A DNA stretch of 64,000 bases. Source: Sphingobium sp. MI1205 (GTDB lineage Bacteria > Pseudomonadota > Alphaproteobacteria > Sphingomonadales > Sphingomonadaceae). Below the pieces are notes generated by a model that saw only the letters and a program-made list of their open reading frames with translations, made no database searches and was not told the DNA's origin. The stretch covers positions 2,547,501-2,611,500 of the forward strand of contig NZ_CP005188.1 of assembly GCF_001563285.1 (NCBI RefSeq). The letters run 5' to 3'. Within the stretch, counting starts at the first letter, position 1. Each line of letters opens with the position of its first letter. The position numbers and the translations under genes are program-made. Shown in pieces: positions 1 through 64,000 of this stretch.

Positions 1-630
1 AACGACTTCATCGTTTGCCTTGGCTATAAGGGTTACATGATAAAGGAGTATTTCGCGAATTACTTCCTTCACACCGCTGACGTAACGATCGATCTGAAGA
101 ACAATAATATCGAGGTTCATCAAAACTGGAGCGAACCGTGGCGGATTACGCTGGTCGATACGGGAGCCGATACGCAGACAGGCGGAAGGCTCAAGGCCGT
201 CGCCAATCATCTTGCCGACGGGGAGCCCTTCTGTTTCACCTATGGCGACGGCGTCGCCGATATCGATATTGGCCACCTTATCGATTTTCACCGCGATCAT
301 GGGAAAAGTGCCACGATTACGGCGGTCGCGCCTCCCGGCCGGTTCGGCGCAATCGAATTTGACGGCGAATTGGTCCGCAGCTTTCGGGAAAAGCCTGCGG
401 GCGATGGCGGCCTGATCAATGGGGGCTTCTTCGTTGCGGACCGGTCCGTGATCGAATTGATCGACGGCCCCGAAACGATTTGGGAGCAAAAGCCCCTGGA
501 GCAACTCGCAGCCACTGGCGAACTCGTTGCCTATCGTCATGACAGTTTCTGGCACCCGATGGACACGCTACGTGACAAGCTCTACCTAGAATCGCTTTGG
601 GACCAAGGTGCACCTTGGAAAAGATGGTGA
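1..630 (+). CDS. rfbF: Glucose-1-phosphate cytidylyltransferase, 5' end cut by window
   Basis: It makes CDP-glucose from glucose-1-phosphate and CTP in the cytoplasm, the first step towards CDP-3,6-dideoxyhexoses. The reading frame is open from base 1 and begins inside the conserved stretch FIVCLGYKG just before the internal Met at 37, so the N-terminal ~50 residues with the nucleotide-binding glycine-rich signature lie outside the window. Typical family motifs follow: TGADTQTGGR, FCFTYGDGVADIDI and the PPGRFGAIE segment. The visible 209 residues end with the usual WHPMDTLRDK region. The stop overlaps the rfbG start by 7 bases, as in translationally coupled operons. The downstream dehydratase and RfbH support the assignment. 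Confidence 0.93.
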   Translation, partial: NDFIVCLGYKGYMIKEYFANYFLHTADVTIDLKNNNIEVHQNWSEPWRITLVDTGADTQTGGRLKAVANHLADGEPFCFTYGDGVADIDIGHLIDFHRDHGKSATITAVAPPGRFGAIEFDGELVRSFREKPAGDGGLINGGFFVADRSVIELIDGPETIWEQKPLEQLAATGELVAYRHDSFWHPMDTLRDKLYLESLWDQGAPWKRW

Positions 631-1703
631 ACGCTGCTTTGTGGGAAGGCCGGCGAGTATTCGTGACCGGCCATACCGGTTTCAAGGGCGGGTGGCTTTC
701 CCTGTGGCTGCAGCGACTAGGCGCCCATGTCACGGGTTTGTCTCTCCCCGCCCCTACGCAGCCCAGCTTCTTCGAGCAGACGCGCCTCAGCGAGTTGGTC
801 CACCATATCGAAGGCGACATTCGCGATGAGCGGACGGTAGCGGATGCTATCGAAGCCGCGCGGCCGGAGATCGTCTTCCATCTCGCTGCCCAGCCTCTGG
901 TACGCTATTCCTACGCCAATCCGGTTGAAACGTACGCGACCAACGTGATGGGGACGGTGCACGTGCTTGAAGCATGCCGAACCAGCGATAGCGTCCAAGC
1001 TGTGGTCTGCGTCACGACGGACAAATGCTATGAAAATCGCGAATGGGTCTGGCCCTATCGCGAGAGTGATCCGATGGGCGGATACGATCCATACAGCAGC
1101 AGCAAGGGAGCGGCAGAACTCGCCATAGCCGCCTATCGGCGCTCTTACCCCAGGAAGGCGAAGATCGCGTCCGCGCGCGCAGGTAATGTGATCGGCGGCG
1201 GCGATTGGGCAGAGGATCGCCTGATCCCGGACATCATACGCGCGCTCATTGCGGGCGAACGGCCAGTAATTCGCAACCCGGCATCGATCCGACCTTGGCA
1301 GCATGTTCTTGAGGCGCTGTCAGGCTATCTCGCGATCGGAGAACGATTGCTCGAAGGCCATGATGAGATGGCGGCGGCCTGGAATTTCGGTCCGTCAGAT
1401 GATGACACCCAACCTGTGAGCTGGATCGTTGATCAGATACTTGCCGCGTGGGGAGCCGAAGGCGCCTGGGAGCGGCCGTCTGCTCCTCAACCGCACGAAG
1501 CCGTCCTGCTGCGGCTCGATTCCAGCAAGGCGCGCAGCGAATTGGGTTGGCGGCCGAAGCTCAGCCTAAACGAAGCATTAACCAAAATAGTGGATTGGCA
1601 TAAGGACGTGGCGCGAGGCGGAGACGCCCGCGCAATCAGTCTGCGTCAGATTGACGAATATATGGCGAGGCGTGCTGGGGTGAGCGAGGATCAATGGGCG
1701 TGA
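624..1703 (+). CDS. rfbG: CDP-glucose 4,6-dehydratase
   Basis: An NAD-dependent short-chain dehydrogenase-type dehydratase that converts CDP-glucose to CDP-4-keto-6-deoxyglucose. The protein is about 359 residues, normal for the family. The Rossmann motif [10 protein letters not shown] lies at residues 15-24 and the catalytic YSSSK at 157-161, with the [11 protein letters not shown] stretch typical of RfbG. The ATG at 624 was chosen over an upstream frame opening at 597 because the conserved sequence starts there and it overlaps the rfbF stop (ATGGTGA). The product feeds RfbH, encoded next with a 10-base overlap. Confidence 0.95.
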
Positions 1704-3067
1704 ACGATATTTCTGGAGCCGCGCAGTTGCAGGCTCTTGCCGAACAATCGGATGAAGCGCAGTTGCGCACTCTCATCCTGGATTTGGTCGGGGAATATGC
1801 GCGCCGCCATCATGCTCCTCATACCTTCGTACCTGGAGAAAGCCCGGTGCCGGTTTCCGGCAAGGTTTACGGTGCGGAGGACATGCAGGCCCTTGTCGAT
1901 TCATCGCTGGATTTCTGGCTGACAACGGGACGGTTCAATGCCGCTTTCGAGGAAAGGCTAGCAGCGCGCATCGGTGTAGAGCATGCGCTCACGACCAATT
2001 CGGGCTCTTCGGCTAACCTGCTGGCGCTCTCGTCGCTCTGCTCCCATTATCTCAGAGGAGACGCGCTTAAACCAGGCGATGAGGTGATTACAGTCGCCAC
2101 GGGTTTCCCGACCACGGTCAATCCCGCGCTTCAATATGGACTAGTCCCGGTCTTCGTTGATGTCGATATTCCGACCTATAACATTAAGCCGGACGCGATC
2201 GAGGCGGCTGTGTCAAGCCGGACTCGCGCCATCATGATCGCTCACACGCTCGGCAATCCTTTCGACCTTGGTGAGGTGATGCGGGTCGCGGAGAAATATG
2301 ATCTCTGGGTGGTCGAAGACTGCTGCGATGCGCTCGGCGCCACTTATGGCGGGCAAAATGTGGGGACGTTCGGCGACATCGGCACCTTGAGCTTCTACCC
2401 TGCCCATCACATCACCATGGGCGAAGGGGGAGCGGTCTTCACTGATAAGCCGCGGCTCAAACGCGTCATTGAATCCATGCGCGACTGGGGCCGAGACTGT
2501 TGGTGCGCTCCGGGCATGGACAATACCTGTGGCAAGCGCTTCTGCCGCAAGCTCGGCGATCTGCCGATGGGCTACGACCATAAATATACCTACAGCCACT
2601 GCGGCTATAATCTGAAGATCACCGACATGCAGGCGGCGGTCGGTCTCGCGCAACTCGATCGGCTCGACGGTTTCATCGCGGCCCGGCAGCGCAATTTCGA
2701 TCTCTTGACGCAGCTGCTGAGACCATTTGAGGATCTGTTCATCCTGCCCAAGGCCACGGCGAACAGCGAGCCGTCCTGGTTCGGGTATCCAATTTCCATT
2801 CGCGAAGGCGCACCCTTCGCGCGCGACGATCTGGTCCGGCATCTTGATGCGCACCGCATCGGAACACGGCTCCTGTTCGGCGGCAATCTGATCCGCCAAC
2901 CCTACATGCGGGGACGCAATTATCGTGTCGTCGGCTCTCTCGACAATGCTGATTTCGTGACAGAAAGGACTTTCTGGATCGGCCTTTATCCGGGGCTAGG
3001 CGAGCTTCATCTGGAATATGTGGCCGAAACGTTAGAGGGTTTTTTAAGGAACTATGTTAATTACTAG
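1694..3067 (+). CDS. rfbH: CDP-4-keto-6-deoxyglucose 3-dehydrase (E1)
   Basis: A PMP-dependent, iron-sulfur dehydrase of the DegT/DnrJ/EryC1 fold that removes the C3 hydroxyl of CDP-4-keto-6-deoxyglucose. At 457 residues it has the usual length. The lysine that normally binds PLP is replaced by histidine in [14 protein letters not shown] (His238), the hallmark of E1 dehydrases. A Cys group at 269, 271, 279 and 284 fits the [2Fe-2S] ligand region. The family needs an NADH-dependent reductase (E3, DdhD/AscD type) that is not visible in this window, so it may be encoded upstream or elsewhere. The gene overlaps rfbG. Confidence 0.94.
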
Positions 3068-3111
3068 GCCCTGTGACTGTGAAAGCGGTCGCTCGGCGCG
3101 GGGGAATTTTG

Positions 3112-4224
3112 GTGACTGAATCCATTTTCAACGACCTGTTCGTGCTCGAACTGGCCAATAACCATTGGGGGAAGCTTGAGCGCGGCCTGAAGATCATCCG
3201 CGATTTTTCCCGCGTGGTGAAATTCAACAATGTGCACGCCGCGATCAAACTGCAATTCCGCGACGTCGACAATTTCATCCATCCCGAGTTCCGTGACCGG
3301 GCCGATATCCGCTACATCAAGAAGACGCTCGATACCCAGATGCCCTGGGAAAATCTGCGGTTGATGGTGGAGACGGTCCGCGACTGCGGCATGGTCACCA
3401 TGGTCACGCCATTTGATGAAGTGTCAGTCGACAAATGCGTGGAATTCGGCGTCGAGATCTTGAAGATTGCGAGCTCCGACGTCCGCGACAAGACCCTGCT
3501 GCAGAAGATGGCGTCCACCGGATTGCCCGTCATCGCCTCGTCAGGCGGGGCGAGCCTTGAACATATCGACGAGCTTGTCGAATTCTTCACTTCGCGCAAC
3601 ATCCCCTTCGCGCTGAACCACTGCGTGTCGCTCTACCCGTCCGAGGATGGCGATCTTGAACTCGATCAGATCGATTTCCTGAAGGCGCGCTACCCCGACA
3701 TCGTGATAGGTTATTCGACCCACGAATATCGCGACTGGTGGGACTCCACGCTGATCGCCTACGGCAAAGGCGCACGCACCTTCGAGCGGCATATCGACAT
3801 TGATTATGAAGGGGTGGCGGTCAGTCCTTATTGCACGAAGCCTGAGCAAGCCAACACCTGGTTCCGCGCCATGAAAAAGGCCCAGGAAATGTGCGGCGGC
3901 GGCTCTACCAAGCGACGCGCCGTTCCGGAAGGCGAGCGCCGCTATCTCGATGCACTGGTGCGTGGCGTTTACGCCAAGCGCGACCTTTCCGCAGGTGAGG
4001 TGTTGACAGCGGGCGACGTGTTTTTCGCCGTTCCTCTGCTCAAGGGGCAATTATCCACCCGCGAATTTACGGGTGGCGAGCGCCTGACCGGTCCGATTGC
4101 CGCCAATGCACCGCTGGATGTGCAAAGCGTTGACGCACCGGCTCTTCGCGATCCGGCGCTGCTCGATCTAATCCTCGATCGGGGGCTCGACATCTCGACG
4201 GCTCGAACGGCGATCGCCTCCTGA
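3112..4224 (+). CDS. NeuB-family (sialic acid synthase-like) aldolase with SAF domain
   Basis: The N-terminal two thirds form a NeuB-type TIM barrel (ELANNHWGKLERGLKII, then AIKLQF, KIASSDV, PVIASSGGAS, NHCVSLYPS, IGYSTHE), and the C-terminal ~70 residues form an antifreeze-like SAF domain (RGVYAKRDLSAGEVLTAGDV). The family condenses phosphoenolpyruvate with an N-acyl-hexosamine to give a nonulosonic acid. The real substrate here is unknown, because no other sialic or legionaminic acid genes are visible. The GTG at 3112 has a GGGGGA ribosome site 6 bases upstream; an in-frame GTG at 3073 lacks one. Length is 370 residues. The setting between rfbH and a ThDP enzyme suggests work on an unusual sugar in this operon. 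Confidence 0.82.
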   Translation: MTESIFNDLFVLELANNHWGKLERGLKIIRDFSRVVKFNNVHAAIKLQFRDVDNFIHPEFRDRADIRYIKKTLDTQMPWENLRLMVETVRDCGMVTMVTPFDEVSVDKCVEFGVEILKIASSDVRDKTLLQKMASTGLPVIASSGGASLEHIDELVEFFTSRNIPFALNHCVSLYPSEDGDLELDQIDFLKARYPDIVIGYSTHEYRDWWDSTLIAYGKGARTFERHIDIDYEGVAVSPYCTKPEQANTWFRAMKKAQEMCGGGSTKRRAVPEGERRYLDALVRGVYAKRDLSAGEVLTAGDVFFAVPLLKGQLSTREFTGGERLTGPIAANAPLDVQSVDAPALRDPALLDLILDRGLDISTARTAIAS

Positions 4225-4273
4225 CATGGGCGAGATGGCGCGAGCAGGCGAATTTGAACTGGGGCAGGAGCCG

Positions 4274-6130
4274 ATGATAGCCAACGCCCGCATGCGATTG
4301 GCGGACTATGTCGCCCGCCGGATCGCGGAACATGGCATTCGCCATGTCTTCATGCTGACTGGCGGCGGGGCCATGCACCTTAACGACGCGCTCGGCCGCG
4401 GTCAGGGTTTGCATTACGTCTGCTGCCATCATGAGCAGGCAGCGGCCATGGCGGCCGAAAGCTATGCTCGCCTCTCCGGGCGGATGGCGGCGGTCAACGT
4501 GACGACGGGACCCGGGGGGATCAACGCCCTCAATGGCGTACATGGGGCCTACACCGATTCCATTCCGATGCTCATATTGTCGGGTCAGGTGAAGCGGGAG
4601 ACGCTGCGGCACAACGCCACGGTCCTCGTCCGCCAGCTCGGGGATCAAGAGGCCGACATCAGCGACATGGTGAAATCCATCACCAAATTCGCGGTGACCG
4701 TTTCTAGCCCTCTGGACATCCGCTACCTGCTGGAAAAGGCGCTCTGGCTTGCCGAGAGCGGCCGCCCTGGCCCGGTGTGGCTTGACATTCCCATCGATAT
4801 CCAATCGTCGCTCATCGATCCGTCGCAATTGCGCGGCTTTGATCCCGTGGCTGAGGGCTATGGGAAAGACTATGCGGTCCCCGGCGAATATGGCTGGCTG
4901 ACCGGCGTCGATTTAGAACGAACTGCACGGGATGTCGTCTCCGCGATCCGTCAGGCGCATCGCCCCGTCCTGATGCCGGGCACGGGCATTCGCTTGGCGG
5001 GCATGTACGAGCCCTTCCTTGAACTGGCCGATAAGCTCGGCATCGCGATTGCCCCGGCCTGGAACGCGCAGGACCTCGTTCCCGACGATCACCCTCTTTA
5101 CGTCGGCCGACCCGGCACTGTTGGCGACCGGTCAGGCAATTTTGCCGTTCAGTGCAGCGATCTCCTGCTAGTTCTGGGCTGCCGCCTTAATATTCGCCAG
5201 ATCAGCTACAATTATGCCGGGTTCGCGCCCAACGCGAAGAAGATCATGGTTGATGTCGATGCGCCCGAGCTGTTCAAGCCGACCATATCGATCGACATGC
5301 CTATCCACGCCGACCTGCGAACCTTCATACCGGCGTTGATCAAGACGCTTGACGGCTATGAAGCCCCCTCTTCCCATCGCACCTATGTCGATTGGGCAAT
5401 GGAGCGCCGTCACCGCTATCCTGCTGTACTGCCCGAATATTGGGAAACGCATGGCGTCGTGAATCCCTATTGCTTCACCGAAAGTCTCTTCGACCAACTT
5501 GAACCCGACGAGGTCATCGTGATGGCCGATGCTACCGCAGCCGTGGTCACGGTGCAGGCGGCAAAGCTCAAAAAGGGCCAGCGCCTCTATTCAAACTCGG
5601 GCGCGGCCTCCATGGGTTATGATCTGCCTGCGACCATCGGAGCTTGGCATGCTATGCCTCTAGGTGCCGAGCGGATCATCTGCCTCGCCGGCGATGGAAG
5701 CATCATGCAGAATCTGCAGGAGCTGCAGACGATCGTCGGCCAAGGGATCCCCGCAAAGGTCTTCCTATACAATAACTCCGGCTATCACTCGATCCGCCAA
5801 ACGCAGCAGGCTTATTTCGATGGCCACTCCGTCGGCTGCGGACCTGACTCCGGTGTGACCTTCCCTGACTTCGGCAAGGTGGCGCAGGCTTTTGGCTTCG
5901 CCTACACGCGCACCTCCGAGCATGAGGACATGGCCCGTGCTATCGCGGAAACCCTCACAGCCCCGGGTGCAGCACTGTGCGAAATCTTTATCGACAAGGA
6001 CCAGAATTTCGCTCCGAAGGTGTCATCGCGACGCCTGGAAGACGGCAGCATGGTCACCGCCCCCCTTCACGACCTCGCCCCGTTTCTCCCACGAGAGGAA
6101 TTGGCCGAAGCGATGCGAGTGCCGGAATGA
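4274..6130 (+). CDS. Thiamine-diphosphate enzyme, acetolactate synthase-like
   Basis: A 618-residue ThDP enzyme with the three-domain POX/AHAS layout. The catalytic Glu is in CCHHEQAAAMAAES (Glu54). The ThDP/Mg motif starts as AGDGSIMQNLQELQ near residue 472 and ends with LYNNSGY. ATG 4274 was chosen because CAGGAG sits just before it; an ATG at 4226 in the same frame has no ribosome site. In yersiniose synthesis YerE, a ThDP enzyme of this fold, adds a two-carbon unit from pyruvate to CDP-3,6-dideoxy-4-ketoglucose. With rfbFGH upstream, a similar branching step is a reasonable inference, but ordinary keto-acid decarboxylation cannot be excluded. The stop overlaps the next start (ATGATGA). 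Confidence 0.85.
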   Translation: MIANARMRLADYVARRIAEHGIRHVFMLTGGGAMHLNDALGRGQGLHYVCCHHEQAAAMAAESYARLSGRMAAVNVTTGPGGINALNGVHGAYTDSIPMLILSGQVKRETLRHNATVLVRQLGDQEADISDMVKSITKFAVTVSSPLDIRYLLEKALWLAESGRPGPVWLDIPIDIQSSLIDPSQLRGFDPVAEGYGKDYAVPGEYGWLTGVDLERTARDVVSAIRQAHRPVLMPGTGIRLAGMYEPFLELADKLGIAIAPAWNAQDLVPDDHPLYVGRPGTVGDRSGNFAVQCSDLLLVLGCRLNIRQISYNYAGFAPNAKKIMVDVDAPELFKPTISIDMPIHADLRTFIPALIKTLDGYEAPSSHRTYVDWAMERRHRYPAVLPEYWETHGVVNPYCFTESLFDQLEPDEVIVMADATAAVVTVQAAKLKKGQRLYSNSGAASMGYDLPATIGAWHAMPLGAERIICLAGDGSIMQNLQELQTIVGQGIPAKVFLYNNSGYHSIRQTQQAYFDGHSVGCGPDSGVTFPDFGKVAQAFGFAYTRTSEHEDMARAIAETLTAPGAALCEIFIDKDQNFAPKVSSRRLEDGSMVTAPLHDLAPFLPREELAEAMRVPE

Positions 6131-6813
6131 TGAAACCTCTTCAGAACATCATCTTCGATCTCGACGGCACCCTCATCGACAGCGCGCCGGTGTTCGTGGA
6201 CATTCTCAATGAAATGCTGCGGGAGCGCGGTAGTATCCGGCAAGTCGGACTTCCTGAAATCCGGCAGTTTGCAAGCCTGGGCGGTCCAGCCTTGGTCGGC
6301 GGCGTTCTCGCGCAGGAATGTGGCGATCTACGGCAGGAGGTAGCTGACTTCCGCGCACGCTATGCGCTGTACAAGACGCCGGTCAAATCCTTGTACGAAG
6401 GGGTCGCTGATGGCGTGAAGCAGCTGGCGGCCGATGGATATCGGCTGGCCATCTGCTCCAACAAGCCTCAGCACCTTTGCGAAAAGGTGATTGGCGATCT
6501 GGACCTGACCGCGCATTTTCCGGTTATCGTCGGCAGCTCTCCCGATCGCATGGCCAAGCCCGCACCCGATTTGATGGAACTTGTGATGGCGGGGCTTGTT
6601 ACGACGCCGGCAGAATGCCTCTATGTCGGAGACAGTGAAATCGATCACGCGCTGGCCAAGGCTACGGGTGTCCGCTTTGCCTTTGTTACCTACGGCTATG
6701 CGAGCGATCAATTTACTGCTGATCCATCCGAACAGTTCGGCCGGTTTTCCGATCTTGTGCAATTCTTCAAGGACGAAGGAGCACGCGTTCAGTCCACGCG
6801 CGGCGCCGCTTAG
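6127..6813 (+). CDS. HAD-family phosphatase
   Basis: A 228-residue HAD hydrolase of the phosphoglycolate phosphatase type. Motif I is FDLDGTLIDS (nucleophile Asp11, acid Asp13), motif II is around AICSNK, the motif III lysine is in RMAKPAPD and motif IV is YVGDSEID. It starts at an ATG overlapping the preceding stop; longer upstream readings in this frame overlap the ThDP gene and lack family similarity. The likely role is to dephosphorylate a sugar or acyl intermediate of this operon. The substrate cannot be read from sequence. Confidence 0.88.
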   Translation: MMKPLQNIIFDLDGTLIDSAPVFVDILNEMLRERGSIRQVGLPEIRQFASLGGPALVGGVLAQECGDLRQEVADFRARYALYKTPVKSLYEGVADGVKQLAADGYRLAICSNKPQHLCEKVIGDLDLTAHFPVIVGSSPDRMAKPAPDLMELVMAGLVTTPAECLYVGDSEIDHALAKATGVRFAFVTYGYASDQFTADPSEQFGRFSDLVQFFKDEGARVQSTRGAA

Positions 6814-6827
6814 AAAGGCAAAGCAAG

Positions 6828-7799
6828 GTGGCCTTTACCGCCCATGTAGCCAAAGCCTTGCAGAAGAACGAGCATCGTATCGTTCTGACTGGAGCAAGCG
6901 GGTGGCTCGGTCGCGCAACTTTGGACTTGTTGCAAGATGCGCTTGGCGATGCGTTTGCTGAACGGGTTTTCTGTTTCGGATCGCGACAGGCTGAGCTGCG
7001 CCTCTCCGACACGCAGCAAATCCTGCAACAGCCGCTCATTAATCTCAGGGAACTGCCCTCGCGGCCAACATATCTGCTCCACCTGGCTTTCCTTACGAAG
7101 GACCGGGCCGAAACCATGTCGGAGGTCGATTACTGCGCTGCCAACCGGGCCATCCGGCAGTCGGTCCTAGAGACTCTGGATCCGATCGGTGTGGAGGCAG
7201 CATTCATCGCTTCCTCCGGCGCTGCCCACTTCGCGGATGATCCGTTAGCCAAGCCTGCCATGCAGCTGTACGGAATATTGAAGCGGGAAGACGAAGACGC
7301 CTTCGCAGCTTGGGCCGACTGTAGCGGTAAAAGCCTGGCGATTGCTCGCATCTTCAACGTGTCTGGCCCCCACGTTAACAAGCTGCCGAGCTATGCTTTA
7401 TCCTCCTTCATCCTGGATGCTCTTGCAGGGCGACCGGTGACGGTCCAGGCCCGGCATGATGTTCGACGCGGTTATGTTGCTATCCGCGAGTTGATGTCGC
7501 TCATTTTTGCGCTGCTGCTTGAACAGAAGGTTGAAATCATTCGCTTCGACAGCGGCGGAGAGGATATTGAACTCGGGGAGCTTGCTTCTGCGATCGCATC
7601 CCCGCTGGGCTGCTCCATCGAACGGCCTAACCGGAGCGATGGTCCCGCAGATGTCTATCTGGGCGACGACCTAAACTATCAACGGCTCCTGGACGAGCAC
7701 CATATAGACCGCGTTTCGCTTGCCGAACAGATCAACGAAACCACCGCCTTCTTGAAAAGTGCCTCAGTCTCAGACGCCCCACAGGACTCCTATGCTTAA
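6828..7799 (+). CDS. NAD(P)-dependent epimerase/dehydratase (extended SDR)
   Basis: A 323-residue extended short-chain dehydrogenase. The Rossmann motif TGASGWLG is at 21-28, a Ser-rich strand (FIASSGAAH) precedes the catalytic YGILK (Tyr148, Lys152), and a VSGPHVNKLPSYALSSFI substrate-domain stretch follows. It probably reduces or epimerises a nucleotide-activated keto sugar made by the upstream genes, the role YerF plays in the yersiniose pathway; this is inference from neighbours. The GTG at 6828 lies 14 bases after the HAD stop with a weak AAGCAAGG site. Confidence 0.85.
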   Translation: MAFTAHVAKALQKNEHRIVLTGASGWLGRATLDLLQDALGDAFAERVFCFGSRQAELRLSDTQQILQQPLINLRELPSRPTYLLHLAFLTKDRAETMSEVDYCAANRAIRQSVLETLDPIGVEAAFIASSGAAHFADDPLAKPAMQLYGILKREDEDAFAAWADCSGKSLAIARIFNVSGPHVNKLPSYALSSFILDALAGRPVTVQARHDVRRGYVAIRELMSLIFALLLEQKVEIIRFDSGGEDIELGELASAIASPLGCSIERPNRSDGPADVYLGDDLNYQRLLDEHHIDRVSLAEQINETTAFLKSASVSDAPQDSYA

Positions 7800-8739
7800 A
7801 CCCTCCACGACGCCTGAAATTTCAGTTGTCATTCCCTGCCTCAACGAGGAGGAGAATGCCGCAGCGATAGCCACTGCCGTGACGAAGCAGTTGGAGATGC
7901 TCACAGACAACTTCGAGATCATTTTCATCGACAATGGCTCAACAGACAGAACGACCGAAATTGTGCGGAGCCTCTGCGCAGCTGACGGCCGCATCCGCTT
8001 GATCGTGAACACCCGCAATTTCGGGCAGTTGCGCTCACCCGCCCACGCTCTTTTCCAGGCGAAAGGCCGAGGAATTATCGGAATCGCTGCGGACTTCCAG
8101 GACCCGCCCGAACTTATTCCTGAACTCGTCAGGCGTTGGCGAGCTGGAACAGAGATCGTCCTCGGAGTCAGCGAAACTAAGAAGTCATCCCCTCTTTACT
8201 CAAGCCTGCGCAAGCTGTCGTATGACCTGCAGCGCAAATTTGGCGACTATCCAATCGTACCTAACGCAACGGGTTTCGGCATTTATGATGCGAAGGTAAT
8301 TCGCGCGATCGCTGATCTTAACGAACCTGAGCCTTTCGTCCGGGGCCTGCTAGTAGAAACAGGCTACGCGATCGATACGATCACTTTCAAGCGCCCAGAA
8401 CGCACCGCAGGCCGCTCGAAGAATGGCTTCTTTGCCCTCCTTGATTTTGCCTTATCCGCCTTAGCCTATTCGTCAAAAGGCCTACTTCGAGCGCCGCTCT
8501 ATTTCAGCTTCATTGCCTTCGCCGCAACCTTTGTCAGCATGATGGGTGCGGCTTGGTCGATTGCCTGGGCTCAAAATCCCAGAATGTGGATGTTCGCCGC
8601 GCTGCTGGAACTTCAGTTCGGGCTTCTGTTCCTGTTTCTTGGCATCCTCGGTGTACAGGTTCGGTTGATTTCGGATCGAACTCGTGGAATGCCGCTTGTG
8701 ATCGAGCGGGAGCGCGTCAACTTCGCACCCCCGGACTGA
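7792..8739 (+). CDS. GT2 glycosyltransferase, GtrB/DPM1-like, membrane-anchored
   Basis: A 315-residue family-2 transferase. It has the N-terminal fold ISVVIPCLNEEENA, IIFIDNGSTD, and the AADFQDPPELIPELV stretch typical of polyprenyl-phosphate glycosyltransferases. Two hydrophobic segments near the C-terminus (around residues 235-300) anchor it in the inner membrane. Such enzymes load a sugar on undecaprenyl phosphate for later transfer in the periplasm. ATG 7792 has an AGGACT site and overlaps the SDR stop. The GtrA-like protein encoded next is its usual partner, supporting a lipid-linked sugar modification route. Confidence 0.9.
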   Translation: MLKPSTTPEISVVIPCLNEEENAAAIATAVTKQLEMLTDNFEIIFIDNGSTDRTTEIVRSLCAADGRIRLIVNTRNFGQLRSPAHALFQAKGRGIIGIAADFQDPPELIPELVRRWRAGTEIVLGVSETKKSSPLYSSLRKLSYDLQRKFGDYPIVPNATGFGIYDAKVIRAIADLNEPEPFVRGLLVETGYAIDTITFKRPERTAGRSKNGFFALLDFALSALAYSSKGLLRAPLYFSFIAFAATFVSMMGAAWSIAWAQNPRMWMFAALLELQFGLLFLFLGILGVQVRLISDRTRGMPLVIERERVNFAPPD

Positions 8740-8742
8740 CCT

Positions 8743-9183
8743 GTGATATCCCTCTCTTCAACAACCCTTGGAAGGCTGTGGCGCTTTTACAAGATAGGGT
8801 TCATCAACACGCTGTTTGGCTACGGCATCTACGCCCTGCTGCTGTCGGTTGGTCTGAACATGTACGCCGCTCAAATCATCGGGCATGTCATCGGGGTGAT
8901 CTTCAACTATTTCTCATATAGTTTGCATGTCTTTCGGGCCGCACCAGCCTCCAAGCTACGTTTTCTTTTTTCCTACGCCCTGAACTATATGGTGGGCCTT
9001 GCAAGCCTTGCGCTGGCGGCAACCATCCTATCCTCGCCCTACCTTGCAGGTCTGTTGGCAATGGTGATCACCTCCGTCATCAATTTCATCATTCTGCAGA
9101 GGTATGTTTTCACTTCGGATCGCATGCAATCCCATTCCAGAAGTGCAGCGGCAGGCAGTGAGAGTATCAACAATGCATCCTAG
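8743..9183 (+). CDS. GtrA-family membrane protein
   Basis: A 146-residue protein with four predicted membrane helices (IGFINTLFGYGIYALLLSVG, AAQIIGHVIGVIFNYFSY, FSYALNYMVGLASLALAAT, MVITSVINFIILQRYVF). The Arg-Phe/Lys-containing first helix and the NY-FSY turn are typical of the GtrA/DPMS family. GtrA proteins are thought to flip or assist polyprenyl-phosphate sugars made by GtrB-type enzymes. It starts with GTG 4 bases after the upstream stop and overlaps the next gene by 11 bases, which supports one operon. Confidence 0.88.
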   Translation: MISLSSTTLGRLWRFYKIGFINTLFGYGIYALLLSVGLNMYAAQIIGHVIGVIFNYFSYSLHVFRAAPASKLRFLFSYALNYMVGLASLALAATILSSPYLAGLLAMVITSVINFIILQRYVFTSDRMQSHSRSAAAGSESINNAS

Positions 9184-10243
9184 TGACAGCATTCAAGACG
9201 CTGACGGCATCATCATCTACGGCGCTGGAACCGTGGGCCAGGCTATTATCGATGACTTGTTGGCCGAAGGCACCAGAATTGGCCTCATACTCGATCGTGG
9301 TAAGCGCGGGGAGAGCTATCGCGACATCCCGATCCTGGCACTTGATGACGTCCGCAAAGGGCGCCTTGTGGGCAAGACGATCCTTATCGGTCTCCATAAT
9401 CATTACGTCGATATCAACGGGCTGCATGCCGATCTGCTCGGGGCTGGCGCTGCCCGCATACTGACTCCGATCAATTTACCAGACTTGGCCGCGAATGCGC
9501 GAACGCGGCCGGGCTACTGGCTAGATCCCGACTTCAACTATGCAGAGCACCAATCCGACCTTGAGCGTGCGCGTGCCCTGCTCGCGGATGAGATTAGTCG
9601 AGACCTGTTCGACGCCATTCTCGCCTACCGTCGAGGTGGCGATATCGCGAACTGCCCGGCACCCAGCTTGGAAGATGAATATACCCCGGCCGACCTTCCC
9701 CGATTTGCGGAGCCGTTGCATATTATCGATTGCGGAGCCTTCACTGGCGTCGCCATTCACAAATTTCTCAAGGCGGGTTATCAAATAGCAAGCTTCGTTG
9801 CATTCGAACCGGACCCGGCCAATTTCGCGATCTTAGCGTCGCGAGCTTTTCCGGTTGAGCGACGGACTTGCCTGCCGCTTGGCACATGGTCGATGACGCG
9901 GCAGCTGAGCTTCACGAACAGCGGGTCGATGGCCAGCCACCTAAGTGAAACTGGCGATACAACGATCCAATGTGTTGCAATCGACGATGTCCTGTATGGA
10001 GATCCGGTGAATATCATCAAACTGGATGTCGAGGGAGCAGAATTAGAAACTCTCAAGGGTATGCAGAAGATAATCGAGAAGCGAAGGCCTTCTCTTCTTG
10101 TTTCAGCTTACCACGCTCCGGAGCATTTATATGAAATTATTGACCTGATTTCCTCTTGGAACTTAGAGTACAAATTTCACCTACGAGTCCACGAATATAA
10201 CACCTTCGGGACTGTTATCTACGCCGTCCCGATGCACGCGTGA
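9173..10243 (+). CDS. FkbM-family methyltransferase with N-terminal nucleotide-binding domain
   Basis: A 356-residue protein in two parts. Residues ~8-110 look like a Rossmann/PglD-type N-domain (GIIIYGAGTVGQAIIDDLL). Residues ~165-350 are an FkbM methyltransferase: IDCGAFTGVAIHKFLKAGY is the SAM-binding loop, VAFEPDPANF follows, and IIKLDVEGAELETLKGM is the family signature. It would O-methylate a sugar or a glycan end. ATG 9173 overlaps the gtrA-like stop. It is the last gene of this plus-strand operon. Confidence 0.86.
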   Translation: MHPSDSIQDADGIIIYGAGTVGQAIIDDLLAEGTRIGLILDRGKRGESYRDIPILALDDVRKGRLVGKTILIGLHNHYVDINGLHADLLGAGAARILTPINLPDLAANARTRPGYWLDPDFNYAEHQSDLERARALLADEISRDLFDAILAYRRGGDIANCPAPSLEDEYTPADLPRFAEPLHIIDCGAFTGVAIHKFLKAGYQIASFVAFEPDPANFAILASRAFPVERRTCLPLGTWSMTRQLSFTNSGSMASHLSETGDTTIQCVAIDDVLYGDPVNIIKLDVEGAELETLKGMQKIIEKRRPSLLVSAYHAPEHLYEIIDLISSWNLEYKFHLRVHEYNTFGTVIYAVPMHA

Positions 10244-10244
10244 A

Positions 10245-10265
10245 CTCCATCTATCAAGGATGGAG
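10245..10265. terminator. Hairpin between convergent genes
   Basis: A perfect 7-bp stem (CTCCATC / GATGGAG) with a 7-base loop lies in the 34-bp space between two convergent stops. There is no T run, so a rho-independent terminator is possible but not proven. Confidence 0.35.
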
Positions 10266-10277
10266 CTGCTGATCCGG

Positions 10278-11171
10278 TCATGCCAACCGACATGCTATTT
10301 GAAGGATATGCGCTTCGGCACCGCCGACTTCAGCTACCAGCACATTATTCGCTAGGATTTCAAGTCTGCAATTGACCAACAAAGAATCCAGGGACTGTAT
10401 TGAATAAAAGTTGATGTGTTCATGCCAATGTCGCTTAACTTTGTCCCGGTCCTTCAAATCCCTTCGCATAACTTCTTCGAACGGAACTTCGATATAGAGG
10501 ATGGATTCCTCATCCATTGCTTGGCGAACTGTCAATAAAACATCAGATGGGTAAGGAATGTGTTCGAGAATTTGGGAACACACTATCAAGCCATATTTTG
10601 AGGATGTTGCTTGTTCTCGAGTGACTACCCTTGCATCTCCCCCAACTGCCTTGCCACTTATGTCGAAGACGTCCAAGCTCACCCGCCGCTTCTCAAATGG
10701 CGTGTTCGCTCCCGTGTCGCCTCCCCAATCTAAAATCGTTAGCGGATCTCTGACAAACGGCGATAAAAACTCTTCAATGTGTTGTTTATACGATACGGCT
10801 ACGGTCAGTGCCTCGTTTCTACCGCGGTACCCCGGCTCATAAAAGTCTCGCAATCTCACATAGGCTTCTTCTCGATAGCCCGTGTAAATATTCTCCATTT
10901 CCTCTTCCGAAAACCGAATGTCGCAGAAGAGATGCTCGCACCTGCGACACCGCATCGTCTTGCATATGGAATAAGCATTTCCGCTCTGGATCGTGTTCAA
11001 TCCCCAGCTGTCGTCTATGACAACAGGTCTCCAACCAAATGCTCGATCAGCGATGAAAGGCATCAAGATCGCGGGTGAAGCGGCCAAGTCGGCTGAGCCG
11101 CAACACACGCAGGAAGAAGCCAGCCGTTGGTGCGCCTGTCCAATGCCTGCGATTTCATTCTCGATACCCAT
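10278..11171 (-). CDS. Class I SAM methyltransferase with N-terminal zinc-type cysteines
   Basis: A 297-residue protein. The N-terminus has two CxxC pairs (SCVCCGSADL and RCRRCEHLFC) that probably bind zinc, as in sugar C-methyltransferase-like and Methyltransf_23 proteins. The SAM domain follows: ILDWGGDTGANTPF is motif I and IVCSQILEHIPYP is the post-motif region. ATG at 11171 was chosen because GGGGGATAGG directly precedes it; a start 30 bases upstream has no such site. It faces the upstream operon and is the last polysaccharide-type gene before the conjugative element. The substrate is unknown. Confidence 0.82.
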   Translation of the reverse strand: MGIENEIAGIGQAHQRLASSCVCCGSADLAASPAILMPFIADRAFGWRPVVIDDSWGLNTIQSGNAYSICKTMRCRRCEHLFCDIRFSEEEMENIYTGYREEAYVRLRDFYEPGYRGRNEALTVAVSYKQHIEEFLSPFVRDPLTILDWGGDTGANTPFEKRRVSLDVFDISGKAVGGDARVVTREQATSSKYGLIVCSQILEHIPYPSDVLLTVRQAMDEESILYIEVPFEEVMRRDLKDRDKVKRHWHEHINFYSIQSLDSLLVNCRLEILANNVLVAEVGGAEAHILQIACRLA

Positions 11172-11560
11172 CCTATCCCCCGAATTCAGCTTCGCATGCA
11201 TAACCCGATAACCTTAGCGGAACGTTCTCCAAGTCAATATAATTTCATCGCGCCTGGGCAGAGCGGATCGCAGCACCAACCAATCGCCCTGCGAGCGCCT
11301 GTCCCTATGGGACTGTCGTCGGGGCCATGAAAACCGCGCGGTCATTGTTGCGGAGGAGCGACATCGAACAAAAGATGAGGCATGGCAGACGAAAGACCCT
11401 TCGCAGACTGCGCTACCTCTCCGCGTCGCGCTCTACAGGATTATGACATCGAGTACTGAACCGGCAAGTTGCGCATCGGCCGCGAGCGGCCTAAAAAAGT
11501 GGTGAAGGCCATTAGCAACGGTGGGGGCGCGATCGACCGCCACCCAATAACTGACTTCGT
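11172..11560. other. Junction region between polysaccharide genes and conjugative element
   Basis: 389 bases with no supported gene. A plus-strand frame begins at ATG 11382 (MADERPFADCATSPRR), meets TGA at 11457 and stays open in the same frame to TAG at 11562. It could be the relic of a ~60-codon gene, but it matches nothing recognised. The left end of the element must lie here or just to its left; no attachment repeat could be identified by eye. Confidence 0.4.
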
Positions 11561-13525
11561 CTAGCTGATCGAGGGACCGGATCGCGCCCGACCGAATTGC
11601 CAGCTGATCCCGTCCGCGCGCATGATCCCAGACGCAGCCTTGCCGATGTTACGCTCGAGCACGTCGCGCCATGGCACCAGCGTGAAATCGCGCGAGCGCT
11701 CGACCAGTGCATGAGGGCCGCTTTCCAGGTCCAGGCGCTGCGCAATGACGCCCTCGACGCGCTCGCCCATCCTGGCGGGCTCGAACGCCTTCCCCAGTTC
11801 CCGGCCAAGCCGCTCGCCGACGCTCTCCAACTCGCGCAGACGAAGGCTCTCCAAAGCACCTCGCCGCAACCGGAAAGGCTGGCCGTCGCCATCGGCCAAT
11901 TGCTGCTCGACGAGCCACTGCCGCCGCATTGCCAGCGCGTCGTGCACCTCGCGCCCGAACCCGGCATCGCGCACCGCTCCGGATGCGCCAGACGCCAGCT
12001 CGCGATCGAGCCAAGTCGGGGCTTCGACTCCGACCAGATCGCCGACCATCTGCGAAGACAGGATCGCGAGCGCGACCGGGCGGTTGCGTTGTTGCGCTTG
12101 CGCGAAGCCTTCCGCCCGCGCCAAATGATCGTTTGGAATGGTCCAGCTTCCATCGGGCTGACGCTCCGGTCCGGCACCCGCGCGGCGCATTGCCTCCAAG
12201 CGCCGGACATGGCTTGCGGCGAAAGCTTCGCTGGCCCGGGAATCGTGCCGCAAATGCAAATCGACCGAATAGCGCCCGCCATTAGCCCGGGCGACCGCAT
12301 CGATCGTGCGGTCGGCGGCCGTGGCCTCAGCCTTGGTCGCCTCGATCCGGACCACCGCGCCCTCAGGCACCGAAGGGGTCGCGTCCGCGCGCCCGATGTC
12401 GACATAGTGGACCCGGCCATCGACACCATCGACCATCATGTAATGGCGGTCGCGATGCTCATTGGAAAAGCCCCGGCTGATCATCCGCCCGACGATCGGC
12501 TCGCGCAGATCGGTGGCGACCACCTGCTCGACCCCAGCGCGGTCGAGCCGACGCGCGGTCAGTTCGCGTTGCATGAGTCGGATGATGTCGCCACGCTCAC
12601 CCATGCGGCGGAGCGTGTCCTCCAGCCCTTCCGCGAGCCGATAGCGCCCGTCACCCATGTCCTCTGCGAGGTCCATCGCCTTGAGCTTACGCAGGCGCCC
12701 CGCCGCCACCGATTGCTGGAGGGGGTCGTTGTCGGTCGCCGCCACCGAGCGATCGGCGTCCATCCGCCGGAGCAGACGCCGGTCGATCGCGGTCAGCCGT
12801 TCCTGATCCACATCGTGGCGGAGGCGGTCCTCGATCTCCCGATCGGTGCGCGGCCCAAGGTCGAGCGTGACCAGCTCGCACGCACGTTCGCGAAGCCCAT
12901 GGGAAATATACTCTCGCGCGATGATGAGATTGTGGCCGCAGTCATCAACGCCGCGCAGCACAATATGGGTGTGCGGCCGCTCGGTGTTGAAGTGGTCGAC
13001 AGCGACCCAGTCGAGCCTGGTGCCGAGGTCCTGCTCGACCTGCGTCATGAGGCGACGGACATAGGGCTTGAGGTCCGGATATTCGGCACCGTCCTCGGCC
13101 GACACGATGAAGCGAAACTGGTGTCGGTCGCCGGCGGTCCGCTTCAGGAAATCGTCGCCGTCGGCGCGGTCGGTTTCCGGGCCGTAGAGTTCGCCCGGCA
13201 GGCCCTCGCGCGTCACCCCGTCGCGCTGGATGTAGCGCATGTGCGCGCGGGCGACCTGGCCGGCCTTGCCGTGCAAGCGGATCAGGCTCGCTTTCACCAC
13301 CGCCCGGCGACCCCGAAACCCGGCGAGCCGATCGCGGCTGGAGAGCAGCCGCCCCATGCTGGCGCCACGCCCGATCCGGCTGCCATCAAAGCGCCGCGAC
13401 TTTCTGCCTGTCTTCTTACCGGCGAGCCGTGTCGCAGCCAGGATCCGCCCGCCATATTTGAGCGCCCGCTTGCCATCATTGCCGCGCGTATTACCGAGCT
13501 TTGGCGTGAGATCATCGTCAGGCAT
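11561..13525 (-). CDS. traI: TraI/VirD2-type conjugative relaxase with DUF3363-like C-terminus
   Basis: A 654-residue relaxase that nicks the transfer origin and pilots the strand. The probable catalytic Tyr is in HMRYIQRDG (about residue 98). The metal-binding HUH triad is in DHFNTERPHTHIVLRG (His178, 185, 187). The N-terminus is strongly basic (GRILAATRLAGKKTGRKSRR), as in ICE relaxases. The C-terminal half matches the DUF3363 type that follows such domains. ATG 13525 begins the conserved MPDDDLTPKLG. It is the last gene of the long minus-strand transfer operon. A 647-codon plus-strand frame over the same bases is an antisense shadow. Confidence 0.9.
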   Translation of the reverse strand: MPDDDLTPKLGNTRGNDGKRALKYGGRILAATRLAGKKTGRKSRRFDGSRIGRGASMGRLLSSRDRLAGFRGRRAVVKASLIRLHGKAGQVARAHMRYIQRDGVTREGLPGELYGPETDRADGDDFLKRTAGDRHQFRFIVSAEDGAEYPDLKPYVRRLMTQVEQDLGTRLDWVAVDHFNTERPHTHIVLRGVDDCGHNLIIAREYISHGLRERACELVTLDLGPRTDREIEDRLRHDVDQERLTAIDRRLLRRMDADRSVAATDNDPLQQSVAAGRLRKLKAMDLAEDMGDGRYRLAEGLEDTLRRMGERGDIIRLMQRELTARRLDRAGVEQVVATDLREPIVGRMISRGFSNEHRDRHYMMVDGVDGRVHYVDIGRADATPSVPEGAVVRIEATKAEATAADRTIDAVARANGGRYSVDLHLRHDSRASEAFAASHVRRLEAMRRAGAGPERQPDGSWTIPNDHLARAEGFAQAQQRNRPVALAILSSQMVGDLVGVEAPTWLDRELASGASGAVRDAGFGREVHDALAMRRQWLVEQQLADGDGQPFRLRRGALESLRLRELESVGERLGRELGKAFEPARMGERVEGVIAQRLDLESGPHALVERSRDFTLVPWRDVLERNIGKAASGIMRADGISWQFGRARSGPSIS

Positions 13526-13776
13526 CCGGACGCCCTCTGATCTCGCGATTTCGGGCAGGCAATGGCGGATTTCCGCCATTCCTGAGCAACATGTCTCGTG
13601 CCGACGCTCGCCTGTCTCGCGGAAAAAGGATGTGCAGACAATCACTTACGGAGTGTCGCGAGACACTGCCTTTATCTTGTTTCCCCTTCTCCCGCTTTCC
13701 CTCACCACTTCGCCCCAGCAAAAGGGAAAGGGCAGTGCCAGACCGACGCTGCCTCTCCCCGCCGATCGCGGCATCC
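13526..13776. promoter_or_regulatory. Relaxase upstream region, candidate transfer origin
   Basis: 251 bases without a gene, directly upstream of the relaxase. They contain two inverted repeats: AATGGCGG / CCGCCATT at 13561-13580 and GTGTC / GACAC at 13653-13666, plus a pyrimidine-rich run at 13675-13735. Transfer origins often lie next to relaxase genes and contain such repeats, so this is the best oriT candidate seen. No nick motif could be assigned. Confidence 0.3.
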
Positions 13777-14148
13777 TCAGCGCGCTTCGGCCATGGCATG
13801 TTGCGCAGATTTTCGGCTACCACAGACCCGATGCGCGATTGTTCCCTGCGGCATCCCCTCGCCATCAACCAGCATGATTGCCATGAACCAGCAGCCATCG
13901 AGCCAGCCCCAGATCGCGATCCTGTCGAGCTCTTCGTCACCCGATCCAAACCCTTCATAGGCACCCAGCCAGCGTTCCCCGGCCCTCGCGTCCCACAGGA
14001 AATCGCTCTCCTCTGCCTCAAGAAATCTCTCCGCCAAAGCCTTACCGGCACTGCGGCCAAATTCGATTTCCAGTCCCGCGACCAGCGCCGCCATGATGTG
14101 ATCCGACGCCGTTCCGATGCTCTGAACCATGTCCATGATGATCTCCAT
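13777..14148 (-). CDS. Small conserved protein of the transfer region
   Basis: A ~123-residue acidic protein starting at MEIIMDMVQSIGTASDHI (or MDMVQ, 12 bases later). It has a helical N-terminal half and aromatic-rich C-terminal half (RWLGAYEGFGSGDEELDRIAIWGWLDGCWF). No domain is recognised. Small proteins of this kind lie between relaxase and traF genes in related ICEs, which suggests a transfer role, but this is positional inference. An in-frame extension upstream to 14283 is basic, low-complexity and runs into the GC-rich leader, so it was left out. Confidence 0.6.
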   Translation of the reverse strand: MEIIMDMVQSIGTASDHIMAALVAGLEIEFGRSAGKALAERFLEAEESDFLWDARAGERWLGAYEGFGSGDEELDRIAIWGWLDGCWFMAIMLVDGEGMPQGTIAHRVCGSRKSAQHAMAEAR

Positions 14149-14370
14149 TCGCTTCGCGTTCTCACCATCGAGAACGGTGTCTTGGAGACGGGTGGGGGAG
14201 CGGCTGTCAGGGCCGCGGCGCGCAGCGCGGCGCCGCGGAGCGGACGTGGGGGGAACCGATTTGCGCAGCAAATTGGGGGGCACCCGCGGGCCTTGATAGC
14301 CGCTCCGCCGCCCGTCATGCTGGGTCTATCGAGACGAGCCTCCCCCCTATCGGTGATGCGGAACGACGCC
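14149..14370. other. GC-rich intergenic segment with palindrome
   Basis: 222 bases without a supported gene. A perfect inverted repeat ATTTGC-GCA-GCAAAT lies at 14259-14273 next to two G-runs (GGGGGG), and a GC-only hairpin precedes it at 14205-14240. It may be a regulatory leader of the downstream minus-strand gene; the function is not known. Confidence 0.3.
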
Positions 14371-14979
14371 TCAAGGGACATGATTGCGCACCACGAAGAG
14401 CGATGATTGTAATGGCTCAGCGGTCACGTCCCGCGTGGTCACGGAGACCTGGCGCCGGATCGCGAACAGCCCCTCGCGCGCAGGGTTTGATGGCGAAACT
14501 GGCGCGCTCACGGCCGAGCCCGTCACCTTGCCAAGATAGGCGATGGTTTCGCCCGGCAGCTTCCGACCGGTTGCAAGATGCGCGGCATAGCGGGCCGGAC
14601 CGGCATTATAGGCTGCAAACAGACCGGGGTAACCGAAGCGATCATACATCCGCCTGAGGTAGCAGCTGCCTGCCATGATGTTGTCGGCGGGGTAATCGGG
14701 ATCACTACCCAGACCGAGGCTTCGGCGCATCTCGTCCCACGTGCCGGGCATCAATTGCATGAGCCCCATCGCACCGGCACGGCTGCGAATGGGCCCTCCG
14801 CCGAGCATCGTGTCGCCATTGCTTTCCGCGCGCATCACGCGCTCGATCCAGGCGACCGGCACGCCGCACCGGTTCGATGCCTCATAGATAAGGTTTCGCC
14901 AGCGGACCGTCGGCTGTGCTGCCGATGGAACGGCCATGGCGAGCATCAGCGTGACGCAGGCGAGCCTCAACGCCGCCAC
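14371..14979 (-). CDS. Lytic transglycosylase of the transfer system
   Basis: A 202-residue secreted SLT-domain protein that opens peptidoglycan locally for the conjugation apparatus (VirB1 role). A signal peptide covers about residues 1-21 (ACVTLMLAMAVPSAA). The catalytic Glu is in RAESNGDT (Glu52), followed by GAMGLMQLMPGTW and AAYNAGPARY, all canonical. It starts with GTG and overlaps the traF stop by 13 bases. It lies between traF and the relaxase, as in related ICEs. Confidence 0.9.
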   Translation of the reverse strand: MAALRLACVTLMLAMAVPSAAQPTVRWRNLIYEASNRCGVPVAWIERVMRAESNGDTMLGGGPIRSRAGAMGLMQLMPGTWDEMRRSLGLGSDPDYPADNIMAGSCYLRRMYDRFGYPGLFAAYNAGPARYAAHLATGRKLPGETIAYLGKVTGSAVSAPVSPSNPAREGLFAIRRQVSVTTRDVTAEPLQSSLFVVRNHVP

Positions 14980-15548
14980 AGCAGCTCTGCCTTCCCCATG
15001 ACGTCCTCACCCTCGGTCGATCCGAAATAGCGGCCGTCGAAGGAGCGGCGATTGTTCATGAGGAGGAACAACTGGCGTCCTCGAAGACGCATGCATCCCT
15101 CCCAGAGCGGCATGGATCGCCCCCGAAGGTCGGTGCGTTGCCGATCGGCGATCCGGCGACCGTTGACGAGGATTACCATGCCCCAGGCGCAAACCTCATC
15201 GCCAGCACTGGCCGCAACGCGCTTCACCAGCGGCACATTCAAGGGCAGATAGCGGCGCTCGGCGGCAAGTTGGCGATAGCGCCAAGGCACCCGCGCGATC
15301 ACCATGTCGCCGACGCCGGGCAGCGCTGCGGGTGAGACGATATAGAGGCCTCTGGGCGCGCTGGCGCTCGCGTTCCAGACAAGCCGCGGCGCAGGCGGAA
15401 AGGCGGCAGAAATGAGAAGCAGTGCGAGGCCCGCACCACCGATTGCAAGGCGGCGAACGCGCCTTTTGCGATGCAGTTTCCGGGCGCGAAGTTCATCGCC
15501 CCAGGCCAGGAGCGGCGCATCCCCGCTCGTCTTGCGTGCCCGCGTCAT
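14967..15548 (-). CDS. traF: TraF-type S26 signal peptidase
   Basis: A 193-residue inner-membrane peptidase of the S26/TraF family, which in IncP-type systems matures and cyclises the TrbC pilin. A basic N-terminus is followed by one membrane helix (about residues 33-52). The catalytic Ser63 lies in SASAPRGLYI and the catalytic Lys109 in VPLVKRVAA. The C-terminal GEDVMGKAELLWRR is typical. ATG 15548 overlaps the stop of the upstream HTH gene (ATGA). TrbC, its likely substrate, is encoded at 43997. Confidence 0.9.
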   Translation of the reverse strand: MTRARKTSGDAPLLAWGDELRARKLHRKRRVRRLAIGGAGLALLLISAAFPPAPRLVWNASASAPRGLYIVSPAALPGVGDMVIARVPWRYRQLAAERRYLPLNVPLVKRVAASAGDEVCAWGMVILVNGRRIADRQRTDLRGRSMPLWEGCMRLRGRQLFLLMNNRRSFDGRYFGSTEGEDVMGKAELLWRR

Positions 15549-15775
15549 GCGCCGATCTCCCGGCCAGAATGCTCGGCGGACCATGTATCGAGGTCGTCGA
15601 TATGATATTGGACGAAGCGGCTGTGGCGGCGGAAGACCGGGCCTTTTCCGTCGCGGCGCAGGCGTTTGAGGAGCCGGCTCGAAAGCTTCAAGTAAGCGGC
15701 TGCCTGATCGGTATTGAGGAAAGGCGAGCCGCGTTTGGCGCGATTGGCACGGGCAATATCGTCATCGGTTTCCAT
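15545..15775 (-). CDS. Small helix-turn-helix protein (MerR/excisionase-like)
   Basis: A 76-residue protein with a winged-helix/excisionase-like core, FLNTDQAAAYLKLSSRLLKRLRRDGKGP followed by FRRHSRFVQYHIDDLDTW. This fold binds DNA and occurs in Xis/AlpA-type regulators. It lies directly upstream of traF with ATGA overlap, so it may autoregulate the traF-LT-traI part of the operon or act in excision. The precise role is unproven. Confidence 0.8.
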   Translation of the reverse strand: METDDDIARANRAKRGSPFLNTDQAAAYLKLSSRLLKRLRRDGKGPVFRRHSRFVQYHIDDLDTWSAEHSGREIGA

Positions 15776-15929
15776 GGAGCGCTATCCTGTGGCTGCGAAC
15801 CGCAACAGCGCGATCGCTGCCCCGAGAATGGCGGCCAGGACACCGCAGCATCAGTGTCGAAAACCGTCGTCTCGAATTCGACACCCCCCTGGACGGCAGC
15901 CCCGCGCCGATCGGCGCGGGGCGCTTGGA

Positions 15930-16229
15930 TCAGCGGGACCAGATAAGCTTATGCTCGCCGTCGTCCCCTTGGGTGAGCGTCGCATAGATGGGCGCGGGGA
16001 AGGATGGATCGTCGAGCTTGAGGCTCAGATATTCCGCCCCAGTCTCGCGCGCAGCCTTGGTCCAGCCAGCGCCAAACTCGACGGCCCCAGCGCTGACGCG
16101 GTGGTCTGGAGCCTTGTCATGCTCGCGGTCGACAGGCCGGATCGTGGCTTTGACGCGAAGGGTAAGTGTGCGGATTTCGCCGGTGTAGACGCCGTCCTCG
16201 TTGCGGGTGAAGCTGCCGATCTGCGCCAT
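15930..16229 (-). CDS. DUF736 family protein
   Basis: A 99-residue DUF736 protein, starting [19 protein letters not shown]. It has the family features [18 protein letters not shown] and the C-terminal [22 protein letters not shown]736 genes are a stable part of alphaproteobacterial ICEs and plasmids, usually near parB-like and traF genes, with no assigned function. It is separated from the next gene by 154 bases without a reading frame of note. Confidence 0.88.
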
Positions 16230-16894
16230 GGAAAATCTCCTTGTGCTTGCTCGAATGCCGCCCCGTGCGGCCTCGATGGCAGTCGATCAGGCGCGCGTAC
16301 GACGCCCTGCACCGTAGGCCGCAGCGCCAGCGAAGGACGGCCAGAGCCGGGTTTCTTGGTCCGCGAGGAAGCCCGCAGGGCGGGGAAGAAAGTCGGCGAA
16401 GCCGTTGCGCGGACAAGTCGTGCAGGCGCCAGACCTGCCATGAAGAGAGGCCGCCGGGCGCTGCTGCGCAGGCCTTCAGGAGATGCCCTGCGCCACGGTC
16501 TGCTATGCGGTCACGCGCCGGCGGTTGGCCACGCCGTCTTCGAAACACGGCAACAGCTTCGCCGCGTTGGACGTGTCCACATAGTCGAGCAAACAGCGCT
16601 CAGAATATGGATCAAGCCCGGTATGGCGGCTATGGCGGAGCCGAGATTGGGCATCTCGGTCGCTCCTCCCGTCGCCGAGGGGCGTATGTAGTGAAGCTCC
16701 AGCACGATAGCGACGGCGTCATCCGGCCTGCGTCCGCAGATCCGCAACGCCTTTTGGTCGGGGCCGAGCACGCCATGCAAAACTTCCGCTGTAGCGCTCG
16801 CTTGTCTGCTCTCACTTCGAGGAGGCCGGTATCGACGAACCCGCCGCCCCCGGGAATAATGCGCTAGCGCCCTTCATCTTGTCATCTGAAAACA
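16230..16894. other. Long segment without a recognised gene
   Basis: About 660 GC-rich bases upstream of DUF736. Frames exist on both strands but none has a family match or convincing codon use. A stretch near 16320-16410 (GCGAAGGACGG ... GGCGAAGCCGTTGCGCGG) recurs in condensed form at 20815-20848, upstream of the intact ardC, so parts may be a shared leader. It ends in a plus-strand terminator-like hairpin. Confidence 0.4.
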
Positions 16895-16939
16895 CCGCGC
16901 GCCGACGCCGGACGGCAGAGGCGCGCGGCCGTTTTTTTT
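16895..16939 (+). terminator. Intrinsic terminator on the plus strand
   Basis: A perfect 9-bp GC stem (CCGCGCGCC / GGCGCGCGG) with a 16-base loop is followed after 3 bases by eight T residues on the plus strand. It is a good rho-independent terminator, but no plus-strand gene precedes it within 5 kb. It is not oriented to end the ParB gene on the minus strand. A second hairpin (GGGCGGGAT / ATCCCGCCC) at about 16952-16975 sits just after the ParB stop without a T run. Confidence 0.6.
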
Positions 16940-16982
16940 CGCTCGCAAGCGCGGGCGGGATTGATCCCGCCCGCTCCCCTTT

Positions 16983-18746
16983 TCACGCGGCCTGTGCGAG
17001 CGGCGCGGCCTCTCCATTGGGTTCCTGTGCGGCGGCGGGGGCGCGCGTTGCAACCATCCTGGCATGAGCCATGACCGTGCCGACGCCGCCCCGCTGTGTG
17101 TAGGCGCTCGGCGGGAACTGCATCCAGCGTGGCACCCAGCGCTCGGCCTTCGCCCGCCCCTCCGCGCCATTCAGATGATCCCACATGATCCGCTTCAGCG
17201 TGTTGGACTTCTCCCCAGCGTTGGCGGTCGCGACCGTTTCGCCCGCCACTTCCGCAACCATCCGACCTAGCAGTTCGCGGTCGCGGATCAGGCCGAACAG
17301 GGTCTCATCCGCCTGCCACCAGTCGGCCATGTCGATGCCGATCTCGCTGCCCACCGCCTCGACGGCGGCGCTGCCAGCGGCAAGCGTTTCGCCCATGACG
17401 ACCGCGATCACCTCCATGATTGCAGGATCGGGAAGCTCCAACAGGCGGAGGAACAGGACCACAAGACCATAGTCATCGCCATTGCCGCCGGTAACCGTGG
17501 GCTCCTCGGAGGAGAAGTCCAGCAGGGCGAGAACGGCGCGGCGGCGCTCGTCGAAGACCGTCTCGCCCCGCGATGTCTCGACGCTCTCGCGCACATCATC
17601 ATTGCGGGCCATCTGTGGCTCCGGCCGCACGGTCCAGAGCGGCGATCCTGTGATGGCATGGACCACCATGAGCCGGAGCGCCGTGCCGGGATGCCCCAGC
17701 AGCGCGGCGCGGACGGCGGCATGACGGTGCAGATCGACATAGGTCTGCAAGGTGGAGGTGAGTTCAGGACGCTGCGGCTTGACCGTGTCCGCCACCTCGC
17801 CGCGCTCGGCCCTCCGCGCTTCCTTTCGCGTCACATAGCCTTCGTGGAAGATGACCTCGCCGCTGGCGCGGACATCGGCATAGACGCGCCCGCCCTTTCT
17901 CATTGCCGCCTTCTCATATTCCCAACTGTGGAAATGTTCTGATGGAGGCACGATGACCACATCGCTCCAGCCCTGCTCGAGATAGGCTTCCTTCGCTGTC
18001 TCGATGGCTTCATATTGCGCCGCCCAGAAGGTATCGGCATCGGCGAAATAGCGGTCGTCGCCGAACAGGTCGGCAATGGTCGCACCCTTATAATCGTCGA
18101 GACTGAACAGCGCGAAGCGCGCCGGAATGGACTGGCCGCCAAACAGCCACGCCTTCAACTGGTGCCCTGTGGGAACATAGCTGTCAGGATCATCATGAAG
18201 CGCGAGCCACGCCTTTTGCTGGCTTTTGCTCGCAAGGGTCAGGTGGCGGACGATCGTGCGGTCGATCTGCTCGGCGCGGTAGAGCCCGCGAATGCGGGGC
18301 AGGAGATTGCCGAGCGCGAGGACGCGGCGGATGGTGAGGTCTGGCAGGCCGAAGGTCGCGGCGATGTCATCCAGTTCGCGCCCCTCCTTCACCAGCCGGG
18401 TGAAGGTTTCCCATTGCGTCACCTCATCCGCATCGAGCCGGGCAAGATTCTCGATCATGGACGCCTCGATCGCGGCGGCATCGTCGGTTTCAGAGAGGAT
18501 GCGGCAGGGCAACGGCTCCGCCTCGCCCGTTTCCTCCGTCACGATGCGGGCCGCATAGAAGCGCCGCGCGCCCGCGACAATCTCGAAATGCCCTTCGGCG
18601 CCAGTGGCCCGGACGAGGAGCGTCTGAATAACCCCGCGCTTGCGTACGGTCGGGAGGATGTCACTGACATCGGGAGCCTTGCGGCCAAAGCGCATGTTCA
18701 TCTTGCTCACACAGAGCTTGTCTTGATCGATAAAAACGAGTGTCAT
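16983..18746 (-). CDS. ParB/Spo0J-type partition-like protein of ICE type
   Basis: A 587-residue protein with an N-terminal ParB nuclease-like domain (about residues 1-110: VSDILPTVRKRGVIQTLLVR, EIVAGARRFYAA, PCRILSETDDAAAIEASMIENLARLDADE) and a KorB/HTH region (LDDIAATFGLPDLTIRRVLAL, 125-150). The long C-terminal half has no recognised domain and is usual for the large ParB-like proteins of alphaproteobacterial ICEs. It may help maintain the excised circle. It lies 93 bases downstream of DUF2958 in the same operon. Confidence 0.88.
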   Translation of the reverse strand: MTLVFIDQDKLCVSKMNMRFGRKAPDVSDILPTVRKRGVIQTLLVRATGAEGHFEIVAGARRFYAARIVTEETGEAEPLPCRILSETDDAAAIEASMIENLARLDADEVTQWETFTRLVKEGRELDDIAATFGLPDLTIRRVLALGNLLPRIRGLYRAEQIDRTIVRHLTLASKSQQKAWLALHDDPDSYVPTGHQLKAWLFGGQSIPARFALFSLDDYKGATIADLFGDDRYFADADTFWAAQYEAIETAKEAYLEQGWSDVVIVPPSEHFHSWEYEKAAMRKGGRVYADVRASGEVIFHEGYVTRKEARRAERGEVADTVKPQRPELTSTLQTYVDLHRHAAVRAALLGHPGTALRLMVVHAITGSPLWTVRPEPQMARNDDVRESVETSRGETVFDERRRAVLALLDFSSEEPTVTGGNGDDYGLVVLFLRLLELPDPAIMEVIAVVMGETLAAGSAAVEAVGSEIGIDMADWWQADETLFGLIRDRELLGRMVAEVAGETVATANAGEKSNTLKRIMWDHLNGAEGRAKAERWVPRWMQFPPSAYTQRGGVGTVMAHARMVATRAPAAAQEPNGEAAPLAQAA

Positions 18747-18839
18747 GGCGTTGCTCCTTTGGAGTGCCGGCCCCTCACACTTCGCGGCGTCGGGGGGCCG
18801 GTTTTCACTGGGGTGGCGGCGTGACGTGCCGCCTTCACG

Positions 18840-19268
18840 TCATCCCTTGTCCGGATCGGGCAAGGGAGAATTAGGGAGCGCGCCCGGCCGGGCGGCGCGG
18901 CGGATCAGGGTTTCGGCCCAGAGGATGGAACCAGCGCGGCGGGCCTGTTCCGCCCAGAGGGAGAGCGGCAAATTGCTTTCGAAGCCAAGGTCGCGCTCGA
19001 TGGAGAGGCCGTAGGGAAGCCGGACAGCGGTGATTTCGCACAAGCTGAAATAACCGAGTTCAGGACAACCGAAGCCAAGATCGGCCAGCCCGAACAGAGC
19101 ATCGCCATCCTCCGCCAGTTCGGTCGCCAGCCATGTCGCGGCTCCAAGCGGATTGAACAGCTTGATGACGGGCGGCGGGTCGAAGCGCTCGCCCTTTGCT
19201 TCATGAGCGCGGCGGGCGATGTCGTTGGCGCGGAGCGCAAAGCGCAGTTCGGGAGTGAGAAGCTTCAT
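18840..19268 (-). CDS. DUF2958 family protein
   Basis: A 142-residue DUF2958 protein. The conserved PPVIKLFNPLGAATWLATEL and LADLGFGCPELGYFSLCEI are clear. The family has no proven function and is found beside ardC and parB-like genes. Its ATG overlaps the stop of the ardC C-terminal fragment (ATGA), so it was originally translated by coupling to ardC. That gene is now broken, but a new start at 19528 may keep the coupling. Confidence 0.88.
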   Translation of the reverse strand: MKLLTPELRFALRANDIARRAHEAKGERFDPPPVIKLFNPLGAATWLATELAEDGDALFGLADLGFGCPELGYFSLCEITAVRLPYGLSIERDLGFESNLPLSLWAEQARRAGSILWAETLIRRAARPGALPNSPLPDPDKG

Positions 19269-19528
19269 GCCGCCAACCTCCCCTCTTCCCGCGCCGCCTG
19301 CGCCTCGCCGTGACGGGCGAGCAGCCAGTCCGCCGCCTTGCTGGCTGCGCTGGCCGCGCGAAAGATCGCGCGGTTATCTTCGCGCAGCACCTCCAGCCAC
19401 GCGCCGATATAGTCAGCATGGCGGACCGTGGGCACTATGCCGAGCGCCGCGCAGAGGAAGGCAGACCCCATCTCGGCGACATATCCTGACAGTCCAGCGA
19501 AAAATGGCGGTTGAAAGGTGAAAACCAT
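19265..19528 (-). pseudogene. ardC C-terminal fragment fused to a start supplied by the inserted element
   Basis: Bases 19265-19480 encode the last ~71 residues of an ArdC-type protein (VAEMGSAFLCAALGIVPTV, then HADYIGAWLEVLREDNRAIF). At 19480 the homology stops at the end of the ~6.9-kb inserted element. From inside the element, an ATG at 19528 with an AGGAGG site five bases before it reads 16 foreign codons (MVFTFQPPFFAGLSGY) and then enters the ardC frame. The 87-residue product lacks the HExxH metalloprotease motif and so cannot be a full ArdC. It ends in an ATGA overlap with DUF2958. The missing parts are at 26375-26461 and 31024-31701. Confidence 0.85.
19475..19494. repeat. Left end of GInt-like element: core and terminal inverted repeat
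   Basis: GGCGAC core at 19475-19480, one spacer base, then TATCCTGACAGTC at 19482-19494. The partner repeat is at 26361-26380. Left of the core, ardC coding sequence continues without a break. Confidence 0.82.
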
Positions 19529-19540
19529 CGGTGCCTCCTG

Positions 19541-19854
19541 CACTGCCTAAAAACCCCATGGCTCCCCCGAGGCGGGGGTGGGCGGCGAGAACGACCGGAG
19601 AGGCCCGCGCAAGCGGGGGGCCGCACCCGGAGGGGCGAAATGCAATGGAGCAGCGCGGCGAAGCCGGGCTTGCGGCGCGCCGTGGCGGGCCTAGCAGGGA
19701 GCGCCGACCAGACCCGCATCGAGGGAGGCCCAGAAATCAGCGCCGCCGCGCCAGCGGCGTCCGCTGGTGAGCGGGCGAAGCCCGCGCATCGCCGTGCGCG
19801 ACGAAGCGGCCGAGCCCGCGAGGGATCGGCCGCTCGGCTTTGGTCGCTGCTGGA
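19541..19854. repeat. GC-rich leader, homologous to 31702-31960
   Basis: This 314-base gene-free stretch shares long interrupted blocks with the segment upstream of the broken ardC at 31702-31960: CTAAAAA, AGGCGGGGGTGGGCGGC, GAGAGGCCC/AAGAGGCCC, CGGGCCTAGC and GGGAGCGCC in the same order and spacing. Both copies lie just upstream of an ardC-related start on the minus strand. A shared promoter or structured leader is likely; its function is unknown. Confidence 0.7.
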
Positions 19855-20718
19855 TCATGGCTGACGGGCGTGCATCCAGTCGGCCGCTGCCTGCGCCTTG
19901 CTCGCCGCGGTGAAGATCGCGCGGGGCTCGTCCTTGAGCAGTTGCAGCCAGGAGGCGATATAGGCCGCGTGATCGGGTCGCGGTTCGTGCGCGATCCCAA
20001 GATCGGCGAGCAGGAACGATGCGGTCAGTTCGGCGGTCGCTTCCTCCATGGCGAGCGCGTGCCTGGTCCACTTGGCGCTGAAATCCCGGTCGAGCCGGTG
20101 AGCTGCGCCACTGGCATGAGCCGCCTCGTGAATATGGGTGGCGTAGAAGCCGTGGGCATCGTGGAAGGCGCTGAAATCCGGCATGTGGATGCGGTCTTCG
20201 GCGATGTGATAATAGGCGCTGGCCGAGCCGTAGACGGTATCGATGCCGAGGGCGGCGATGAAGGCTTCGGCGGCGGCGAGGCGTTCGCTCTCGGGCAGGT
20301 CCGGCCCCGGTTCGGGCGCATAGCCATCGACCTGATCGGCGTTGAACAGGCTGAACGCCTTGGCGAAAAGCCGGCGGTGGTCGTCATCGTCGCCGGCGTC
20401 GTCATCCTTCGCGCGAAACTCCTTCCAGAGGACGCCGAGGCTGGCCTGCTCGCCCTTGCGGACCTGCGCGCCGAGCGTCTGCCACTGGCGATAGGTGCCC
20501 CAGACGCCGCTCGCATAGCCGCTGCCATAGGCGGCTGCCCAGAGCGAGACCGTATTTATGCCGCGATAGGGCTTGCCGCTGGCGACGTTCGTCGGGCGGG
20601 TGACGTCGGCGCCAGAATGATGCCATGGCATGCGCCAGGTGCCGGTGCCGGCTTCGATGGCGTCGACGATCGCTTGCGTGACGCGAGCATAGACGTCGAC
20701 ACGTGGTGAGGCTGACAT
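19855..20718 (-). CDS. ardC: ArdC-type antirestriction protein / zincin metallopeptidase, intact
   Basis: A 287-residue ArdC (DUF1738/DUF6782) protein that in conjugative systems protects incoming DNA from restriction. The N-terminal ssDNA-binding domain is RVDVYARVTQAIVDAIEAG and PWHHSGADVTRPTN, with YRGINTVSLW. The C-terminal zincin domain has HEAAH at 197-201, then GAAHRLDRDF and the EATAELTASFLLADLGI segment. It starts at MSASPRVDVYA; an upstream extension is basic and lacks similarity. It is cargo of the GInt-like element that broke the ICE's own ardC. Confidence 0.9.
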   Translation of the reverse strand: MSASPRVDVYARVTQAIVDAIEAGTGTWRMPWHHSGADVTRPTNVASGKPYRGINTVSLWAAAYGSGYASGVWGTYRQWQTLGAQVRKGEQASLGVLWKEFRAKDDDAGDDDDHRRLFAKAFSLFNADQVDGYAPEPGPDLPESERLAAAEAFIAALGIDTVYGSASAYYHIAEDRIHMPDFSAFHDAHGFYATHIHEAAHASGAAHRLDRDFSAKWTRHALAMEEATAELTASFLLADLGIAHEPRPDHAAYIASWLQLLKDEPRAIFTAASKAQAAADWMHARQP

Positions 20719-20887
20719 GATCTGTTCTCCGTTCTCGCGCCGGGGACCATCCCCGGCGGCGGAGGCCCGTTCGCGCCGGGCACAGGGGGGCTCGCGCACC
20801 CGTCAGGGCCGCAGCGAAGCGAAGGACGGCGAAGCCGTTGCGCGGGCGCGCCGACCGGCGCAGGACTCCGCCAACAGCCGGGGTGGT

Positions 20888-23050
20888 CTACGGCGTGGGA
20901 GGATCGATCCCGGCAATCACCGCGGTCAGGCGATCAAGCTCGCGCTGGAGAGCCTGACGCTGAAGATCGGAGATGCGCCGTTCGCGTAGATGCGCCCTGG
21001 CATCGGCCGCCGCGCGTTCCCAGGCCGGCCTGTGGCGGGCGGTGATGCAGGCGTTGGGACAGCGGGTCGGCTCGCACAGGGCGGTGAGCGGCTGCGCGGG
21101 ATCAGGGGTCGTCACGCGCTTGAGGCAGAGCGCGGTCGCGGGATCAAAGAAGCAATCCGCGAGCGGGCCGACATGGAAGGTGCGCGCGACGCTGGCGAGC
21201 ATGACGCGCAGGCGGGCGCGATCGGCGATCATGGCGGGCAAAGGCCCTTGTCTGACGGCGGCATCGTCGAGCGTCCGCGCGATGCGCGGTCCCGCTGGGC
21301 CGCCGAGCGATGCGCCGCCCTGACGGCGGTCGAAATAGTCCAGCAGATCGTCAATCTGACCGAGCCGGCGCTGCGCTTCGACCTCGGCGCGAAACCCCGA
21401 TGCGCTGGTCCCGGCATAGCCCTCGAAAGCGGCGACCGAGGCGTGCTTGTACTGGATCATGCCGGCGATGGTGCCGAACGGGCGGTTGGCGATGTGCCAC
21501 GCGATCGTGCGCCGGAACTGCCGTGTCGTGATGCGCCACGGCTTGCCGTCGGGACCGCGCGGGATGACCGGCATATCGGGGTTGCCGAAGGCGGTGTTGA
21601 GGTGGTCGCGGAAGGCGTTGAGCTGGCGGACCACCTCGCTCGACAGATGCGTCTTGGAGACGGCGCTCGCGCGCAGTACCGGCCAGAGCGTATCGCTGCC
21701 GCTGGCGCGCGCCGGTCCTGCCGACAGGCGTTCGAGCACCGTGATCGCATCGGCGACCGGCTCGATCGTCACCCAGCTCGCCACTTCGTCCACCGCCGCC
21801 CGGCGCTTGTAGATGGTCGATCGGATGCGATGCCGTTCGATCAGGCCGTCCTCGCTGCGCGCGATAGAGACACACCCGCGCCGCATCGCCTGCACCTCGC
21901 AGTCGCGCATGCCGGTCAGATAGGCGCACACGATATAAGCGGCGGCCTGGAGCATCCGTTCCTCGTGTGCGAGAGTCTTCGCGTCGAAGCGCTCGCGCCA
22001 TGGCCGACCGCTATCGGGATCGATCGAGATCGGCGTGTCCATGCCGCCGACCTCCACCCCCAGCTCGGCCGCCACTGCATCGATCAGCCTCGCTTCGCCG
22101 CCGGTCAGCATGAGATGTGCGTGCGGTTCCGCCTGCACGTCGATCCCGACATGGAGATGTAAGAGATGGGCGTTGATCGGTGGGGTCACGCTGCCGGTGT
22201 TGGGGTCGACGCGCAGCTTGCCGTTATGAGCGGTGGCCCAGATCGGTGCGCCGCGCCCCTCGCGGCGTCGGCGATCGAAATAGGCCTTCAGGCGGGTGCG
22301 GCGACGTTGCCGGCGATCAGGGTCCGAGAGGCCGGCGTCGGCGGTGACAAGGCGATCCCGGCGCGCTTCGAGCCGATCAAGCTCGCGGCGGGCGGCGAGA
22401 ATATCGTCAGCGAAGACGGTGACGTAGCGCAACGACCAGGCGAGCAGCGCGGCGATGACCTCTTCCGGGAACCGTGGGGTGCGGTTCTCCCGGACATGGC
22501 GGTAGCCCGCAACGCGGGCGGGCGCCTGTCCGGCCCAGGGCTCGAATACAAGGCCTCCGTCAGCGAGGTGGTCACGATAGTAATAGAGATCGGAGACCAC
22601 TTCGAGGAGGTGACCGACGATGACGGGTCGTCGGGCAGGATCGTCACGGAGATGACGGGCATAGGCATCGACCAATGGCTGATCGATACGGGAAACGTCG
22701 AGCCGTCCGAGCCGCTCACGGGCGAAGGCGAAGAACCGGCGGGCACGGTTGAATGCCTGGCGGATGCAGGCGGGCGGTAACTTCGTCCGATAGCCGGGGA
22801 GATCGGCGTTGAGGCGGGCGTAGAGATAGGCGCGCATCGCCGCCTGGACATCGGCATGTTCGAGCACGTCGAAATGCACGGTGACGTGGCAGCGCCGGGC
22901 GTTCTCGCGGAATACGGCGGGACCGAGATCCCAGCTCGCGTCGCCGACGCGCGACAGATCTTCGCGGGCGTGACCGGCCTTGAGCGGCGCGCTCGCCAGC
23001 ACGGCGCGATCGTCGAAGGCGGGCGCCTGGACATGGGCTGGCATGGTCAT
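20888..23050 (-). CDS. Large tyrosine recombinase (GinC-like)
   Basis: A 720-residue site-specific recombinase, the last of three overlapping recombinase genes. Catalytic residues are seen in YLTGMRDCEVQAM (Arg I), TRQFRRTIAWHI (Arg II region), IQYKHASVAAFEGYAG (His and Tyr). A Cys/His-containing C-terminal segment, ALCEPTRCPNACITARHRPAW, resembles a zinc motif also present in the preceding recombinase (CLDCPNAVITARKLPA). It starts at ATG 23050, overlapping the previous stop. The set of three acts together in GInt-type elements. No small fourth gene follows; 169 bases later comes ardC. Confidence 0.88.
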   Translation of the reverse strand: MTMPAHVQAPAFDDRAVLASAPLKAGHAREDLSRVGDASWDLGPAVFRENARRCHVTVHFDVLEHADVQAAMRAYLYARLNADLPGYRTKLPPACIRQAFNRARRFFAFARERLGRLDVSRIDQPLVDAYARHLRDDPARRPVIVGHLLEVVSDLYYYRDHLADGGLVFEPWAGQAPARVAGYRHVRENRTPRFPEEVIAALLAWSLRYVTVFADDILAARRELDRLEARRDRLVTADAGLSDPDRRQRRRTRLKAYFDRRRREGRGAPIWATAHNGKLRVDPNTGSVTPPINAHLLHLHVGIDVQAEPHAHLMLTGGEARLIDAVAAELGVEVGGMDTPISIDPDSGRPWRERFDAKTLAHEERMLQAAAYIVCAYLTGMRDCEVQAMRRGCVSIARSEDGLIERHRIRSTIYKRRAAVDEVASWVTIEPVADAITVLERLSAGPARASGSDTLWPVLRASAVSKTHLSSEVVRQLNAFRDHLNTAFGNPDMPVIPRGPDGKPWRITTRQFRRTIAWHIANRPFGTIAGMIQYKHASVAAFEGYAGTSASGFRAEVEAQRRLGQIDDLLDYFDRRQGGASLGGPAGPRIARTLDDAAVRQGPLPAMIADRARLRVMLASVARTFHVGPLADCFFDPATALCLKRVTTPDPAQPLTALCEPTRCPNACITARHRPAWERAAADARAHLRERRISDLQRQALQRELDRLTAVIAGIDPPTP

Positions 23051-24834
23051 GTGCGTGCCTCCGGCGGCAGATAAAGCCGTTCGCCTTCCATCTGCCGGCG
23101 CGCATCGGCGATGACGGCATCGGAGAATGCCGGCAGGACCTGGGCGGTGATGCGGGCATGGACGCGGCCGAACTTGGCCGCCCAATCGTTCGCGGGCAGG
23201 CTCAGCCTCTGCTCTTCGACGAATGCGAGGAAAGCGAGGATCGCGGGGAGCTTGCGCGCGGTGATGACGGCGTTGGGACAATCGAGGCAACCCCAGAAGG
23301 GCTGCGCGCAGGGTGATCCGGCATCGGCGAAGGGACTGCTATGGAAGCCCGCGCAGGCGGCGAGCCAGACATCCTGTTCGCCGTCGAGCAACGGACCGAC
23401 GGTATCGGGCGGCATCAGCGGCGCGGCCTGATCGGGCGATTGGCGCAACGCCTTCTCGGCGGTGGGCGGCAGCACGGTCGGCGTCGCGGTGGCGACCGCT
23501 TCGCGAAAGGCGTCAGCGAGGGTCTTCTCGTGCAGGGACCGAAGCGACGGCAGATCGGCATAGTGGCGCCCCGCAACCTCGCGCGAATGACCGACTGCGA
23601 AGCGGGCCATGTGCCCCTCAGTCTTCGTGTACCACAGCGCCTTGTGGGTCTTGCGGAGCCGGGAGAGCAGCAGGTGGAGCGGCTTGCCGTCGTCATCGAC
23701 AATAGCATGCTGTGCTATCCAGGCAGCGATCCGCTCCTTCGGATGAGCGATACCCGCCCGCAGGCCGCCAACGTTGTGATAAACCCAAAGACGATCATCG
23801 GTCAGATGCTCGCGGGCTGGCGCGGTGACGTCGATCAGGCGACGGATGAGGCCGCCAGGCGTGCCACCACCGCCGTCGCGGACGCGCATGCTCTTGTGCT
23901 CGGCGCCGCGGGCGCGGCGCTTGAGATAGCGCAGTTCCACCGTGCCGGCATGGGGGTTGGTGAGACAATCCACGGTCAGCGCCTTCAGGCACTCGGGCTC
24001 GAGCCCGGTATCGAGCGTGAGCAGCACGAGCAGCGCCGGCAGATCGCGCGCAAGCAGGTGATGGCGGCCATGCAGATCGTCGATGAGCGTGCTGATCGGC
24101 AATCCGCGTCGCATGCGCATGAAATAGAGGCTCTTCAGCGCGGGCTGGTCTGCGACGATAAAGCCCTGCCGCGCGATGATCGCTTCGACCTCGGCGCGCA
24201 CGCTGGCGATGACCGGGTCGCCCTCATCGGTGCGGTCGTCGGCACCGAGACGGCGGAACATCGCTTCGACGTCGGTCCTCGCGGCGTCGCGCAACGCGCG
24301 GGCAACGAAGGGGCTATAAGCATCGCGCGGGGTCGAGCGGCCCGCCGACGTGGCCAGTGTGTAGCGCAGCCGCTCATGCAGGTCAGGCGCGATCCGATCG
24401 GGCCGGTCTGCCTCGATCGCGCGCAATGTGTTGACGATCTTGCCGACCGTTATGTGCCGGTGGATCGCGCCCATCCCGCGGCGGTCGAGCGCGGAGGCGA
24501 ACCCATCGATATGGGCTGCGCGCAGGTCGCCGACGCCAGCCACGTTCAGCGCTTCGTCGCCAAGCCAGGCGAAGAACAGGCGGTAGGCATTTACATACTG
24601 CTTGATGACGCTCGCCGCACCGATCGGTCCTCCGAGCGCGGCCGACCGTCGCAATGCGCCAGCAAAGGCGATGGCGAGCGGACGAGGATCGAGTGCGGCC
24701 ATATCGATCAGGACCGTCCCGCCATGCCGCGCCTCGATGGTGAACTTGAGGCCGAGCACGGGATCAGGCTGCACGGGCTCCGGCGTGATCGGCACGAAGG
24801 CGACGGGCCGGCCCTTGCGGGGACGACCGCTCAT
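23047..24834 (-). CDS. Large tyrosine recombinase (GinB-like), atypical active site
   Basis: A 595-residue recombinase-fold protein. The expected first catalytic Arg (TGxR) appears as DTGLEPECLKAL, with Glu. The second motif is LSRLRKTHKALWY and the third VGHSREVAGRHYAD. Either it uses different residues or it plays a structural part in a heteromeric complex. A Cys motif near the C-terminus (PFWGCLDCPNAVITARKLPA) matches that of the next protein. ATG 24834 begins MSGRPRKGRPVAF and overlaps the upstream stop by 4 bases. A 526-codon plus-strand frame here is antisense noise. Confidence 0.85.
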   Translation of the reverse strand: MSGRPRKGRPVAFVPITPEPVQPDPVLGLKFTIEARHGGTVLIDMAALDPRPLAIAFAGALRRSAALGGPIGAASVIKQYVNAYRLFFAWLGDEALNVAGVGDLRAAHIDGFASALDRRGMGAIHRHITVGKIVNTLRAIEADRPDRIAPDLHERLRYTLATSAGRSTPRDAYSPFVARALRDAARTDVEAMFRRLGADDRTDEGDPVIASVRAEVEAIIARQGFIVADQPALKSLYFMRMRRGLPISTLIDDLHGRHHLLARDLPALLVLLTLDTGLEPECLKALTVDCLTNPHAGTVELRYLKRRARGAEHKSMRVRDGGGGTPGGLIRRLIDVTAPAREHLTDDRLWVYHNVGGLRAGIAHPKERIAAWIAQHAIVDDDGKPLHLLLSRLRKTHKALWYTKTEGHMARFAVGHSREVAGRHYADLPSLRSLHEKTLADAFREAVATATPTVLPPTAEKALRQSPDQAAPLMPPDTVGPLLDGEQDVWLAACAGFHSSPFADAGSPCAQPFWGCLDCPNAVITARKLPAILAFLAFVEEQRLSLPANDWAAKFGRVHARITAQVLPAFSDAVIADARRQMEGERLYLPPEART

Positions 24835-26180
24835 GCGCCCTGCGGTCCCGGCAGCAGCGCAAGCAGCTCCTCGACCGCCGCATCCACCGTATCGGCGCGG
24901 GTCGCAATATGGTCGAGGTAGATATAGGTGGTGGTGAGGCTCGCGTGGCCGAGCAGGCGTTGCACCTGTTGCAGCGGGTCCCCGAGGATCAGCCGGTAGC
25001 TCTCCATCGGCCCCGCCGGCAATGCCGCTTCGCGCAGTCGCTGCTGGATCAGCAAGGCAAGCATATGGACTGCGAACGTGTGGCGAAGCTGGTGCGGGTT
25101 GATCGACAGCGGGAAGCCGTTCTCCGCGCACCGGTTGCCAGCACGGGTGAAGATCACCTCCCACGAGTTGGGCCGAACAGGCTGCCCGACCTCGGTCAGC
25201 CACAGCGCCGCCGGCTCGCGGGGCGGTCCATCCTCGTCGCAGAGGATCAGGCGGCATCGTTCCTCCGGGGTGCAGATATCGCGCATGCGGTCGAGACCGG
25301 CGCGGGTGACAGGGATCGGTCGTTCGAGCTTGGTCGCGCCGTCTCGCGCGGCGAACTTGGCGACGCCCGCGGCGCGCTCGACGGCGACGTAGGCGGCAAT
25401 CTGACGAAGCAGCCGACGCGGGAGCAGGACGCTGCGTCCCCGGTCGCCCTTGGTCAGCGGTGGCGGGAGAGGCAGCCAAAGTTGTTGTGCATCGCTGTCC
25501 TCGCGGTCGATCGCCGCGAGCTCGGCGGCGAGTAGACCCGACGCCTCTTCGAGGCGCAGGCCGGTGGTGACGAGAAGATCGGCGAACAGCGCGTTGCGCA
25601 GCCCGTTCCGGTCGCGCGCGCCGGGGCGCTCGGTGCCGTCAGGGGTAAGGCCGCGCAGGCCGACCTCGCGGAAAATGCGGTAGTCGTCCATCGTGACGAA
25701 CCGCACATCCGATCGCCTGGCAACACGTTCATAAGCGTCATTGCGCGCCGCGATCATGCCGCGACGGCCACCATGCGCCGGTCGCCACACGGCGCGGCGG
25801 CTGAACGGCGCGTCAGTGATCAGCCCGTGCTGCTCACCCCATCGGTAAAGGCGATCGAGACTGGCGACGGCACGGTTCCAGCTTGCGGCCGTTATCCGGT
25901 GATCGGCCTCGTCGCGGCGTCGCTCACGATGATAGGCGTCGACATCGTCGCGGGTCGCAGCCCACACGGTCTTGCCGCAGGCATCGAGAAAGCGAAGCCA
26001 GACTACGACATCATAGGCATAGGCGCGCAGCGAATGGCGCGAGCGGACGCCCGACAACGGCAGGTCGAGAAAGAAGCGATCCAGATCGGGATCATAGAGC
26101 GCGTCGCCGCGCAGGATCAGCGGCACATGCGCATCGAGGCCCCTGGCCTCGCGGCGCTCGCAAACAGTAATGATCGACAC
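24831..26180 (-). CDS. Tyrosine recombinase (GinA-like)
   Basis: A 449-residue tyrosine recombinase, the first gene of the trio. Catalytic motifs are TTGLRLEEASGL (Arg I), INPHQLRHTFAVHML (His-x-x-Arg), LLGHASLTTTYIYLDH (His and Tyr). The GTG at 26180 was chosen because GGGGGAGGG lies 10 bases upstream; a longer frame to 26255 has no support. Transcription would run from the right end of the element through ginB- and ginC-like genes to ardC. Confidence 0.88.
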   Translation of the reverse strand: MSIITVCERREARGLDAHVPLILRGDALYDPDLDRFFLDLPLSGVRSRHSLRAYAYDVVVWLRFLDACGKTVWAATRDDVDAYHRERRRDEADHRITAASWNRAVASLDRLYRWGEQHGLITDAPFSRRAVWRPAHGGRRGMIAARNDAYERVARRSDVRFVTMDDYRIFREVGLRGLTPDGTERPGARDRNGLRNALFADLLVTTGLRLEEASGLLAAELAAIDREDSDAQQLWLPLPPPLTKGDRGRSVLLPRRLLRQIAAYVAVERAAGVAKFAARDGATKLERPIPVTRAGLDRMRDICTPEERCRLILCDEDGPPREPAALWLTEVGQPVRPNSWEVIFTRAGNRCAENGFPLSINPHQLRHTFAVHMLALLIQQRLREAALPAGPMESYRLILGDPLQQVQRLLGHASLTTTYIYLDHIATRADTVDAAVEELLALLPGPQGA

Positions 26181-26360
26181 CGGCGCGAAGCCCTCCCCCG
26201 GACCCCCACCCGGAAGCTGACCTTCACACCGTTGCGCACTATGGCCTGGCAGCAATCAGGCTGGCCTCCGCCAGCTCTTGGGTCAGCGCTACGGCCAGCC
26301 TGATTACTGCCTACCGTGGGCGTCCATCGCCGACCTTACTGCAAAGTTGCGAGCGGCGCA
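26181..26360. promoter_or_regulatory. Upstream region of recombinase trio with long inverted repeat
   Basis: 180 bases between the first recombinase and the right end of the element. A perfect 13-bp inverted repeat (AATCAGGCTGGCC at 26254-26266, GGCCAGCCTGATT at 26293-26305) with a 26-base loop lies here. It may be an accessory recombinase-binding site or an operator for the trio. Confidence 0.5.
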
Positions 26361-26380
26361 GACTGTCCAGATAAGGCGAC
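26361..26380. repeat. Right end of GInt-like element: terminal inverted repeat and core
   Basis: GACTGTCCAGATA at 26361-26373 is the inverted partner of the left repeat. One spacer base and GGCGAC at 26375-26380 follow. Beyond the core the ardC middle fragment begins. Confidence 0.82.
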
Positions 26381-26461
26381 CAGTTCCTCGCGAGCATAGT
26401 CCTTGCTGCCGAAGGCGTTGAGGAGATTACGGTTCAGCCGCTTCGCATGCCCCGTCGCATG
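26375..26461 (-). pseudogene. ardC middle fragment between the two inserted elements
   Basis: 29 codons that read HATGHAKRLNRN, then LLNAFGSKDYAREELVA on the minus strand. This is exactly the stretch that follows the HELTH metal motif in ArdC proteins. It is bounded on the right (5') by the RIT element and on the left (3') by the GInt-like element. Joining it to 31701-31024 and 19480-19265, with the duplicated His and Val-Ala counted once, gives one open frame of about 323 residues, a normal ArdC length. Confidence 0.88.
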
Positions 26462-26464
26462 AAC

Positions 26465-26486
26465 CTTATGCCGATATCGGCATAAG
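26465..26486. repeat. 22-bp perfect palindrome at left end of RIT element
   Basis: The half-site CTTATGCCGAT is followed directly by its reverse complement ATCGGCATAAG. It shares ATGCCG with the terminal repeats and has no counterpart at the right end. It may be a recombinase-binding or asymmetric end site. Confidence 0.85.
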
Positions 26487-26522
26487 ACCCATAATGCCGT
26501 AACCCTGATTATGCCGCATGGC
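26487..26522. repeat. RIT left terminal inverted repeat
   Basis: 36 bases beginning ACCCATAATGCCGTAACCC, matching the reverse complement of 30994-31029 at 35 of 36 positions. Weaker similarity continues inward (TAGGA-CT-GTTT) and a third CGGCATAAT-like copy is at about 26565-26573. Confidence 0.9.
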
Positions 26523-26573
26523 GTTGGCTAGGACTTGTTTTTCGGCCATCCGCCATGCGGCACCTCGGCATAA

Positions 26574-27566
26574 TCAGAGCCCTTCGAGGAACGCGAGGAG
26601 CTGATCGTCGGGTTTGAACCGACCTGTCGGCACGTCCGGAGCAGCGACGCGCGCCAGTGCCTTTTCCTTTAAGCGCATGTCGGCGTGGATGTAGACCTGC
26701 GTGGTCTCGACCGATTCATGACCCAGCCACAGTGCGATCACGGCCTGATCGACACCATGGTGGAGCAAGTCCATCGCGGTGCTGTGGCGCAAGGTATGCG
26801 GCGTGACCCGCTTTGCGCCGATGCTCGGACAGGTGCGCGCTGCCGCCAGGCAATGCTTGCGTACCAAATGTTCGAGCGCATCGCGGCTTAGCCGTTCGCC
26901 ACGGATCGACGGGAACAGTGGTCGATCGCTGTTGCCATGCTCCCCAATCCATACCTTCAGGATCTTGGCGGTTTCCCGCCTGATCGGTGTGGACCGTTCT
27001 TTTCGTCCCTTTCCTACGCATCGGACGTGGGCGCCGGTGCCGAGCACAACATCCCGGTATCGCAAGCTGATCAGCTCTGATGCCCTGAGGCCCGTTTGCA
27101 GCGCGAGCAGCAACAAGGCGTGATCGCGCTTTCCGGCCCATGTCGAGCGATCCGGCACGGCCAGCAGTGCCGCGATTTCGTCTGCGGTCAGGAACGTGAC
27201 CGCGCGCTTAACATAGCGTTTGTTAGGCATGGCAAGGATGCGCTGGCAGTTCAGCATCCATGTTGGATCGGCCATCGCCACATAGCGGAAGAACGAACGG
27301 ATCGCCGCGAGCCTGGTGTTACGGCTACGTGCACAGTTGCCCCGTGCTGTTTCGGTGTGGACCAGAAAGTCGGCAACCAGATCGACGTCGATATCTTCGA
27401 CCGTGATAGCGACTGGTCGTTTGCCAAGGCGCGAACCGGCATAGCGCAGCAACAGGCGGAACGTGTCGCGATAGCTCGCGATGGTATGATGGCTTGCTTC
27501 CATCTGGACGCACAGTCTGTCGGTGAAGAAGCGTTGGATCAGCGCTGGCAAAGTCATGGAGGTCAT
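26574..27566 (-). CDS. RIT tyrosine recombinase, third gene
   Basis: A 330-residue XerC/D-like recombinase. An N-terminal SAM-like core-binding region (SHHTIASYRDTFRLLLRY) precedes the catalytic domain with LQTGLRASELISL (Arg I), VTPHTLRHSTAMDLL (His-x-x-Arg), IALWLGHESVETTQVYIH (His and Tyr). ATG 27566 overlaps the previous stop (ATGA). In RIT elements the three recombinases are always in this tandem order and probably act together. Confidence 0.92.
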   Translation of the reverse strand: MTSMTLPALIQRFFTDRLCVQMEASHHTIASYRDTFRLLLRYAGSRLGKRPVAITVEDIDVDLVADFLVHTETARGNCARSRNTRLAAIRSFFRYVAMADPTWMLNCQRILAMPNKRYVKRAVTFLTADEIAALLAVPDRSTWAGKRDHALLLLALQTGLRASELISLRYRDVVLGTGAHVRCVGKGRKERSTPIRRETAKILKVWIGEHGNSDRPLFPSIRGERLSRDALEHLVRKHCLAAARTCPSIGAKRVTPHTLRHSTAMDLLHHGVDQAVIALWLGHESVETTQVYIHADMRLKEKALARVAAPDVPTGRFKPDDQLLAFLEGL

Positions 27567-28504
27567 CGCTGCGCCTCCCAACCAATGCGCGTGGCGCGTG
27601 CCATCGCCAGCTCGAGCAGTTCGGGCACCGCCTCAATGTACCAGAACGTATGGTCGGGGCTGGCATGGCCAAGCCAGGTCGTCAGCCTGATCATCTCCCG
27701 CGCCGGATCCTTGCCCATACGATACCAGTCGATCATGGTGCGAACTGCGAAGGTGTGGCGAAGGTCGTGTATGCGTGGTCCTTTGCCGTGCCGCTTGAAC
27801 CGTGAGTATTCCCGCAACCCGATCGCTCGACTTACTCGTGCGAAGCTGGCTCGTGCCGACCATTCGCTGAGCCGGTCCCCATTACATCTGACAAAGAGGG
27901 GGGTGGATGCTCGACCAAGCAGCCGATTACGTTCTGTGGTGTAGGTGATCAACCGGTCTACGACAGTCGGGTCGAGTGGCAGCAGGCGCTCCTTTCCCAG
28001 CTTTCCGTGCCTGACACTCAGCACACCGGTTGCAACATCGAGGTCGCTCGTGTCGAGCGCCAGCGCTTCGCTGATCCTGAGCCCCGTTACCGCGATGAGG
28101 CCGAAGAATGTCGAACACGTCAGCCCCCGCATTCCGTAGGTGGAAGGCAGTTCGCTGGCGGCTGCGATAATGTCACCGATTTCGACTTTGCTGTAGATGT
28201 ATGGCCGTTTGCGGATTGTGCGATCCGGCAACAACCCGCGCGGCGGCGCTTCATGCGCCAAGTCGACACTGCTCAACCAAAGAGCGAACAACCGTACCAT
28301 ACCGAGCCGAGCGGACCGGGTGGACGACCCGGCAGCAGGCTGACTTGCGTCCCAGCGCAGGAACAGGTCAGCGTCGATATGCTGCGCACCCGCATCGTCG
28401 GCAAAGCGGATAAAGCGGCGTAGCACCCGTTCGGAAGTCCTGAGATCATAGCCGAGGCTACGGCGAACGGCGAGATAGCGGTCAAGCTGGCTGGCGAGGC
28501 TCAT
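27563..28504 (-). CDS. RIT tyrosine recombinase, second gene
   Basis: A 313-residue recombinase starting MSLASQLDRYLAVRRSLGYDL. Catalytic motifs are VTGLRISEALAL (Arg I), RIHDLRHTFAVRTM (His-x-x-Arg), WLGHASPDHTFWYIEA (His and Tyr). Its start overlaps the first gene by 4 bases and its end the third by 4 bases, so all three are made from one transcript. Confidence 0.92.
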   Translation of the reverse strand: MSLASQLDRYLAVRRSLGYDLRTSERVLRRFIRFADDAGAQHIDADLFLRWDASQPAAGSSTRSARLGMVRLFALWLSSVDLAHEAPPRGLLPDRTIRKRPYIYSKVEIGDIIAAASELPSTYGMRGLTCSTFFGLIAVTGLRISEALALDTSDLDVATGVLSVRHGKLGKERLLPLDPTVVDRLITYTTERNRLLGRASTPLFVRCNGDRLSEWSARASFARVSRAIGLREYSRFKRHGKGPRIHDLRHTFAVRTMIDWYRMGKDPAREMIRLTTWLGHASPDHTFWYIEAVPELLELAMARATRIGWEAQR

Positions 28505-29718
28505 TGTGCACCTCCCGCGACGGGCCAGGGCTGGGCAATGGATCGCAAGCCTTCGATCTCAAGCCGGGCGTAGATCATGGTGGAACCGCGCGACCGGTGG
28601 CGCAGCATGTCGCCGACCTCGTCGAGTGAAGCGCCACGATTTATGAGTTGCGTGGCAAGGCTGTGGCGTAGAACATGCGATCCCACATAGGGCGTAGCGG
28701 GCTTCTGACCGGTCGCATCGAGCGCATCCTTGATGATAGCGTTGACGATCTGGCTATCCTTGAATGGTCGATGCGGAGCGCGCTGGGTGACGAACAGGGT
28801 CCGGCAGTCAGTCGGTCCGCGCTCCTCCCTCAGATACCGGCTTAGGGCTTCACCGACCTCGGCGGTGATGGGCACACGGTCATGCACTTTGCCTTTGCCG
28901 CGCACAGTCAGTTCGCCTGAACGCCAGTCGATATCGTCGAGTTCGATCCTGGTGATTTCCGGCGCGCGAAGCCCAAGCCGTGCCATGATCAGGAGCATCG
29001 CATAATCGCGAACGCCGTGCCGGGGATTTCGGCGAACCCAGTCAAGCACGGCTTCGACGCCTTCGGGCGACAGATGTCGGGGAAGGCGCTTGTCGCGAGC
29101 CATCGCTGCTTTGGGCACGCTTAGGGCAAGGTTGGTCGCGGTGACGCCTCGTGCGAACAGGTACTGGAAGAACGTGCGCAGATGCGTCACTGCACTCTTG
29201 TCTCGGTATGGCCGCCCCCGCGACAGCAAGTGTTGAACGAACCCGACGGCGTCAACGGGTCGTAAACTGGTCAGGTCGAACATGTCCGCACCAAAGCGGT
29301 GGTCCATGAAGCGGTTGGCAAAGCGGAGCGTATGGTGGATGCTGCGCGGACTGAGGCCGCGCTGTTTGGTGAGATAGGTTTCGAAGTCGGCCAGCAGTTC
29401 GGCGCGGGCGACCTCAGCGGGAGTCGGTGCAACCGGCTTGGCAACGCATATCTCGATCAGGTGCGCAGCGAATTTGCGCCCCAGGCTGTAAAGGCGGATC
29501 GTTCCTGTTCTCTGCGGCTCTGCTGCCCGACCCAGCTTTTCCGCAAGATCGGGCGTCAATGCCGATGGTGCAATGCCAGCCTCATCCATTGCCAGTCCAA
29601 ATCTGCGGATCAGATTTCGGTATTCTTTGATCGTGGCGTGTTTGTAGTTCGCCTCGGCAAAGCAGCGCATGAAGCTGTCGATGTACGGCTCAATGCAGGT
29701 TTTGGTGATTATCGTCAT
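28501..29718 (-). CDS. RIT tyrosine recombinase, first gene
   Basis: A 405-residue recombinase. Residues ~1-110 are an N-terminal region (YKHATIKEYRNLIRRFGLAM), then a core-binding domain (RGLSPRSIHHTLRFANRFM), and the catalytic domain with MARLGLRAPEITRI (Arg I), GSHVLRHSLATQLI (His-x-x-Arg), MLRHRSRGSTMIYAR (His and Tyr). ATG 29718 (MTIITKTC) fits the start; a longer frame to 29898 runs into the divergent cargo gene. The 99-base gap to that gene must hold both promoters. Confidence 0.92.
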   Translation of the reverse strand: MTIITKTCIEPYIDSFMRCFAEANYKHATIKEYRNLIRRFGLAMDEAGIAPSALTPDLAEKLGRAAEPQRTGTIRLYSLGRKFAAHLIEICVAKPVAPTPAEVARAELLADFETYLTKQRGLSPRSIHHTLRFANRFMDHRFGADMFDLTSLRPVDAVGFVQHLLSRGRPYRDKSAVTHLRTFFQYLFARGVTATNLALSVPKAAMARDKRLPRHLSPEGVEAVLDWVRRNPRHGVRDYAMLLIMARLGLRAPEITRIELDDIDWRSGELTVRGKGKVHDRVPITAEVGEALSRYLREERGPTDCRTLFVTQRAPHRPFKDSQIVNAIIKDALDATGQKPATPYVGSHVLRHSLATQLINRGASLDEVGDMLRHRSRGSTMIYARLEIEGLRSIAQPWPVAGGAQ

Positions 29719-29817
29719 GGTTTTCGTGCTCCATAGGGTTGGAGCGCGATCCGGGCCTTGTCGTCGCCCTGACTGCAAGATTATCAGTTGTGTTGGTTTC
29801 AGATATGCGGAGTGGGC

Positions 29818-30462
29818 ATGAAGCAGAAGACCAAGGTTTTGGGTGATGCAGCCGTAAAGGCGTTGATCGAGAAGTACGACTGCCCGGTGCCATTCCACGA
29901 AGTGCGCACCCGGCTTCTGGGCAATATCGCAACCCCGGAGCTATCGGCCTCGCCCTTGCAGATGATTCAGGATTTATGGGGCGGTGAGTTGCCCGTGTTC
30001 GACAGCGTGGACGAAGCCAACGAATTGATTGGTGCTCTGATCGACGGCCTTTGGAATGGGCTGACCCGGCACCAGAAGCGTAGTCAGCCATTCAGGCTGA
30101 CACGTGTGTCGATGGACCCAACTGCTGCAAATCTCGGACACTACGGGCTGATCCGTCTTGAGGAACTGGATGGCTTCATCGAAGGTCTGTTCAACGGTCA
30201 TGATATCATCGATCTACCCGAACGTGCTCATGGCGCGATCGGCCAACTTGCCGAGCTCCGTGCGATGATGGGCGGTATCTGCGAACTCGTGGAACGTGAC
30301 CCCAATGCGGATGATCGCACCCAGCTTGACACGACATTCAAGCACCTGCGCGAACTGACCAAAATCATGGAGACCGAAATCCACGAGACTGTGCTGGCTT
30401 GCACTCGTGCACGGCGACAGATGCTTGAAGGCATTCTCACCGAGAAGCCGACGGTGCATTGA
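29818..30462 (+). CDS. RIT cargo protein of unknown function, first gene
   Basis: A 214-residue, mostly helical protein starting MKQKTKVLGDAAVKALIEKY. No domain is recognised. It has neither signal peptide nor membrane helix and ends with a long helix (TFKHLRELTKIMETEIHETV). It is divergent from the recombinases and lies inside the inverted repeats, so it moves with the element. The next gene follows after 4 bases, so the two form an operon. Confidence 0.72.
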   Translation: MKQKTKVLGDAAVKALIEKYDCPVPFHEVRTRLLGNIATPELSASPLQMIQDLWGGELPVFDSVDEANELIGALIDGLWNGLTRHQKRSQPFRLTRVSMDPTAANLGHYGLIRLEELDGFIEGLFNGHDIIDLPERAHGAIGQLAELRAMMGGICELVERDPNADDRTQLDTTFKHLRELTKIMETEIHETVLACTRARRQMLEGILTEKPTVH

Positions 30463-30466
30463 TCCA

Positions 30467-30901
30467 ATGTCCGAGGAACGTCTCCGCGAGAAGCTGCGCA
30501 AGATCGAAGCTCTCTATGCCGGCGCCACGACCGCCGGCGAGCAAGCCGCCGCAGGTGCCGCTGCGGAACGCATTCGCCGCCAGTTCGCAACGGCCAGCAA
30601 ACAAGAACGTGCCGAGGAGTTCAAGTTTTCAATTTCTGACCCCTGGTCACGACAGCTCTTCATCGCTCTGTGCCGCCGCTATGGCATCAAGCCATTTCGC
30701 TATGCGCGCATGCATCGTCAGACGGTGATTGTTCGCGCGCCAGCGAGTTTCGTTCGGATGACGCTATGGCCAGAGTTCGAGGAACTGAGCCAAGCCCTGA
30801 CCTCGCATCTGGATGAAATCACGCAGAAGATCATCAGAGAAGAAGTGCACGAAGCCACGCAGGATGCGGAAGAAGTGAGCGAACCGCGTCAGTTGCGCTG
30901 A
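30467..30901 (+). CDS. RIT cargo protein of unknown function, second gene
   Basis: A 144-residue protein starting MSEERLREKLRKIEALYAG. The N-terminal helix pair (LREKLRKIEALYAGATTAGE, then AAAERIRRQF) recalls the DUF2786-like helical repeat seen in some phage and mobile-element proteins. The middle (SDPWSRQLFIALCRRYGI) and the acidic C-terminus (EEVHEATQDAEEVSEP) match nothing known to me. It ends 93 bases before the right inverted repeat. Confidence 0.7.
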   Translation: MSEERLREKLRKIEALYAGATTAGEQAAAGAAAERIRRQFATASKQERAEEFKFSISDPWSRQLFIALCRRYGIKPFRYARMHRQTVIVRAPASFVRMTLWPEFEELSQALTSHLDEITQKIIREEVHEATQDAEEVSEPRQLR

Positions 30902-30993
30902 ACGTTCCCACATTCCAGCGGATTACCTCCCAGGCACCAGGAATATGCCGAAGCGGCACGTCACCAAATCGCGGAAACACGAGATCCTACGAT

Positions 30994-31029
30994 GCCATGC
31001 GGCATAATCCGGGTTACGGCATTATGGGT
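30994..31029. repeat. RIT right terminal inverted repeat
   Basis: 36 bases beginning GCCATGCGGCATAATCC and ending ATTATGGGT, partner of 26487-26522. The last six bases (ATGGGT) are also the ardC codons for Thr-His, so the element joins the target at or within them. Confidence 0.9.
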
Positions 31030-31701
31030 GAGTTCATGGAGGCAGGTCCTGTAATAGTTGACCTGATCGAAGAAGGCGGGCTGCGGCGGCACAGCCACAA
31101 AATCCTGCCCGGGCGCATAGAAGGCCTCACTGCCGCCGATGCGAAACTCGACGCCCGACGCGGCGATCACCTCCTCGGCTATGGGCACGAACTCGCGCTG
31201 GGGAAGCGGTTCGGGATCGGCGGCCAACCCCTCGCGCAGTCCCTCGCACTGCGCGACATTGAAGACCGTGAAACGCTTCAGGAACGGTACTGCTTTGGGA
31301 TCGCCACCCTCTCGAGACGCCCTCTCCCTCTCCGCTTCCGGCGTGAAGCGATCGGCATAGACGACGGTCACGCCGCGCTCGCCCTTCCTCACACAGCCGC
31401 CCGCCTCCAGCGCCTGACGGAAGGTGAGCCACGATTGCGAGGGCCAGCCATGTTCGACGACCGCCCCCCAAAGAAGGAGCACATTGACGCCGGAATAGGT
31501 GCGAGCGGAGAGCGCATTGCGCGGCAGGCCGGGACACGCTCCGCCATGTTCGCCCCATGGCTGGACCCACGGCAGACGCCCGGCCTCCAGTTCGGTGATG
31601 ATCTTAGCGGTTACTTCGTCGTAGAGGCTCGTCCGGCTTTCCTCCTGACGATCTTCGCAAGCACCCTTTCCACGGGCACGACGGCTACAGGGTTCACGCA
31701 T
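31024..31701 (-). pseudogene. ardC N-terminal fragment, cut in the HELTH motif by the RIT element
   Basis: 226 codons from MREPCSRRARGKGACED through the ArdC N-domain (SLYDEVTAKIITELEAGRLP, YSGVNVLLLWGAVVEHGW, QALEAGGCVRKGERG) to the start of the zincin motif YYRTCLHELTH. There the frame enters the RIT end and stops 20 codons later at 30961. The ATG has GGAGA upstream. The rest of the gene is at 26461-26375 and 19480-19265. This was the ICE's own ardC and would have been coupled to DUF2958. Confidence 0.9.
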
Positions 31702-32061
31702 GGTCTGTCTCCTGCGCCACCCTAAAAAGACACAAGGCCTCCCCGCAAAGGCGGGGGTGGGCGGCACGAGCGACCAAGAGGCCCGGCTCCAGCGGCCGGG
31801 GGCACCTTCAGGGTGGAACGGGAGTGGAGCACCCCAAGCACAGCGCCGGGGTTGCCCGGGGCCGCGACGGGCCTAGCCGGGAGCGCCGCTCGCACCCGCC
31901 GATACGGGAGAGGCCCAAACAGCACCGCCGCGCACAAGCGCGGCGTCCGCAGACGCGCCAGCGATCGTTACCGTGAGGCGGAGACCCTAAGGGGCTCGGC
32001 GGCGAACGCAGCGAGCCGTAGAACGCGGTCGCGCATCAGCGCGAGGCGCCGATCGTGCTGA
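31702..32061. repeat. GC-rich leader of broken ardC, no gene
   Basis: 360 bases without a gene. The first ~250 are homologous to 19541-19790 (see there). The segment from 31956 (CGCCAGCGATCGTTACCG) into the next gene is a second repeat, copied at 32693 onward. Confidence 0.65.
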
Positions 32062-32325
32062 CTATCCCCGCTGTCCGAACGCCAGGATTGCATTCCTCAA
32101 TCCGTCCCCGACGATCCAGCGCGCCCGCTCCAGGTGCGAAATCCAACAGGCTTGAGCGCCTGTATCCGTGACGTCGAGGCCCATGAGGTCCCAAGCCGCG
32201 TCCGTCCAGTGCTGCCCCGCGGCATCAGCATCGAGCATCGCGGCATAGAGCGCCAGATGCTGACGATCATATTCGACAACCTGGCTCCCGTTGGGAGCTA
32301 GATGCTTGATTAACAACACCCTCAA
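32062..32325 (-). CDS. Small protein paired with XRE regulator, copy 1
   Basis: An ~87-residue protein starting MRVLLIKHLAPNGSQVV (TTG at 32325, or GTG at 32319 with GAGG upstream). The conserved core YDRQHLALYAAMLDADAAGQ and CWISHLERARWIVGDGLRNA recurs in the protein at 32798. I do not recognise the family. It is divergent from an XRE gene, with an operator-like palindrome between them. This arrangement fits a regulatory pair or toxin-antitoxin-like unit, but that is inference only. Confidence 0.7.
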   Translation of the reverse strand: MRVLLIKHLAPNGSQVVEYDRQHLALYAAMLDADAAGQHWTDAAWDLMGLDVTDTGAQACWISHLERARWIVGDGLRNAILAFGQRG

Positions 32326-32342
32326 TCCTCACGCCACGACCA

Positions 32343-32362
32343 TTATTCAATATAGTGAATAA
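32343..32362. promoter_or_regulatory. Operator-like palindrome between divergent genes, copy 1
   Basis: Perfect 7-bp arms TTATTCA / TGAATAA with a 6-base centre, in a locally AT-rich stretch in otherwise GC-rich DNA. It lies 33 bases before the XRE start and 18 bases before the divergent start, a position suited to autoregulation. Confidence 0.6.
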
Positions 32363-32394
32363 ACCCGTCCCAGCAATTCCTTGAATCTCAGTTC

Positions 32395-32610
32395 ATGGAC
32401 ATGCGGAAGGTGATCGGGGCTAATTTCGCCCGTCTGAGAAAGGAGAAGGGGCTGACCCAGGAAGCTGTCGCAGAGAAGTCAGGCTTTTCACAAAGCTACA
32501 TCGGCTGGCTTGAACGTGGGCAACGAAATCCCACAGCGATTTCCATCTGGATGCTCGCTCAGTCCGTCGATGCAATGCCTGCCGATTTGGTGCAACCCAT
32601 TAGCGATTGA
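32395..32610 (+). CDS. XRE-family helix-turn-helix regulator, copy 1
   Basis: A 71-residue Cro/CI-type protein: VIGANFARLRKEKGLTQEAV, AEKSGFSQSYIGWLERGQRN. The HTH fills nearly the whole protein. It probably binds the palindrome at 32343 and controls itself and the divergent small gene. Confidence 0.88.
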   Translation: MDMRKVIGANFARLRKEKGLTQEAVAEKSGFSQSYIGWLERGQRNPTAISIWMLAQSVDAMPADLVQPISD

Positions 32611-32797
32611 CGCGCGTTTCAGCAGGTTTGCCGGGCAAGTAGGGCGCGCGGTCCTGCGCTCACCACGCTTCCCCTGCTGTCATCAGCCGCCGCGCCAGCG
32701 ATCGTTACCGGCAGCCGCGACCCGCAGGCGTTGGGCAGCGAACACCGCAAGCCGTAGAGCGCGATCGCACATCAGCTTGATGCGTCGGTCCCGCCGG
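32611..32797. repeat. Duplicated intergenic segment
   Basis: From 32693 the sequence repeats 31956-32061 with about 75-80% identity by eye (GCCAGCGATCGTTACCG, GCGAACACCGCAAGCCGTAGAGCGCG versus the first copy), then runs into the second copy of the small gene. The duplication therefore covers intergenic DNA, small gene and regulator. Confidence 0.65.
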
Positions 32798-33055
32798 CTA
32801 TTCCCGCTGTCCGAACGCCAGGATCGCATTCCCCAATCCGTCCCGGACGATCCAGCGCGCCCGCTCCAGGTGCGAGGTCCAACATTCCTCGGCCCCGACA
32901 GCGGCGGGATTGATGCCCATCAGGGTTCGGGCGGCATCCGTCCAATCCAGTCCGGCCTTTTCGGCGTCGAGCAAGGCTGCATACAGGGATAGGTGCGAGC
33001 GATCATAACTGACCACGCTGCCAGTCGGCGCCTGATGTAAAAGTTTAGTCCTCAT
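32798..33055 (-). CDS. Small protein paired with XRE regulator, copy 2
   Basis: An 85-residue paralogue of the product at 32062: SYDRSHLSLYAALLDAEKAG, LDWTDAARTLMGI and CWTSHLERARWIVRDGLGNA. ATG 33055 (MRTKLLHQAPTG) was chosen because similarity to copy 1 begins there. It is divergent from the second XRE gene. The C-terminal NAILAFGQRE is nearly identical in both copies; the middle has diverged. Confidence 0.72.
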   Translation of the reverse strand: MRTKLLHQAPTGSVVSYDRSHLSLYAALLDAEKAGLDWTDAARTLMGINPAAVGAEECWTSHLERARWIVRDGLGNAILAFGQRE

Positions 33056-33068
33056 CTGGCTCTCTGAA

Positions 33069-33113
33069 CACGATTGAACTGTATACAGTGTAGAGAAATA
33101 CAGTGCAATCGTG
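33069..33113. promoter_or_regulatory. Nested operator-like repeats, copy 2
   Basis: Outer arms CACGATTG (33069-33076) and CAATCGTG (33106-33113) enclose a perfect 12-bp palindrome ACTGTATACAGT (33078-33089) and a second TACAGTG. The sequence differs completely from the palindrome of copy 1, so the two regulators should not cross-bind. Confidence 0.6.
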
Positions 33114-33125
33114 TCGCTGGAGGTT

Positions 33126-33356
33126 ATGTCCAGCCGAGACAATTTGGCGCGAAATCTTCGCCTTCTGCGGGCTGCTCGCGGTATGTCTCAAGAGGCCCTT
33201 GCACACGAGGCCGGCATCCATCGTACCTACGTAAGCGCGCTAGAGCGCTGCGAATATAGCGCCAGCGTCGATCGTCTTGACCGGCTTGCTGTTCAACTGA
33301 AGGTCCCGACGTATGTGCTATTGATGGATGAATTGCCGTCGGATTTACTTGGCTGA
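33126..33356 (+). CDS. XRE-family helix-turn-helix regulator, copy 2
   Basis: A 76-residue Cro/CI-type protein: NLARNLRLLRAARGMSQEAL, AHEAGIHRTYVSALERCEYS. ATG 33126 fits family starts, although GGAGG lies only two bases away; a GTG at 33111 in frame is an alternative. Similarity to copy 1 is limited to the HTH. Confidence 0.86.
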   Translation: MSSRDNLARNLRLLRAARGMSQEALAHEAGIHRTYVSALERCEYSASVDRLDRLAVQLKVPTYVLLMDELPSDLLG

Positions 33357-33367
33357 CACCCGACTAC

Positions 33368-34109
33368 TCACCTCAATATCGCGCCGGGTCCACCCCTGAT
33401 CATCGCGTCGCCCGCCGCCACTAAACGCCGGGCACGGGATTTGCGGTATTCACCATCGCCCGGCCAGTCCCCTGGCCCCAGGAGGAGATCGGCTATATCG
33501 CGCAAGCTCGCGCCAGCCCGGCGGGCATCGAGAGCCCAAAGACCAAGCAATGCGCCCGCCTGCCGCTCATGAAAGATATTCGGCCGCAGCGCCCCTGACA
33601 CAAGCCGGCGCAGCGTATGGGCAGCTTCGGCCTGCAACGGAAGGTTCGGACCGACCTCCAGCACCACCCGCAGAGCCATGGAACGGCGGGCGAGCATATC
33701 GTCCAGCATGTCGAGACGGATGACGTGGCCAGCTTCGTCGATGCGAACGTGATCGCCCGCCGTGCCGGTCACGACACGGGCACGATGGCGCCGAAGATCA
33801 AGCCGCCACTGACTCGAACCTTCGCGATCAGGCGGCAGCTCGACCGGAATGACGCGTGGATCGACGCCCGCCGACCAGACCGGCAGGACATGGGCGCAGG
33901 AGTGCGCCGGATCCTCTGGGAAAGTGCAACCCCCAACGCGCGGCAAAGGCCGGAGCGGCCGCCATCGGCCCTTCCCGCTTCAACAACAGGGCGCTGTAAG
34001 CCTCACGGTAAGCAGGGTCGCGGCGGAGCACCTCCCAGGCCAGCGCCGAGCTGCCGAGCCGCCTGACGGCATCCAGCGCATCGGGATCGACAGGCGACGC
34101 GGCGATCAT
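33368..34109 (-). pseudogene. DUF6499-DUF2285 regulator, frameshifted
   Basis: The first part from ATG 34109 reads RLGSSALAWEVLRRDPAYRE, the DUF6499 signature. At about 33929 it changes frame: ARWGLHF continues as FPEDPAHSCAHVLPVWSAGV only if one base of a CCC/TTT run is removed. The rest is DUF2285: HVIRLDMLDDMLARRSMALR, LLGLWALDARRAGASLRDIA and WPGDGEYRKSRARRLV. DUF2285 proteins are regulators in ICEs and plasmids. The gene begins one base after the dioxygenase stop. A true mutation or a sequencing error would look the same. Confidence 0.8.
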
Positions 34110-34110
34110 G

Positions 34111-34977
34111 TCATCCCATCTCGCCCAGTTGACCGCGAAGGAAGGCGGCAACCGCCTCCTCCTGGTCAGGCCGCAATGCATCGACTGCAGGGATATGATC
34201 GGGAACATCGCCCCGCAAAAGGATCGAGGGGCACTGCCCCTCGACATTGCCGAGGTTCGGCCGGTGCTGGGCATAACCCACCAGAGCGGCAAGCTCGGGC
34301 GAGAAGCGCCGCGCAATGGCGGGCGGGTAGACAAGCCATTGGAGCTCGAAGGGCTTGAGCCAGCCCAGGCAGTAGCTGACGATAATCCCGCGCCGGGGCA
34401 GGGCGGTCTCGTTTCCGCCCCCGCCGTGAAGCGTTGACCCGAGGAACAGCAGCGCGTCGCCGGGTTCCACGATTGGTACGACCGCCTCCTCCTCGGGAAG
34501 TAGGGCAGCGTCCTGATGCAGATGGCTGCCCGTCCAGAGGCGCGTTCCACCATTTTCCCGCGTGAAGGGCGTCAACGGCCACATCACGTTGACGAGATAT
34601 TCGACAGAGCCCTTGGGTCCCTGCCACATGTCCTGATCACGGTGGGGCAGTTGCGGCAGGGCGCCAGGATGGATTTCAATCGCCTGGGTGAGGTTGAGGC
34701 TGAAACGCTCGCACCAGGGCAGCAGCATCTTGCTTACGAGATCGAGGACCAACGGATGCATGACCAGGCGCTCGGCCCGGGGCGATCGCGCAAGCAGGCT
34801 GCCAAAGCGCCGGGTCCGTTCGCCGTAGAATGGGCCTTGGCAAAGCGGCGTAGCGGCAAAGACTGGTTCGAGGTCAGCCTGCAGGTCGTTCAGCCCGGAG
34901 CCATCCAGCGCATGGCGAATGACACACCACCCATCGCGGCGGAGCGCTGCAGCCTTGCGATCGACCAGCGCGCTCAT
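34111..34977 (-). CDS. Phytanoyl-CoA dioxygenase (PhyH)-family Fe(II)/2-oxoglutarate oxygenase
   Basis: A 288-residue PhyH-type dioxygenase. The iron facial triad is visible: His112 and Asp114 in LPHRDQDMW and His184 in GSTLHGGGGN. A 2-oxoglutarate-binding Arg is in PRRGIIVSYCLGW. Such enzymes hydroxylate small molecules or acyl groups. The start overlaps the luxI stop (ATGA), so it is co-translated with the autoinducer synthase. luxI-phyH pairs recur in sphingomonads; the substrate is unknown, with modification of the signal or a signal-controlled metabolite both possible. Confidence 0.88.
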   Translation of the reverse strand: MSALVDRKAAALRRDGWCVIRHALDGSGLNDLQADLEPVFAATPLCQGPFYGERTRRFGSLLARSPRAERLVMHPLVLDLVSKMLLPWCERFSLNLTQAIEIHPGALPQLPHRDQDMWQGPKGSVEYLVNVMWPLTPFTRENGGTRLWTGSHLHQDAALLPEEEAVVPIVEPGDALLFLGSTLHGGGGNETALPRRGIIVSYCLGWLKPFELQWLVYPPAIARRFSPELAALVGYAQHRPNLGNVEGQCPSILLRGDVPDHIPAVDALRPDQEEAVAAFLRGQLGEMG

Positions 34978-35579
34978 GCCGCCACCTCTGGCTTCTCCGA
35001 GACGTAAGTGCCGGTCCATGCGAGGCGCGAGGGCGTGTCCTTGTCGATGTGGACTATGAACGCGCCGACCGCACCGCCGGGCGTCGGCACGGCAGGACCC
35101 AAGGGTTCTGCTCGCCAGCCCATGGCGAGAACCTCCTTGCGGAACGCCTCGGGAATGACGCCGGTGTAGCAGTCGATTCCGCGCGCCAGGCCAAAGTCTA
35201 CCATGGCGGAAATCAGCCTGTTCCGCAGCTCCCGCCGCCGCTCTGCTCCATGCCGCTGCGGCAGGCAGAGGCGTGTGCTCTCCCAGATCCTGTCCCCGGC
35301 CGGAACGCCGGCCGGACAGAGGTGCTGGAAGATCGTTCCCATCATGTGCGGGCGGTTGGTGGGCAGAAGCCGGAGCGACGCGGCATGCTGCCCGTCCTCA
35401 CCGGTAAAGATGATGTAGACGGCGCCTTGGGTGTCGAACTGGTCCAATTCATATCGCCCCTCGACCACGGGCACGTCCCATCCGAAGAGATCGACGAAGA
35501 GGCGCTTGCGGTCTGTGAACATGGAGTTGAGGAGCGGCTGGCAGCCGGCCGCCAGATGATTGTCGATGATGTGGAGCAT
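34974..35579 (-). CDS. luxI: Acyl-homoserine-lactone synthase
   Basis: A 201-residue LuxI-family enzyme that makes N-acyl-homoserine lactone from SAM and acyl-ACP. Family-conserved residues are present: Arg24-Phe28-Trp34 (FTDRKRLFVDLFGW), Glu44, Asp46 and Asp49 (YELDQFD), Arg70 (HAASLRLLP), Phe84 (MMGTIFQHL), Glu100 and Arg103 (WESTRLCLP). It is followed by the coupled PhyH gene and lies downstream of a luxR gene on the same strand. It is part of the quorum-sensing block between the two halves of the transfer system. Confidence 0.93.
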   Translation of the reverse strand: MLHIIDNHLAAGCQPLLNSMFTDRKRLFVDLFGWDVPVVEGRYELDQFDTQGAVYIIFTGEDGQHAASLRLLPTNRPHMMGTIFQHLCPAGVPAGDRIWESTRLCLPQRHGAERRRELRNRLISAMVDFGLARGIDCYTGVIPEAFRKEVLAMGWRAEPLGPAVPTPGGAVGAFIVHIDKDTPSRLAWTGTYVSEKPEVAA

Positions 35580-35643
35580 GAGGGCCTCCCCGGATCGTGA
35601 CTGACGCGTCGGAGGGAAGCAGGTGGAAGAGAGTACGAATAGG

Positions 35644-35659
35644 CCGGGTAATTACTCGG
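35644..35659. promoter_or_regulatory. Candidate lux-type operator upstream of luxI
   Basis: A 16-base near-palindrome, CCGGGTAA / TTACTCGG (7/8 arms match), overlaps the luxR stop and lies 65-80 bases upstream of luxI. The half-site TTACTCGG recurs upstream of the second luxR at 39473. It differs from the classic lux box consensus, so binding needs proof. Confidence 0.4.
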
Positions 35660-36449
35660 GTTGACGTGGCTTCAATTCATGGAGGCCGACTTCTCCGGCA
35701 AGAACGGCGCTGACGACCAGTTCCGTGCGGTCATGCACGTTGAACAGACGGCGGGCGTCGGTCAGATAACCATCGACCGTGCGCGGCGTGATCTTCAGCT
35801 CCCGGGCGATTTGCTTGTTGGACATGCCCCGCCCGGCAAGGACGATGCAGTCCCTCGGACGGGGATGGAGGCGTGGACGCGCCGCAACAATCTGCTCGGG
35901 GTCCCCGATCACCCGCTTGGCCGCCTGGAAGGCGAAGACACCAACCATCTGGGCGACGCCAAGGCAGCGGCGAACCGATGTGCGGGACCCGCCACCGGCA
36001 AAGGTGCAGGAGCCGACCGGTTCGCCAAGGGCGAAATAGGGAACGGTGATGCCCTGCTTCAGCCCAAGCCGCCGCCCCGCCGCGAAGCATTCCTGATCGC
36101 GCCGGTCCATCATGATGATGCCGGGCAGTTCGTCCCAGCAAAATGCGCGCTGCGCAAAAATGCAGCCGCGCATGACGGGATCACTCCGCCACTGCCCCTG
36201 GCCGATGATCCGCTCCGTGGCAGCCGCCGGATAGTTGAGGAGCTTGACGCGTCCTGGAGGATCGCCGCTCAGGTCATCATGATGAACCAGCGCATAGTGG
36301 CGGAAGCCAAGCTCGCGGGTGATCGCCTCCATGACATTTGCAAGTTCGGCGCGCGAGGCAGCTCTTGCCAGGCAGCGCAGCACGCAGTCCGCGACGGACA
36401 CGGCTGCAGCAAGACCCCCGGGGCTCCTCTCGTCGATTTTCACCGGCAA
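35652..36449 (-). CDS. LuxR-family quorum-sensing regulator
   Basis: A 265-residue regulator. The N-terminal autoinducer-binding domain covers about residues 30-180 (GFRHYALVHHDDL, QGQWRSDPVMRGCIFAQRAF, GLKQGITVPYFALGEPVGSC). The C-terminal LuxR HTH is at ~195-250 (HPRPRDCIVLAGRGMSNKQI, ARELKITPRTVDGYLTDARR). It is probably the cognate receptor for the LuxI signal encoded 73 bases downstream. Confidence 0.92.
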   Translation of the reverse strand: MPVKIDERSPGGLAAAVSVADCVLRCLARAASRAELANVMEAITRELGFRHYALVHHDDLSGDPPGRVKLLNYPAAATERIIGQGQWRSDPVMRGCIFAQRAFCWDELPGIIMMDRRDQECFAAGRRLGLKQGITVPYFALGEPVGSCTFAGGGSRTSVRRCLGVAQMVGVFAFQAAKRVIGDPEQIVAARPRLHPRPRDCIVLAGRGMSNKQIARELKITPRTVDGYLTDARRLFNVHDRTELVVSAVLAGEVGLHELKPRQPE

Positions 36450-36640
36450 ATGTGCCGCCCCACTCCCTCGTCTTCTCAGCGGCCGTCTCCTGGGTGACGC
36501 CGCACGAACCGCCGGTGTCGGTTCCGGTAAGCTGCACCTGCTCTGTGCGGGTCACCTGCGGCGCCAATGGAAATTCGCCTTGTCAATCAAGCATCCCGAT
36601 TGTTGGAGAGCAAGCCTTCCAAGAGCATTCCGCTGCCGGT

Positions 36641-37840
36641 TCAGCTTCGGGCCGACCGCGCCTTGCCGAGGCCAAGAAGCCGAGCGGCCATGATGAGAAG
36701 GAAGGCGCCGGCTAAGCCCATAGTGGCCACGGCCGCGATGAACATGTTGAGGGAGAGGACCCCAAGCGTCAGGGCATAGAGGCTCGACACGGAGAAAATA
36801 CCCAGGTTTAGGAGACTGGCGTGATAGGAATTGACGGTCCCGCGATAATCCTCGGACAGGTTGCTGAGCCGGGCGTGATGAAGCGGTCCCGCGCAACCAT
36901 AGCCAAATGCCCATATGGCGCCGGCTCCTGCCAGGACAACAGCGGAGGTGACAGGAAGCATGAGGGCAAGAACGCCGATCGCCGCCATGCCGGCCATGAT
37001 CGGCAAGGCTCCTATTGCCAGACGCTTCTCTATCCGATGCCCGCTCAGATTGCCTGCCATGATGAGCGCGCCCCAGAAGGCCGCAACGGCCCCGGCTTCC
37101 GCAGGTCCGGTTTGCAACTTCCGCCGCGCAATTTCCGCAGCCACCGCGCCGATCCCCGCCATCCATCCGAGCCAGAGGAAGCTTGCGGCAAGCCGGACCT
37201 TTATCTCGTCGAGACCCAGGGCTCCACGGTGCATGGCGAGAAGCGTGACAGGCGCGCGGGACATTGCCCGATCGGCGGGAAACAGTCGTGCCACAAGCAC
37301 GGCAGCGATAGCGGCGAGCAGAGCGAGGATATGATAGCTGGTCTGCCAGCCAAATCGCGCAGCGACCAGACCCGACACCACCGGGGTCACGATGAAGGCC
37401 GTCATTAGACCTATGAAGACCTGGCCGATGCGCCGGGCCATGTCGGCGGGAGCCGTGACGTCACTGACGAGCGAGAGGCTTACCGGCTGGATGATCGCCG
37501 CCATCATGCCCAATGCTGCAGACAACGCGATGGCGGTCGCGAGGCTGCCTGAACTCGGCAGCACGCCGCACAATAGCGAAAAAGCCGACAGGCTGGTCAT
37601 GAGGGGCCATTTGCGCCCCCAGCGGTCGGAGATTGGGCCGGCGATCGATGCGATGACAGCATAGGCGAGGCCATAGGCTGCGGGCAGATAGGCGACTGCG
37701 CTGGCCGGAACGCCAAAAGCATCGCCCATAACCTGCATGATCGGACCAGCGACCACCTCCGCTGATCCGATCACGAACAGGCAAAGCCAAAGCGCCGCAA
37801 GACGATGTCCGGTCATCGAGGCGACATCTATCCGCGACAT
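36641..37840 (-). CDS. MFS transporter
   Basis: A 399-residue, 12-helix major facilitator of the drug/metabolite exporter type. The loop 2-3 signature appears as GPISDRWGRKWPLM and the arrangement of hydrophobic segments is regular from residue 12 to 390. It lies between luxR and folE on the same strand, with 47 bases to folE, so it may be part of one signal-controlled operon. Substrate unknown; export of a product of the PhyH or FolE enzymes is a hypothesis. Confidence 0.88.
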   Translation of the reverse strand: MSRIDVASMTGHRLAALWLCLFVIGSAEVVAGPIMQVMGDAFGVPASAVAYLPAAYGLAYAVIASIAGPISDRWGRKWPLMTSLSAFSLLCGVLPSSGSLATAIALSAALGMMAAIIQPVSLSLVSDVTAPADMARRIGQVFIGLMTAFIVTPVVSGLVAARFGWQTSYHILALLAAIAAVLVARLFPADRAMSRAPVTLLAMHRGALGLDEIKVRLAASFLWLGWMAGIGAVAAEIARRKLQTGPAEAGAVAAFWGALIMAGNLSGHRIEKRLAIGALPIMAGMAAIGVLALMLPVTSAVVLAGAGAIWAFGYGCAGPLHHARLSNLSEDYRGTVNSYHASLLNLGIFSVSSLYALTLGVLSLNMFIAAVATMGLAGAFLLIMAARLLGLGKARSARS

Positions 37841-37887
37841 CTGGGCTGAAGCAACTCCTTGAGATGCAAAAGAGACATGGCCCCGAG

Positions 37888-38496
37888 TCAGGGCACGGCA
37901 GGCAAGCCGAGGAGAGCGAACAATTCCATCCGCGCGCGGAAATCATCCCGGAAGACGCCCGTCATCCTGCTGGTGACCATCGCGACGCCAGCCTTGTGGA
38001 CGCCACGGGTGGTCATGCATTGATGGCTTGCCTCGACGATGACGGCGACGCCGCGGGGCCGCAATGTCTGGTCGATGGCATTGGCGATCTGCGCGGTCAT
38101 CTTCTCCTGGATGGTGAAGCGCTTGGCATAGCCCTCCACGACGCGGGCGAGCTTGGAGATGCCGACGACCCGCTTGGCCGGGAGATAGGCGATGTGGACC
38201 GACCCGATGATCGGCACCATGTGATGCTCGCAATGGCTTTCGAAGCGCACGTCACGAAGCGCGACGACATCGTCATAGCCTTCCACTTCCTCGAAGGTGC
38301 GGCTGAGCACATCGACCGGCTCCATGGCATAGCCTGCGAAAAATTCCCGGTAGGATCGGACGACCCGTTCCGGCGTACCTGAAAGACCTTCTCGGCCAGG
38401 ATCATCGCCCGCCCATCGCAGCAAGGTGCGGACAGCATCTTCCGCCTCCTCGATGGTCGGTCGTACAAGGGCAGGAGCAGCGAGGCTCTGGAACAT
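37888..38496 (-). CDS. folE: GTP cyclohydrolase I
   Basis: A 202-residue type IA enzyme that converts GTP to dihydroneopterin triphosphate. Zinc ligands are visible: Cys89 and His92 in [12 protein letters not shown], and Cys160 in [12 protein letters not shown]. The C-terminal [11 protein letters not shown] is typical. ATG 38496 was chosen because GGAGG lies seven bases before it; a frame to 38517 has no site. A folE copy on a mobile element is probably additional to a chromosomal one. It could supply pterins for a cofactor or a secondary product. Confidence 0.94.
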
Positions 38497-38520
38497 GAAA
38501 TCACCTCCACAAGACAAGCA

Positions 38521-39255
38521 TCAGAAGAAATGGATCTCGAGCTTGATGTCTTCGAGAAATGTCCAGTCGATGGCATCGACATCGAAGAGCGATGCGTCGA
38601 AGACGCCATCGTCATAGGCGTCTGCAGGATCGACGCTGTGCCCAGCGAACACATATTTCTGTAGATAGTCCCTGTCGCTGCTGGTGATCGCCTGTTTGCC
38701 GTAGCGCGACACATCGACGATGTAGTGGATGTCGCCCGCTTCATAGGTTCGGATGATCGGGACATAGGCGGAGAGGCCGAGCGAACGCAGCATCTCGACG
38801 GCGAAATTATTGGCGCCCACCTCGAAGGAAACCCGGTCCTTCCGCTTCTCGTCGGTCATCTCGGGTGGCGCATCGAGGCCGTTGGCACTGCCCTCATGCT
38901 CATAGTAATGCAGCGCCGCCTGAACGCCCCGGAGATCGTATATATAGGCGTATCGCTCGATATTCTTGCTCTTGGCCTCGCATATGAAATAATAATGTCC
39001 CAGGCTATGCAGCAGCATGAAAGTGCGCGACGGCCAGGAAACCGACTTGGCGAAGGTTATCTGCCTGCCCTTGATGACAGCCTTGATGTTGAGCGGATGA
39101 TGATCCACTTCATCCAATTCCAGGCCGAATTTTTCAACAAGAGTATCGGCCAGCTTGTCGTAGCTTGATTCACCGATTGTCGAGAGGAGTTCATCCATGC
39201 GCCTGTCGGTCTCATCGGGAAGCGTCTCGTCGATGATATTCGCAATGTCACTCAT
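38521..39255 (-). CDS. ImmA/IrrE-like protein with altered metal motif
   Basis: A 244-residue protein. In the place of the HExxH motif of ImmA/IrrE peptidases it has FMLLHSLGHYYF (His83-Ser-Leu-Gly-His87), so the catalytic Glu is Ser. The distal family motif ExxANxFAxxLL is present as FEVGANNFAVEML (145-156). It may therefore be a metal-binding but inactive member, or cut by another mechanism. It lies 24 bases upstream of folE on the same strand and divergent from the second luxR. The C-terminal third is acidic and unfamiliar. Confidence 0.68.
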   Translation of the reverse strand: MSDIANIIDETLPDETDRRMDELLSTIGESSYDKLADTLVEKFGLELDEVDHHPLNIKAVIKGRQITFAKSVSWPSRTFMLLHSLGHYYFICEAKSKNIERYAYIYDLRGVQAALHYYEHEGSANGLDAPPEMTDEKRKDRVSFEVGANNFAVEMLRSLGLSAYVPIIRTYEAGDIHYIVDVSRYGKQAITSSDRDYLQKYVFAGHSVDPADAYDDGVFDASLFDVDAIDWTFLEDIKLEIHFF

Positions 39256-39455
39256 ATGCGTCTCCTCTTGATGAAGTGAAGTGGAGCAACTTGTCGGTCA
39301 TCGACATCATAGGAGATGCCACTGCGGCACTTGCGTGCGCAGGATCGATTACATCGAATTTTTTCTATGATGCCTTGAGGACGATCGGCAGATGAGCATT
39401 CTGCTATGATCGCTCCACATCGAATCAGATAGACGATGTGGGCTGATGATTAAAT

Positions 39456-39471
39456 CCCCACAACTGTGGGG
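39456..39471. promoter_or_regulatory. Palindromic operator candidate upstream of second luxR
   Basis: Perfect 7-bp arms CCCCACA / TGTGGGG with a 2-base centre. The motif TTACTCGG, shared with the luxI upstream site, follows at 39473-39480. The region 39256-39555 holds the divergent promoters of the ImmA-like and luxR genes. Confidence 0.5.
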
Positions 39472-39555
39472 GTTACTCGGCTTGCTTTCGTCGTTACTAC
39501 TGGTTTTCGAGGCGCCATAGCCGCTGCCGCAACGTCGATCCTGCCGGAGAGGCTC

Positions 39556-40299
39556 ATGTTCGAGACATTGGTCGAGTTTGAACGGAAGGCGCTGAACGCT
39601 TCTTCCTTGGAACGGCTAGGAGCGCTCACGGAGCCTTTGGCCCGCTCGCTCGGCTTTAGCTGCTTCACCCTTTTCCGGCCACAGCCCTCCCCTCCCGGCC
39701 ATGCCTCGATCTTCCTCACGACCTATCCAGAGCGATGGATAAGCAGGATTTTCCAGGAGAAGCGGCATCTTGACGATCCAGCTCATGCGGCAGCCGCGCG
39801 CTCCGTCGATGGCATCGGTTGGACAGCGATCGAACGGACCATGACCCTTTCTGATCACCAACGCGAAACCTTGTCGCTCGCATCCGGGCATGGGCTCGCC
39901 AATGGAATCACCCTCCCCTTCCGCCTACCCGGCCTGCCGAGCGCGATGTTCTCCCTGGCGGTAGGCGATCGAAACGCCCCCCAGCCCATGGCCATATTGG
40001 CCGCCAGGTTGATGGGCAGCATCGTGTTTGCTCAGGCTCACCGGCTTGCAAGGAGCGAACAGTCCCAAGCCGAGCTCGTGACGCTCAGTCCCCGCCAGCT
40101 CGATTGCATCCGGCTGCTGGCGCGCGGAATGACCGACCGCGCAATCGCTGACCAACTCGGCCTCAGCCCGCAAACCGTCCGGGAATATGTTGAGGCGGCA
40201 CGGCACCGCTATGGCGTAAAGCGCAGGGCGCAGCTCGTCGCGGCAGCCATGCGCGATGGCCATCTATCGGCTGAAGATATGGGTATAGCCATTCTGTAA
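39556..40299 (+). CDS. LuxR-family regulator, second copy
   Basis: A 247-residue regulator with an N-terminal autoinducer-binding-like domain (ARSLGFSCFTLFRPQP, EKRHLDDPAHAAAARS, SLASGHGLANGITLPFRLPG) and a C-terminal HTH at about 177-230 (LSPRQLDCIRLLARGMTDRA, IADQLGLSPQTVREYVEAAR). ATG 39556 has GGAGAGG before it; the frame to 39466 crosses the palindrome. It faces the traG-trb operon, so it is well placed to link cell density to transfer. Confidence 0.88.
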   Translation: MFETLVEFERKALNASSLERLGALTEPLARSLGFSCFTLFRPQPSPPGHASIFLTTYPERWISRIFQEKRHLDDPAHAAAARSVDGIGWTAIERTMTLSDHQRETLSLASGHGLANGITLPFRLPGLPSAMFSLAVGDRNAPQPMAILAARLMGSIVFAQAHRLARSEQSQAELVTLSPRQLDCIRLLARGMTDRAIADQLGLSPQTVREYVEAARHRYGVKRRAQLVAAAMRDGHLSAEDMGIAIL

Positions 40300-40331
40300 G
40301 GTGTCGTTCGTCCGCCCTCAGCATAGGCATC

Positions 40332-40348
40332 ATGTCATCAGCTGACAT
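40332..40348. promoter_or_regulatory. Palindrome upstream of traG
   Basis: ATGTCA / TGACAT arms with a 5-base centre in the 228-base gap between luxR and traG. It may be an operator for the transfer operon; which regulator binds is unknown. Confidence 0.4.
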
Positions 40349-40527
40349 AGTCCGCTCTATGACGAGGGCGGGAGCGGATCGCGAAATGGGGAGCGAGCGG
40401 CGGCGACGGCCCCGGTGGCACCAGAAGCGCCCTAGGCGACACCAGCGGGTATCTCATCTTCGTGCCCCGTTTCCTGGATGTTGTGCCGACCCCGTAGCGA
40501 AATCGGTCGCACTGGGCAGAGGCCTGC

Positions 40528-42570
40528 ATGACCCCGACGAAACTTCTGATAGGGCAGATCATCCTGGTGCTTGCGATCATATCGCTGGGCATCTGGACCG
40601 CGACCCAGTGGGCGGCAGCCAAGCTTGCCTATCAACCTGAGCTAGGGCGTCCCTGGTTCGCGCTGCTCGGCATGCCGATCTACCCGCCCTGGTCGATCTT
40701 CCCATGGTGGTTCTCCTTCGACGCCTATGCGCCCGCCATCTTCGATGAGGCTGGCGCAATCGCTGCAGGCGGCGGTTTCCTCGGTTGCGGTGCGGCCATC
40801 TTTGGCTCCGTCTGGCGCGCGCGGCAGTCGAGCAACGTCACCACCTATGGCTCGGCGCGCTGGGCGACACGCAAGGATATGGCTGCCGCCGGGCTGTTCG
40901 GGAAGAATGGCGTCGCCCTCGGCCGCCTCGGCCATCACTATCTGCGTCACGATGGCCCGGAGCATGTCATGGCCTTCGCCCCGACCCGTTCGGGCAAGGG
41001 CGTGGGCCTAGTGGTGCCCACGCTGCTCAGCTGGACGGGCTCGACGATCGTCCATGACATCAAGGGCGAGAATTGGGAACTGACCGCCGGCTGGCGCGCC
41101 CGCTTCTCGCACTGCCTGCTGTTCAATCCGACCGATTTGCGCTCCGCCCGCTACAATCCGCTGCTCGAAGTACGCCGGGGCATAAACGAGGTCCGCGACG
41201 TCCAGAATATCGCCGACATACTGGTGGATCCCGAAGGGGCGCTCGAGCGCCGCAATCATTGGGAGAAGACCAGCCATTCGCTGCTGGTTGGTACGATCCT
41301 CCATGTCCTCTATGCCGAGGAGGAGAAGACGCTCGCCCGGGTCGCTTCCCTTCTCTCCGACCCGCAGCGCCCGTTCGCAGCCACGCTGCGACGGATGATG
41401 ACCACAAACCATCTTGGAACGGACGAAACACCGGCGGTTCATCCGGTGGTGGCCTCGGCGGCCCGGGAATTGCTCAACAAAAGCGAAAATGAGCGATCGG
41501 GCGTGCTGTCGACCGCCATGTCCTTCCTCGGCCTTTACCGTGATCCGACCGTCGCGGCGGTCACCTCGCGATCCGACTGGCGCATATCCGATCTGGTTGA
41601 GGCGCAGCACCCGGTATCCTTGTATCTTGTCGTGCCGCCCTCGGACATCAGCCGCACCAAGCCGCTCATTCGCCTGATCCTGAACCAGGCTGGCCGTCGG
41701 CTGACTGAGACGCTCCACGCCACCGGCAACAACGCCACGGCAGCATCGAAGCGCCACGGGCTGCTGCTGATGCTCGACGAATTCCCAGCCCTTGGCCGGC
41801 TTGATTTTTTCGAGACCAGCCTCGCCTTCCTCGCCGGTTATGGCGTGCGCGCCTTCCTGATCGCGCAGAGCCTCAACCAGATCGAGAAGGCCTATGGCGA
41901 GCACAACGCCATCCTCGACAACTGCCATGTCCGGATCGCCTTTGCCGCCAATGACGAGCGCACCGCCAAGCGCATATCCGACACGCTCGGCACTGCAACC
42001 GAACAGCGCGCCATGCGCAACTATGCCGGGCACAGGCTGGCGCCCTGGCTTGCGCATGTGATGGTCAGCCGACAGGAGACCGCCCGCGCGCTGCTGACCC
42101 CGGGCGAGGTCATGCAGCTTTCCGCCAGCGACGAGCTTGTGCTGGTTTCCGGGCGACCGCCGATCCGGGCAAAAAAGCTGCGCTACTATGAAGATCGCGC
42201 ATTCATGACGCGCGTCCTGCTGCCGCCTGCTCTTGGCGCCGCTCGCTACCCAGATCTGCCACCGCAACGTGCTGACGATTGGGCAGTCCAGGTCCGCAGC
42301 GCCGATGCGCGGCTGGACAGCGCCGCCAGCACTGAAGCCGATAGCGAGGTGGGCGGGATCGAGCAGGCGCTGCATCCCGCCTATGAAATCGAGCCCGCAG
42401 CGACGCTCGAGCCAGAGATCGCCGACCCCCTGGGCCTTGGGGACGACGAGACCGATGGCGCGGCCGAGCGGCGCGCAATGGACCAGGCGCAAGCGGCGAG
42501 CGCGGCCCGCACGGCCTATGGGCTCGACTCTGCCTCGGGCCACGCCGGCGACCTCCAGCTGGACTTTTGA
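40528..42570 (+). CDS. traG: Type IV coupling protein TraG/VirD4
   Basis: A 680-residue hexameric ATPase that brings the relaxase-DNA complex to the secretion channel. Two or three N-terminal membrane helices lie within residues 1-95. Walker A is APTRSGKGVG near residue 150 and Walker B LLMLDEFPALGRL near 414, followed by FLIAQSLNQIEKAYGE and the ERTAKRISDTLG region. The acidic C-terminal ~90 residues are variable, as in other coupling proteins. It is the first gene of the plus-strand transfer operon. Confidence 0.95.
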   Translation: MTPTKLLIGQIILVLAIISLGIWTATQWAAAKLAYQPELGRPWFALLGMPIYPPWSIFPWWFSFDAYAPAIFDEAGAIAAGGGFLGCGAAIFGSVWRARQSSNVTTYGSARWATRKDMAAAGLFGKNGVALGRLGHHYLRHDGPEHVMAFAPTRSGKGVGLVVPTLLSWTGSTIVHDIKGENWELTAGWRARFSHCLLFNPTDLRSARYNPLLEVRRGINEVRDVQNIADILVDPEGALERRNHWEKTSHSLLVGTILHVLYAEEEKTLARVASLLSDPQRPFAATLRRMMTTNHLGTDETPAVHPVVASAARELLNKSENERSGVLSTAMSFLGLYRDPTVAAVTSRSDWRISDLVEAQHPVSLYLVVPPSDISRTKPLIRLILNQAGRRLTETLHATGNNATAASKRHGLLLMLDEFPALGRLDFFETSLAFLAGYGVRAFLIAQSLNQIEKAYGEHNAILDNCHVRIAFAANDERTAKRISDTLGTATEQRAMRNYAGHRLAPWLAHVMVSRQETARALLTPGEVMQLSASDELVLVSGRPPIRAKKLRYYEDRAFMTRVLLPPALGAARYPDLPPQRADDWAVQVRSADARLDSAASTEADSEVGGIEQALHPAYEIEPAATLEPEIADPLGLGDDETDGAAERRAMDQAQAASAARTAYGLDSASGHAGDLQLDF

Positions 42571-42573
42571 CCC

Positions 42574-42987
42574 ATGACGCAGAAAATCCGCCACCAGCTA
42601 TTCCTGCCCAAGCCCATCAGCGACCGGCTGGAGGCCCTTGCCGCGAAGCCCGGGGCGACCAAGTCGGCGATACTCACCGACGCGGTCACCGCCTGGCTCA
42701 ACCGGCGCGGCGCGTCCGAACTGGAGGAACGCTTCGCCATTCGGCTCGACCGCATGACACGGGCGATCGGGCGGATCGATCGCGACGCGCAGGTCATCCT
42801 CGAGACCCTCGCACTGTTCATCCGGTTTGAACTGTCGGTCCAGACACCGCTTGCCGAGAATGACCATGTCGGCCGGGCTCTCGCCGCCAAGCGGTTCGAG
42901 GCCTTTGTGAGCCAGGTGGGCCGCCACGTTGCAGCCGGGCGCCGTTCGCTGGCCGTTGGCGCGCGCGATCAGGAGGAGGGCCAGTGA
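42574..42987 (+). CDS. Ribbon-helix-helix (CopG-like) protein
   Basis: A 137-residue protein with an N-terminal RHH fold (QLFLPKPISDRLEALAAKPG, ATKSAILTDAVTAWLNRRG) and a helical C-terminal half. CopG-type genes lie between traG and trbB in many ICEs of this class and may regulate the operon or assist the coupling protein. It overlaps trbB by four bases (GTGA). Confidence 0.88.
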   Translation: MTQKIRHQLFLPKPISDRLEALAAKPGATKSAILTDAVTAWLNRRGASELEERFAIRLDRMTRAIGRIDRDAQVILETLALFIRFELSVQTPLAENDHVGRALAAKRFEAFVSQVGRHVAAGRRSLAVGARDQEEGQ

Positions 42988-43994
42988 GCGCCTCCCTTTC
43001 CGCTGCACGCCCCAGCGCGACCGCGGCCGAGCGTAAGCGCAGCATGCTCATCACAGCGCTTGGGCCAGACATCGCCGCCGCCATGAGCGACATCCAAGTC
43101 ATCGAAATCATGGTCAACCCTGACGGGGCTCTTCGTCTCGACCGGCTCGGCGAGGGACGGACCGATACCCATGTGCGGATGGAGCCGGCCCAGGTCGAGC
43201 GGATCATCCGGCTCGTCGCAGCGCATGCCCGCGCCGAGGTGCATGGGGAGCAGCCGATCATCTCGGCGGAGCTGCCGCCGCACGTGGATGGCCATGCCGG
43301 CGAGCGCTTCGAAGGCCTGCTGCCCCCCATTTCGGTAGCCCCCTGCTTCTCGATCCGAAAGCCAGCCCAGCGGCTGCACACATTGGATGATTATGTCGCG
43401 GACGGGCTGATGTCGGACGCCCAGGCAGACGCGCTTCGCGCAGCGGTGACCCAGCGCGCCAACATCCTCATCGCTGGGGGCACCAGCTCGGGCAAGACCA
43501 CGCTCGCCAATGCGCTGCTAGCCGAGATGGCTTGGGTGGATGCAAGAGTCATCCTGATTGAGGACACGCGCGAGCTTCAATGCCCGCTGCCCGATACGGT
43601 CGCGCTGCGTACCCGCCCCCCGCACGTGACGATGACGCAGCTCGTCCGCTCGACGCTGCGCCTGCGCCCCGATCGGATCGTCGTGGGCGAAGTTCGCGGG
43701 CCCGAGGCGCTCGACATGCTCAAGGCGTGGAACACGGGCCATCCGGGCGGAATCACGACGGTCCACGCCAACTCGGCGTTCGCCGCGCTCACCCGGATCG
43801 AGCAGCTCGTCCAGGAAGCGGTGGTCACCGTGCCGCGCCCGCTGATCGCCGAGGCCATCGACATGGTCGTCTTCATCTCGGGCCGCGGCATCGACCGCCG
43901 GGTCTCGAAAATCGCCCGCGTCATCGGGCTCGATCCCGACACCGGCGCCTATGCGCTCGCCGCCCTCCCGATCCGCAATCCCAAGGAGAAATGA
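42984..43994 (+). CDS. trbB: Conjugative transfer ATPase TrbB (VirB11-like)
   Basis: A 336-residue hexameric ATPase at the cytoplasmic base of the type IV secretion system. Walker A is [17 protein letters not shown] near residue 162, the Asp box [11 protein letters not shown], Walker B-like [17 protein letters not shown] and His box [14 protein letters not shown] are all present. It starts with GTG overlapping the CopG-like gene. Its stop precedes trbC directly. Confidence 0.96.
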
Positions 43995-43996
43995 CC

Positions 43997-44338
43997 ATGA
44001 CCAGGACTGCTCGTCACCGCCTTCTACGCCACTCGCCCCTGCTGGCCGCCACGGGGGTGTGTCTTGCCCTCGCTCTCGCGACACAGGTCCAGGCAGCCGG
44101 CTCGGGCATGCCGTGGGAGGAGCCGCTCCAGCAGGTGCTGGAATCGGTCCAGGGGCCGGTCGCCAAGATCGTCGCGGTGATCATCATCATCGTCACGGGC
44201 CTGACGCTGGCGTTCGGCGAGACCGCAGGCGGGTTCCGCCGCCTGATCCAGATCGTGTTCGGCCTGTCGATCGCCTTTGCCGCCTCAAGCTTCTTCCTCT
44301 CCTTCTTCAGCTTCGGTGGCGGGGCGCTGATCTCATGA
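43997..44338 (+). CDS. trbC: Pilin TrbC (VirB2-like)
   Basis: A 113-residue pilin precursor with a long signal peptide (about residues 1-33, LLAATGVCLALALATQVQA), then MPWEEPLQQVLESVQGPVAK and two membrane helices (IVAVIIIIVTGLTLAFGE and LIQIVFGLSIAFAASSFFLS). ATG 43997 has AGGAG eight bases upstream; an ATG six bases earlier is too close to it. It is the likely substrate of the TraF peptidase encoded at 14967. Confidence 0.93.
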   Translation: MTRTARHRLLRHSPLLAATGVCLALALATQVQAAGSGMPWEEPLQQVLESVQGPVAKIVAVIIIIVTGLTLAFGETAGGFRRLIQIVFGLSIAFAASSFFLSFFSFGGGALIS

Positions 44339-44607
44339 TGGGGAACGGGCAGCATATCGACGGCTTTGAAGTGCCAATCCACGCCTCGTTGGGCTCGCCG
44401 CTGCTCTTTGCCGGCGCCCCGCGCGGGATCGCGATCGTCAACGGCACGCTGGCGGCAGCGGTCGGCCTTGGCCTGCAGCAATGGGTGGCGGGCATATTGC
44501 TCTGTGCGGTGGGGCACAGCGTCGCCATGATGGCTGCCCGCCGGGATCCCGATTTCGCGCCGGTCCTCCTGCGCCACATCCGCCAGAAGGGATATTTCGC
44601 ATGCTGA
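44335..44607 (+). CDS. trbD: TrbD (VirB3-like)
   Basis: A 90-residue inner-membrane protein of the secretion system. It starts MMGNGQHIDGFEVPIHASLG, has two hydrophobic segments (IAIVNGTLAAAVGLGLQQWV and AGILLCAVGHSVAMMAARR) and ends with FAPVLLRHIRQKGYFAC, typical of VirB3/TrbD. It overlaps trbC by 4 and trbE by 7 bases. Confidence 0.93.
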   Translation: MMGNGQHIDGFEVPIHASLGSPLLFAGAPRGIAIVNGTLAAAVGLGLQQWVAGILLCAVGHSVAMMAARRDPDFAPVLLRHIRQKGYFAC

Positions 44608-47060
44608 ACCTTGCGGAATATCGCGCGTCCACCGAACGGCTGGCCGACCATCTGCCCTGGGCCGCGCTGGTTGCACCGGGCATCGTGCTCAACAAGGACG
44701 GGAGCTTCCTTCGCGTCCTCGCCTTCCGCGGACCAGACCTCGAATCCGCCACGGAGGCCGAGTTGGTGTCCGCCTGTGCCCGGGCGAACAATGCGCTCAA
44801 GCGCTTCGGCAGTGGGTGGGCGCTGTTCTTCCAGGCCGAACGGCGGGAGAGCATGAGCTATCCCGCCAGCCACTTTCCCGATGCGGCAAGCTGGCTGGTC
44901 GATCATGAAAGGCGCGCGGCGTTTGAGGCCGAAGGCGCGCATTTCGAGAGTCGCTATCACCTGAGCCTGACCTGGCTGCCGCCTGCCGATGCGACCGACA
45001 ATGCTGGCCGCACGCTGGTGGAGCGACCGGATGCGGGTGAAGGATCGCTTCGGGGCCGTGACTGGCGCGGTGCGCTTGCGAGCTTCGTCGCCGAGACTGA
45101 CCGCATGCTTGATCTGATGTCCGGCTTCATGCCGGACGTTCACGCGCTCGACGATGGCGAGACGCTGACCTTCCTCCACGGCACGATCTCCGATCGACGG
45201 CATCCGGTCGTCGCGCCCGAGACGCCGATATATTTGGACGGCATCCTCGCGGACACGCCGCTGGTGGGCGGGCTGGAGCCGCGGCTCGGCGAGTTGCATG
45301 TCCGGACGCTCACCATCCTCGGCTTTCCGAGCCTTAGCCGCCCCGGCATTCTCGACGCGCTCAATCATCAGGATTTCAGCTGTCGCTGGGTCACGCGCTT
45401 CATCGCGCTGGACAAGACCCTAGCGACCAAGACGCTGGCCTCGCTGCGGCGGCAATGGTTCAACAAGCGCAAATCGGTGACCGCGCTGCTGCGCGAGGTG
45501 CTCTATAATTCGCCGGCGCAGCTGCTCGACAGCGACGCGGACAACAAGGTGGTCGATGCCGACCAAGCCCTTCAGGCGCTCGGCGGTGATCATGTCGCGT
45601 TCGGCTATCTCACCACGACGATCACGGTCACCGACCGCAGCCGCGCAGCGGTCGAGGACAAGGTGCGCGCCGTCGAGCGGATCGTGAACGGCCTCGGCTT
45701 TACCTGTGTCCGCGAAAGCGTGAACGCGGTCGAAGCCTGGCTCTCGTCACTGCCTGGCCAGACTTACGCCAATGTGCGGCAGCCGCTGGTACATACGCTG
45801 AACCTTGCCCATCTCATGCCGCTGTCCTCGGTATGGGCCGGGCCGGTGCGCAACGGCCACCTCGAGGGCCCGCCGCTGCTGGTCGCCAAGACCGCGGGCT
45901 CGACGCCGTTCCGGCTGTCCACCCATGTCGGCGACGTCGGGCACATGATGGTCGTCGGGCCGACCGGCGCCGGCAAGTCGGTCCTGCTGAGCCTGATCGC
46001 GCTCCAGTTCCGGCGCTACGCGCGAGCGCAGGTCTACATCTTCGACAAGGGGAACAGTGCCCGAGCCGCGGTTCTCTCCATGGGCGGCGCGCACCATGCG
46101 CTGGGGTCTACGCAAGCGGACGGCGAAACGCTCGCCTTCCAGCCGCTCGCCAATATCGACTTGCCAAGCGAACGCAGCTGGGCGGCGGAATGGGTCGCGG
46201 CGCTGCTGGTGCACGAGAATGTAGCCCTTACGCCCGAAGTCAAGGACGCGATCTGGACGAGCTTAAGCAGCCTTGCGTCCGCCCCGCGTGAGGAGCGGAC
46301 CATGACTGGCCTCGCGCTCCTGCTCCAGTCGAACGCGCTGCGCATCGCGCTCCAGCCCTACACGCTGGAAGGACCGTATGGCCGGCTGCTCGATGCCGCC
46401 GAACAGCAGTTAGCGCTATCCGATGTCCAATGCTTCGAAACCGAGGCGCTGATGGGCATGGGCTCGGCCGTGGCGCCGGTGCTGACCTACCTTTTCCATC
46501 GGCTAGAGGAGCGGTTCGACGGACGGCCAACGCTGCTGATCCTCGACGAGGCCTGGATCTTCCTCGATCATCCCCTGTTCGCCGCGCGCATCCGCGAATG
46601 GCTGAAGGTGCTGCGCAAGAAGAATGTCGCGGTGATGTTCGCGACCCAGAGCCTCGCCGACATCGCGGGTTCCCCAATCGCGCCCGCCATCATCGAAAGC
46701 TGCCCGCAACGCATCCTGCTGCCCAACGACCGGGCGGTCGAGCCACAAGGTCATGACATCTATGCCCGCTTTGGGCTCAACGACCGGCAGATAGAATTGA
46801 TCGCGCGGGCTACGCCCAAGCGGCATTATTACCTCCAGTCCGCACGCGGCAACCGGCTGTTCGAGCTGGGCCTCGGCCCGGTGGCGCTGGCGCTATGCGG
46901 CTCCTCCGATCCCGCTGCGCAGAAGCGGATCGACGCCATCCTCGCAAGCCAAGGCCGCGATGGTTTCACGCAAGCCTTCCTGCGCGACGCTGGCCTCGAC
47001 TGGGCAGCCGCGCTCGCCGCCGACTTTCCCCTTCCCACAGCTTCCCGAGGAGAAATCTGA
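44601..47060 (+). CDS. trbE: Type IV secretion ATPase TrbE (VirB4-like)
   Basis: An 819-residue ATPase, the largest of the apparatus. It starts MLNLAEYRASTERLADHLPW (ATG 44601; an upstream GTG in frame lies in trbD). The N-terminal CagE/TrbE domain is followed by Walker A VVGPTGAGKSVLL near residue 455, Walker B LLILDEAWIFLDHP near 647, and the FATQSLADIAGSPIAP motif. It energises pilus assembly and substrate transfer. Confidence 0.96.
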   Translation: MLNLAEYRASTERLADHLPWAALVAPGIVLNKDGSFLRVLAFRGPDLESATEAELVSACARANNALKRFGSGWALFFQAERRESMSYPASHFPDAASWLVDHERRAAFEAEGAHFESRYHLSLTWLPPADATDNAGRTLVERPDAGEGSLRGRDWRGALASFVAETDRMLDLMSGFMPDVHALDDGETLTFLHGTISDRRHPVVAPETPIYLDGILADTPLVGGLEPRLGELHVRTLTILGFPSLSRPGILDALNHQDFSCRWVTRFIALDKTLATKTLASLRRQWFNKRKSVTALLREVLYNSPAQLLDSDADNKVVDADQALQALGGDHVAFGYLTTTITVTDRSRAAVEDKVRAVERIVNGLGFTCVRESVNAVEAWLSSLPGQTYANVRQPLVHTLNLAHLMPLSSVWAGPVRNGHLEGPPLLVAKTAGSTPFRLSTHVGDVGHMMVVGPTGAGKSVLLSLIALQFRRYARAQVYIFDKGNSARAAVLSMGGAHHALGSTQADGETLAFQPLANIDLPSERSWAAEWVAALLVHENVALTPEVKDAIWTSLSSLASAPREERTMTGLALLLQSNALRIALQPYTLEGPYGRLLDAAEQQLALSDVQCFETEALMGMGSAVAPVLTYLFHRLEERFDGRPTLLILDEAWIFLDHPLFAARIREWLKVLRKKNVAVMFATQSLADIAGSPIAPAIIESCPQRILLPNDRAVEPQGHDIYARFGLNDRQIELIARATPKRHYYLQSARGNRLFELGLGPVALALCGSSDPAAQKRIDAILASQGRDGFTQAFLRDAGLDWAAALAADFPLPTASRGEI

Positions 47061-47803
47061 TGCCTGTTCCGTCCCGCAAATATTGGATCGCGGCCATTCT
47101 GGGCCTGGGCGCAGGCGGCTCGCTCGCCATGTGCGTGATGATGCCAGCGACCCCCGCCAAAGCTATCACCGTCTTCGATCCAAGCAATTATGCGCAGAAT
47201 ATTCTGACCGCAGCGCGCACGCTCCAACAGGTGAACCAGCAGATTCAGCAACTCCAGAACGAGGCGCAGATGCTCACCAACATGGGCAGGAACCTCAAGA
47301 CCATCGATTTCCCGCAACTCGATGCGCTGCGCCAGAAGCTCGCCGAAATCGACCGGCTGATGGGCCGCGCCCAGGCCATAGATTTCCGGGTCGATCAACT
47401 GGACGAGAAGTTCGGGTCCCTGTTTCCGAAGGACTTCTCATCGGCGCTACGCGGCGACGCGCGCGTCCGCAACGCCCGGGCGCGCCTCGATGCCAGTATG
47501 GGCGCTTTCCGCCAGACCATGGCCGTGCAGGCGCAGGTGGTCGAGAATATCCAAGCAGACAGTCAGGCGCTTGGCCAGATCGTCGCGCGCAGTCAGGGCG
47601 CCGAGGGTTCGCTTGCAGCTCAACAGGCGACCAACCAGCTGCTGGCGCTCACCGCCAAGCAGCAATTCCAGCTCCAGCACATGATGGCGGCGCAGTTCCG
47701 CAGCGAAGCGGTCGAGCAGGCCCGGCGGGCGACGCAGGCCAGCGAGGCGCGCTCTGCGACTAAGGAATTCCTCGGTTCCGGATCGGCCTACACGCCCGAT
47801 TAA
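47060..47803 (+). CDS. trbJ: TrbJ (VirB5-like)
   Basis: A 247-residue periplasmic protein. The signal peptide covers about residues 1-35 (YWIAAILGLGAGGSLAMCVM), the mature part begins ITVFDPSNYAQNILTAARTL, and a long coiled coil (QQVNQQIQQLQNEAQMLTNM) follows. TrbJ/VirB5 proteins sit at the pilus tip. The start overlaps the trbE stop (TGATG). After it comes a 144-base gap without a convincing trbK entry-exclusion gene. Confidence 0.92.
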   Translation: MPVPSRKYWIAAILGLGAGGSLAMCVMMPATPAKAITVFDPSNYAQNILTAARTLQQVNQQIQQLQNEAQMLTNMGRNLKTIDFPQLDALRQKLAEIDRLMGRAQAIDFRVDQLDEKFGSLFPKDFSSALRGDARVRNARARLDASMGAFRQTMAVQAQVVENIQADSQALGQIVARSQGAEGSLAAQQATNQLLALTAKQQFQLQHMMAAQFRSEAVEQARRATQASEARSATKEFLGSGSAYTPD

Positions 47804-47947
47804 CCCCTTGAAGGGCTGCAAGGCCCGATCCGGTCACCAGCGATCGGCGGCTCGCCCTCTCGCCGCCGGTCGCCGTCGCGGGGCGCGGTTTTTGCTCCCC
47901 CGCCGCGTCCCGCGACATCCTCTCAGCTTCGCCAAGAAGGCAGCACC

Positions 47948-49267
47948 TTGAACGACCTCAACGTCATCGACCGCTTTCTGCAAGCGTTCATCACCTATAT
48001 CGACAGCGGGTTCGGGCTGCTCGGCCCCGATGTCGGCTTCCTGACCGCGACGCTGATCGGCATCGACGTCACGCTTGCCGGACTCTTCTGGGCGATGGGC
48101 GGCGAGGACAATGTCATCGGCCGGTTCCTCAAGAAGATCCTCTATGTCGGCGCCTTCGCTTTCATCCTGAACAGCTTCTCCACCCTTTGCGACATCATCT
48201 TCCGCTCGTTCGCGCAAGCGGGGCTGACCGCAGGCGGAGGCGTTCTCTCCGCCGATGACCTGCTCAAGCCCGGGCGCCTGGCAGGCACCGGCTTTGCCGC
48301 AGCCTGGCCGCTGCTGGACCAGGCCAGCGAAATGGTCGGGTTCACGACCTTCTTCGACAATTTCATGACCATCATCGTGCTGCTGTTCGCCTGGGCGCTG
48401 GTCATCATCGCCTTCTTCATCCTCGCCGTGCAGATGTTCGTCTGCATCCTCGAGTTCAAACTCACCAGCCTTGCCGGGTTCATCCTCGTGCCCTTCGCGC
48501 TATGGAACCGGACCAGCTTCCTCGCCGAGCGCGTGCTCGGCAATGTGGTGAGCTCGGGCATCAAGGTGATGGTGCTTGCCGCGATCGTCGGCATCGGCTC
48601 CAATTTCTTCGCTGAGTTTACAGGCGCGCTGCAGGGGCAGGAACCCGATATCGGCCAGGCTATGAGCCTGGTGCTCGCGAGCCTGTCGCTTCTTGGCCTT
48701 GGCATATTCGGGCCGTCGGTCGCCTCGGGCCTCGTATCGGGCGCGCCGCAGCTCGGCGCCGGGGCTGCTGTCGGCACGGCAGTTGGTGCGGGCGGCATGG
48801 CGATGATGGCTGGCGGCACAGCCGCAGGCGGCCTTCGCCTGGCCGGCGGCGGTGCGCTCGGCGCCGTCCGTGCAGGAACAGCGATGGGGTCTGCCGCCTC
48901 CACCGCCTACCAGCTCGGCCAGGAAAAGGCGGGAAAGCCCACGGTCGGAGCCGGTCTTTCAGGCATGGCGCAGGCCGCAGGCAATGCCGTGCGCTCCCGC
49001 GCCGGCAGCACGCTCGGCCTCGGCGACGCCGCGTCGAGTTGCCGGCAGGCTGCATGGAACGCGCTCAATAGCGAAAACTCTCCATCACCGGCTTCCAATC
49101 CTCCGGGCGGCGATGCTGGTGCGCAGTACGGAGCACCTGCCTGGGCGCGGTCGATGCGCGCCGAGCAGACCAGCCGCCACCGTCGGCAGCTTGCAGTACA
49201 TGCCATCAGCCAGGGCGACCGCGGCGGCGGCTCCGCTACCCCCGACATCAAGGAAAGGAACGACTAG
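47948..49267 (+). CDS. trbL: TrbL (VirB6-like)
   Basis: A 439-residue polytopic inner-membrane protein. At least six hydrophobic segments occur in the first ~290 residues (VGFLTATLIGIDVTLAGLFW, ILYVGAFAFILNSFSTLCDI, NFMTIIVLLFAWALVIIAFF, SLVLASLSLLGLGIFGPSVA), then an Ala/Gly-rich and a polar tail, as usual for TrbL. It begins with TTG, with AAGAAGG seven bases upstream. It forms part of the DNA channel. Confidence 0.93.
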   Translation: MNDLNVIDRFLQAFITYIDSGFGLLGPDVGFLTATLIGIDVTLAGLFWAMGGEDNVIGRFLKKILYVGAFAFILNSFSTLCDIIFRSFAQAGLTAGGGVLSADDLLKPGRLAGTGFAAAWPLLDQASEMVGFTTFFDNFMTIIVLLFAWALVIIAFFILAVQMFVCILEFKLTSLAGFILVPFALWNRTSFLAERVLGNVVSSGIKVMVLAAIVGIGSNFFAEFTGALQGQEPDIGQAMSLVLASLSLLGLGIFGPSVASGLVSGAPQLGAGAAVGTAVGAGGMAMMAGGTAAGGLRLAGGGALGAVRAGTAMGSAASTAYQLGQEKAGKPTVGAGLSGMAQAAGNAVRSRAGSTLGLGDAASSCRQAAWNALNSENSPSPASNPPGGDAGAQYGAPAWARSMRAEQTSRHRRQLAVHAISQGDRGGGSATPDIKERND

Positions 49268-49270
49268 ACT

Positions 49271-50086
49271 ATGGTTTTCAAGCGAAGCGTACAGCGCTAC
49301 GGACGCACCCCTGTTCCCGAGACCCCATATCAACGAGCGGGCCAAGTCTGGGACGACCGGATCGGATCGGCCCGGGTCCAGGCCCGTAACTGGCGATTGA
49401 CTGCCTTCATCAGCCTCGGCCTCGCCGCCGGCGTATCCGGAGCCCTTGTCTGGCAGTCGCTGCAGAGCCGGGTCGTGCCTTACGTCGTAGAGGTCGATCG
49501 CCTCGGCGAAGCCCGCGCGGTAAATGAAGCAGTCGCGGGTTGCCGGCCGACCGATCCGCAGATTGCCTGGCACCTTGCGCGCTTTATTACGAACATACGC
49601 TCGACCTCCCTCGACCCCGTGCTGATGAAGCGGGGTTGGCTCGAGGCCTATGATTTCGCGACGAGGCGGGGGGCGCAGTTCTTAGGAGAATATGCCCGGG
49701 CCAACAACCCGTTCGGGCGGGTCGGCGAGCGGACGGTCTCAGTCCAGGTCACAAGCGTCGTCCGGGCGTCCGATACTTCGTTTCAGGTCAAATGGGCGGA
49801 GACCGCGTTCGAGCGTGGTGCGCGGGCCAGCAGCAGCCGCTGGACTGCCATCCTCACGATCGTCACCCGCCCTCCCGTCGATGCTGAGACGCTGCGCCGC
49901 AACCCTCTCGGCATCTATGTCGATGCCATCGACTGGAGTCGCGAGCTCGAAGCCGAACCGCAGCCACCATCGGAACCAAAGCCAGCTCCAGCGGAGCCGT
50001 CCTCCGCAAACCCTCGCCTCGGCTCCCGGCTTGATCCCGATATAGCCGCGCCCGCGCCCCAGAACATCCAGGAGATCCAGCCATGA
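49271..50086 (+). CDS. trbF: TrbF (VirB8-like)
   Basis: A 271-residue bitopic protein. An N-terminal cytoplasmic segment (ETPYQRAGQVWDDRIGSARV) is followed by one membrane helix (about 46-66, LTAFISLGLAAGVSGALVW) and a VirB8-type periplasmic domain (VVPYVVEVDRLGEA, FITNIRSTSLDPVLMKRGWL, SFQVKWAETAFERG). The proline-rich tail is variable. It nucleates the inner-membrane complex and overlaps trbG by 4 bases. Confidence 0.95.
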   Translation: MVFKRSVQRYGRTPVPETPYQRAGQVWDDRIGSARVQARNWRLTAFISLGLAAGVSGALVWQSLQSRVVPYVVEVDRLGEARAVNEAVAGCRPTDPQIAWHLARFITNIRSTSLDPVLMKRGWLEAYDFATRRGAQFLGEYARANNPFGRVGERTVSVQVTSVVRASDTSFQVKWAETAFERGARASSSRWTAILTIVTRPPVDAETLRRNPLGIYVDAIDWSRELEAEPQPPSEPKPAPAEPSSANPRLGSRLDPDIAAPAPQNIQEIQP

Positions 50087-50916
50087 TCGTCCGCACCATG
50101 CTTCTCCCTCTTGCCGCACTTACTGCCGTTCAGGCTCACGCGCACGAAGCCTCCTCCCCCTTGCGAAGGGTGGCAGCCGCAAACCGTAGCGGGACCGAGC
50201 AGCCGACGGCAGACGGGTTCATCAATGCGGCGCGGGTCTATGCTTATGCGGAAGGCCTGATCTTCCAAGGCTACACCGCGCCAGGGTCGGTCACCGACAT
50301 CGCCTTGCAACCTGGCGAAACACTGGTCGCGGTTGCCAGCGGCGACACTGCGCGATGGGTGATCGGCGACACGACAAGCGGCAGCGGTCATACTCGGCGG
50401 ATGCATGTTCTCGTGAAGCCTTTCGCCGCCCGACTCACGACCAACCTTGTCATCACCACTGACCGCCGCACCTATCATCTCCGCCTGACCAGCACTGTGC
50501 GCACGCCGATGGCGGCCATCAGCTGGACCTATCCGCAAGACGAGCTGGTTGCGCTCAGGCGCCAAGCCGAGGCCGCCCATTCGGCGAGGCCGCTGGCGAC
50601 CGGCCTCAATCTCGACCAGCTGCATTTCGACTACGCCATTTCTGGCGACAAGCCCTCCTGGCGGCCGCTGCGCGCGTTCGACGATGGGCAGAAAACCTAC
50701 ATCGAGTTTCCGCGAGGCTTGGCTGCGGGTGAGGCACCGCCTTTGTTTGTCATCGGCGCCGACCGAAGAGCAGAGCTCGTCAACTACCGTGTGCGTGAGC
50801 GCTATTATGTTGTCGACCGCCTGTTCGAGGCTGCCGAACTACGGCTCGGCTTTAAAAAACAGCAGGTTGTTCGGATCACCCGCGGAACCCACCGCAAGCA
50901 GCGGAGGGGTGCATGA
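50083..50916 (+). CDS. trbG: TrbG (VirB9-like)
   Basis: A 277-residue periplasmic/outer-membrane channel subunit with a signal peptide (about residues 1-20, TMLLPLAALTAVQAHA). The VirB9 core is clear: VYAYAEGLIFQGYTAPGSVT, DIALQPGETLVAVASGDTAR, LTTNLVITTDRRTYHLRLTS and TYIEFPRGL. It ends YYVVDRLFEAAELRLG, typical of the family, and overlaps trbI by 4 bases. Confidence 0.95.
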   Translation: MIVRTMLLPLAALTAVQAHAHEASSPLRRVAAANRSGTEQPTADGFINAARVYAYAEGLIFQGYTAPGSVTDIALQPGETLVAVASGDTARWVIGDTTSGSGHTRRMHVLVKPFAARLTTNLVITTDRRTYHLRLTSTVRTPMAAISWTYPQDELVALRRQAEAAHSARPLATGLNLDQLHFDYAISGDKPSWRPLRAFDDGQKTYIEFPRGLAAGEAPPLFVIGADRRAELVNYRVRERYYVVDRLFEAAELRLGFKKQQVVRITRGTHRKQRRGA

Positions 50917-52106
50917 CCACGGACACTGCCGCCGCGCCGAAGGTCGATCCCGAGACGCTGGTGCTGCGTGCCAGCCCTACGCGAGCCATCCGATTTAGGC
51001 GCGGTGCCATCATCGGCATAGCCGCACTTTGCTCGGCGAGCCTGATGGGCATCGCCTGGCTGGCGCTCAAGCCGCAAATCTTCCGCAAGCCGGTGCAGGC
51101 GAGCGAGCTCTCGCAACCAATGGGTCAATCTGCGAATGACGCGGTAGCCGCCCTGCCCTCTAACTATGGAGATGCTCCTCGATTAGGACCACCGCTGCCA
51201 GGTGATCTTGGGCGGCCGATCCTGCGTGCCCAGCAACAACAACTGGCCCCGGTGGGAACGAGGTCAGACAGTCGGTCGGCGGCCGATGCCGCCGAAGCAG
51301 AAAGACTAGCAAAGCTCGCTGAGCTGAAGGCGGCCCGGCAATCCGGCGTCATGGTCCAGATCAGGTCCAGCGATCAGGCACCCGCCCCGGCCGAACCCCC
51401 GCCAGCGGTTCAGCCAATGGCTACGACCCCGGCTGCCCAGGAGGATCGCAAGATTGCCTTTGCAGAGCGGAAGGACACAGCCAGTGACAGCAATCCGCAT
51501 GAACCGACCGCGCCGGTATCGCCCTACATGCTTGCTGCAGGCAGCGTCATTGCCGCGAGCCTCATCACCGGACTCAATTCCGATCTGCCCGGCCTTGTCA
51601 TCGCACAGGTCACCCAGCACGTGTTCGACAGCGCGACCGGCCAGTTCCTGCTGGTGCCGCAAGGGGCTCGCCTAATCGGGAAATATGATAGCTTAGTTGC
51701 CTTCGGCCAGCGTCGCGCGCTCATCATCTGGCAACGAATCATCTTGCCCGATGGCAGTTCGCTGCGCCTCGACAATATGCCCGCGACCGATGCATCGGGC
51801 TACGCGGGCTTGGAGGACAAGGTGAATTTCCACAGTTGGGCCCTGCTCAAGGGCGTCGGCATCGCGACCCTGCTAGGCGTTGGCTCGGAACTGTCGATCA
51901 GCGGCGAGAGCGATCTCGTCGAGGCCATCCATCAGTCAACGCAGCAGAACGTATCGCGTGCTGGCGATCAACTCACGTCTCGCAACCTTGATGTGCAGCC
52001 GACCATCATGATCCGGCCCGGCGCGCCCGTGCGGCTGCTTGTTAGCCGCGACCTCCGCCTCGCGCCCTGGCGCGGCATAGGGGGAGGATCGACATGGCCG
52101 ATCTGA
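50913..52106 (+). CDS. trbI: TrbI (VirB10-like)
   Basis: A 397-residue protein that bridges the two membranes. It has a cytoplasmic N-terminus, one helix (about 34-54, IIGIAALCSASLMGIAWLAL), a proline-rich linker (PAPAEPPPAVQPMATTPAAQ) and the VirB10 C-terminal domain (YMLAAGSVIAASLITGLNSD, LLVPQGARLIGKYDSLVAFG, RALIIWQRIILPDGSSLRL). It overlaps the DUF2274 gene by 13 bases. Confidence 0.95.
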   Translation: MTTDTAAAPKVDPETLVLRASPTRAIRFRRGAIIGIAALCSASLMGIAWLALKPQIFRKPVQASELSQPMGQSANDAVAALPSNYGDAPRLGPPLPGDLGRPILRAQQQQLAPVGTRSDSRSAADAAEAERLAKLAELKAARQSGVMVQIRSSDQAPAPAEPPPAVQPMATTPAAQEDRKIAFAERKDTASDSNPHEPTAPVSPYMLAAGSVIAASLITGLNSDLPGLVIAQVTQHVFDSATGQFLLVPQGARLIGKYDSLVAFGQRRALIIWQRIILPDGSSLRLDNMPATDASGYAGLEDKVNFHSWALLKGVGIATLLGVGSELSISGESDLVEAIHQSTQQNVSRAGDQLTSRNLDVQPTIMIRPGAPVRLLVSRDLRLAPWRGIGGGSTWPI

Positions 52107-52324
52107 AGCTTAGCAAGTTGCCCGACCGGACGCCGGTGAAGCTCGCGATCACCATCACGCCTGACCTGCAGAATGCCCTGCGGGAATATGCCGCCCTTTA
52201 CGCCCAGGCCTACGGCACGGAAGAACCCGTCGTCGAACTGATCCCGGCGATGCTGGCGGCGTTCCTGGAGAGCGATCGGACGTTCGTCCGAGCACGAGAA
52301 GCCACGCAGCGGGGGCGGACCTAA
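52094..52324 (+). CDS. DUF2274 family protein
   Basis: A 76-residue protein (LKLSKLPDRTPVKLAITITP, DLQNALREYAALYAQAYG, LIPAMLAAFLESD) that regularly follows trbI in ICEs of this type. The function is unknown. It marks the end of the conserved transfer operon. Confidence 0.9.
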   Translation: MADLKLSKLPDRTPVKLAITITPDLQNALREYAALYAQAYGTEEPVVELIPAMLAAFLESDRTFVRAREATQRGRT

Positions 52325-52599
52325 TGAACCACTTGGCAGAACAGGCTCTACAGCCTCACCGCTCGAATCGCGACTGCAGTGCGCATCGATGGCTGCAGCT
52401 GTCCACGAACCTACGAGCTGAACCAGTCCAGCGACCGCACGAGCGCGCCAAGACGATGGTGCACGCGAACGCTCTGCCCCCGTTCACTGAAGCTCGAACG
52501 CAGCCGTCGCCGGAGCTGTGTGCGCTTATCTTGTTCGCCATGACTGAGCTGTTCAGGGGGCGAGCGCCAGCTCAAGGGTTGGCATTGACGTGCGAATAA
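52324..52599 (+). CDS. Possible small protein after DUF2274
   Basis: A 91-codon frame whose ATG overlaps the DUF2274 stop (TAATG). It reads MNHLAEQALQPHRSNRD and contains one hydrophobic patch (ELCALILFAMTELF). No family is recognised and codon use is not convincing, so it may be non-coding or a decayed gene. Confidence 0.3.
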   Translation: MNHLAEQALQPHRSNRDCSAHRWLQLSTNLRAEPVQRPHERAKTMVHANALPPFTEARTQPSPELCALILFAMTELFRGRAPAQGLALTCE

Positions 52600-52610
52600 A
52601 CGATCCTGGG

Positions 52611-53108
52611 ATGCCGGCAGCCAGCACGGCCGATATAGTAGTACCATATGAGGTGCCAACAGCTGGCGAGAAGCCGAGGGCATCAGTTAAACCTCGCGCG
52701 GCCACTCGCCAGCAATCGATTGTGACGGCGGCCGGCAGACGCACCAGTATCTCCGAGTCCGAAAAAGCGCGGCCGTCGCCTACCGCATTAACTGCCGGTC
52801 CCGGCAACTCCCTTCTAACCCCGCGCGAGATCCTGTCACGGCTCGGCATGAGCAGCGCCGATCCCGCAAAATGGATGCGCCGGATCTTCAAGAAACATGG
52901 CGTGCCCTATGTCCATGCGTGCGGGAAGATGCGCGCGACAGAGGCACAATATCAGCTGCTGTTGGAAAAGATCACATGCTCTCCATCCGCCCCCGTGGGA
53001 AGAACGGCATTTGCTACGTCCGAGGCTCCGTCGCGCTCGGCGACAGGCGCATCAAGGTCAAAGAGTTCAGTTCAGGAACGAGTGACGCGAATGCTGCGTC
53101 GCACCTGA
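52611..53108 (+). CDS. Small DNA-binding-like protein preceding the integrase remnant
   Basis: A ~165-residue protein (start at ATG 52611; a GTG at 52590 is also possible). The N-terminal half is disordered; a central segment, LLTPREILSRLGMSSADPAK with WMRRIFKKHGVPYVHACGKM and RATEAQYQLLLEKI, has a HTH-like pattern. Such genes lie directly in front of integrases in related elements, which suggests an excision or regulatory role. Its 3' end overlaps the integrase start by 133 bases in another frame. Confidence 0.6.
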   Translation: MPAASTADIVVPYEVPTAGEKPRASVKPRAATRQQSIVTAAGRRTSISESEKARPSPTALTAGPGNSLLTPREILSRLGMSSADPAKWMRRIFKKHGVPYVHACGKMRATEAQYQLLLEKITCSPSAPVGRTAFATSEAPSRSATGASRSKSSVQERVTRMLRRT

Positions 53109-53390
53109 TGGCTGAATATGAAACCAAGCTGCGCGATCAGCTGATGTTCGGACCCGCAGCGCCCGTCGCTCAGGTACCATCGCTGACGCCTTCGACAGCT
53201 ATTTGTCGAAAGAAAAGCCGCCATGCCCGTCTGAAATCTTGCCCATCGGGAAGCTCAATGAACGGATTGGCAATCTGTCGCTGCGGGAACCCAAACAAGC
53301 ATGGGAGAATTTCCGGCGGCCTATCTGGCTGCCCATCCCAGTGATAGTCCAGATGACGACCCAGAACTGGGGTTGAGCCGCGGTCCGGGT
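52976..53390 (+). pseudogene. ICE integrase remnant: N-terminal part only, two frameshifts
   Basis: From ATG 52976 the frame reads MLSIRPRGKNGICYVRGSVA and SSGTSDANAASHLMAEYETK, the arm-binding and core-binding start of a tyrosine integrase. At about 53176 one base is missing (VAQV, then TIADAFDSYLSKEKPPCPSE in another frame). At about 53313 another is missing (KQAWENFR, then AAYLAAHPSDSPDDDPELG in the next). The catalytic domain is absent; RES-domain sequence lies on the opposite strand beyond. The ICE therefore has no working integrase at this end. Confidence 0.78.
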
Positions 53391-53592
53391 AGAACAGGCC
53401 AGCGCATTCGCCGCCCGGATGACGGACGCTGGGATAGACGAGGCTGTCCGATCCTCGATTCTTGAGCTTCTTCGCCAATTCCTGCGCCGCGCCATAGGTT
53501 TTCGGATCAAGCGCTGGGTGACCAATGCCCGCCGCTCTCAAGTCATGCAACTCAGCAGGAACGGAGACGACGAATTCGCGAAACTGCGGCAC
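53330..53592 (-). pseudogene. RES-domain toxin fragment
   Basis: The minus strand encodes the C-terminal part of a RES (NAD-phosphorylase-type toxin) domain: VVSVPAELHDLRAAGIGHPA, SDSLVYPSVRHPGGECAGLF, YPDRGSTPVLGRHLDYHWDG. The N-terminal half with its active-site Arg and Tyr is missing; at 53592 it meets an unrelated gene fragment. Downstream of YHWDG the frame runs antisense through the integrase remnant to 53170 and is probably meaningless. No Xre antitoxin partner is adjacent. Confidence 0.7.
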
Positions 53593-53597
53593 CCGCC

Positions 53598-53755
53598 TGG
53601 ATCATCACGTTATCCGGTTCGCGGAGGGCGGCGATAGCAGCGCGGGCGTTTTCCCGATACAAGCGCCGCAGTAGCTCGGCGTCCGGATCGTTCCAGTCCC
53701 ATTCGGGCTGAACAGCGTCATACATGGCCTTGGCGGCGCGTTCGATCGGCGTCAT
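53598..53755 (-). pseudogene. 5' fragment of a small phage-like gene
   Basis: From ATG 53755 it reads MTPIERAAKAMYDAVQPEWD and LYRENARAAIAALREPDNVM, a pattern of short proteins common on prophages and plasmids. Similarity ends at about MIQAG (53600), where the RES fragment begins, so this is half of a deletion joint. Confidence 0.5.
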
Positions 53756-54754
53756 GAACCAACCTTATCGTGCATGGCCGACAGCGCATGCATGAAATTG
53801 GATTTACGTTCGTTTCGCCGCGAACAAGCGCCTCCGACATCGCGCTAAAGGACGTATATTGGGCAGGTTGTAGCGCTCGATTACGGTGAGCGCCGGCGCA
53901 GCTCGCGCAACCTGATGCCGCGGTGCCAAGCATATCATAGGGAGTTCTGCGCGCCGAATTCCACATTCACTAACGATAGTGGCAGCAGAAAGTCGCTCGA
54001 ACTCCGCCGGACGGGATTTCCACGTTTTAATCGCTTGAAACCTTCGTCCCGCTATTGATGAGCGTGCTGTCGGTCGGGCCAGCGAAATAGATATCAGTGC
54101 GCGGATAGAAAGTGACGGCCGTCTCATTGCGGCCATCGGCCCATGGGTGTCTCCGGGATCCAGCGGCAGCTGAGCGGCAGGAGGACCTTTGCGTCGGCGG
54201 GTTACTGGCACGCGTCAGACGGCCTTGCGATCGCGGGCATCAGCCGTAGCGAAGCGCTTGCCACGGTGAGCGCGGGTGCGAGCCTCAAGCTGACTCCGGC
54301 GGGCGCACTGTTCTTCGGTGCCCACAGGGAATTTGGCTCAGAAAGCAGCGGGCAGAGCGCGACCGTTGGCTATAAGCTCCGCTTCTGATGCCAAACACAA
54401 GGGCTTGGCGCACAGGCCCTGAGTGCTTTCGCTTTGGCGGACGAACTTCTTGACCGGCCGGTCGTCCGAATGCTGCGCCTGCTGCTGTGCGTTTTTCAGG
54501 AGAACAGATCCAGCTAAAGACTGAATTTATAGTAAACCAACGCGGTATTGAGTCGCCCTTGTCGCACGGTCATCCCAGATCGGCGTTTGCGAAGGAAATC
54601 CAATATGGAACTACATTGGCTACTGAAAACGTTTTTTAACTGCGGCTAGGCAAATCGGTCTCGTTTCGAGATAAGATCAGAGCTATAAACAAGGTTTTGT
54701 GGCATTATCGCTGCTTTCACCTTTTCAGAAGCAAGCGTGAGGCAAGGGGTTGAA
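53756..54754. other. Scar region with gene fragments, and kpsF upstream region
   Basis: Almost 1 kb without an intact gene. On the minus strand a protein end reading WADGRNETAVTFYPRTDIYF with AGPTDSTLINSGTKVSSD stops at 54027; its start is missing. On the plus strand an autotransporter end lies at 54143-54388. From 54500 the DNA turns AT-rich and has no frame of note; it must contain the promoter of the kpsF gene. Confidence 0.5.
54143..54388 (+). pseudogene. C-terminal fragment of an autotransporter-type beta barrel
   Basis: The frame ends with FASAGYWHASDGLAIAGISR, SEALATVSAGASLKLTPAGA and SATVGYKLRF, a typical outer-membrane barrel end with C-terminal aromatic residue. The passenger and most of the barrel are missing. 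It appears to be what remains of a surface protein gene at the right edge of the conjugative element. Confidence 0.55.
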
Positions 54755-55762
54755 ATGTCGACTACATCAAAGGTTACTCCTTTCCTACCTCGCCAGAAAA
54801 GCATAACTGCCGCGTCCAGAACCCTTTCGATCGCTTCCAAGGGGATCACGGCCCTTGAGGAAAGATTTCTAGACGCCGTATTTTCAAATACCTTCTTGCA
54901 TTTAGTCGATGTCATCGTGAAGCTTCATGGTCGTGTCATTGTCACGGGCATGGGAAAAACGGGGATAGTTGCGCGCAAAATAACTGCAACCCTTACCTCT
55001 ACTGGAACTCCCGCAATATTTATGCATCCTGCGGATGCAGGGCACGGAGACCTTGGCACGGTCACGCAAAAAGATCTGGTAATGATGCTATCGCACTCCG
55101 GCGAAACTCGTGAGCTTAGGCCGATCATTCGATATTGCAGGCGATATGGTATCCCGTTGGCAAGCATCACCACACGCGAACGAAGCACCCTCGCTAGCGC
55201 GTCCGACATTTGCATCCGCCTCCCGCGCGTGCAAGAAGCCTGTCCTCATGATCTTGCACCTACCACATCGACAACGGTGCAGATGGCGTTTGGGGATGCG
55301 CTCGCAACAGCTCTTATTCAGGTGCGAGGATTTTCGGCCGATGACTTTTACAAGTTTCATCCCAAGGGAAAACTAGGCACTCAGCTGATCAAAGTCCACC
55401 AGCTGATGGTGACAGGAGAGCTTTTGCCGAAGGTGCACGAAAAGGCTTCCCTTCTTAACGCGACAATCGAGATGACGCGCGGGCGTTTGGGAGGTACCGC
55501 AATAATCAACGAGGCTGAGCAGCTGCGTGGTGTTCTCACCGACGGCGACCTTCGCCGAGCAGTTCTCGGAACGCAAGACCTAAATCAACCGGTCTGCCGG
55601 TTCATGGACATTAAGCCCTTACAGGTAGATCGAGAAGATTTGGCATCAGAAGCCTTGCGCCTTATGCATCTTCACAACACCACGCTGCTTTTCGTATGCG
55701 AAGGCGATTTGCTTTTAGGCGCAATTCATATGCATCAGCTAATGAGGGCTGGGATCACATGA
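54755..55762 (+). CDS. kpsF: Arabinose-5-phosphate isomerase (KpsF/KdsD), first copy
   Basis: A 335-residue enzyme that makes arabinose-5-phosphate for Kdo synthesis. The SIS domain is at ~35-185 (GRVIVTGMGKTGIVARKITA, STGTPAIFMHPADAGHGDLG, MLSHSGETRELRPIIRYCRR, APTTSTTVQMAFGDALATAL). Two CBS domains fill ~205-330. ATG 54755 has AAGGGG just upstream; a GTG at 54737 is an alternative. It overlaps kdsB by four bases, so the two are one unit. Confidence 0.92.
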   Translation: MSTTSKVTPFLPRQKSITAASRTLSIASKGITALEERFLDAVFSNTFLHLVDVIVKLHGRVIVTGMGKTGIVARKITATLTSTGTPAIFMHPADAGHGDLGTVTQKDLVMMLSHSGETRELRPIIRYCRRYGIPLASITTRERSTLASASDICIRLPRVQEACPHDLAPTTSTTVQMAFGDALATALIQVRGFSADDFYKFHPKGKLGTQLIKVHQLMVTGELLPKVHEKASLLNATIEMTRGRLGGTAIINEAEQLRGVLTDGDLRRAVLGTQDLNQPVCRFMDIKPLQVDREDLASEALRLMHLHNTTLLFVCEGDLLLGAIHMHQLMRAGIT

Positions 55763-56565
55763 GCACTTTAGTTGTCATTCCAGCGCGTGCAGGATCATCA
55801 CGTTTGCCGCGGAAGCCCTTACGCGTAATTGCCGGACACACTCTCCTGCACCGTACGATTGCGATGGCGCGCGCGGCCATCCAACGCATTCCGCGCGCGG
55901 AACTGGTAGTTGCCACCGACGATGAGGAAATCGCAGACCATGCACGCACGGCGGGATGCGAAGCTGTAATGACTGAGGCCGCAATTGCCAGCGGGTCTGG
56001 TCGCGCACTGGCCGCAGCGCTACAGCGCCCCGAACTGCCCGACTTCGTTGTTAATCTCCAAGGCGATTCTCCCTTTCAGCCGCAGGAAGCATTGCGATTG
56101 GTGATCGATGCGCTGAGGTCAGGCGCGGAAGTTGCCACTCCGGTGATTGCACTTGACTGGTCCGCCCTGGATGCTCTGCGGGATCATAAAACGCGATCGC
56201 CATTCAGCGGCACAACATGCGTTCGATCTGATCACGGGCGAGCGCTTTGGTTCTCTAAAAACATCATTCCAGCCATCAGGGGCGAAGAAGCCTTGCGCGC
56301 TCATCAACCACTATCGCCAGTATGGCGCCATGTCGGCCTTTATGGTTATACTCTAGACGCTCTGCGCCGGTTCGAGGCAGCGTCATCTACAGCACTAGAG
56401 GATCTGGAAGGACTTGAGCAGTTGAGATTGTTAGAGTTGGGTATCTGTATTACGACCGTATCAGTAGAACCCCCAAGGTTCGATAGTTCCGGGATCGACA
56501 CAGAGGCGGACATTCAGCGTGTCGAGGCTTGGATTGCAGAATATGGTGATCCCATGCAGTGTTGA
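55759..56565 (+). CDS. kdsB: CMP-Kdo synthetase-like cytidylyltransferase
   Basis: A 268-residue KdsB/KpsU-family enzyme that activates Kdo as CMP-Kdo. VVIPARAGSSRLPRKPL binds CTP, ELVVATDDEEIADHAR follows, and the C-terminal FDSSGIDTEADIQRVEAWI is typical. Two motifs differ from the usual form: SGTD/ER appears as ASGSGRA, and QGDEP as QGDSP. The sugar may thus not be plain Kdo. It overlaps kpsF (ATGA) and converges with the second kpsF. Confidence 0.85.
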   Translation: MSTLVVIPARAGSSRLPRKPLRVIAGHTLLHRTIAMARAAIQRIPRAELVVATDDEEIADHARTAGCEAVMTEAAIASGSGRALAAALQRPELPDFVVNLQGDSPFQPQEALRLVIDALRSGAEVATPVIALDWSALDALRDHKTRSPFSGTTCVRSDHGRALWFSKNIIPAIRGEEALRAHQPLSPVWRHVGLYGYTLDALRRFEAASSTALEDLEGLEQLRLLELGICITTVSVEPPRFDSSGIDTEADIQRVEAWIAEYGDPMQC

Positions 56566-56657
56566 AATTTGCAGTTTCAGGACGTGCGCGAGCCCTCTCG
56601 GTTCTTTATTTTCACCTGATTGAAATATAATGCGTTTTTAAATGGCATTACCTAATG

Positions 56658-57638
56658 TTAAGCAACCGAGGCTCGCAATACATCATGCAAGTGCAGCGCC
56701 CCGACCAAACGATCATTTTCGCAGACGAATAACAAGGAAACAGCGTTTTCATTCATGATTCGCAGGGCCTTGGAAGCGAGCATCTCCGGCTGTACGGTTA
56801 AGGGATTAGGAGTCATGTGAAGCTCGATCTTATCGTTTAGGCTCGCGCTTGTGATGCTTCGCCTCAGATCACCGTCCGTGAACGCGCCGACCAGTCGGCC
56901 CGTATCATCTATCACGGCTGTGCTGCCGTACCTCTTCCGACTCATCTCAATCGTAGCTTCGGTTAAGGTCGCCTGTAGGCCCACTACCGGCAGTTGTTCT
57001 TCACGCCCCATTAAATCGGACACAGTAAGCAATTGGGCACCCAATTTCCCTCCGGGGTGAAATATTCTGAACTCGCTGGCAGAAAATCCACGACGCTCCA
57101 CCAACGCGACGGCGAGCGCATCTCCAAGAACGATTTGTACCGTGGTCGAACTCGTCGGCGCCAACTGATTTGGGCAGGCCTCCACCACCACTGGCAACGG
57201 CAAGCAAATATCGGCCGCCCTGCCGGCCGTACTATTTTTGCGAGCAGTCATGACCGCCAATTTCACACCGAAGCGACGGCAATATGTGATTATATCTCGC
57301 AGTTCCGCCGTTTCGCCTGACCAAGAGAGTGCCAAGATCATGTCGTCAGGCGTGATCATCCCAAGATCACCGTGGCTTGCTTCGCCGGGATGAATATAGA
57401 GGGAAGGCGTACCCGTTGATGCCAGAGTTGCCGCAATCTTTCGACCCACCAACCCGCTTTTGCCCATACCGGTTATTATAAGGCGGCCCTTTGTGGCACA
57501 TACCGCGCTAACGGTCTCCTCAAAAGCTTGGCCTAATTCGCTGTCAGTCAGGGCGTCTGCGAGTGCCTCAAGCGCTTGGATCTGTGTGTCAACCGATCTG
57601 CTGGCGGATACGAGAGGCCTGTCAATTACGAGGTTCAT
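56658..57638 (-). CDS. Arabinose-5-phosphate isomerase (KpsF/KdsD), second copy
   Basis: A 326-residue paralogue of the gene at 54755, with SIS domain (GRLIITGMGKSGLVGRKIAA, STGTPSLYIHPGEASHGDLG, ILALSWSGETAELRDIITYC) and two CBS domains. It keeps GEASHGDLG, the more usual KdsD form, whereas the other copy has ADAGHGDLG. ATG 57638 (MNLVIDRP) was chosen; an ATG 15 bases upstream is possible. It lies on the opposite strand and so belongs to a separate unit. Confidence 0.9.
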   Translation of the reverse strand: MNLVIDRPLVSASRSVDTQIQALEALADALTDSELGQAFEETVSAVCATKGRLIITGMGKSGLVGRKIAATLASTGTPSLYIHPGEASHGDLGMITPDDMILALSWSGETAELRDIITYCRRFGVKLAVMTARKNSTAGRAADICLPLPVVVEACPNQLAPTSSTTVQIVLGDALAVALVERRGFSASEFRIFHPGGKLGAQLLTVSDLMGREEQLPVVGLQATLTEATIEMSRKRYGSTAVIDDTGRLVGAFTDGDLRRSITSASLNDKIELHMTPNPLTVQPEMLASKALRIMNENAVSLLFVCENDRLVGALHLHDVLRASVA

Positions 57639-57714
57639 TTTTTTCCAAATCATGGTTTTGTGATCGCAAGGAGTCAGACCTGCAATGGCTCATGCAAGCC
57701 ACCGCAACTCTAGG

Positions 57715-58437
57715 TCAGAGCCTAAGCGCCATTAATTGTGAACGCCTTTGCTCAGCTTGCAGATAAAGCGCCTCTTCTTCTCGCCAGAGGTCCGCGTATG
57801 CAACATCCTGCCAATTGGGAAACCAGGGACCTCCATTTGTGAAGTGGATCCCGGCCGGCGGCTCAGCAGGCAGCATATACTCCCCTTCTAGAAAGTTCCA
57901 TTCGAGATCGAGCGCACCTATAAGTTCATCGGGCACCCACTCAAATCGATGAAGAAAGCTTGGTGTGGCCCTATTTACGACATCCGGAGTCAATCTTTGA
58001 ACAAAGGGGTTGCTACCGTTGAAGAGCATAAGGGAAGACCAGTTCTTGCGCGGGTATATACTTTGCGCCTTACCATCCATCTTGATGGCGTTTGTAGGCA
58101 CATAGTCATGTTGAACTACATACACCGCCTTTGTGTGATCAAGATTCTTGAAAATGTCGCCAATGTCGCGCGTAAAAAGGAAGTCACAGTCCACAAACAT
58201 GGACCACCCCTCGCTAGATGCAAGATGAGGGGTAAGAAAACGTGTCAGTGAAAATTCGGTAGATGCCGTTACATCATAAGGTCTTGTATAAAGTCCAAGC
58301 TCCCGCAGCACGTTTTGCTTCAACGGGTCGATGGAGACTGGAGCGTTAGTATGCCTCATGAGTGAATGGCGGCAGACTTGCCAAGCAATATCTTCTCGCT
58401 GATCATATCCGACGTAGATGCGGTTTTGGTGCGTCAT
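57715..58437 (-). CDS. Glycosyltransferase-like protein (GT-A fold)
   Basis: A 240-residue protein starting MTHQNRIYVGYDQREDIAWQ. WSMFVDCDFLFTRDI contains a DxD motif, and FSLTRFLTPHLASSEG and SSLMLFNGSNPFVQRLTPDV fit GT8-like transferases that occur in capsule clusters. It has no membrane helix. Acceptor and donor are unknown. It faces away from kdsA across a 179-base gap that should contain both promoters. Confidence 0.72.
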   Translation of the reverse strand: MTHQNRIYVGYDQREDIAWQVCRHSLMRHTNAPVSIDPLKQNVLRELGLYTRPYDVTASTEFSLTRFLTPHLASSEGWSMFVDCDFLFTRDIGDIFKNLDHTKAVYVVQHDYVPTNAIKMDGKAQSIYPRKNWSSLMLFNGSNPFVQRLTPDVVNRATPSFLHRFEWVPDELIGALDLEWNFLEGEYMLPAEPPAGIHFTNGGPWFPNWQDVAYADLWREEEALYLQAEQRRSQLMALRL

Positions 58438-58616
58438 TACCAACTATCAGCCCTTGGATTATCTGGAGCCATATCTGGCAAATGCGCGGTTTGGACGCAA
58501 GCGGCATTGCGCCAGTTCTCGTCCCATCCCCTTATTTTACTGGCGGAAGCGCCTTGCCGCATGCCTCGAGCTTGTCTAGGAGGGCGCTCAGGTAAAAAGG
58601 CGGGAGCGAGAGGCGA

Positions 58617-59447
58617 ATGTTATTGTGCGGTCAGCAGGTCGGTGGAGATCAGCAGCTTTTCATCATCGCCGGACCTTGTGTGATAGAAAATGAGTCGATG
58701 ACGCTCAGCACGGCCGAGCACCTGCAGAAGGTTGCCGAGGGCCTTAACATCTTCCTAATTTTTAAAAGCTCTTTTGACAAAGCAAACCGCAGCTCGGGCA
58801 AGTCGTTCAGGGGGCCCGGCTTGGACGAAGGTTTGCGCATCCTCGAACGAGTACGCATCGACATAGGTCTGCCGGTCCTCACCGATGTTCATACAGAGGA
58901 ACAGGTGCCCGCCGTGGCGCAAGTAGTGGACGTTCTTCAAACCCCCGCCTTCCTGGCCCGCCAGACAGATTTTATCAATGCGGTAGCCATTTCTGGGAAG
59001 GCGGTAAACATTAAGAAGGCGCAGTTCATGGCGCCGCAGGATATGACGCATGTGGTATCAAAAGCTCGAACGGCAGCCCTCGGCGCAGGCCTTCCAAGTG
59101 ATGCCTTCATGGTCACGGAGCGGGGGGCTACCTTCGGGTATAACAACCTTGTATCCGATATGCGCAGCCTTATCGTCATGCGAGAAACCGAATGTCCAGT
59201 CATCTTCGATGCAACTCATTCCGTGCAATTGCCTGGCGGCCAGGGTGAACGCTCTGGCGGGCAACGGGAGTTTGTTCCGACTCTCGCCCAGGCTGCAGTC
59301 GCGGTCGGAATAGCGGGACTATTCATGGAAACGCATCCAGATCCTGACAATGCAATGTCCGATGGCCCAAACGCATGGCCACTCGACGAGGTGGATCCGT
59401 TGTTGCGTCGCCTGAAGGACATCGACGCAGTTGTCAAAGGTTTGTAA
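58617..59447 (+). CDS. kdsA: 3-deoxy-8-phosphooctulonate synthase (class II)
   Basis: A 276-residue enzyme that condenses arabinose-5-phosphate with phosphoenolpyruvate to Kdo-8-phosphate. Motifs: [91 protein letters not shown]. Cys21 in IAGPCVIEN, where E. coli has Asn, marks the metal-dependent class II. It uses the product of the kpsF enzymes. Confidence 0.95.
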
Positions 59448-59505
59448 CGTCCCGATCAGCGGACACCGTTCGGATGACCATATTCAATCTGGCAAGGATG
59501 GCCAA

Positions 59506-62500
59506 GTGGAAGGCGCAGTCGACAAACATGGTGTGATAGACGGTGCGGAAGGCACGTCGGCCGTGATCGGTACAGGAACGTTGGTTAAGACTTCCTCCCA
59601 GCATCTTGCATCGGCTCCTGCCAGACCGATCGTGGTAGTCCTAGGCATGCATCGGAGCGGCACATCCTTGTTGTCGAATGTGCTCCATTATTTGGGCGTG
59701 GATATGGCGGACCTGACGGATCACGTCAGCTCAAATAACGCAGGCGGCTTCTGGGAGCGTCCGGACTTGGTCGCGATACAGGATGAAATCTTGCTTGCAA
59801 TCGGGCGCCCAATATCTCAGGCGGACCATGCACTGCCCTTTCCTCCCGGCTGGTGGAGGCGAAAAGAAGTACAAGCTATTAAGCCGCGCTTGATCGCCTA
59901 CCTCTCGGAGCAGCTGGCTAAATCATCTAACCTATGGGGCTTTAAGGATCCGCGGACTTGCCGGCTTTTGCCTTTATGGTGGGAGGTGTTCAGAGATCTG
60001 AATTTGCGTCCGATATATGTCCACGCTGTACGGAACCCTGCCGAGGCATCTGTATCGATGTCCAAGAAGAGCAAAATCCGGAAGGTTTCGGTCGCCACCA
60101 GTGAGATGATGTGGCTGTCCTACAACTATGACATTTTGCGGTATGTAACAACTGAACAGGCTCCGATCTTAGTCGATTATAATGAATGGTTCGAAGATCC
60201 TGCGGCAGTTGCCGTTCGACTCGTTGAAGGCTTAGGTATTGGTTCCGACCTTTCATTAAATGACGCTAGGGAGTGCGTCGAAGCGATCGTGAAGGGCGAG
60301 TTTCGACATCAGGTCGCGGACGGTAATGATCTCGGCTCTGCAATGCCCGTTGCGACATTGCTCTATGGCGCGATGATCAGCGACAGATCCGCACGGGCCA
60401 CTCTGGCTCAATTGCCGACGATCGATCTGCTATTCAGATCGATCAAACCCGTTGTCGATCAACTCCATGCAAACGTTAAGGAGCAGGCTGAGCTTGTAAG
60501 CAAGCTGGCCGCTGCAGAGCAGCATAGGGCGGAGTTGGAGCTTTCCCATCAGCAATACGCCACATCTCAGAAGAAGATGTCGGAGGAGCAGGCCAAACTC
60601 CTTGACGCCATCCGGGCAAACGAAAGCGATCTAAACGCGCGTCTGGATATTGCAACCGCAGAGGTTACTGAGCTCACCGCAAAAGAACTTCGGCGCCATT
60701 GTCGCATGCGTGGATTGCTTAAGATCGCAAGAGATTGGCGAGCTCGCGCGTGCGAGGAGCGAGCGACGGCGACCGAACTACATCGGAAATATGAAAGCGC
60801 TCAATCAGAATTGTCATCCTTAGAAGGTCGTCTTGCGGAACTTACTGAAAGCAGCACTATATTTCGTCGGCGGTCGGCGGAATTGGAAGATAGAAATAGT
60901 CGGTTGATCAATTGGGCTACAGAACAACGGAGACACGTCGAACAACTTAAAGGCCACATTAATCATCGCGCCGTCCCAGACGCGAGTATTTTACTATCTA
61001 CGCTGAAGAGTGATATCAGCCTTTCCCTTGATGGGAAAATCGATTACTTTGATCGCGTCGGTGTGTCCGGTAGGATCAGAATGACAGACCTACCTAATGT
61101 CATTCCTGTGGTCGAAGTAAGAGTTGATGGAGAATTCCTTTTTGCGCAGTCATGTGGCCCTGCTTTGCCAAACGAGGAAGGCTATCCCTTTCTAATCACT
61201 TGGTGCTCAATAGCACCTAAATTCGCGGGCCGGAGGGGCAGCATAGAAGTCCCCGGCGCGGCTCAACAAATCGGTTATTTTGACATTCCCAACGACCTCG
61301 TGGCTTATCATGTTTCGCCGGCTGAAAGGGCAGCCGAAATATTTGGTGGAACGATTAGCGAAGCGCAGGACTATCAGCGCTGGATTGCAGAGCATGAGAC
61401 CGCTGAGGACTTGCGATTGGCTCAAGATTTCGCCGCCAGGATTGAGCATGCAGACATGTTCACAATATGGGTTTTTGGCGCGACTGATGTTAACTTTTCT
61501 GCGACAATTCGATCTCTGACTGCCCAGTTATACGGCAACTGGGAAGCCATTTGCATTGGCGCACTGCCATACTTAGAGTGTCTGGACCCTCGGGTCCGGT
61601 GCATTGAGGCAGCTGAGCTTCCTTCAGTTCTGGAACTATATGGAGAGGACGCCCTTTTTACATTTGCAGAAGCGGGAGACCTGCTCTCCCGAACCGCGTT
61701 GCTTCATTTGGCAGTCACTGTGAAAGCTTGCCCGGACTTCTCCTTGATCTATTCAGACGAAGACAGGATTGATCCGGTCACGGGCGTGCGCGCTAATCCC
61801 TACATGAAGGGAGACTGGAGCACTGATCTTGCGCTCGTCCAAGACTATTTTTGCCGATTGGCACTAATGCGGAGCAGTTTCCTGAAGCGGGGTAATTCAT
61901 CAATCATTGACCTCGCCGCATTGTATCGCACGGCGCTAAGCTGTGCCTTGGCTGATGAACCAAAAGTCATTCATGTCCCATTCGTGCTCTACCACCGCTC
62001 GTATGAGAATCAGGATCACGGCAGGAATCTAGCTTCCGCTGTCGAGGAGGCCCTGCGCGCCTTCCCTGATCGATTTGCCCGAGCTTCCGTGGCTCATAAT
62101 GCCATGGGAAACTGGTCGATCGACTGGGCTTTGCCCGCTCCGCCGCCGAGGGTATCCTTGATCGTTCCAACGCGTGATCGTGTGGATTTACTTCGCGTGT
62201 GCGTCGATGGCTTCCTACACCAAACCGACTATCCTGATCTCGAAATCATCATCGCCGATAACGACAGTGTCGAAGATGAAACGAAGGCTTATTTTGCCGA
62301 AATTGGGAAGGACAAACGTGTATCGATCGTGCCCTGTCCTGGCCCTTTCAATTATTCGGTGATCAATAACTTGGCAGCGTCGCATGCGAGCGGGTCTATC
62401 CTAGGGCTGATGAACAATGACCTTAAAGTCATTGATCGCAATTGGCTTGCGCAAATGACGGCTCGCATCGTGCGTCCAGAAATCGGAATTGTCGGCGCCA

Positions 62501-63000
62501 AGCTTTTATATGGGGACGACACTGTTCAACATGCCGGGGTGACGCTGGGGATCGGTCTTGCGTCTCACATCTACAAGGGGTTCTCGACGCTTCATCATGG
62601 TCGCCACGGGCGGCTTACATTGTCTCAAGACGTTAGCGCAGTCACCGCCGCTTGCCTTCTTGTGCGACGCGAGGTCTGGGATGAGGTGGGAGGTCTCGAG
62701 GAAACTCTTCCTGTCGCGTATAATGATGTTGATTTCTGTTTGAAAGTCAGTGCCGCCGGTTATCGAGTTCTCTGGGCGGCCGAGATCTTAATGTATCATC
62801 TCGAATCCCAATCTCGCGGCAAGGATATATCCCCTGAGAAGCGTGAAAGACTGGACACGGATAAGAAGCGCATGAGAGAGCGGTGGGGTGAGAGGTTGGA
62901 TAAGGATCCATTTCACAGCCCCAACTTGTCTAATCTTTGCACTGATGCTTCGTTGTCGTACCCCGCCCGCGTAACTCCGTCATGGCAGGAGACCAATTGA
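59506..63000 (+). CDS. Sulfotransferase - coiled coil - glycosyltransferase fusion
   Basis: A very long (~1164-residue) protein. Residues ~40-260 are a sulfotransferase-type domain: VLGMHRSGTSLLSNVL is the PAPS-binding loop, GFKDPRTCRLLP and AVRNPAEASVSMSKKSKI the 3'-phosphate region. A coiled coil follows at ~320-485 (AAAEQHRAELELSHQQYATS). A first GT2-like domain spans ~645-850 with LIYSDEDRIDPVTG. A second, complete GT2 domain is at ~880-1130 (RVSLIVPTRDRVDLLRVCVD, ADNDSVEDETK, GLMNNDLKVID, YNDVDFCLKV). The start is uncertain: GTG 59506 follows AAGGATGG; a TTG at 59431 overlaps kdsA. It would build and sulfate a surface glycan. Confidence 0.8.
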   Translation: MEGAVDKHGVIDGAEGTSAVIGTGTLVKTSSQHLASAPARPIVVVLGMHRSGTSLLSNVLHYLGVDMADLTDHVSSNNAGGFWERPDLVAIQDEILLAIGRPISQADHALPFPPGWWRRKEVQAIKPRLIAYLSEQLAKSSNLWGFKDPRTCRLLPLWWEVFRDLNLRPIYVHAVRNPAEASVSMSKKSKIRKVSVATSEMMWLSYNYDILRYVTTEQAPILVDYNEWFEDPAAVAVRLVEGLGIGSDLSLNDARECVEAIVKGEFRHQVADGNDLGSAMPVATLLYGAMISDRSARATLAQLPTIDLLFRSIKPVVDQLHANVKEQAELVSKLAAAEQHRAELELSHQQYATSQKKMSEEQAKLLDAIRANESDLNARLDIATAEVTELTAKELRRHCRMRGLLKIARDWRARACEERATATELHRKYESAQSELSSLEGRLAELTESSTIFRRRSAELEDRNSRLINWATEQRRHVEQLKGHINHRAVPDASILLSTLKSDISLSLDGKIDYFDRVGVSGRIRMTDLPNVIPVVEVRVDGEFLFAQSCGPALPNEEGYPFLITWCSIAPKFAGRRGSIEVPGAAQQIGYFDIPNDLVAYHVSPAERAAEIFGGTISEAQDYQRWIAEHETAEDLRLAQDFAARIEHADMFTIWVFGATDVNFSATIRSLTAQLYGNWEAICIGALPYLECLDPRVRCIEAAELPSVLELYGEDALFTFAEAGDLLSRTALLHLAVTVKACPDFSLIYSDEDRIDPVTGVRANPYMKGDWSTDLALVQDYFCRLALMRSSFLKRGNSSIIDLAALYRTALSCALADEPKVIHVPFVLYHRSYENQDHGRNLASAVEEALRAFPDRFARASVAHNAMGNWSIDWALPAPPPRVSLIVPTRDRVDLLRVCVDGFLHQTDYPDLEIIIADNDSVEDETKAYFAEIGKDKRVSIVPCPGPFNYSVINNLAASHASGSILGLMNNDLKVIDRNWLAQMTARIVRPEIGIVGAKLLYGDDTVQHAGVTLGIGLASHIYKGFSTLHHGRHGRLTLSQDVSAVTAACLLVRREVWDEVGGLEETLPVAYNDVDFCLKVSAAGYRVLWAAEILMYHLESQSRGKDISPEKRERLDTDKKRMRERWGERLDKDPFHSPNLSNLCTDASLSYPARVTPSWQETN

Positions 63001-63002
63001 CC

Positions 63003-64000
63003 ATGACTGAGGAACTGAATGGATTCACGCACGAGAGTGAGGGGCAAGAGTGGGCACGCAAGCCGTTGCCAGTTGAACTGTCAATTGACCCCGGCAATAA
63101 CCGACTGCGGGGATGGGCGGCGCCCTCATTAGCCGAGCGCGCCGATGATCCACTTAGCATAAGCTTAATGTTGGGCCCTGTATGTTTAGGCGCGATCCGC
63201 AGGGACGTGCCCCGCCCGGACGTTGAGCAGCATCTAGGCTTTTTGGGGCCTGCGGTCGGCTTTGACTTTGATGACTTCGGCCTGCGGCTCTTTGCGTGCC
63301 TCAGCAGGATCGACGATATATGTCTCTCGACGGCAGGTCCCACCGTTGAGGCAGCCACGCATTCGCTGCCGCCGTTCGAAATAGGGGCGATGAAAACTCT
63401 CACCCCCTTAGGATTACTGAAGAAATCTATCGGTGGCATACGGCTGGTTGACGTCTGGTTCGAGAGTCACCGGAATCTCAGTTTTCGGTTCGACGGTGCA
63501 GGGCACACCGACGGCACAATCGATTTCTACCAGCTGGCCTACTCCCCTACACGTTCACTGATAAAGGTTGGCAGCGATTTACCCTTGGCCGGGAGCAAGA
63601 TTGTAACGGCGCGGCTGCTCAATCCCTTTTGCCCTGTTTTGATGGTCATCAAAGATTCTAGCGGAGGCATTCGGGCAATCGACACGCTGCCCTTCCCTTC
63701 TCTAGTCAGGAACGGGTGGCATGCTGCAGAACGGATGCTAGCTGGCTATGGCGGTGACGAACTTGGCGACGCAGCAGAATTGTCACGTTCATATCTTGCC
63801 GCCCTGGCGGGGAGATTGATTGATCCCCAGAATCATGTCGGCAAGATCATGATCGATGCTGCGGCATATACTGGGTTGGAACGCGCGATCCATGAGGATC
63901 TGACAAATTGGCTAAGATGTTTCCTGCACGCCAAGGTCATTCGGGAGGGCGAGAAGTCCGAATATATTTTGGATGAAAGCGAAGCTCGCTCGTGTGTCGA
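63003..64000 (+). CDS. Unknown protein of the polysaccharide cluster, 3' end outside window
   Basis: An open frame of 332 codons from ATG 63003, two bases after the preceding stop, to the edge. It starts MTEELNGFTHESEGQEWARK. A beta-rich part (LSIDPGNNRLRGWAAPSLAE) resembles the linker domain in the preceding fusion protein; a helical part follows (MLAGYGGDELGDAAELSRSY). No signal peptide is seen. It is probably the N-terminus of another large glycan enzyme, but the family is not recognised. Confidence 0.7.
   Translation, partial: MTEELNGFTHESEGQEWARKPLPVELSIDPGNNRLRGWAAPSLAERADDPLSISLMLGPVCLGAIRRDVPRPDVEQHLGFLGPAVGFDFDDFGLRLFACLSRIDDICLSTAGPTVEAATHSLPPFEIGAMKTLTPLGLLKKSIGGIRLVDVWFESHRNLSFRFDGAGHTDGTIDFYQLAYSPTRSLIKVGSDLPLAGSKIVTARLLNPFCPVLMVIKDSSGGIRAIDTLPFPSLVRNGWHAAERMLAGYGGDELGDAAELSRSYLAALAGRLIDPQNHVGKIMIDAAAYTGLERAIHEDLTNWLRCFLHAKVIREGEKSEYILDESEARSCV

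Follow-up and report, generated by a model that had tools for sequence, protein, structure and literature searches.

Comparison of the window (the whole 64,000-nucleotide stretch of Sphingobium sp. MI1205 DNA analysed here) with other ardC loci reveals an ardC gene interrupted by two elements of unrelated recombinase-trio families, a RIT element and a GInt-like element, each of which appears to cross over in the DNA of one ArdC metal-binding motif. As a whole this is very probably the right explanation of the locus, and codon-level targeting by both elements appears well supported by the sequences of their junctions. The RIT would cross over in the last two HExxH codons (NNN-CAY) and the GInt-like element in the last two ExxA codons, usually NNN-GCC after GARGARYT; because the two motifs lie about 25 codons apart, either or both elements may reside in one ardC, about 90 bp from each other. 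Sharing ardC alone would suffice for either element to move between otherwise unrelated plasmids and integrated elements.

One ardC gene in three pieces

The host ardC is present as three collinear minus-strand pieces (Table 1), each aligned separately to uninterrupted ardC genes. These pieces contain the ArdcN and MPTase-PolyVal domains and the HExxH and EExxA motifs of an ArdC, as does an intact copy carried by the GInt-like element; in R388 ArdC the metal ligands H201, H205 and E229 lie within the two motifs (PMC7213743). The window's pieces are 83, 86 and 88% identical to the ardC interrupted by the second genomic copy of the element pair but only 34, 54 and 37% to that of the third, which argues that they are one gene. 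A search with the 5′ piece yielded 30 loci, 26 of which have ardC uninterrupted across both sites (23 by a narrower motif), the other four being the window itself, L203 and L215 (GInt-bearing genomes) and L209; a looser motif gave 28 of 29 as intact, the second site lying outside what that motif tests. The first-pass annotation's description of a single ardC in three minus-strand pieces, broken by two unrelated trios, is thus borne out by collinearity, Pfam domains and recurrent junctions. It had placed the elements 85–110 bp apart; the distance is 90 bp, 6-bp cores included.

Table 1. Features of the interrupted ardC locus (window coordinates).
Feature	Position	Strand	Evidence or remarks
ardC 5′ piece, ssDNA-binding domain through HELTH	31024..31701	-	ArdcN PF08401 and start of MPTase-PolyVal PF18818 (profile 3–56); collinear with intact ardC
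HExxH codons CATGAACTCACCCAT	31024..31038	-	RIT left core ACCCAT occupies the final 6 bp (31024–31029)
RIT element (body, terminal inverted repeats, palindrome)	26465..31023	-	Two further near-identical genomic copies; ends by junction comparison
RIT cargo gene 2, 143 aa	30470..30901	+	No NCBIfam match; accompanies gene 1 in L108, L113, L115, L126
RIT cargo gene 1, 214 aa	29818..30462	+	No Pfam match; homologues 72–100% in L108, L113, L115, L126
ritA, 405 aa	28501..29718	-	Phage_integrase PF00589 (longer ORF scanned)
ritB, 313 aa	27563..28504	-	PF00589
ritC, 330 aa	26574..27566	-	PF00589 (slightly longer ORF scanned); alignment; tree
RIT middle core ATGGGT (reverse complement of ACCCAT)	26487..26492	-	
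Palindrome CTTATGCCGATATCGGCATAA, ardC 3′ side	26466..26486	-	
RIT right core GTTCAT (NNNCAY)	26459..26464	-	
ardC middle piece, 28 codons (ATGHAKRLNRNLLNAFGSKDYAREELVA)	26375..26458 (~26461–26375)	-	Tracks host gene, not elements
GInt-like left core GTCGCC (V-A codons after EEL)	26375..26380	-	
GInt-like element, 6894 bp	19481..26374	-	Three identical copies in genome
ginA-like recombinase, 449 aa	24831..26180	-	PF00589, PF02899 (longer ORF scanned)
ginB-like, 595 aa	23047..24834	-	No Pfam match (longer ORF); 15 of 397 family genomes have matches
ginC-like, 720 aa	20888..23050	-	No Pfam match (longer ORF); annotated integrase in relatives
Element-borne intact ArdC (HEAAH, EEATAE)	19855..20709	-	PF08401 and PF18818 full length
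GInt-like right core GTCGCC	19475..19480	-	
ardC 3′ piece (EMGSAFLCAALG...), right core included	19265..19480	-	PF18818 profile 81–125

The RIT element and its target

The RIT has consecutive ritA, ritB and ritC genes with 4-bp overlaps, all matching PF00589, together with terminal inverted repeats and a palindrome at one end. Several features define its target. First, the core corresponds to the xH codons closing HExxH, so that the element adjoins the 3′ side of the last His codon, between the cores ACCCAT and GTTCAT, and does not split HELTH as had been supposed. Second, the junction DNA reads CAYGAR-NNN-NNNCAY (also CAYGARN6CAY), and 40 of 43 printed 5′ sides, with the junction placed by protein alignment alone, end in CAT followed by [A/T]ATGC; for the three exceptions (L001, L123 and L128) the print shows an ardC that is distant or carried by an element instead of the junction. 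In the search for core patterns the motif was itself part of the pattern, which makes the core count there partly a product of construction. Third, ardC is interrupted at HExxH in all 11 RIT plasmid loci fetched, from 81 records found. Finally, two off-target RITs (L181 and L130) retain identical motif DNA at positions with no visible ArdC match.

The body of the element faces either way. Among 33 insertions with all cores readable (L075 and L083 dropped as duplicate insertions, L163 as ambiguous, along with loci without a readable core), 17 have the same orientation and 16 the opposite one, and the palindrome is on the ardC 3′ side wherever it could be read, whichever way the body faces. In 10 of the 33 the host core, once reverse-complemented, gives the middle core, where 2.9 such cases would be expected (shuffle p 0.0005; related rows mean that the shuffle and Fisher values overstate independence). 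This match of the inner 6-bp spacer to the host core above chance suggests that the RIT body may invert in place between the left and middle cores. The two orientations could also arise by independent insertion of circles either way round, a possibility that we take seriously without favouring it: between L101 (S. baderi) and L120 (S. wenxiniae) the left side of ardC is almost unchanged and RitC is identical, yet the orientations are opposite and the right cores differ, whereas the constant side of the palindrome and the excess of middle cores matching the host both speak against it.

The GInt-like element, its target and its ArdC

Three genes of the second element follow the ginA-ginB-ginC layout, with an integrase Pfam match in the first alone, and the crossover is of the GInt kind, with 6-nt cores within imperfect flanking repeats (e.g. 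GTCGCC/TGCGCC). We call the element only GInt-like, as no ginD was found, judging by position: the gap from ginC to ardC is about 180 bp, and ardC takes the fourth place. A class-wide GinA search matched this genome alone (1 of 385). All three plasmid loci fetched with the element in an ardC lacking a RIT (L002, L004 and L005) carry 93–95% copies.

The core here corresponds to the xA codons closing ExxA (between EELVA and E), within junction DNA GARGAR-(C/T/A)TN-NNNGC (site motif form GARGARYTNNNNGC). All 29 ardC GInt insertions are at EE[LI]xA and on the ardC strand. The off-target GInt L198 has identical motif DNA with no ArdC match seen, and GInts L006 and L199 lie in another gene at a junction without a motif match. 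Neither target is simply the best conserved DNA of ardC, an idea that we dropped: among 274 windows in 26 sequences the two targets rank 68th and 28th.

Of 27 GInts inserted in ardC for which the right part was available, 25 have a cargo ardC, versus none of five other GInts. L193 has no such gene and L008 a partial copy. None of the 30 full-length copies of the element-borne ArdC found contains an internal stop, and its dN/dS is 0.09–0.32 in ten comparisons. We infer that this protein may take over from the broken host ArdC, mostly without the usual target codons, although that of L194 reads EELTAE, and altered target codons are therefore not universal. However, R388 with a protease-site mutation in ArdC (E229A) still transfers normally to P. 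putida (PMC7213743), so a break in this domain may do little harm, and compensation becomes a weaker argument.

Independence of the two insertions

The genome contains three RIT + GInt double insertions, each in a different ardC gene and all at identical codons. The three copies of each element are approximately 100% identical, with one RIT inverted, while the intervening 28 codons are 54–86% identical and follow the host ardC. Among distinct ardC insertions examined, 33 have a RIT without a GInt, 20 a GInt without a RIT, and nine have both. In 26 of the 33 the GInt site is visibly uninterrupted (24 by motif, and L108 and L142 by eye), the other seven having Ns at the site (L163) or not showing it (L119, L126, L127, L135, L139 and L155); HExxH is uninterrupted in all 20 GInt insertions without a RIT. 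The first-pass annotation had suggested a hot spot, and the recurrence of the site stands, its cause being instead two independent target specificities. Both junctions recur in many unrelated ardC genes, which excludes chance, and early entry of ardC into new cells is not needed as a cause of the recurrence, since the junction DNA points to two sequence-level targets.

One element's end might instead create or recruit the site of the other, as had also been proposed and as their separation of 90 bp and their co-occurrence might suggest. This is highly improbable and is contradicted by the solo insertions, each element occurring alone at its own codons (26 RIT-only and 20 GInt-only loci). We give still less weight to the view that a broken ardC is neutral and passively accumulates many kinds of insertion without sequence targeting: ardC is indeed also split near residue 121–124 at several loci, two of which have a gene annotated as reverse transcriptase between the halves, but the junctions are base-exact in dozens of genes, even where protein identity falls to about 34%, and off-target insertions retain the DNA motif. 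Least credible is a composite transposon, in which RIT and GInt move as a unit with the piece between them: although the pair is common to three copies in one genome and to two Tardibacter plasmids, and of the five RIT genomes four also have a GInt, which 15 of the 397 genomes carry (p 6.5e-6, kinship uncorrected; a palindrome search allowing one mismatch found seven genomes of 397, of which G075 and G169 were dropped, having no RIT in the 16 kb fetched), it is contradicted by the middle piece tracking the host between nearly identical elements, and RIT orientation differs among copies, each element is also found alone, and over the aligned part the RITs of Tardibacter and the window share only about 73% identity, versus 93% for the GInts. 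Two independently targeted insertions remain our preferred reading.

Comparison with described elements

Like known RITs, the window RIT has three overlapping recombinase genes, terminal inverted repeats, a palindrome and a site within a gene of another mobile element; inverted repeats with an overlapping palindrome are described at RIT ends (PMC3414803), and in C. metallidurans CMGI-2 rit trios lie in radC and in IS66 tnpA (PMC2864759). Unlike RITs as described in the passages on which we draw, it has a base-exact target (xH of HExxH), belongs to an ardC-specific clade, and has a body facing both ways relative to a fixed palindrome. Those passages term RIT mobility undemonstrated (PMC3414803) and list RIT target specificity as not tested (PMC10214605); a target defined to the base, a rule spanning the clade and a suspected inversion offer a direct experimental handle on RITs. 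The GInt-like element resembles Pseudomonas GInts (PMC5385486) in the layout of its three putative recombinase genes, 6-nt crossover, imperfect flanking repeats and site specificity within a gene, but differs in apparently lacking ginD, judged by position, in having ardC as fourth gene, and in its ardC target. The relevant part of one survey reports ginC-ginD pairs absent from Alphaproteobacteria and tfp/srap homologues of strand-biased circularizing elements (SEs) from Gammaproteobacteria only (PMC10214605). As in SEs, insertion would leave the host's 6 bp on one side (here the ardC 5′ side) and those of the former site, an earlier ardC, on the other (3′).

Two recombinase families thus appear to converge on functional motifs of one anti-restriction protein that is common on conjugative DNA, and ardC motif targeting would provide a way to travel between unrelated replicons. 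It would also account for the ‘ArdC-like’ and ‘zincin-like’ fragments annotated next to integrase trios in the plasmids examined. Inteins and homing endonucleases likewise target conserved motif codons; here, too, the target is DNA constrained by protein function, which would widen the target range, but the recombinase trios bring in a complete element and disrupt the gene.

RIT phylogeny and targets outside ardC

In a RitC tree all 44 ardC-labelled rows (labels edited by eye, with L128 removed and L001, L114 and L123 added) fall within one clade of 64 rows (support 100/99), the others being 13 unresolved rows and seven elsewhere; seven of the 51 resolved rows, not in a recognisable ardC, thus go against the ardC rule. 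Outside this clade RITs lie mostly in genes that we labelled, from translated flanks, as tyrosine recombinases (17) or IS66 transposases (9). Opinion is evenly balanced on a broader proposal: that RITs as a class, with a palindrome-anchored invertible body, home to motif DNA of mobile-element genes (HExxH of ardC, box II Arg-His of tyrosine recombinases, ritB-like ones included, or IS66 transposase), and that an unrelated ginD-less, ardC-bearing trio converged on ExxA, making up for the damage through a spare ArdC that mostly has altered target codons. Pfam searches with pieces of nine of the 26 non-ardC targets supported eight, L186 being just under the curated cut-off, while the L190 piece had no Pfam match; a tenth piece tried, from L141, is an rve transposase. 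An IS66-located RIT group that includes Cupriavidus rows is present in the tree.

The broken ardC and its setting

The window (G000:C1:2547501-2611500) lies within a 4.6-Mb genome, and the broken ardC sits among a TraG/TrbE/TrbL/TrbI-type transfer region and genes for a DUF3363 protein, a ParB-like protein and LuxR-type regulators. None of 30 surrounding ORFs scanned with Pfam was recognised as a drug-resistance gene; one of them encodes an MFS transporter.

The first-pass annotation had read the three pieces as one ardC, and this reading stands. Compared separately, each on its own, the 5′, middle and 3′ pieces are 83, 86 and 88% identical to the gene broken in the second of the genome's three double insertions, and only 34, 54 and 37% identical to that in the third; the 5′ and 3′ pieces have near neighbours in common, and locus L201 ranks in the top three for each. 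The uninterrupted gene that the first-pass annotation proposed to seek in relatives was also found: of 298 family genomes searched with the 5′ piece, 74 contain relatives, and 26 of 30 loci examined from that search run through both sites (23 of 30 with a narrower motif).

Positions of the ardC pieces, the two elements and related features
Feature	Sequence	Position	Strand	Content
ardC 5′ piece	window	31701-31024	minus	ArdcN and first part of MPTase-PolyVal
RIT (recombinase-trio element)	window	26465-31023		ritA, ritB, ritC
Two cargo genes	window	29818-30901		at ritA end of RIT, opposite strand
ardC middle piece	window	26458-26375	minus	28 residues
GInt-like element	window	19481-26374		ginA/ginB/ginC-like genes, own ardC
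ardC 3′ piece	window	19480-19265	minus	last part of MPTase-PolyVal profile
RIT and GInt-like pairs	G000	window; C1 near 3.277 Mb; C4 near 0.16 Mb		each in a different ardC
Uninterrupted ardC	L098	G000:C5:5266-5883
Split ardC	L005	10269-12098		reverse transcriptase gene in gap
Split ardC	L196	2162-4063		reverse transcriptase gene in gap

Insertion sites at codons of two metal motifs

A tblastn search with RitA (E 1e-60) returned 81 plasmid records; 11 were picked across the identity range (RitA ~45–70%), and in all 11 a RIT interrupts ardC at HExxH. Scanning genomes with an alignment of RitC gave at least 586 relatives, of which the best 80 loci were kept. With the junction placed by protein alignment alone, the 5′ side reads ...NNNCAT followed by [A/T]ATGC in 40 of 43 cases, the remaining three being element-borne or distant ardC genes. 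A pattern search gives the order host CAYGAR-NNN-NNNCAT, repeat, body, repeat, ATGNNN, palindrome, NNNCAY, after which ardC resumes; the CAY and ATG/ACG letters were written into the pattern, so that exceptions could not be listed. The RIT probably recognises DNA rather than ardC as such, because in L181 it lies in a reading frame that contains CATGAGACGATCCAT and has no ArdC match, and the insertion in L130 is similar.

Insertions of the GInt-like element with a readable left arm number 32, copies of one insertion being counted once and L006 and L199 counted apart despite their shared site; 29 of them interrupt ardC at EE(L/I)xA, always on the ardC strand, and some of these may share one event (L002 and L004 are in the same gene). 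In L198 the element lies at GAAGAACTGCGGGCC, which has no ArdC match, and the sites of L006 and L199 lack the target motif. GinB identity within the ardC-inserted set falls to about 51% (L090), and two relatives at 35% (L091, L092) have no ardC in the stretch examined. The Tardibacter cores are reciprocal (pHSL3 left CGGGCC, right GTCGCC; pHSL4 left GTCGCC, right CGGGCC), the pattern that would arise if each right core were the trace of a former site.

R388 ArdC binds its metal through H201 and H205, both in HExxH, and through E229, which lies in the following motif helix, (E,H)xx(A,F,T,S,G) (PMC7213743). The first of these motifs ends in the RIT core and the second in the GInt core; the 90-bp spacing of the elements is set by motif spacing in ArdC. 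Among the distinct ardC insertions examined, 33 have a RIT without a GInt arm, 20 a GInt-like element without a RIT repeat, and nine both; an uninterrupted GInt site can be seen in 26 of the 33, and an uninterrupted HExxH in all 20. Double insertions occur as far as Mesorhizobium carmichaelinearum (L122) and a Hyphomicrobiales MAG (L123). Of 397 genomes, 15 have a GInt, and these include four of the five with a RIT (p 6.5e-6, ignoring kinship; all p values here are inflated because rows are related). The two elements thus do tend to occur together, perhaps via shared carriers. The HExxH and EExxA windows are not the most conserved ardC DNA, ranking 68th and 28th of 274.

Three double insertions and RIT orientation

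The GInt-like element is present three times in the genome with 100% identity across 6894 bp, and the RIT three times with ~100% identity. That the two form a composite unit is argued against by the short inter-element piece, which varies with the host ardC across the three copies, and by the second copy, whose RIT has the opposite orientation with respect to ardC and the GInt-like element. Both features favour events at the same codons, either separate insertions or an insertion combined with an inversion. Another ardC of this genome (L098, on a separate 88-kb contig) carries HEAVH and DELVAE, an unused target.

Orientation and cores were counted in 33 distinct RIT insertions with all three cores read. 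The palindrome is on the ardC 3′ side, and the rit genes run with ardC in 17 and against it in 16. The middle core and the reverse-complemented host core are identical in 10 (2.9 expected, p 0.0005) and the left core equals the right in 11 (3.1 expected, p 0.00025), related rows inflating both p values; the middle core equals the right in four versus 2.4 expected, which is not significant. These matches are read as recombination between left and middle cores, which would flip the RIT body in place; possibly, the opposite orientations come instead from independent insertions of flipped circles. At L119, L139 and L163, inverted ardC 5′ pieces lie on both sides of one RIT, an arrangement that recombination between two RIT-bearing ardC genes, with inversion of a large segment, could produce.

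Effect on the host gene and element-borne ardC

Both cuts leave the ssDNA-binding domain open. Their harm may be mild, by analogy with R388, because its ArdC mutant E229A showed wild-type transfer to P. putida (PMC7213743). An ardC of their own is carried by 25 of the 27 ardC-inserted GInt-like elements with the right part available (L193 has none and L008 part of one) and by none of five inserted elsewhere, two of these at no defined site (p 1e-4, rows related). No internal stop interrupts any of the 30 element-borne copies that align over their full length, and ten comparisons with the window copy give a dN/dS of 0.09–0.32. Their EExxAE codons are usually unlike the target (EEATAE, EEICAE, EECCVE); one copy reads EELTAE, and self-protection by altered codons is therefore speculative.

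Other targets and other breaks

The RitC tree was built from 98 rows (86 different, some near-copies) and 331 columns; in it, one clade of 64 rows (100/99) contains all 44 ardC-labelled rows, together with 13 without readable flanks and seven inserted elsewhere. Outside it, 17 rows are in tyrosine recombinase genes, with the core on the box II codons for Arg-His (LRH|T), and nine, forming one group (100/85), are in IS66 transposase; these 26 labels were assigned by the analyst, with Pfam backing eight of nine loci tried. RITs in IS66 tnpA and radC are known from C. metallidurans and B. petrii (PMC2864759). The literature surveyed, of incomplete coverage, contained no description of ardC as a RIT or GInt target.

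At eight loci (L157, L158, L160, L162, L171, L182, L187, L190) RITs adjoin recombinase-gene pieces matching RitB, and here too the core lies at the box II Arg-His codons; these appear to be RITs nested in RITs or other integrases. The cargo genes of the window's RIT are also present in L108, L113, L115 and L126. Finally, ardC is also split near residue 121–124 of the N-terminal domain in L005, L078, L095, L116 and L196, apparently by a third kind of element, and the annotated reverse transcriptase gene in the gap of L005 and L196 is group II intron-like.
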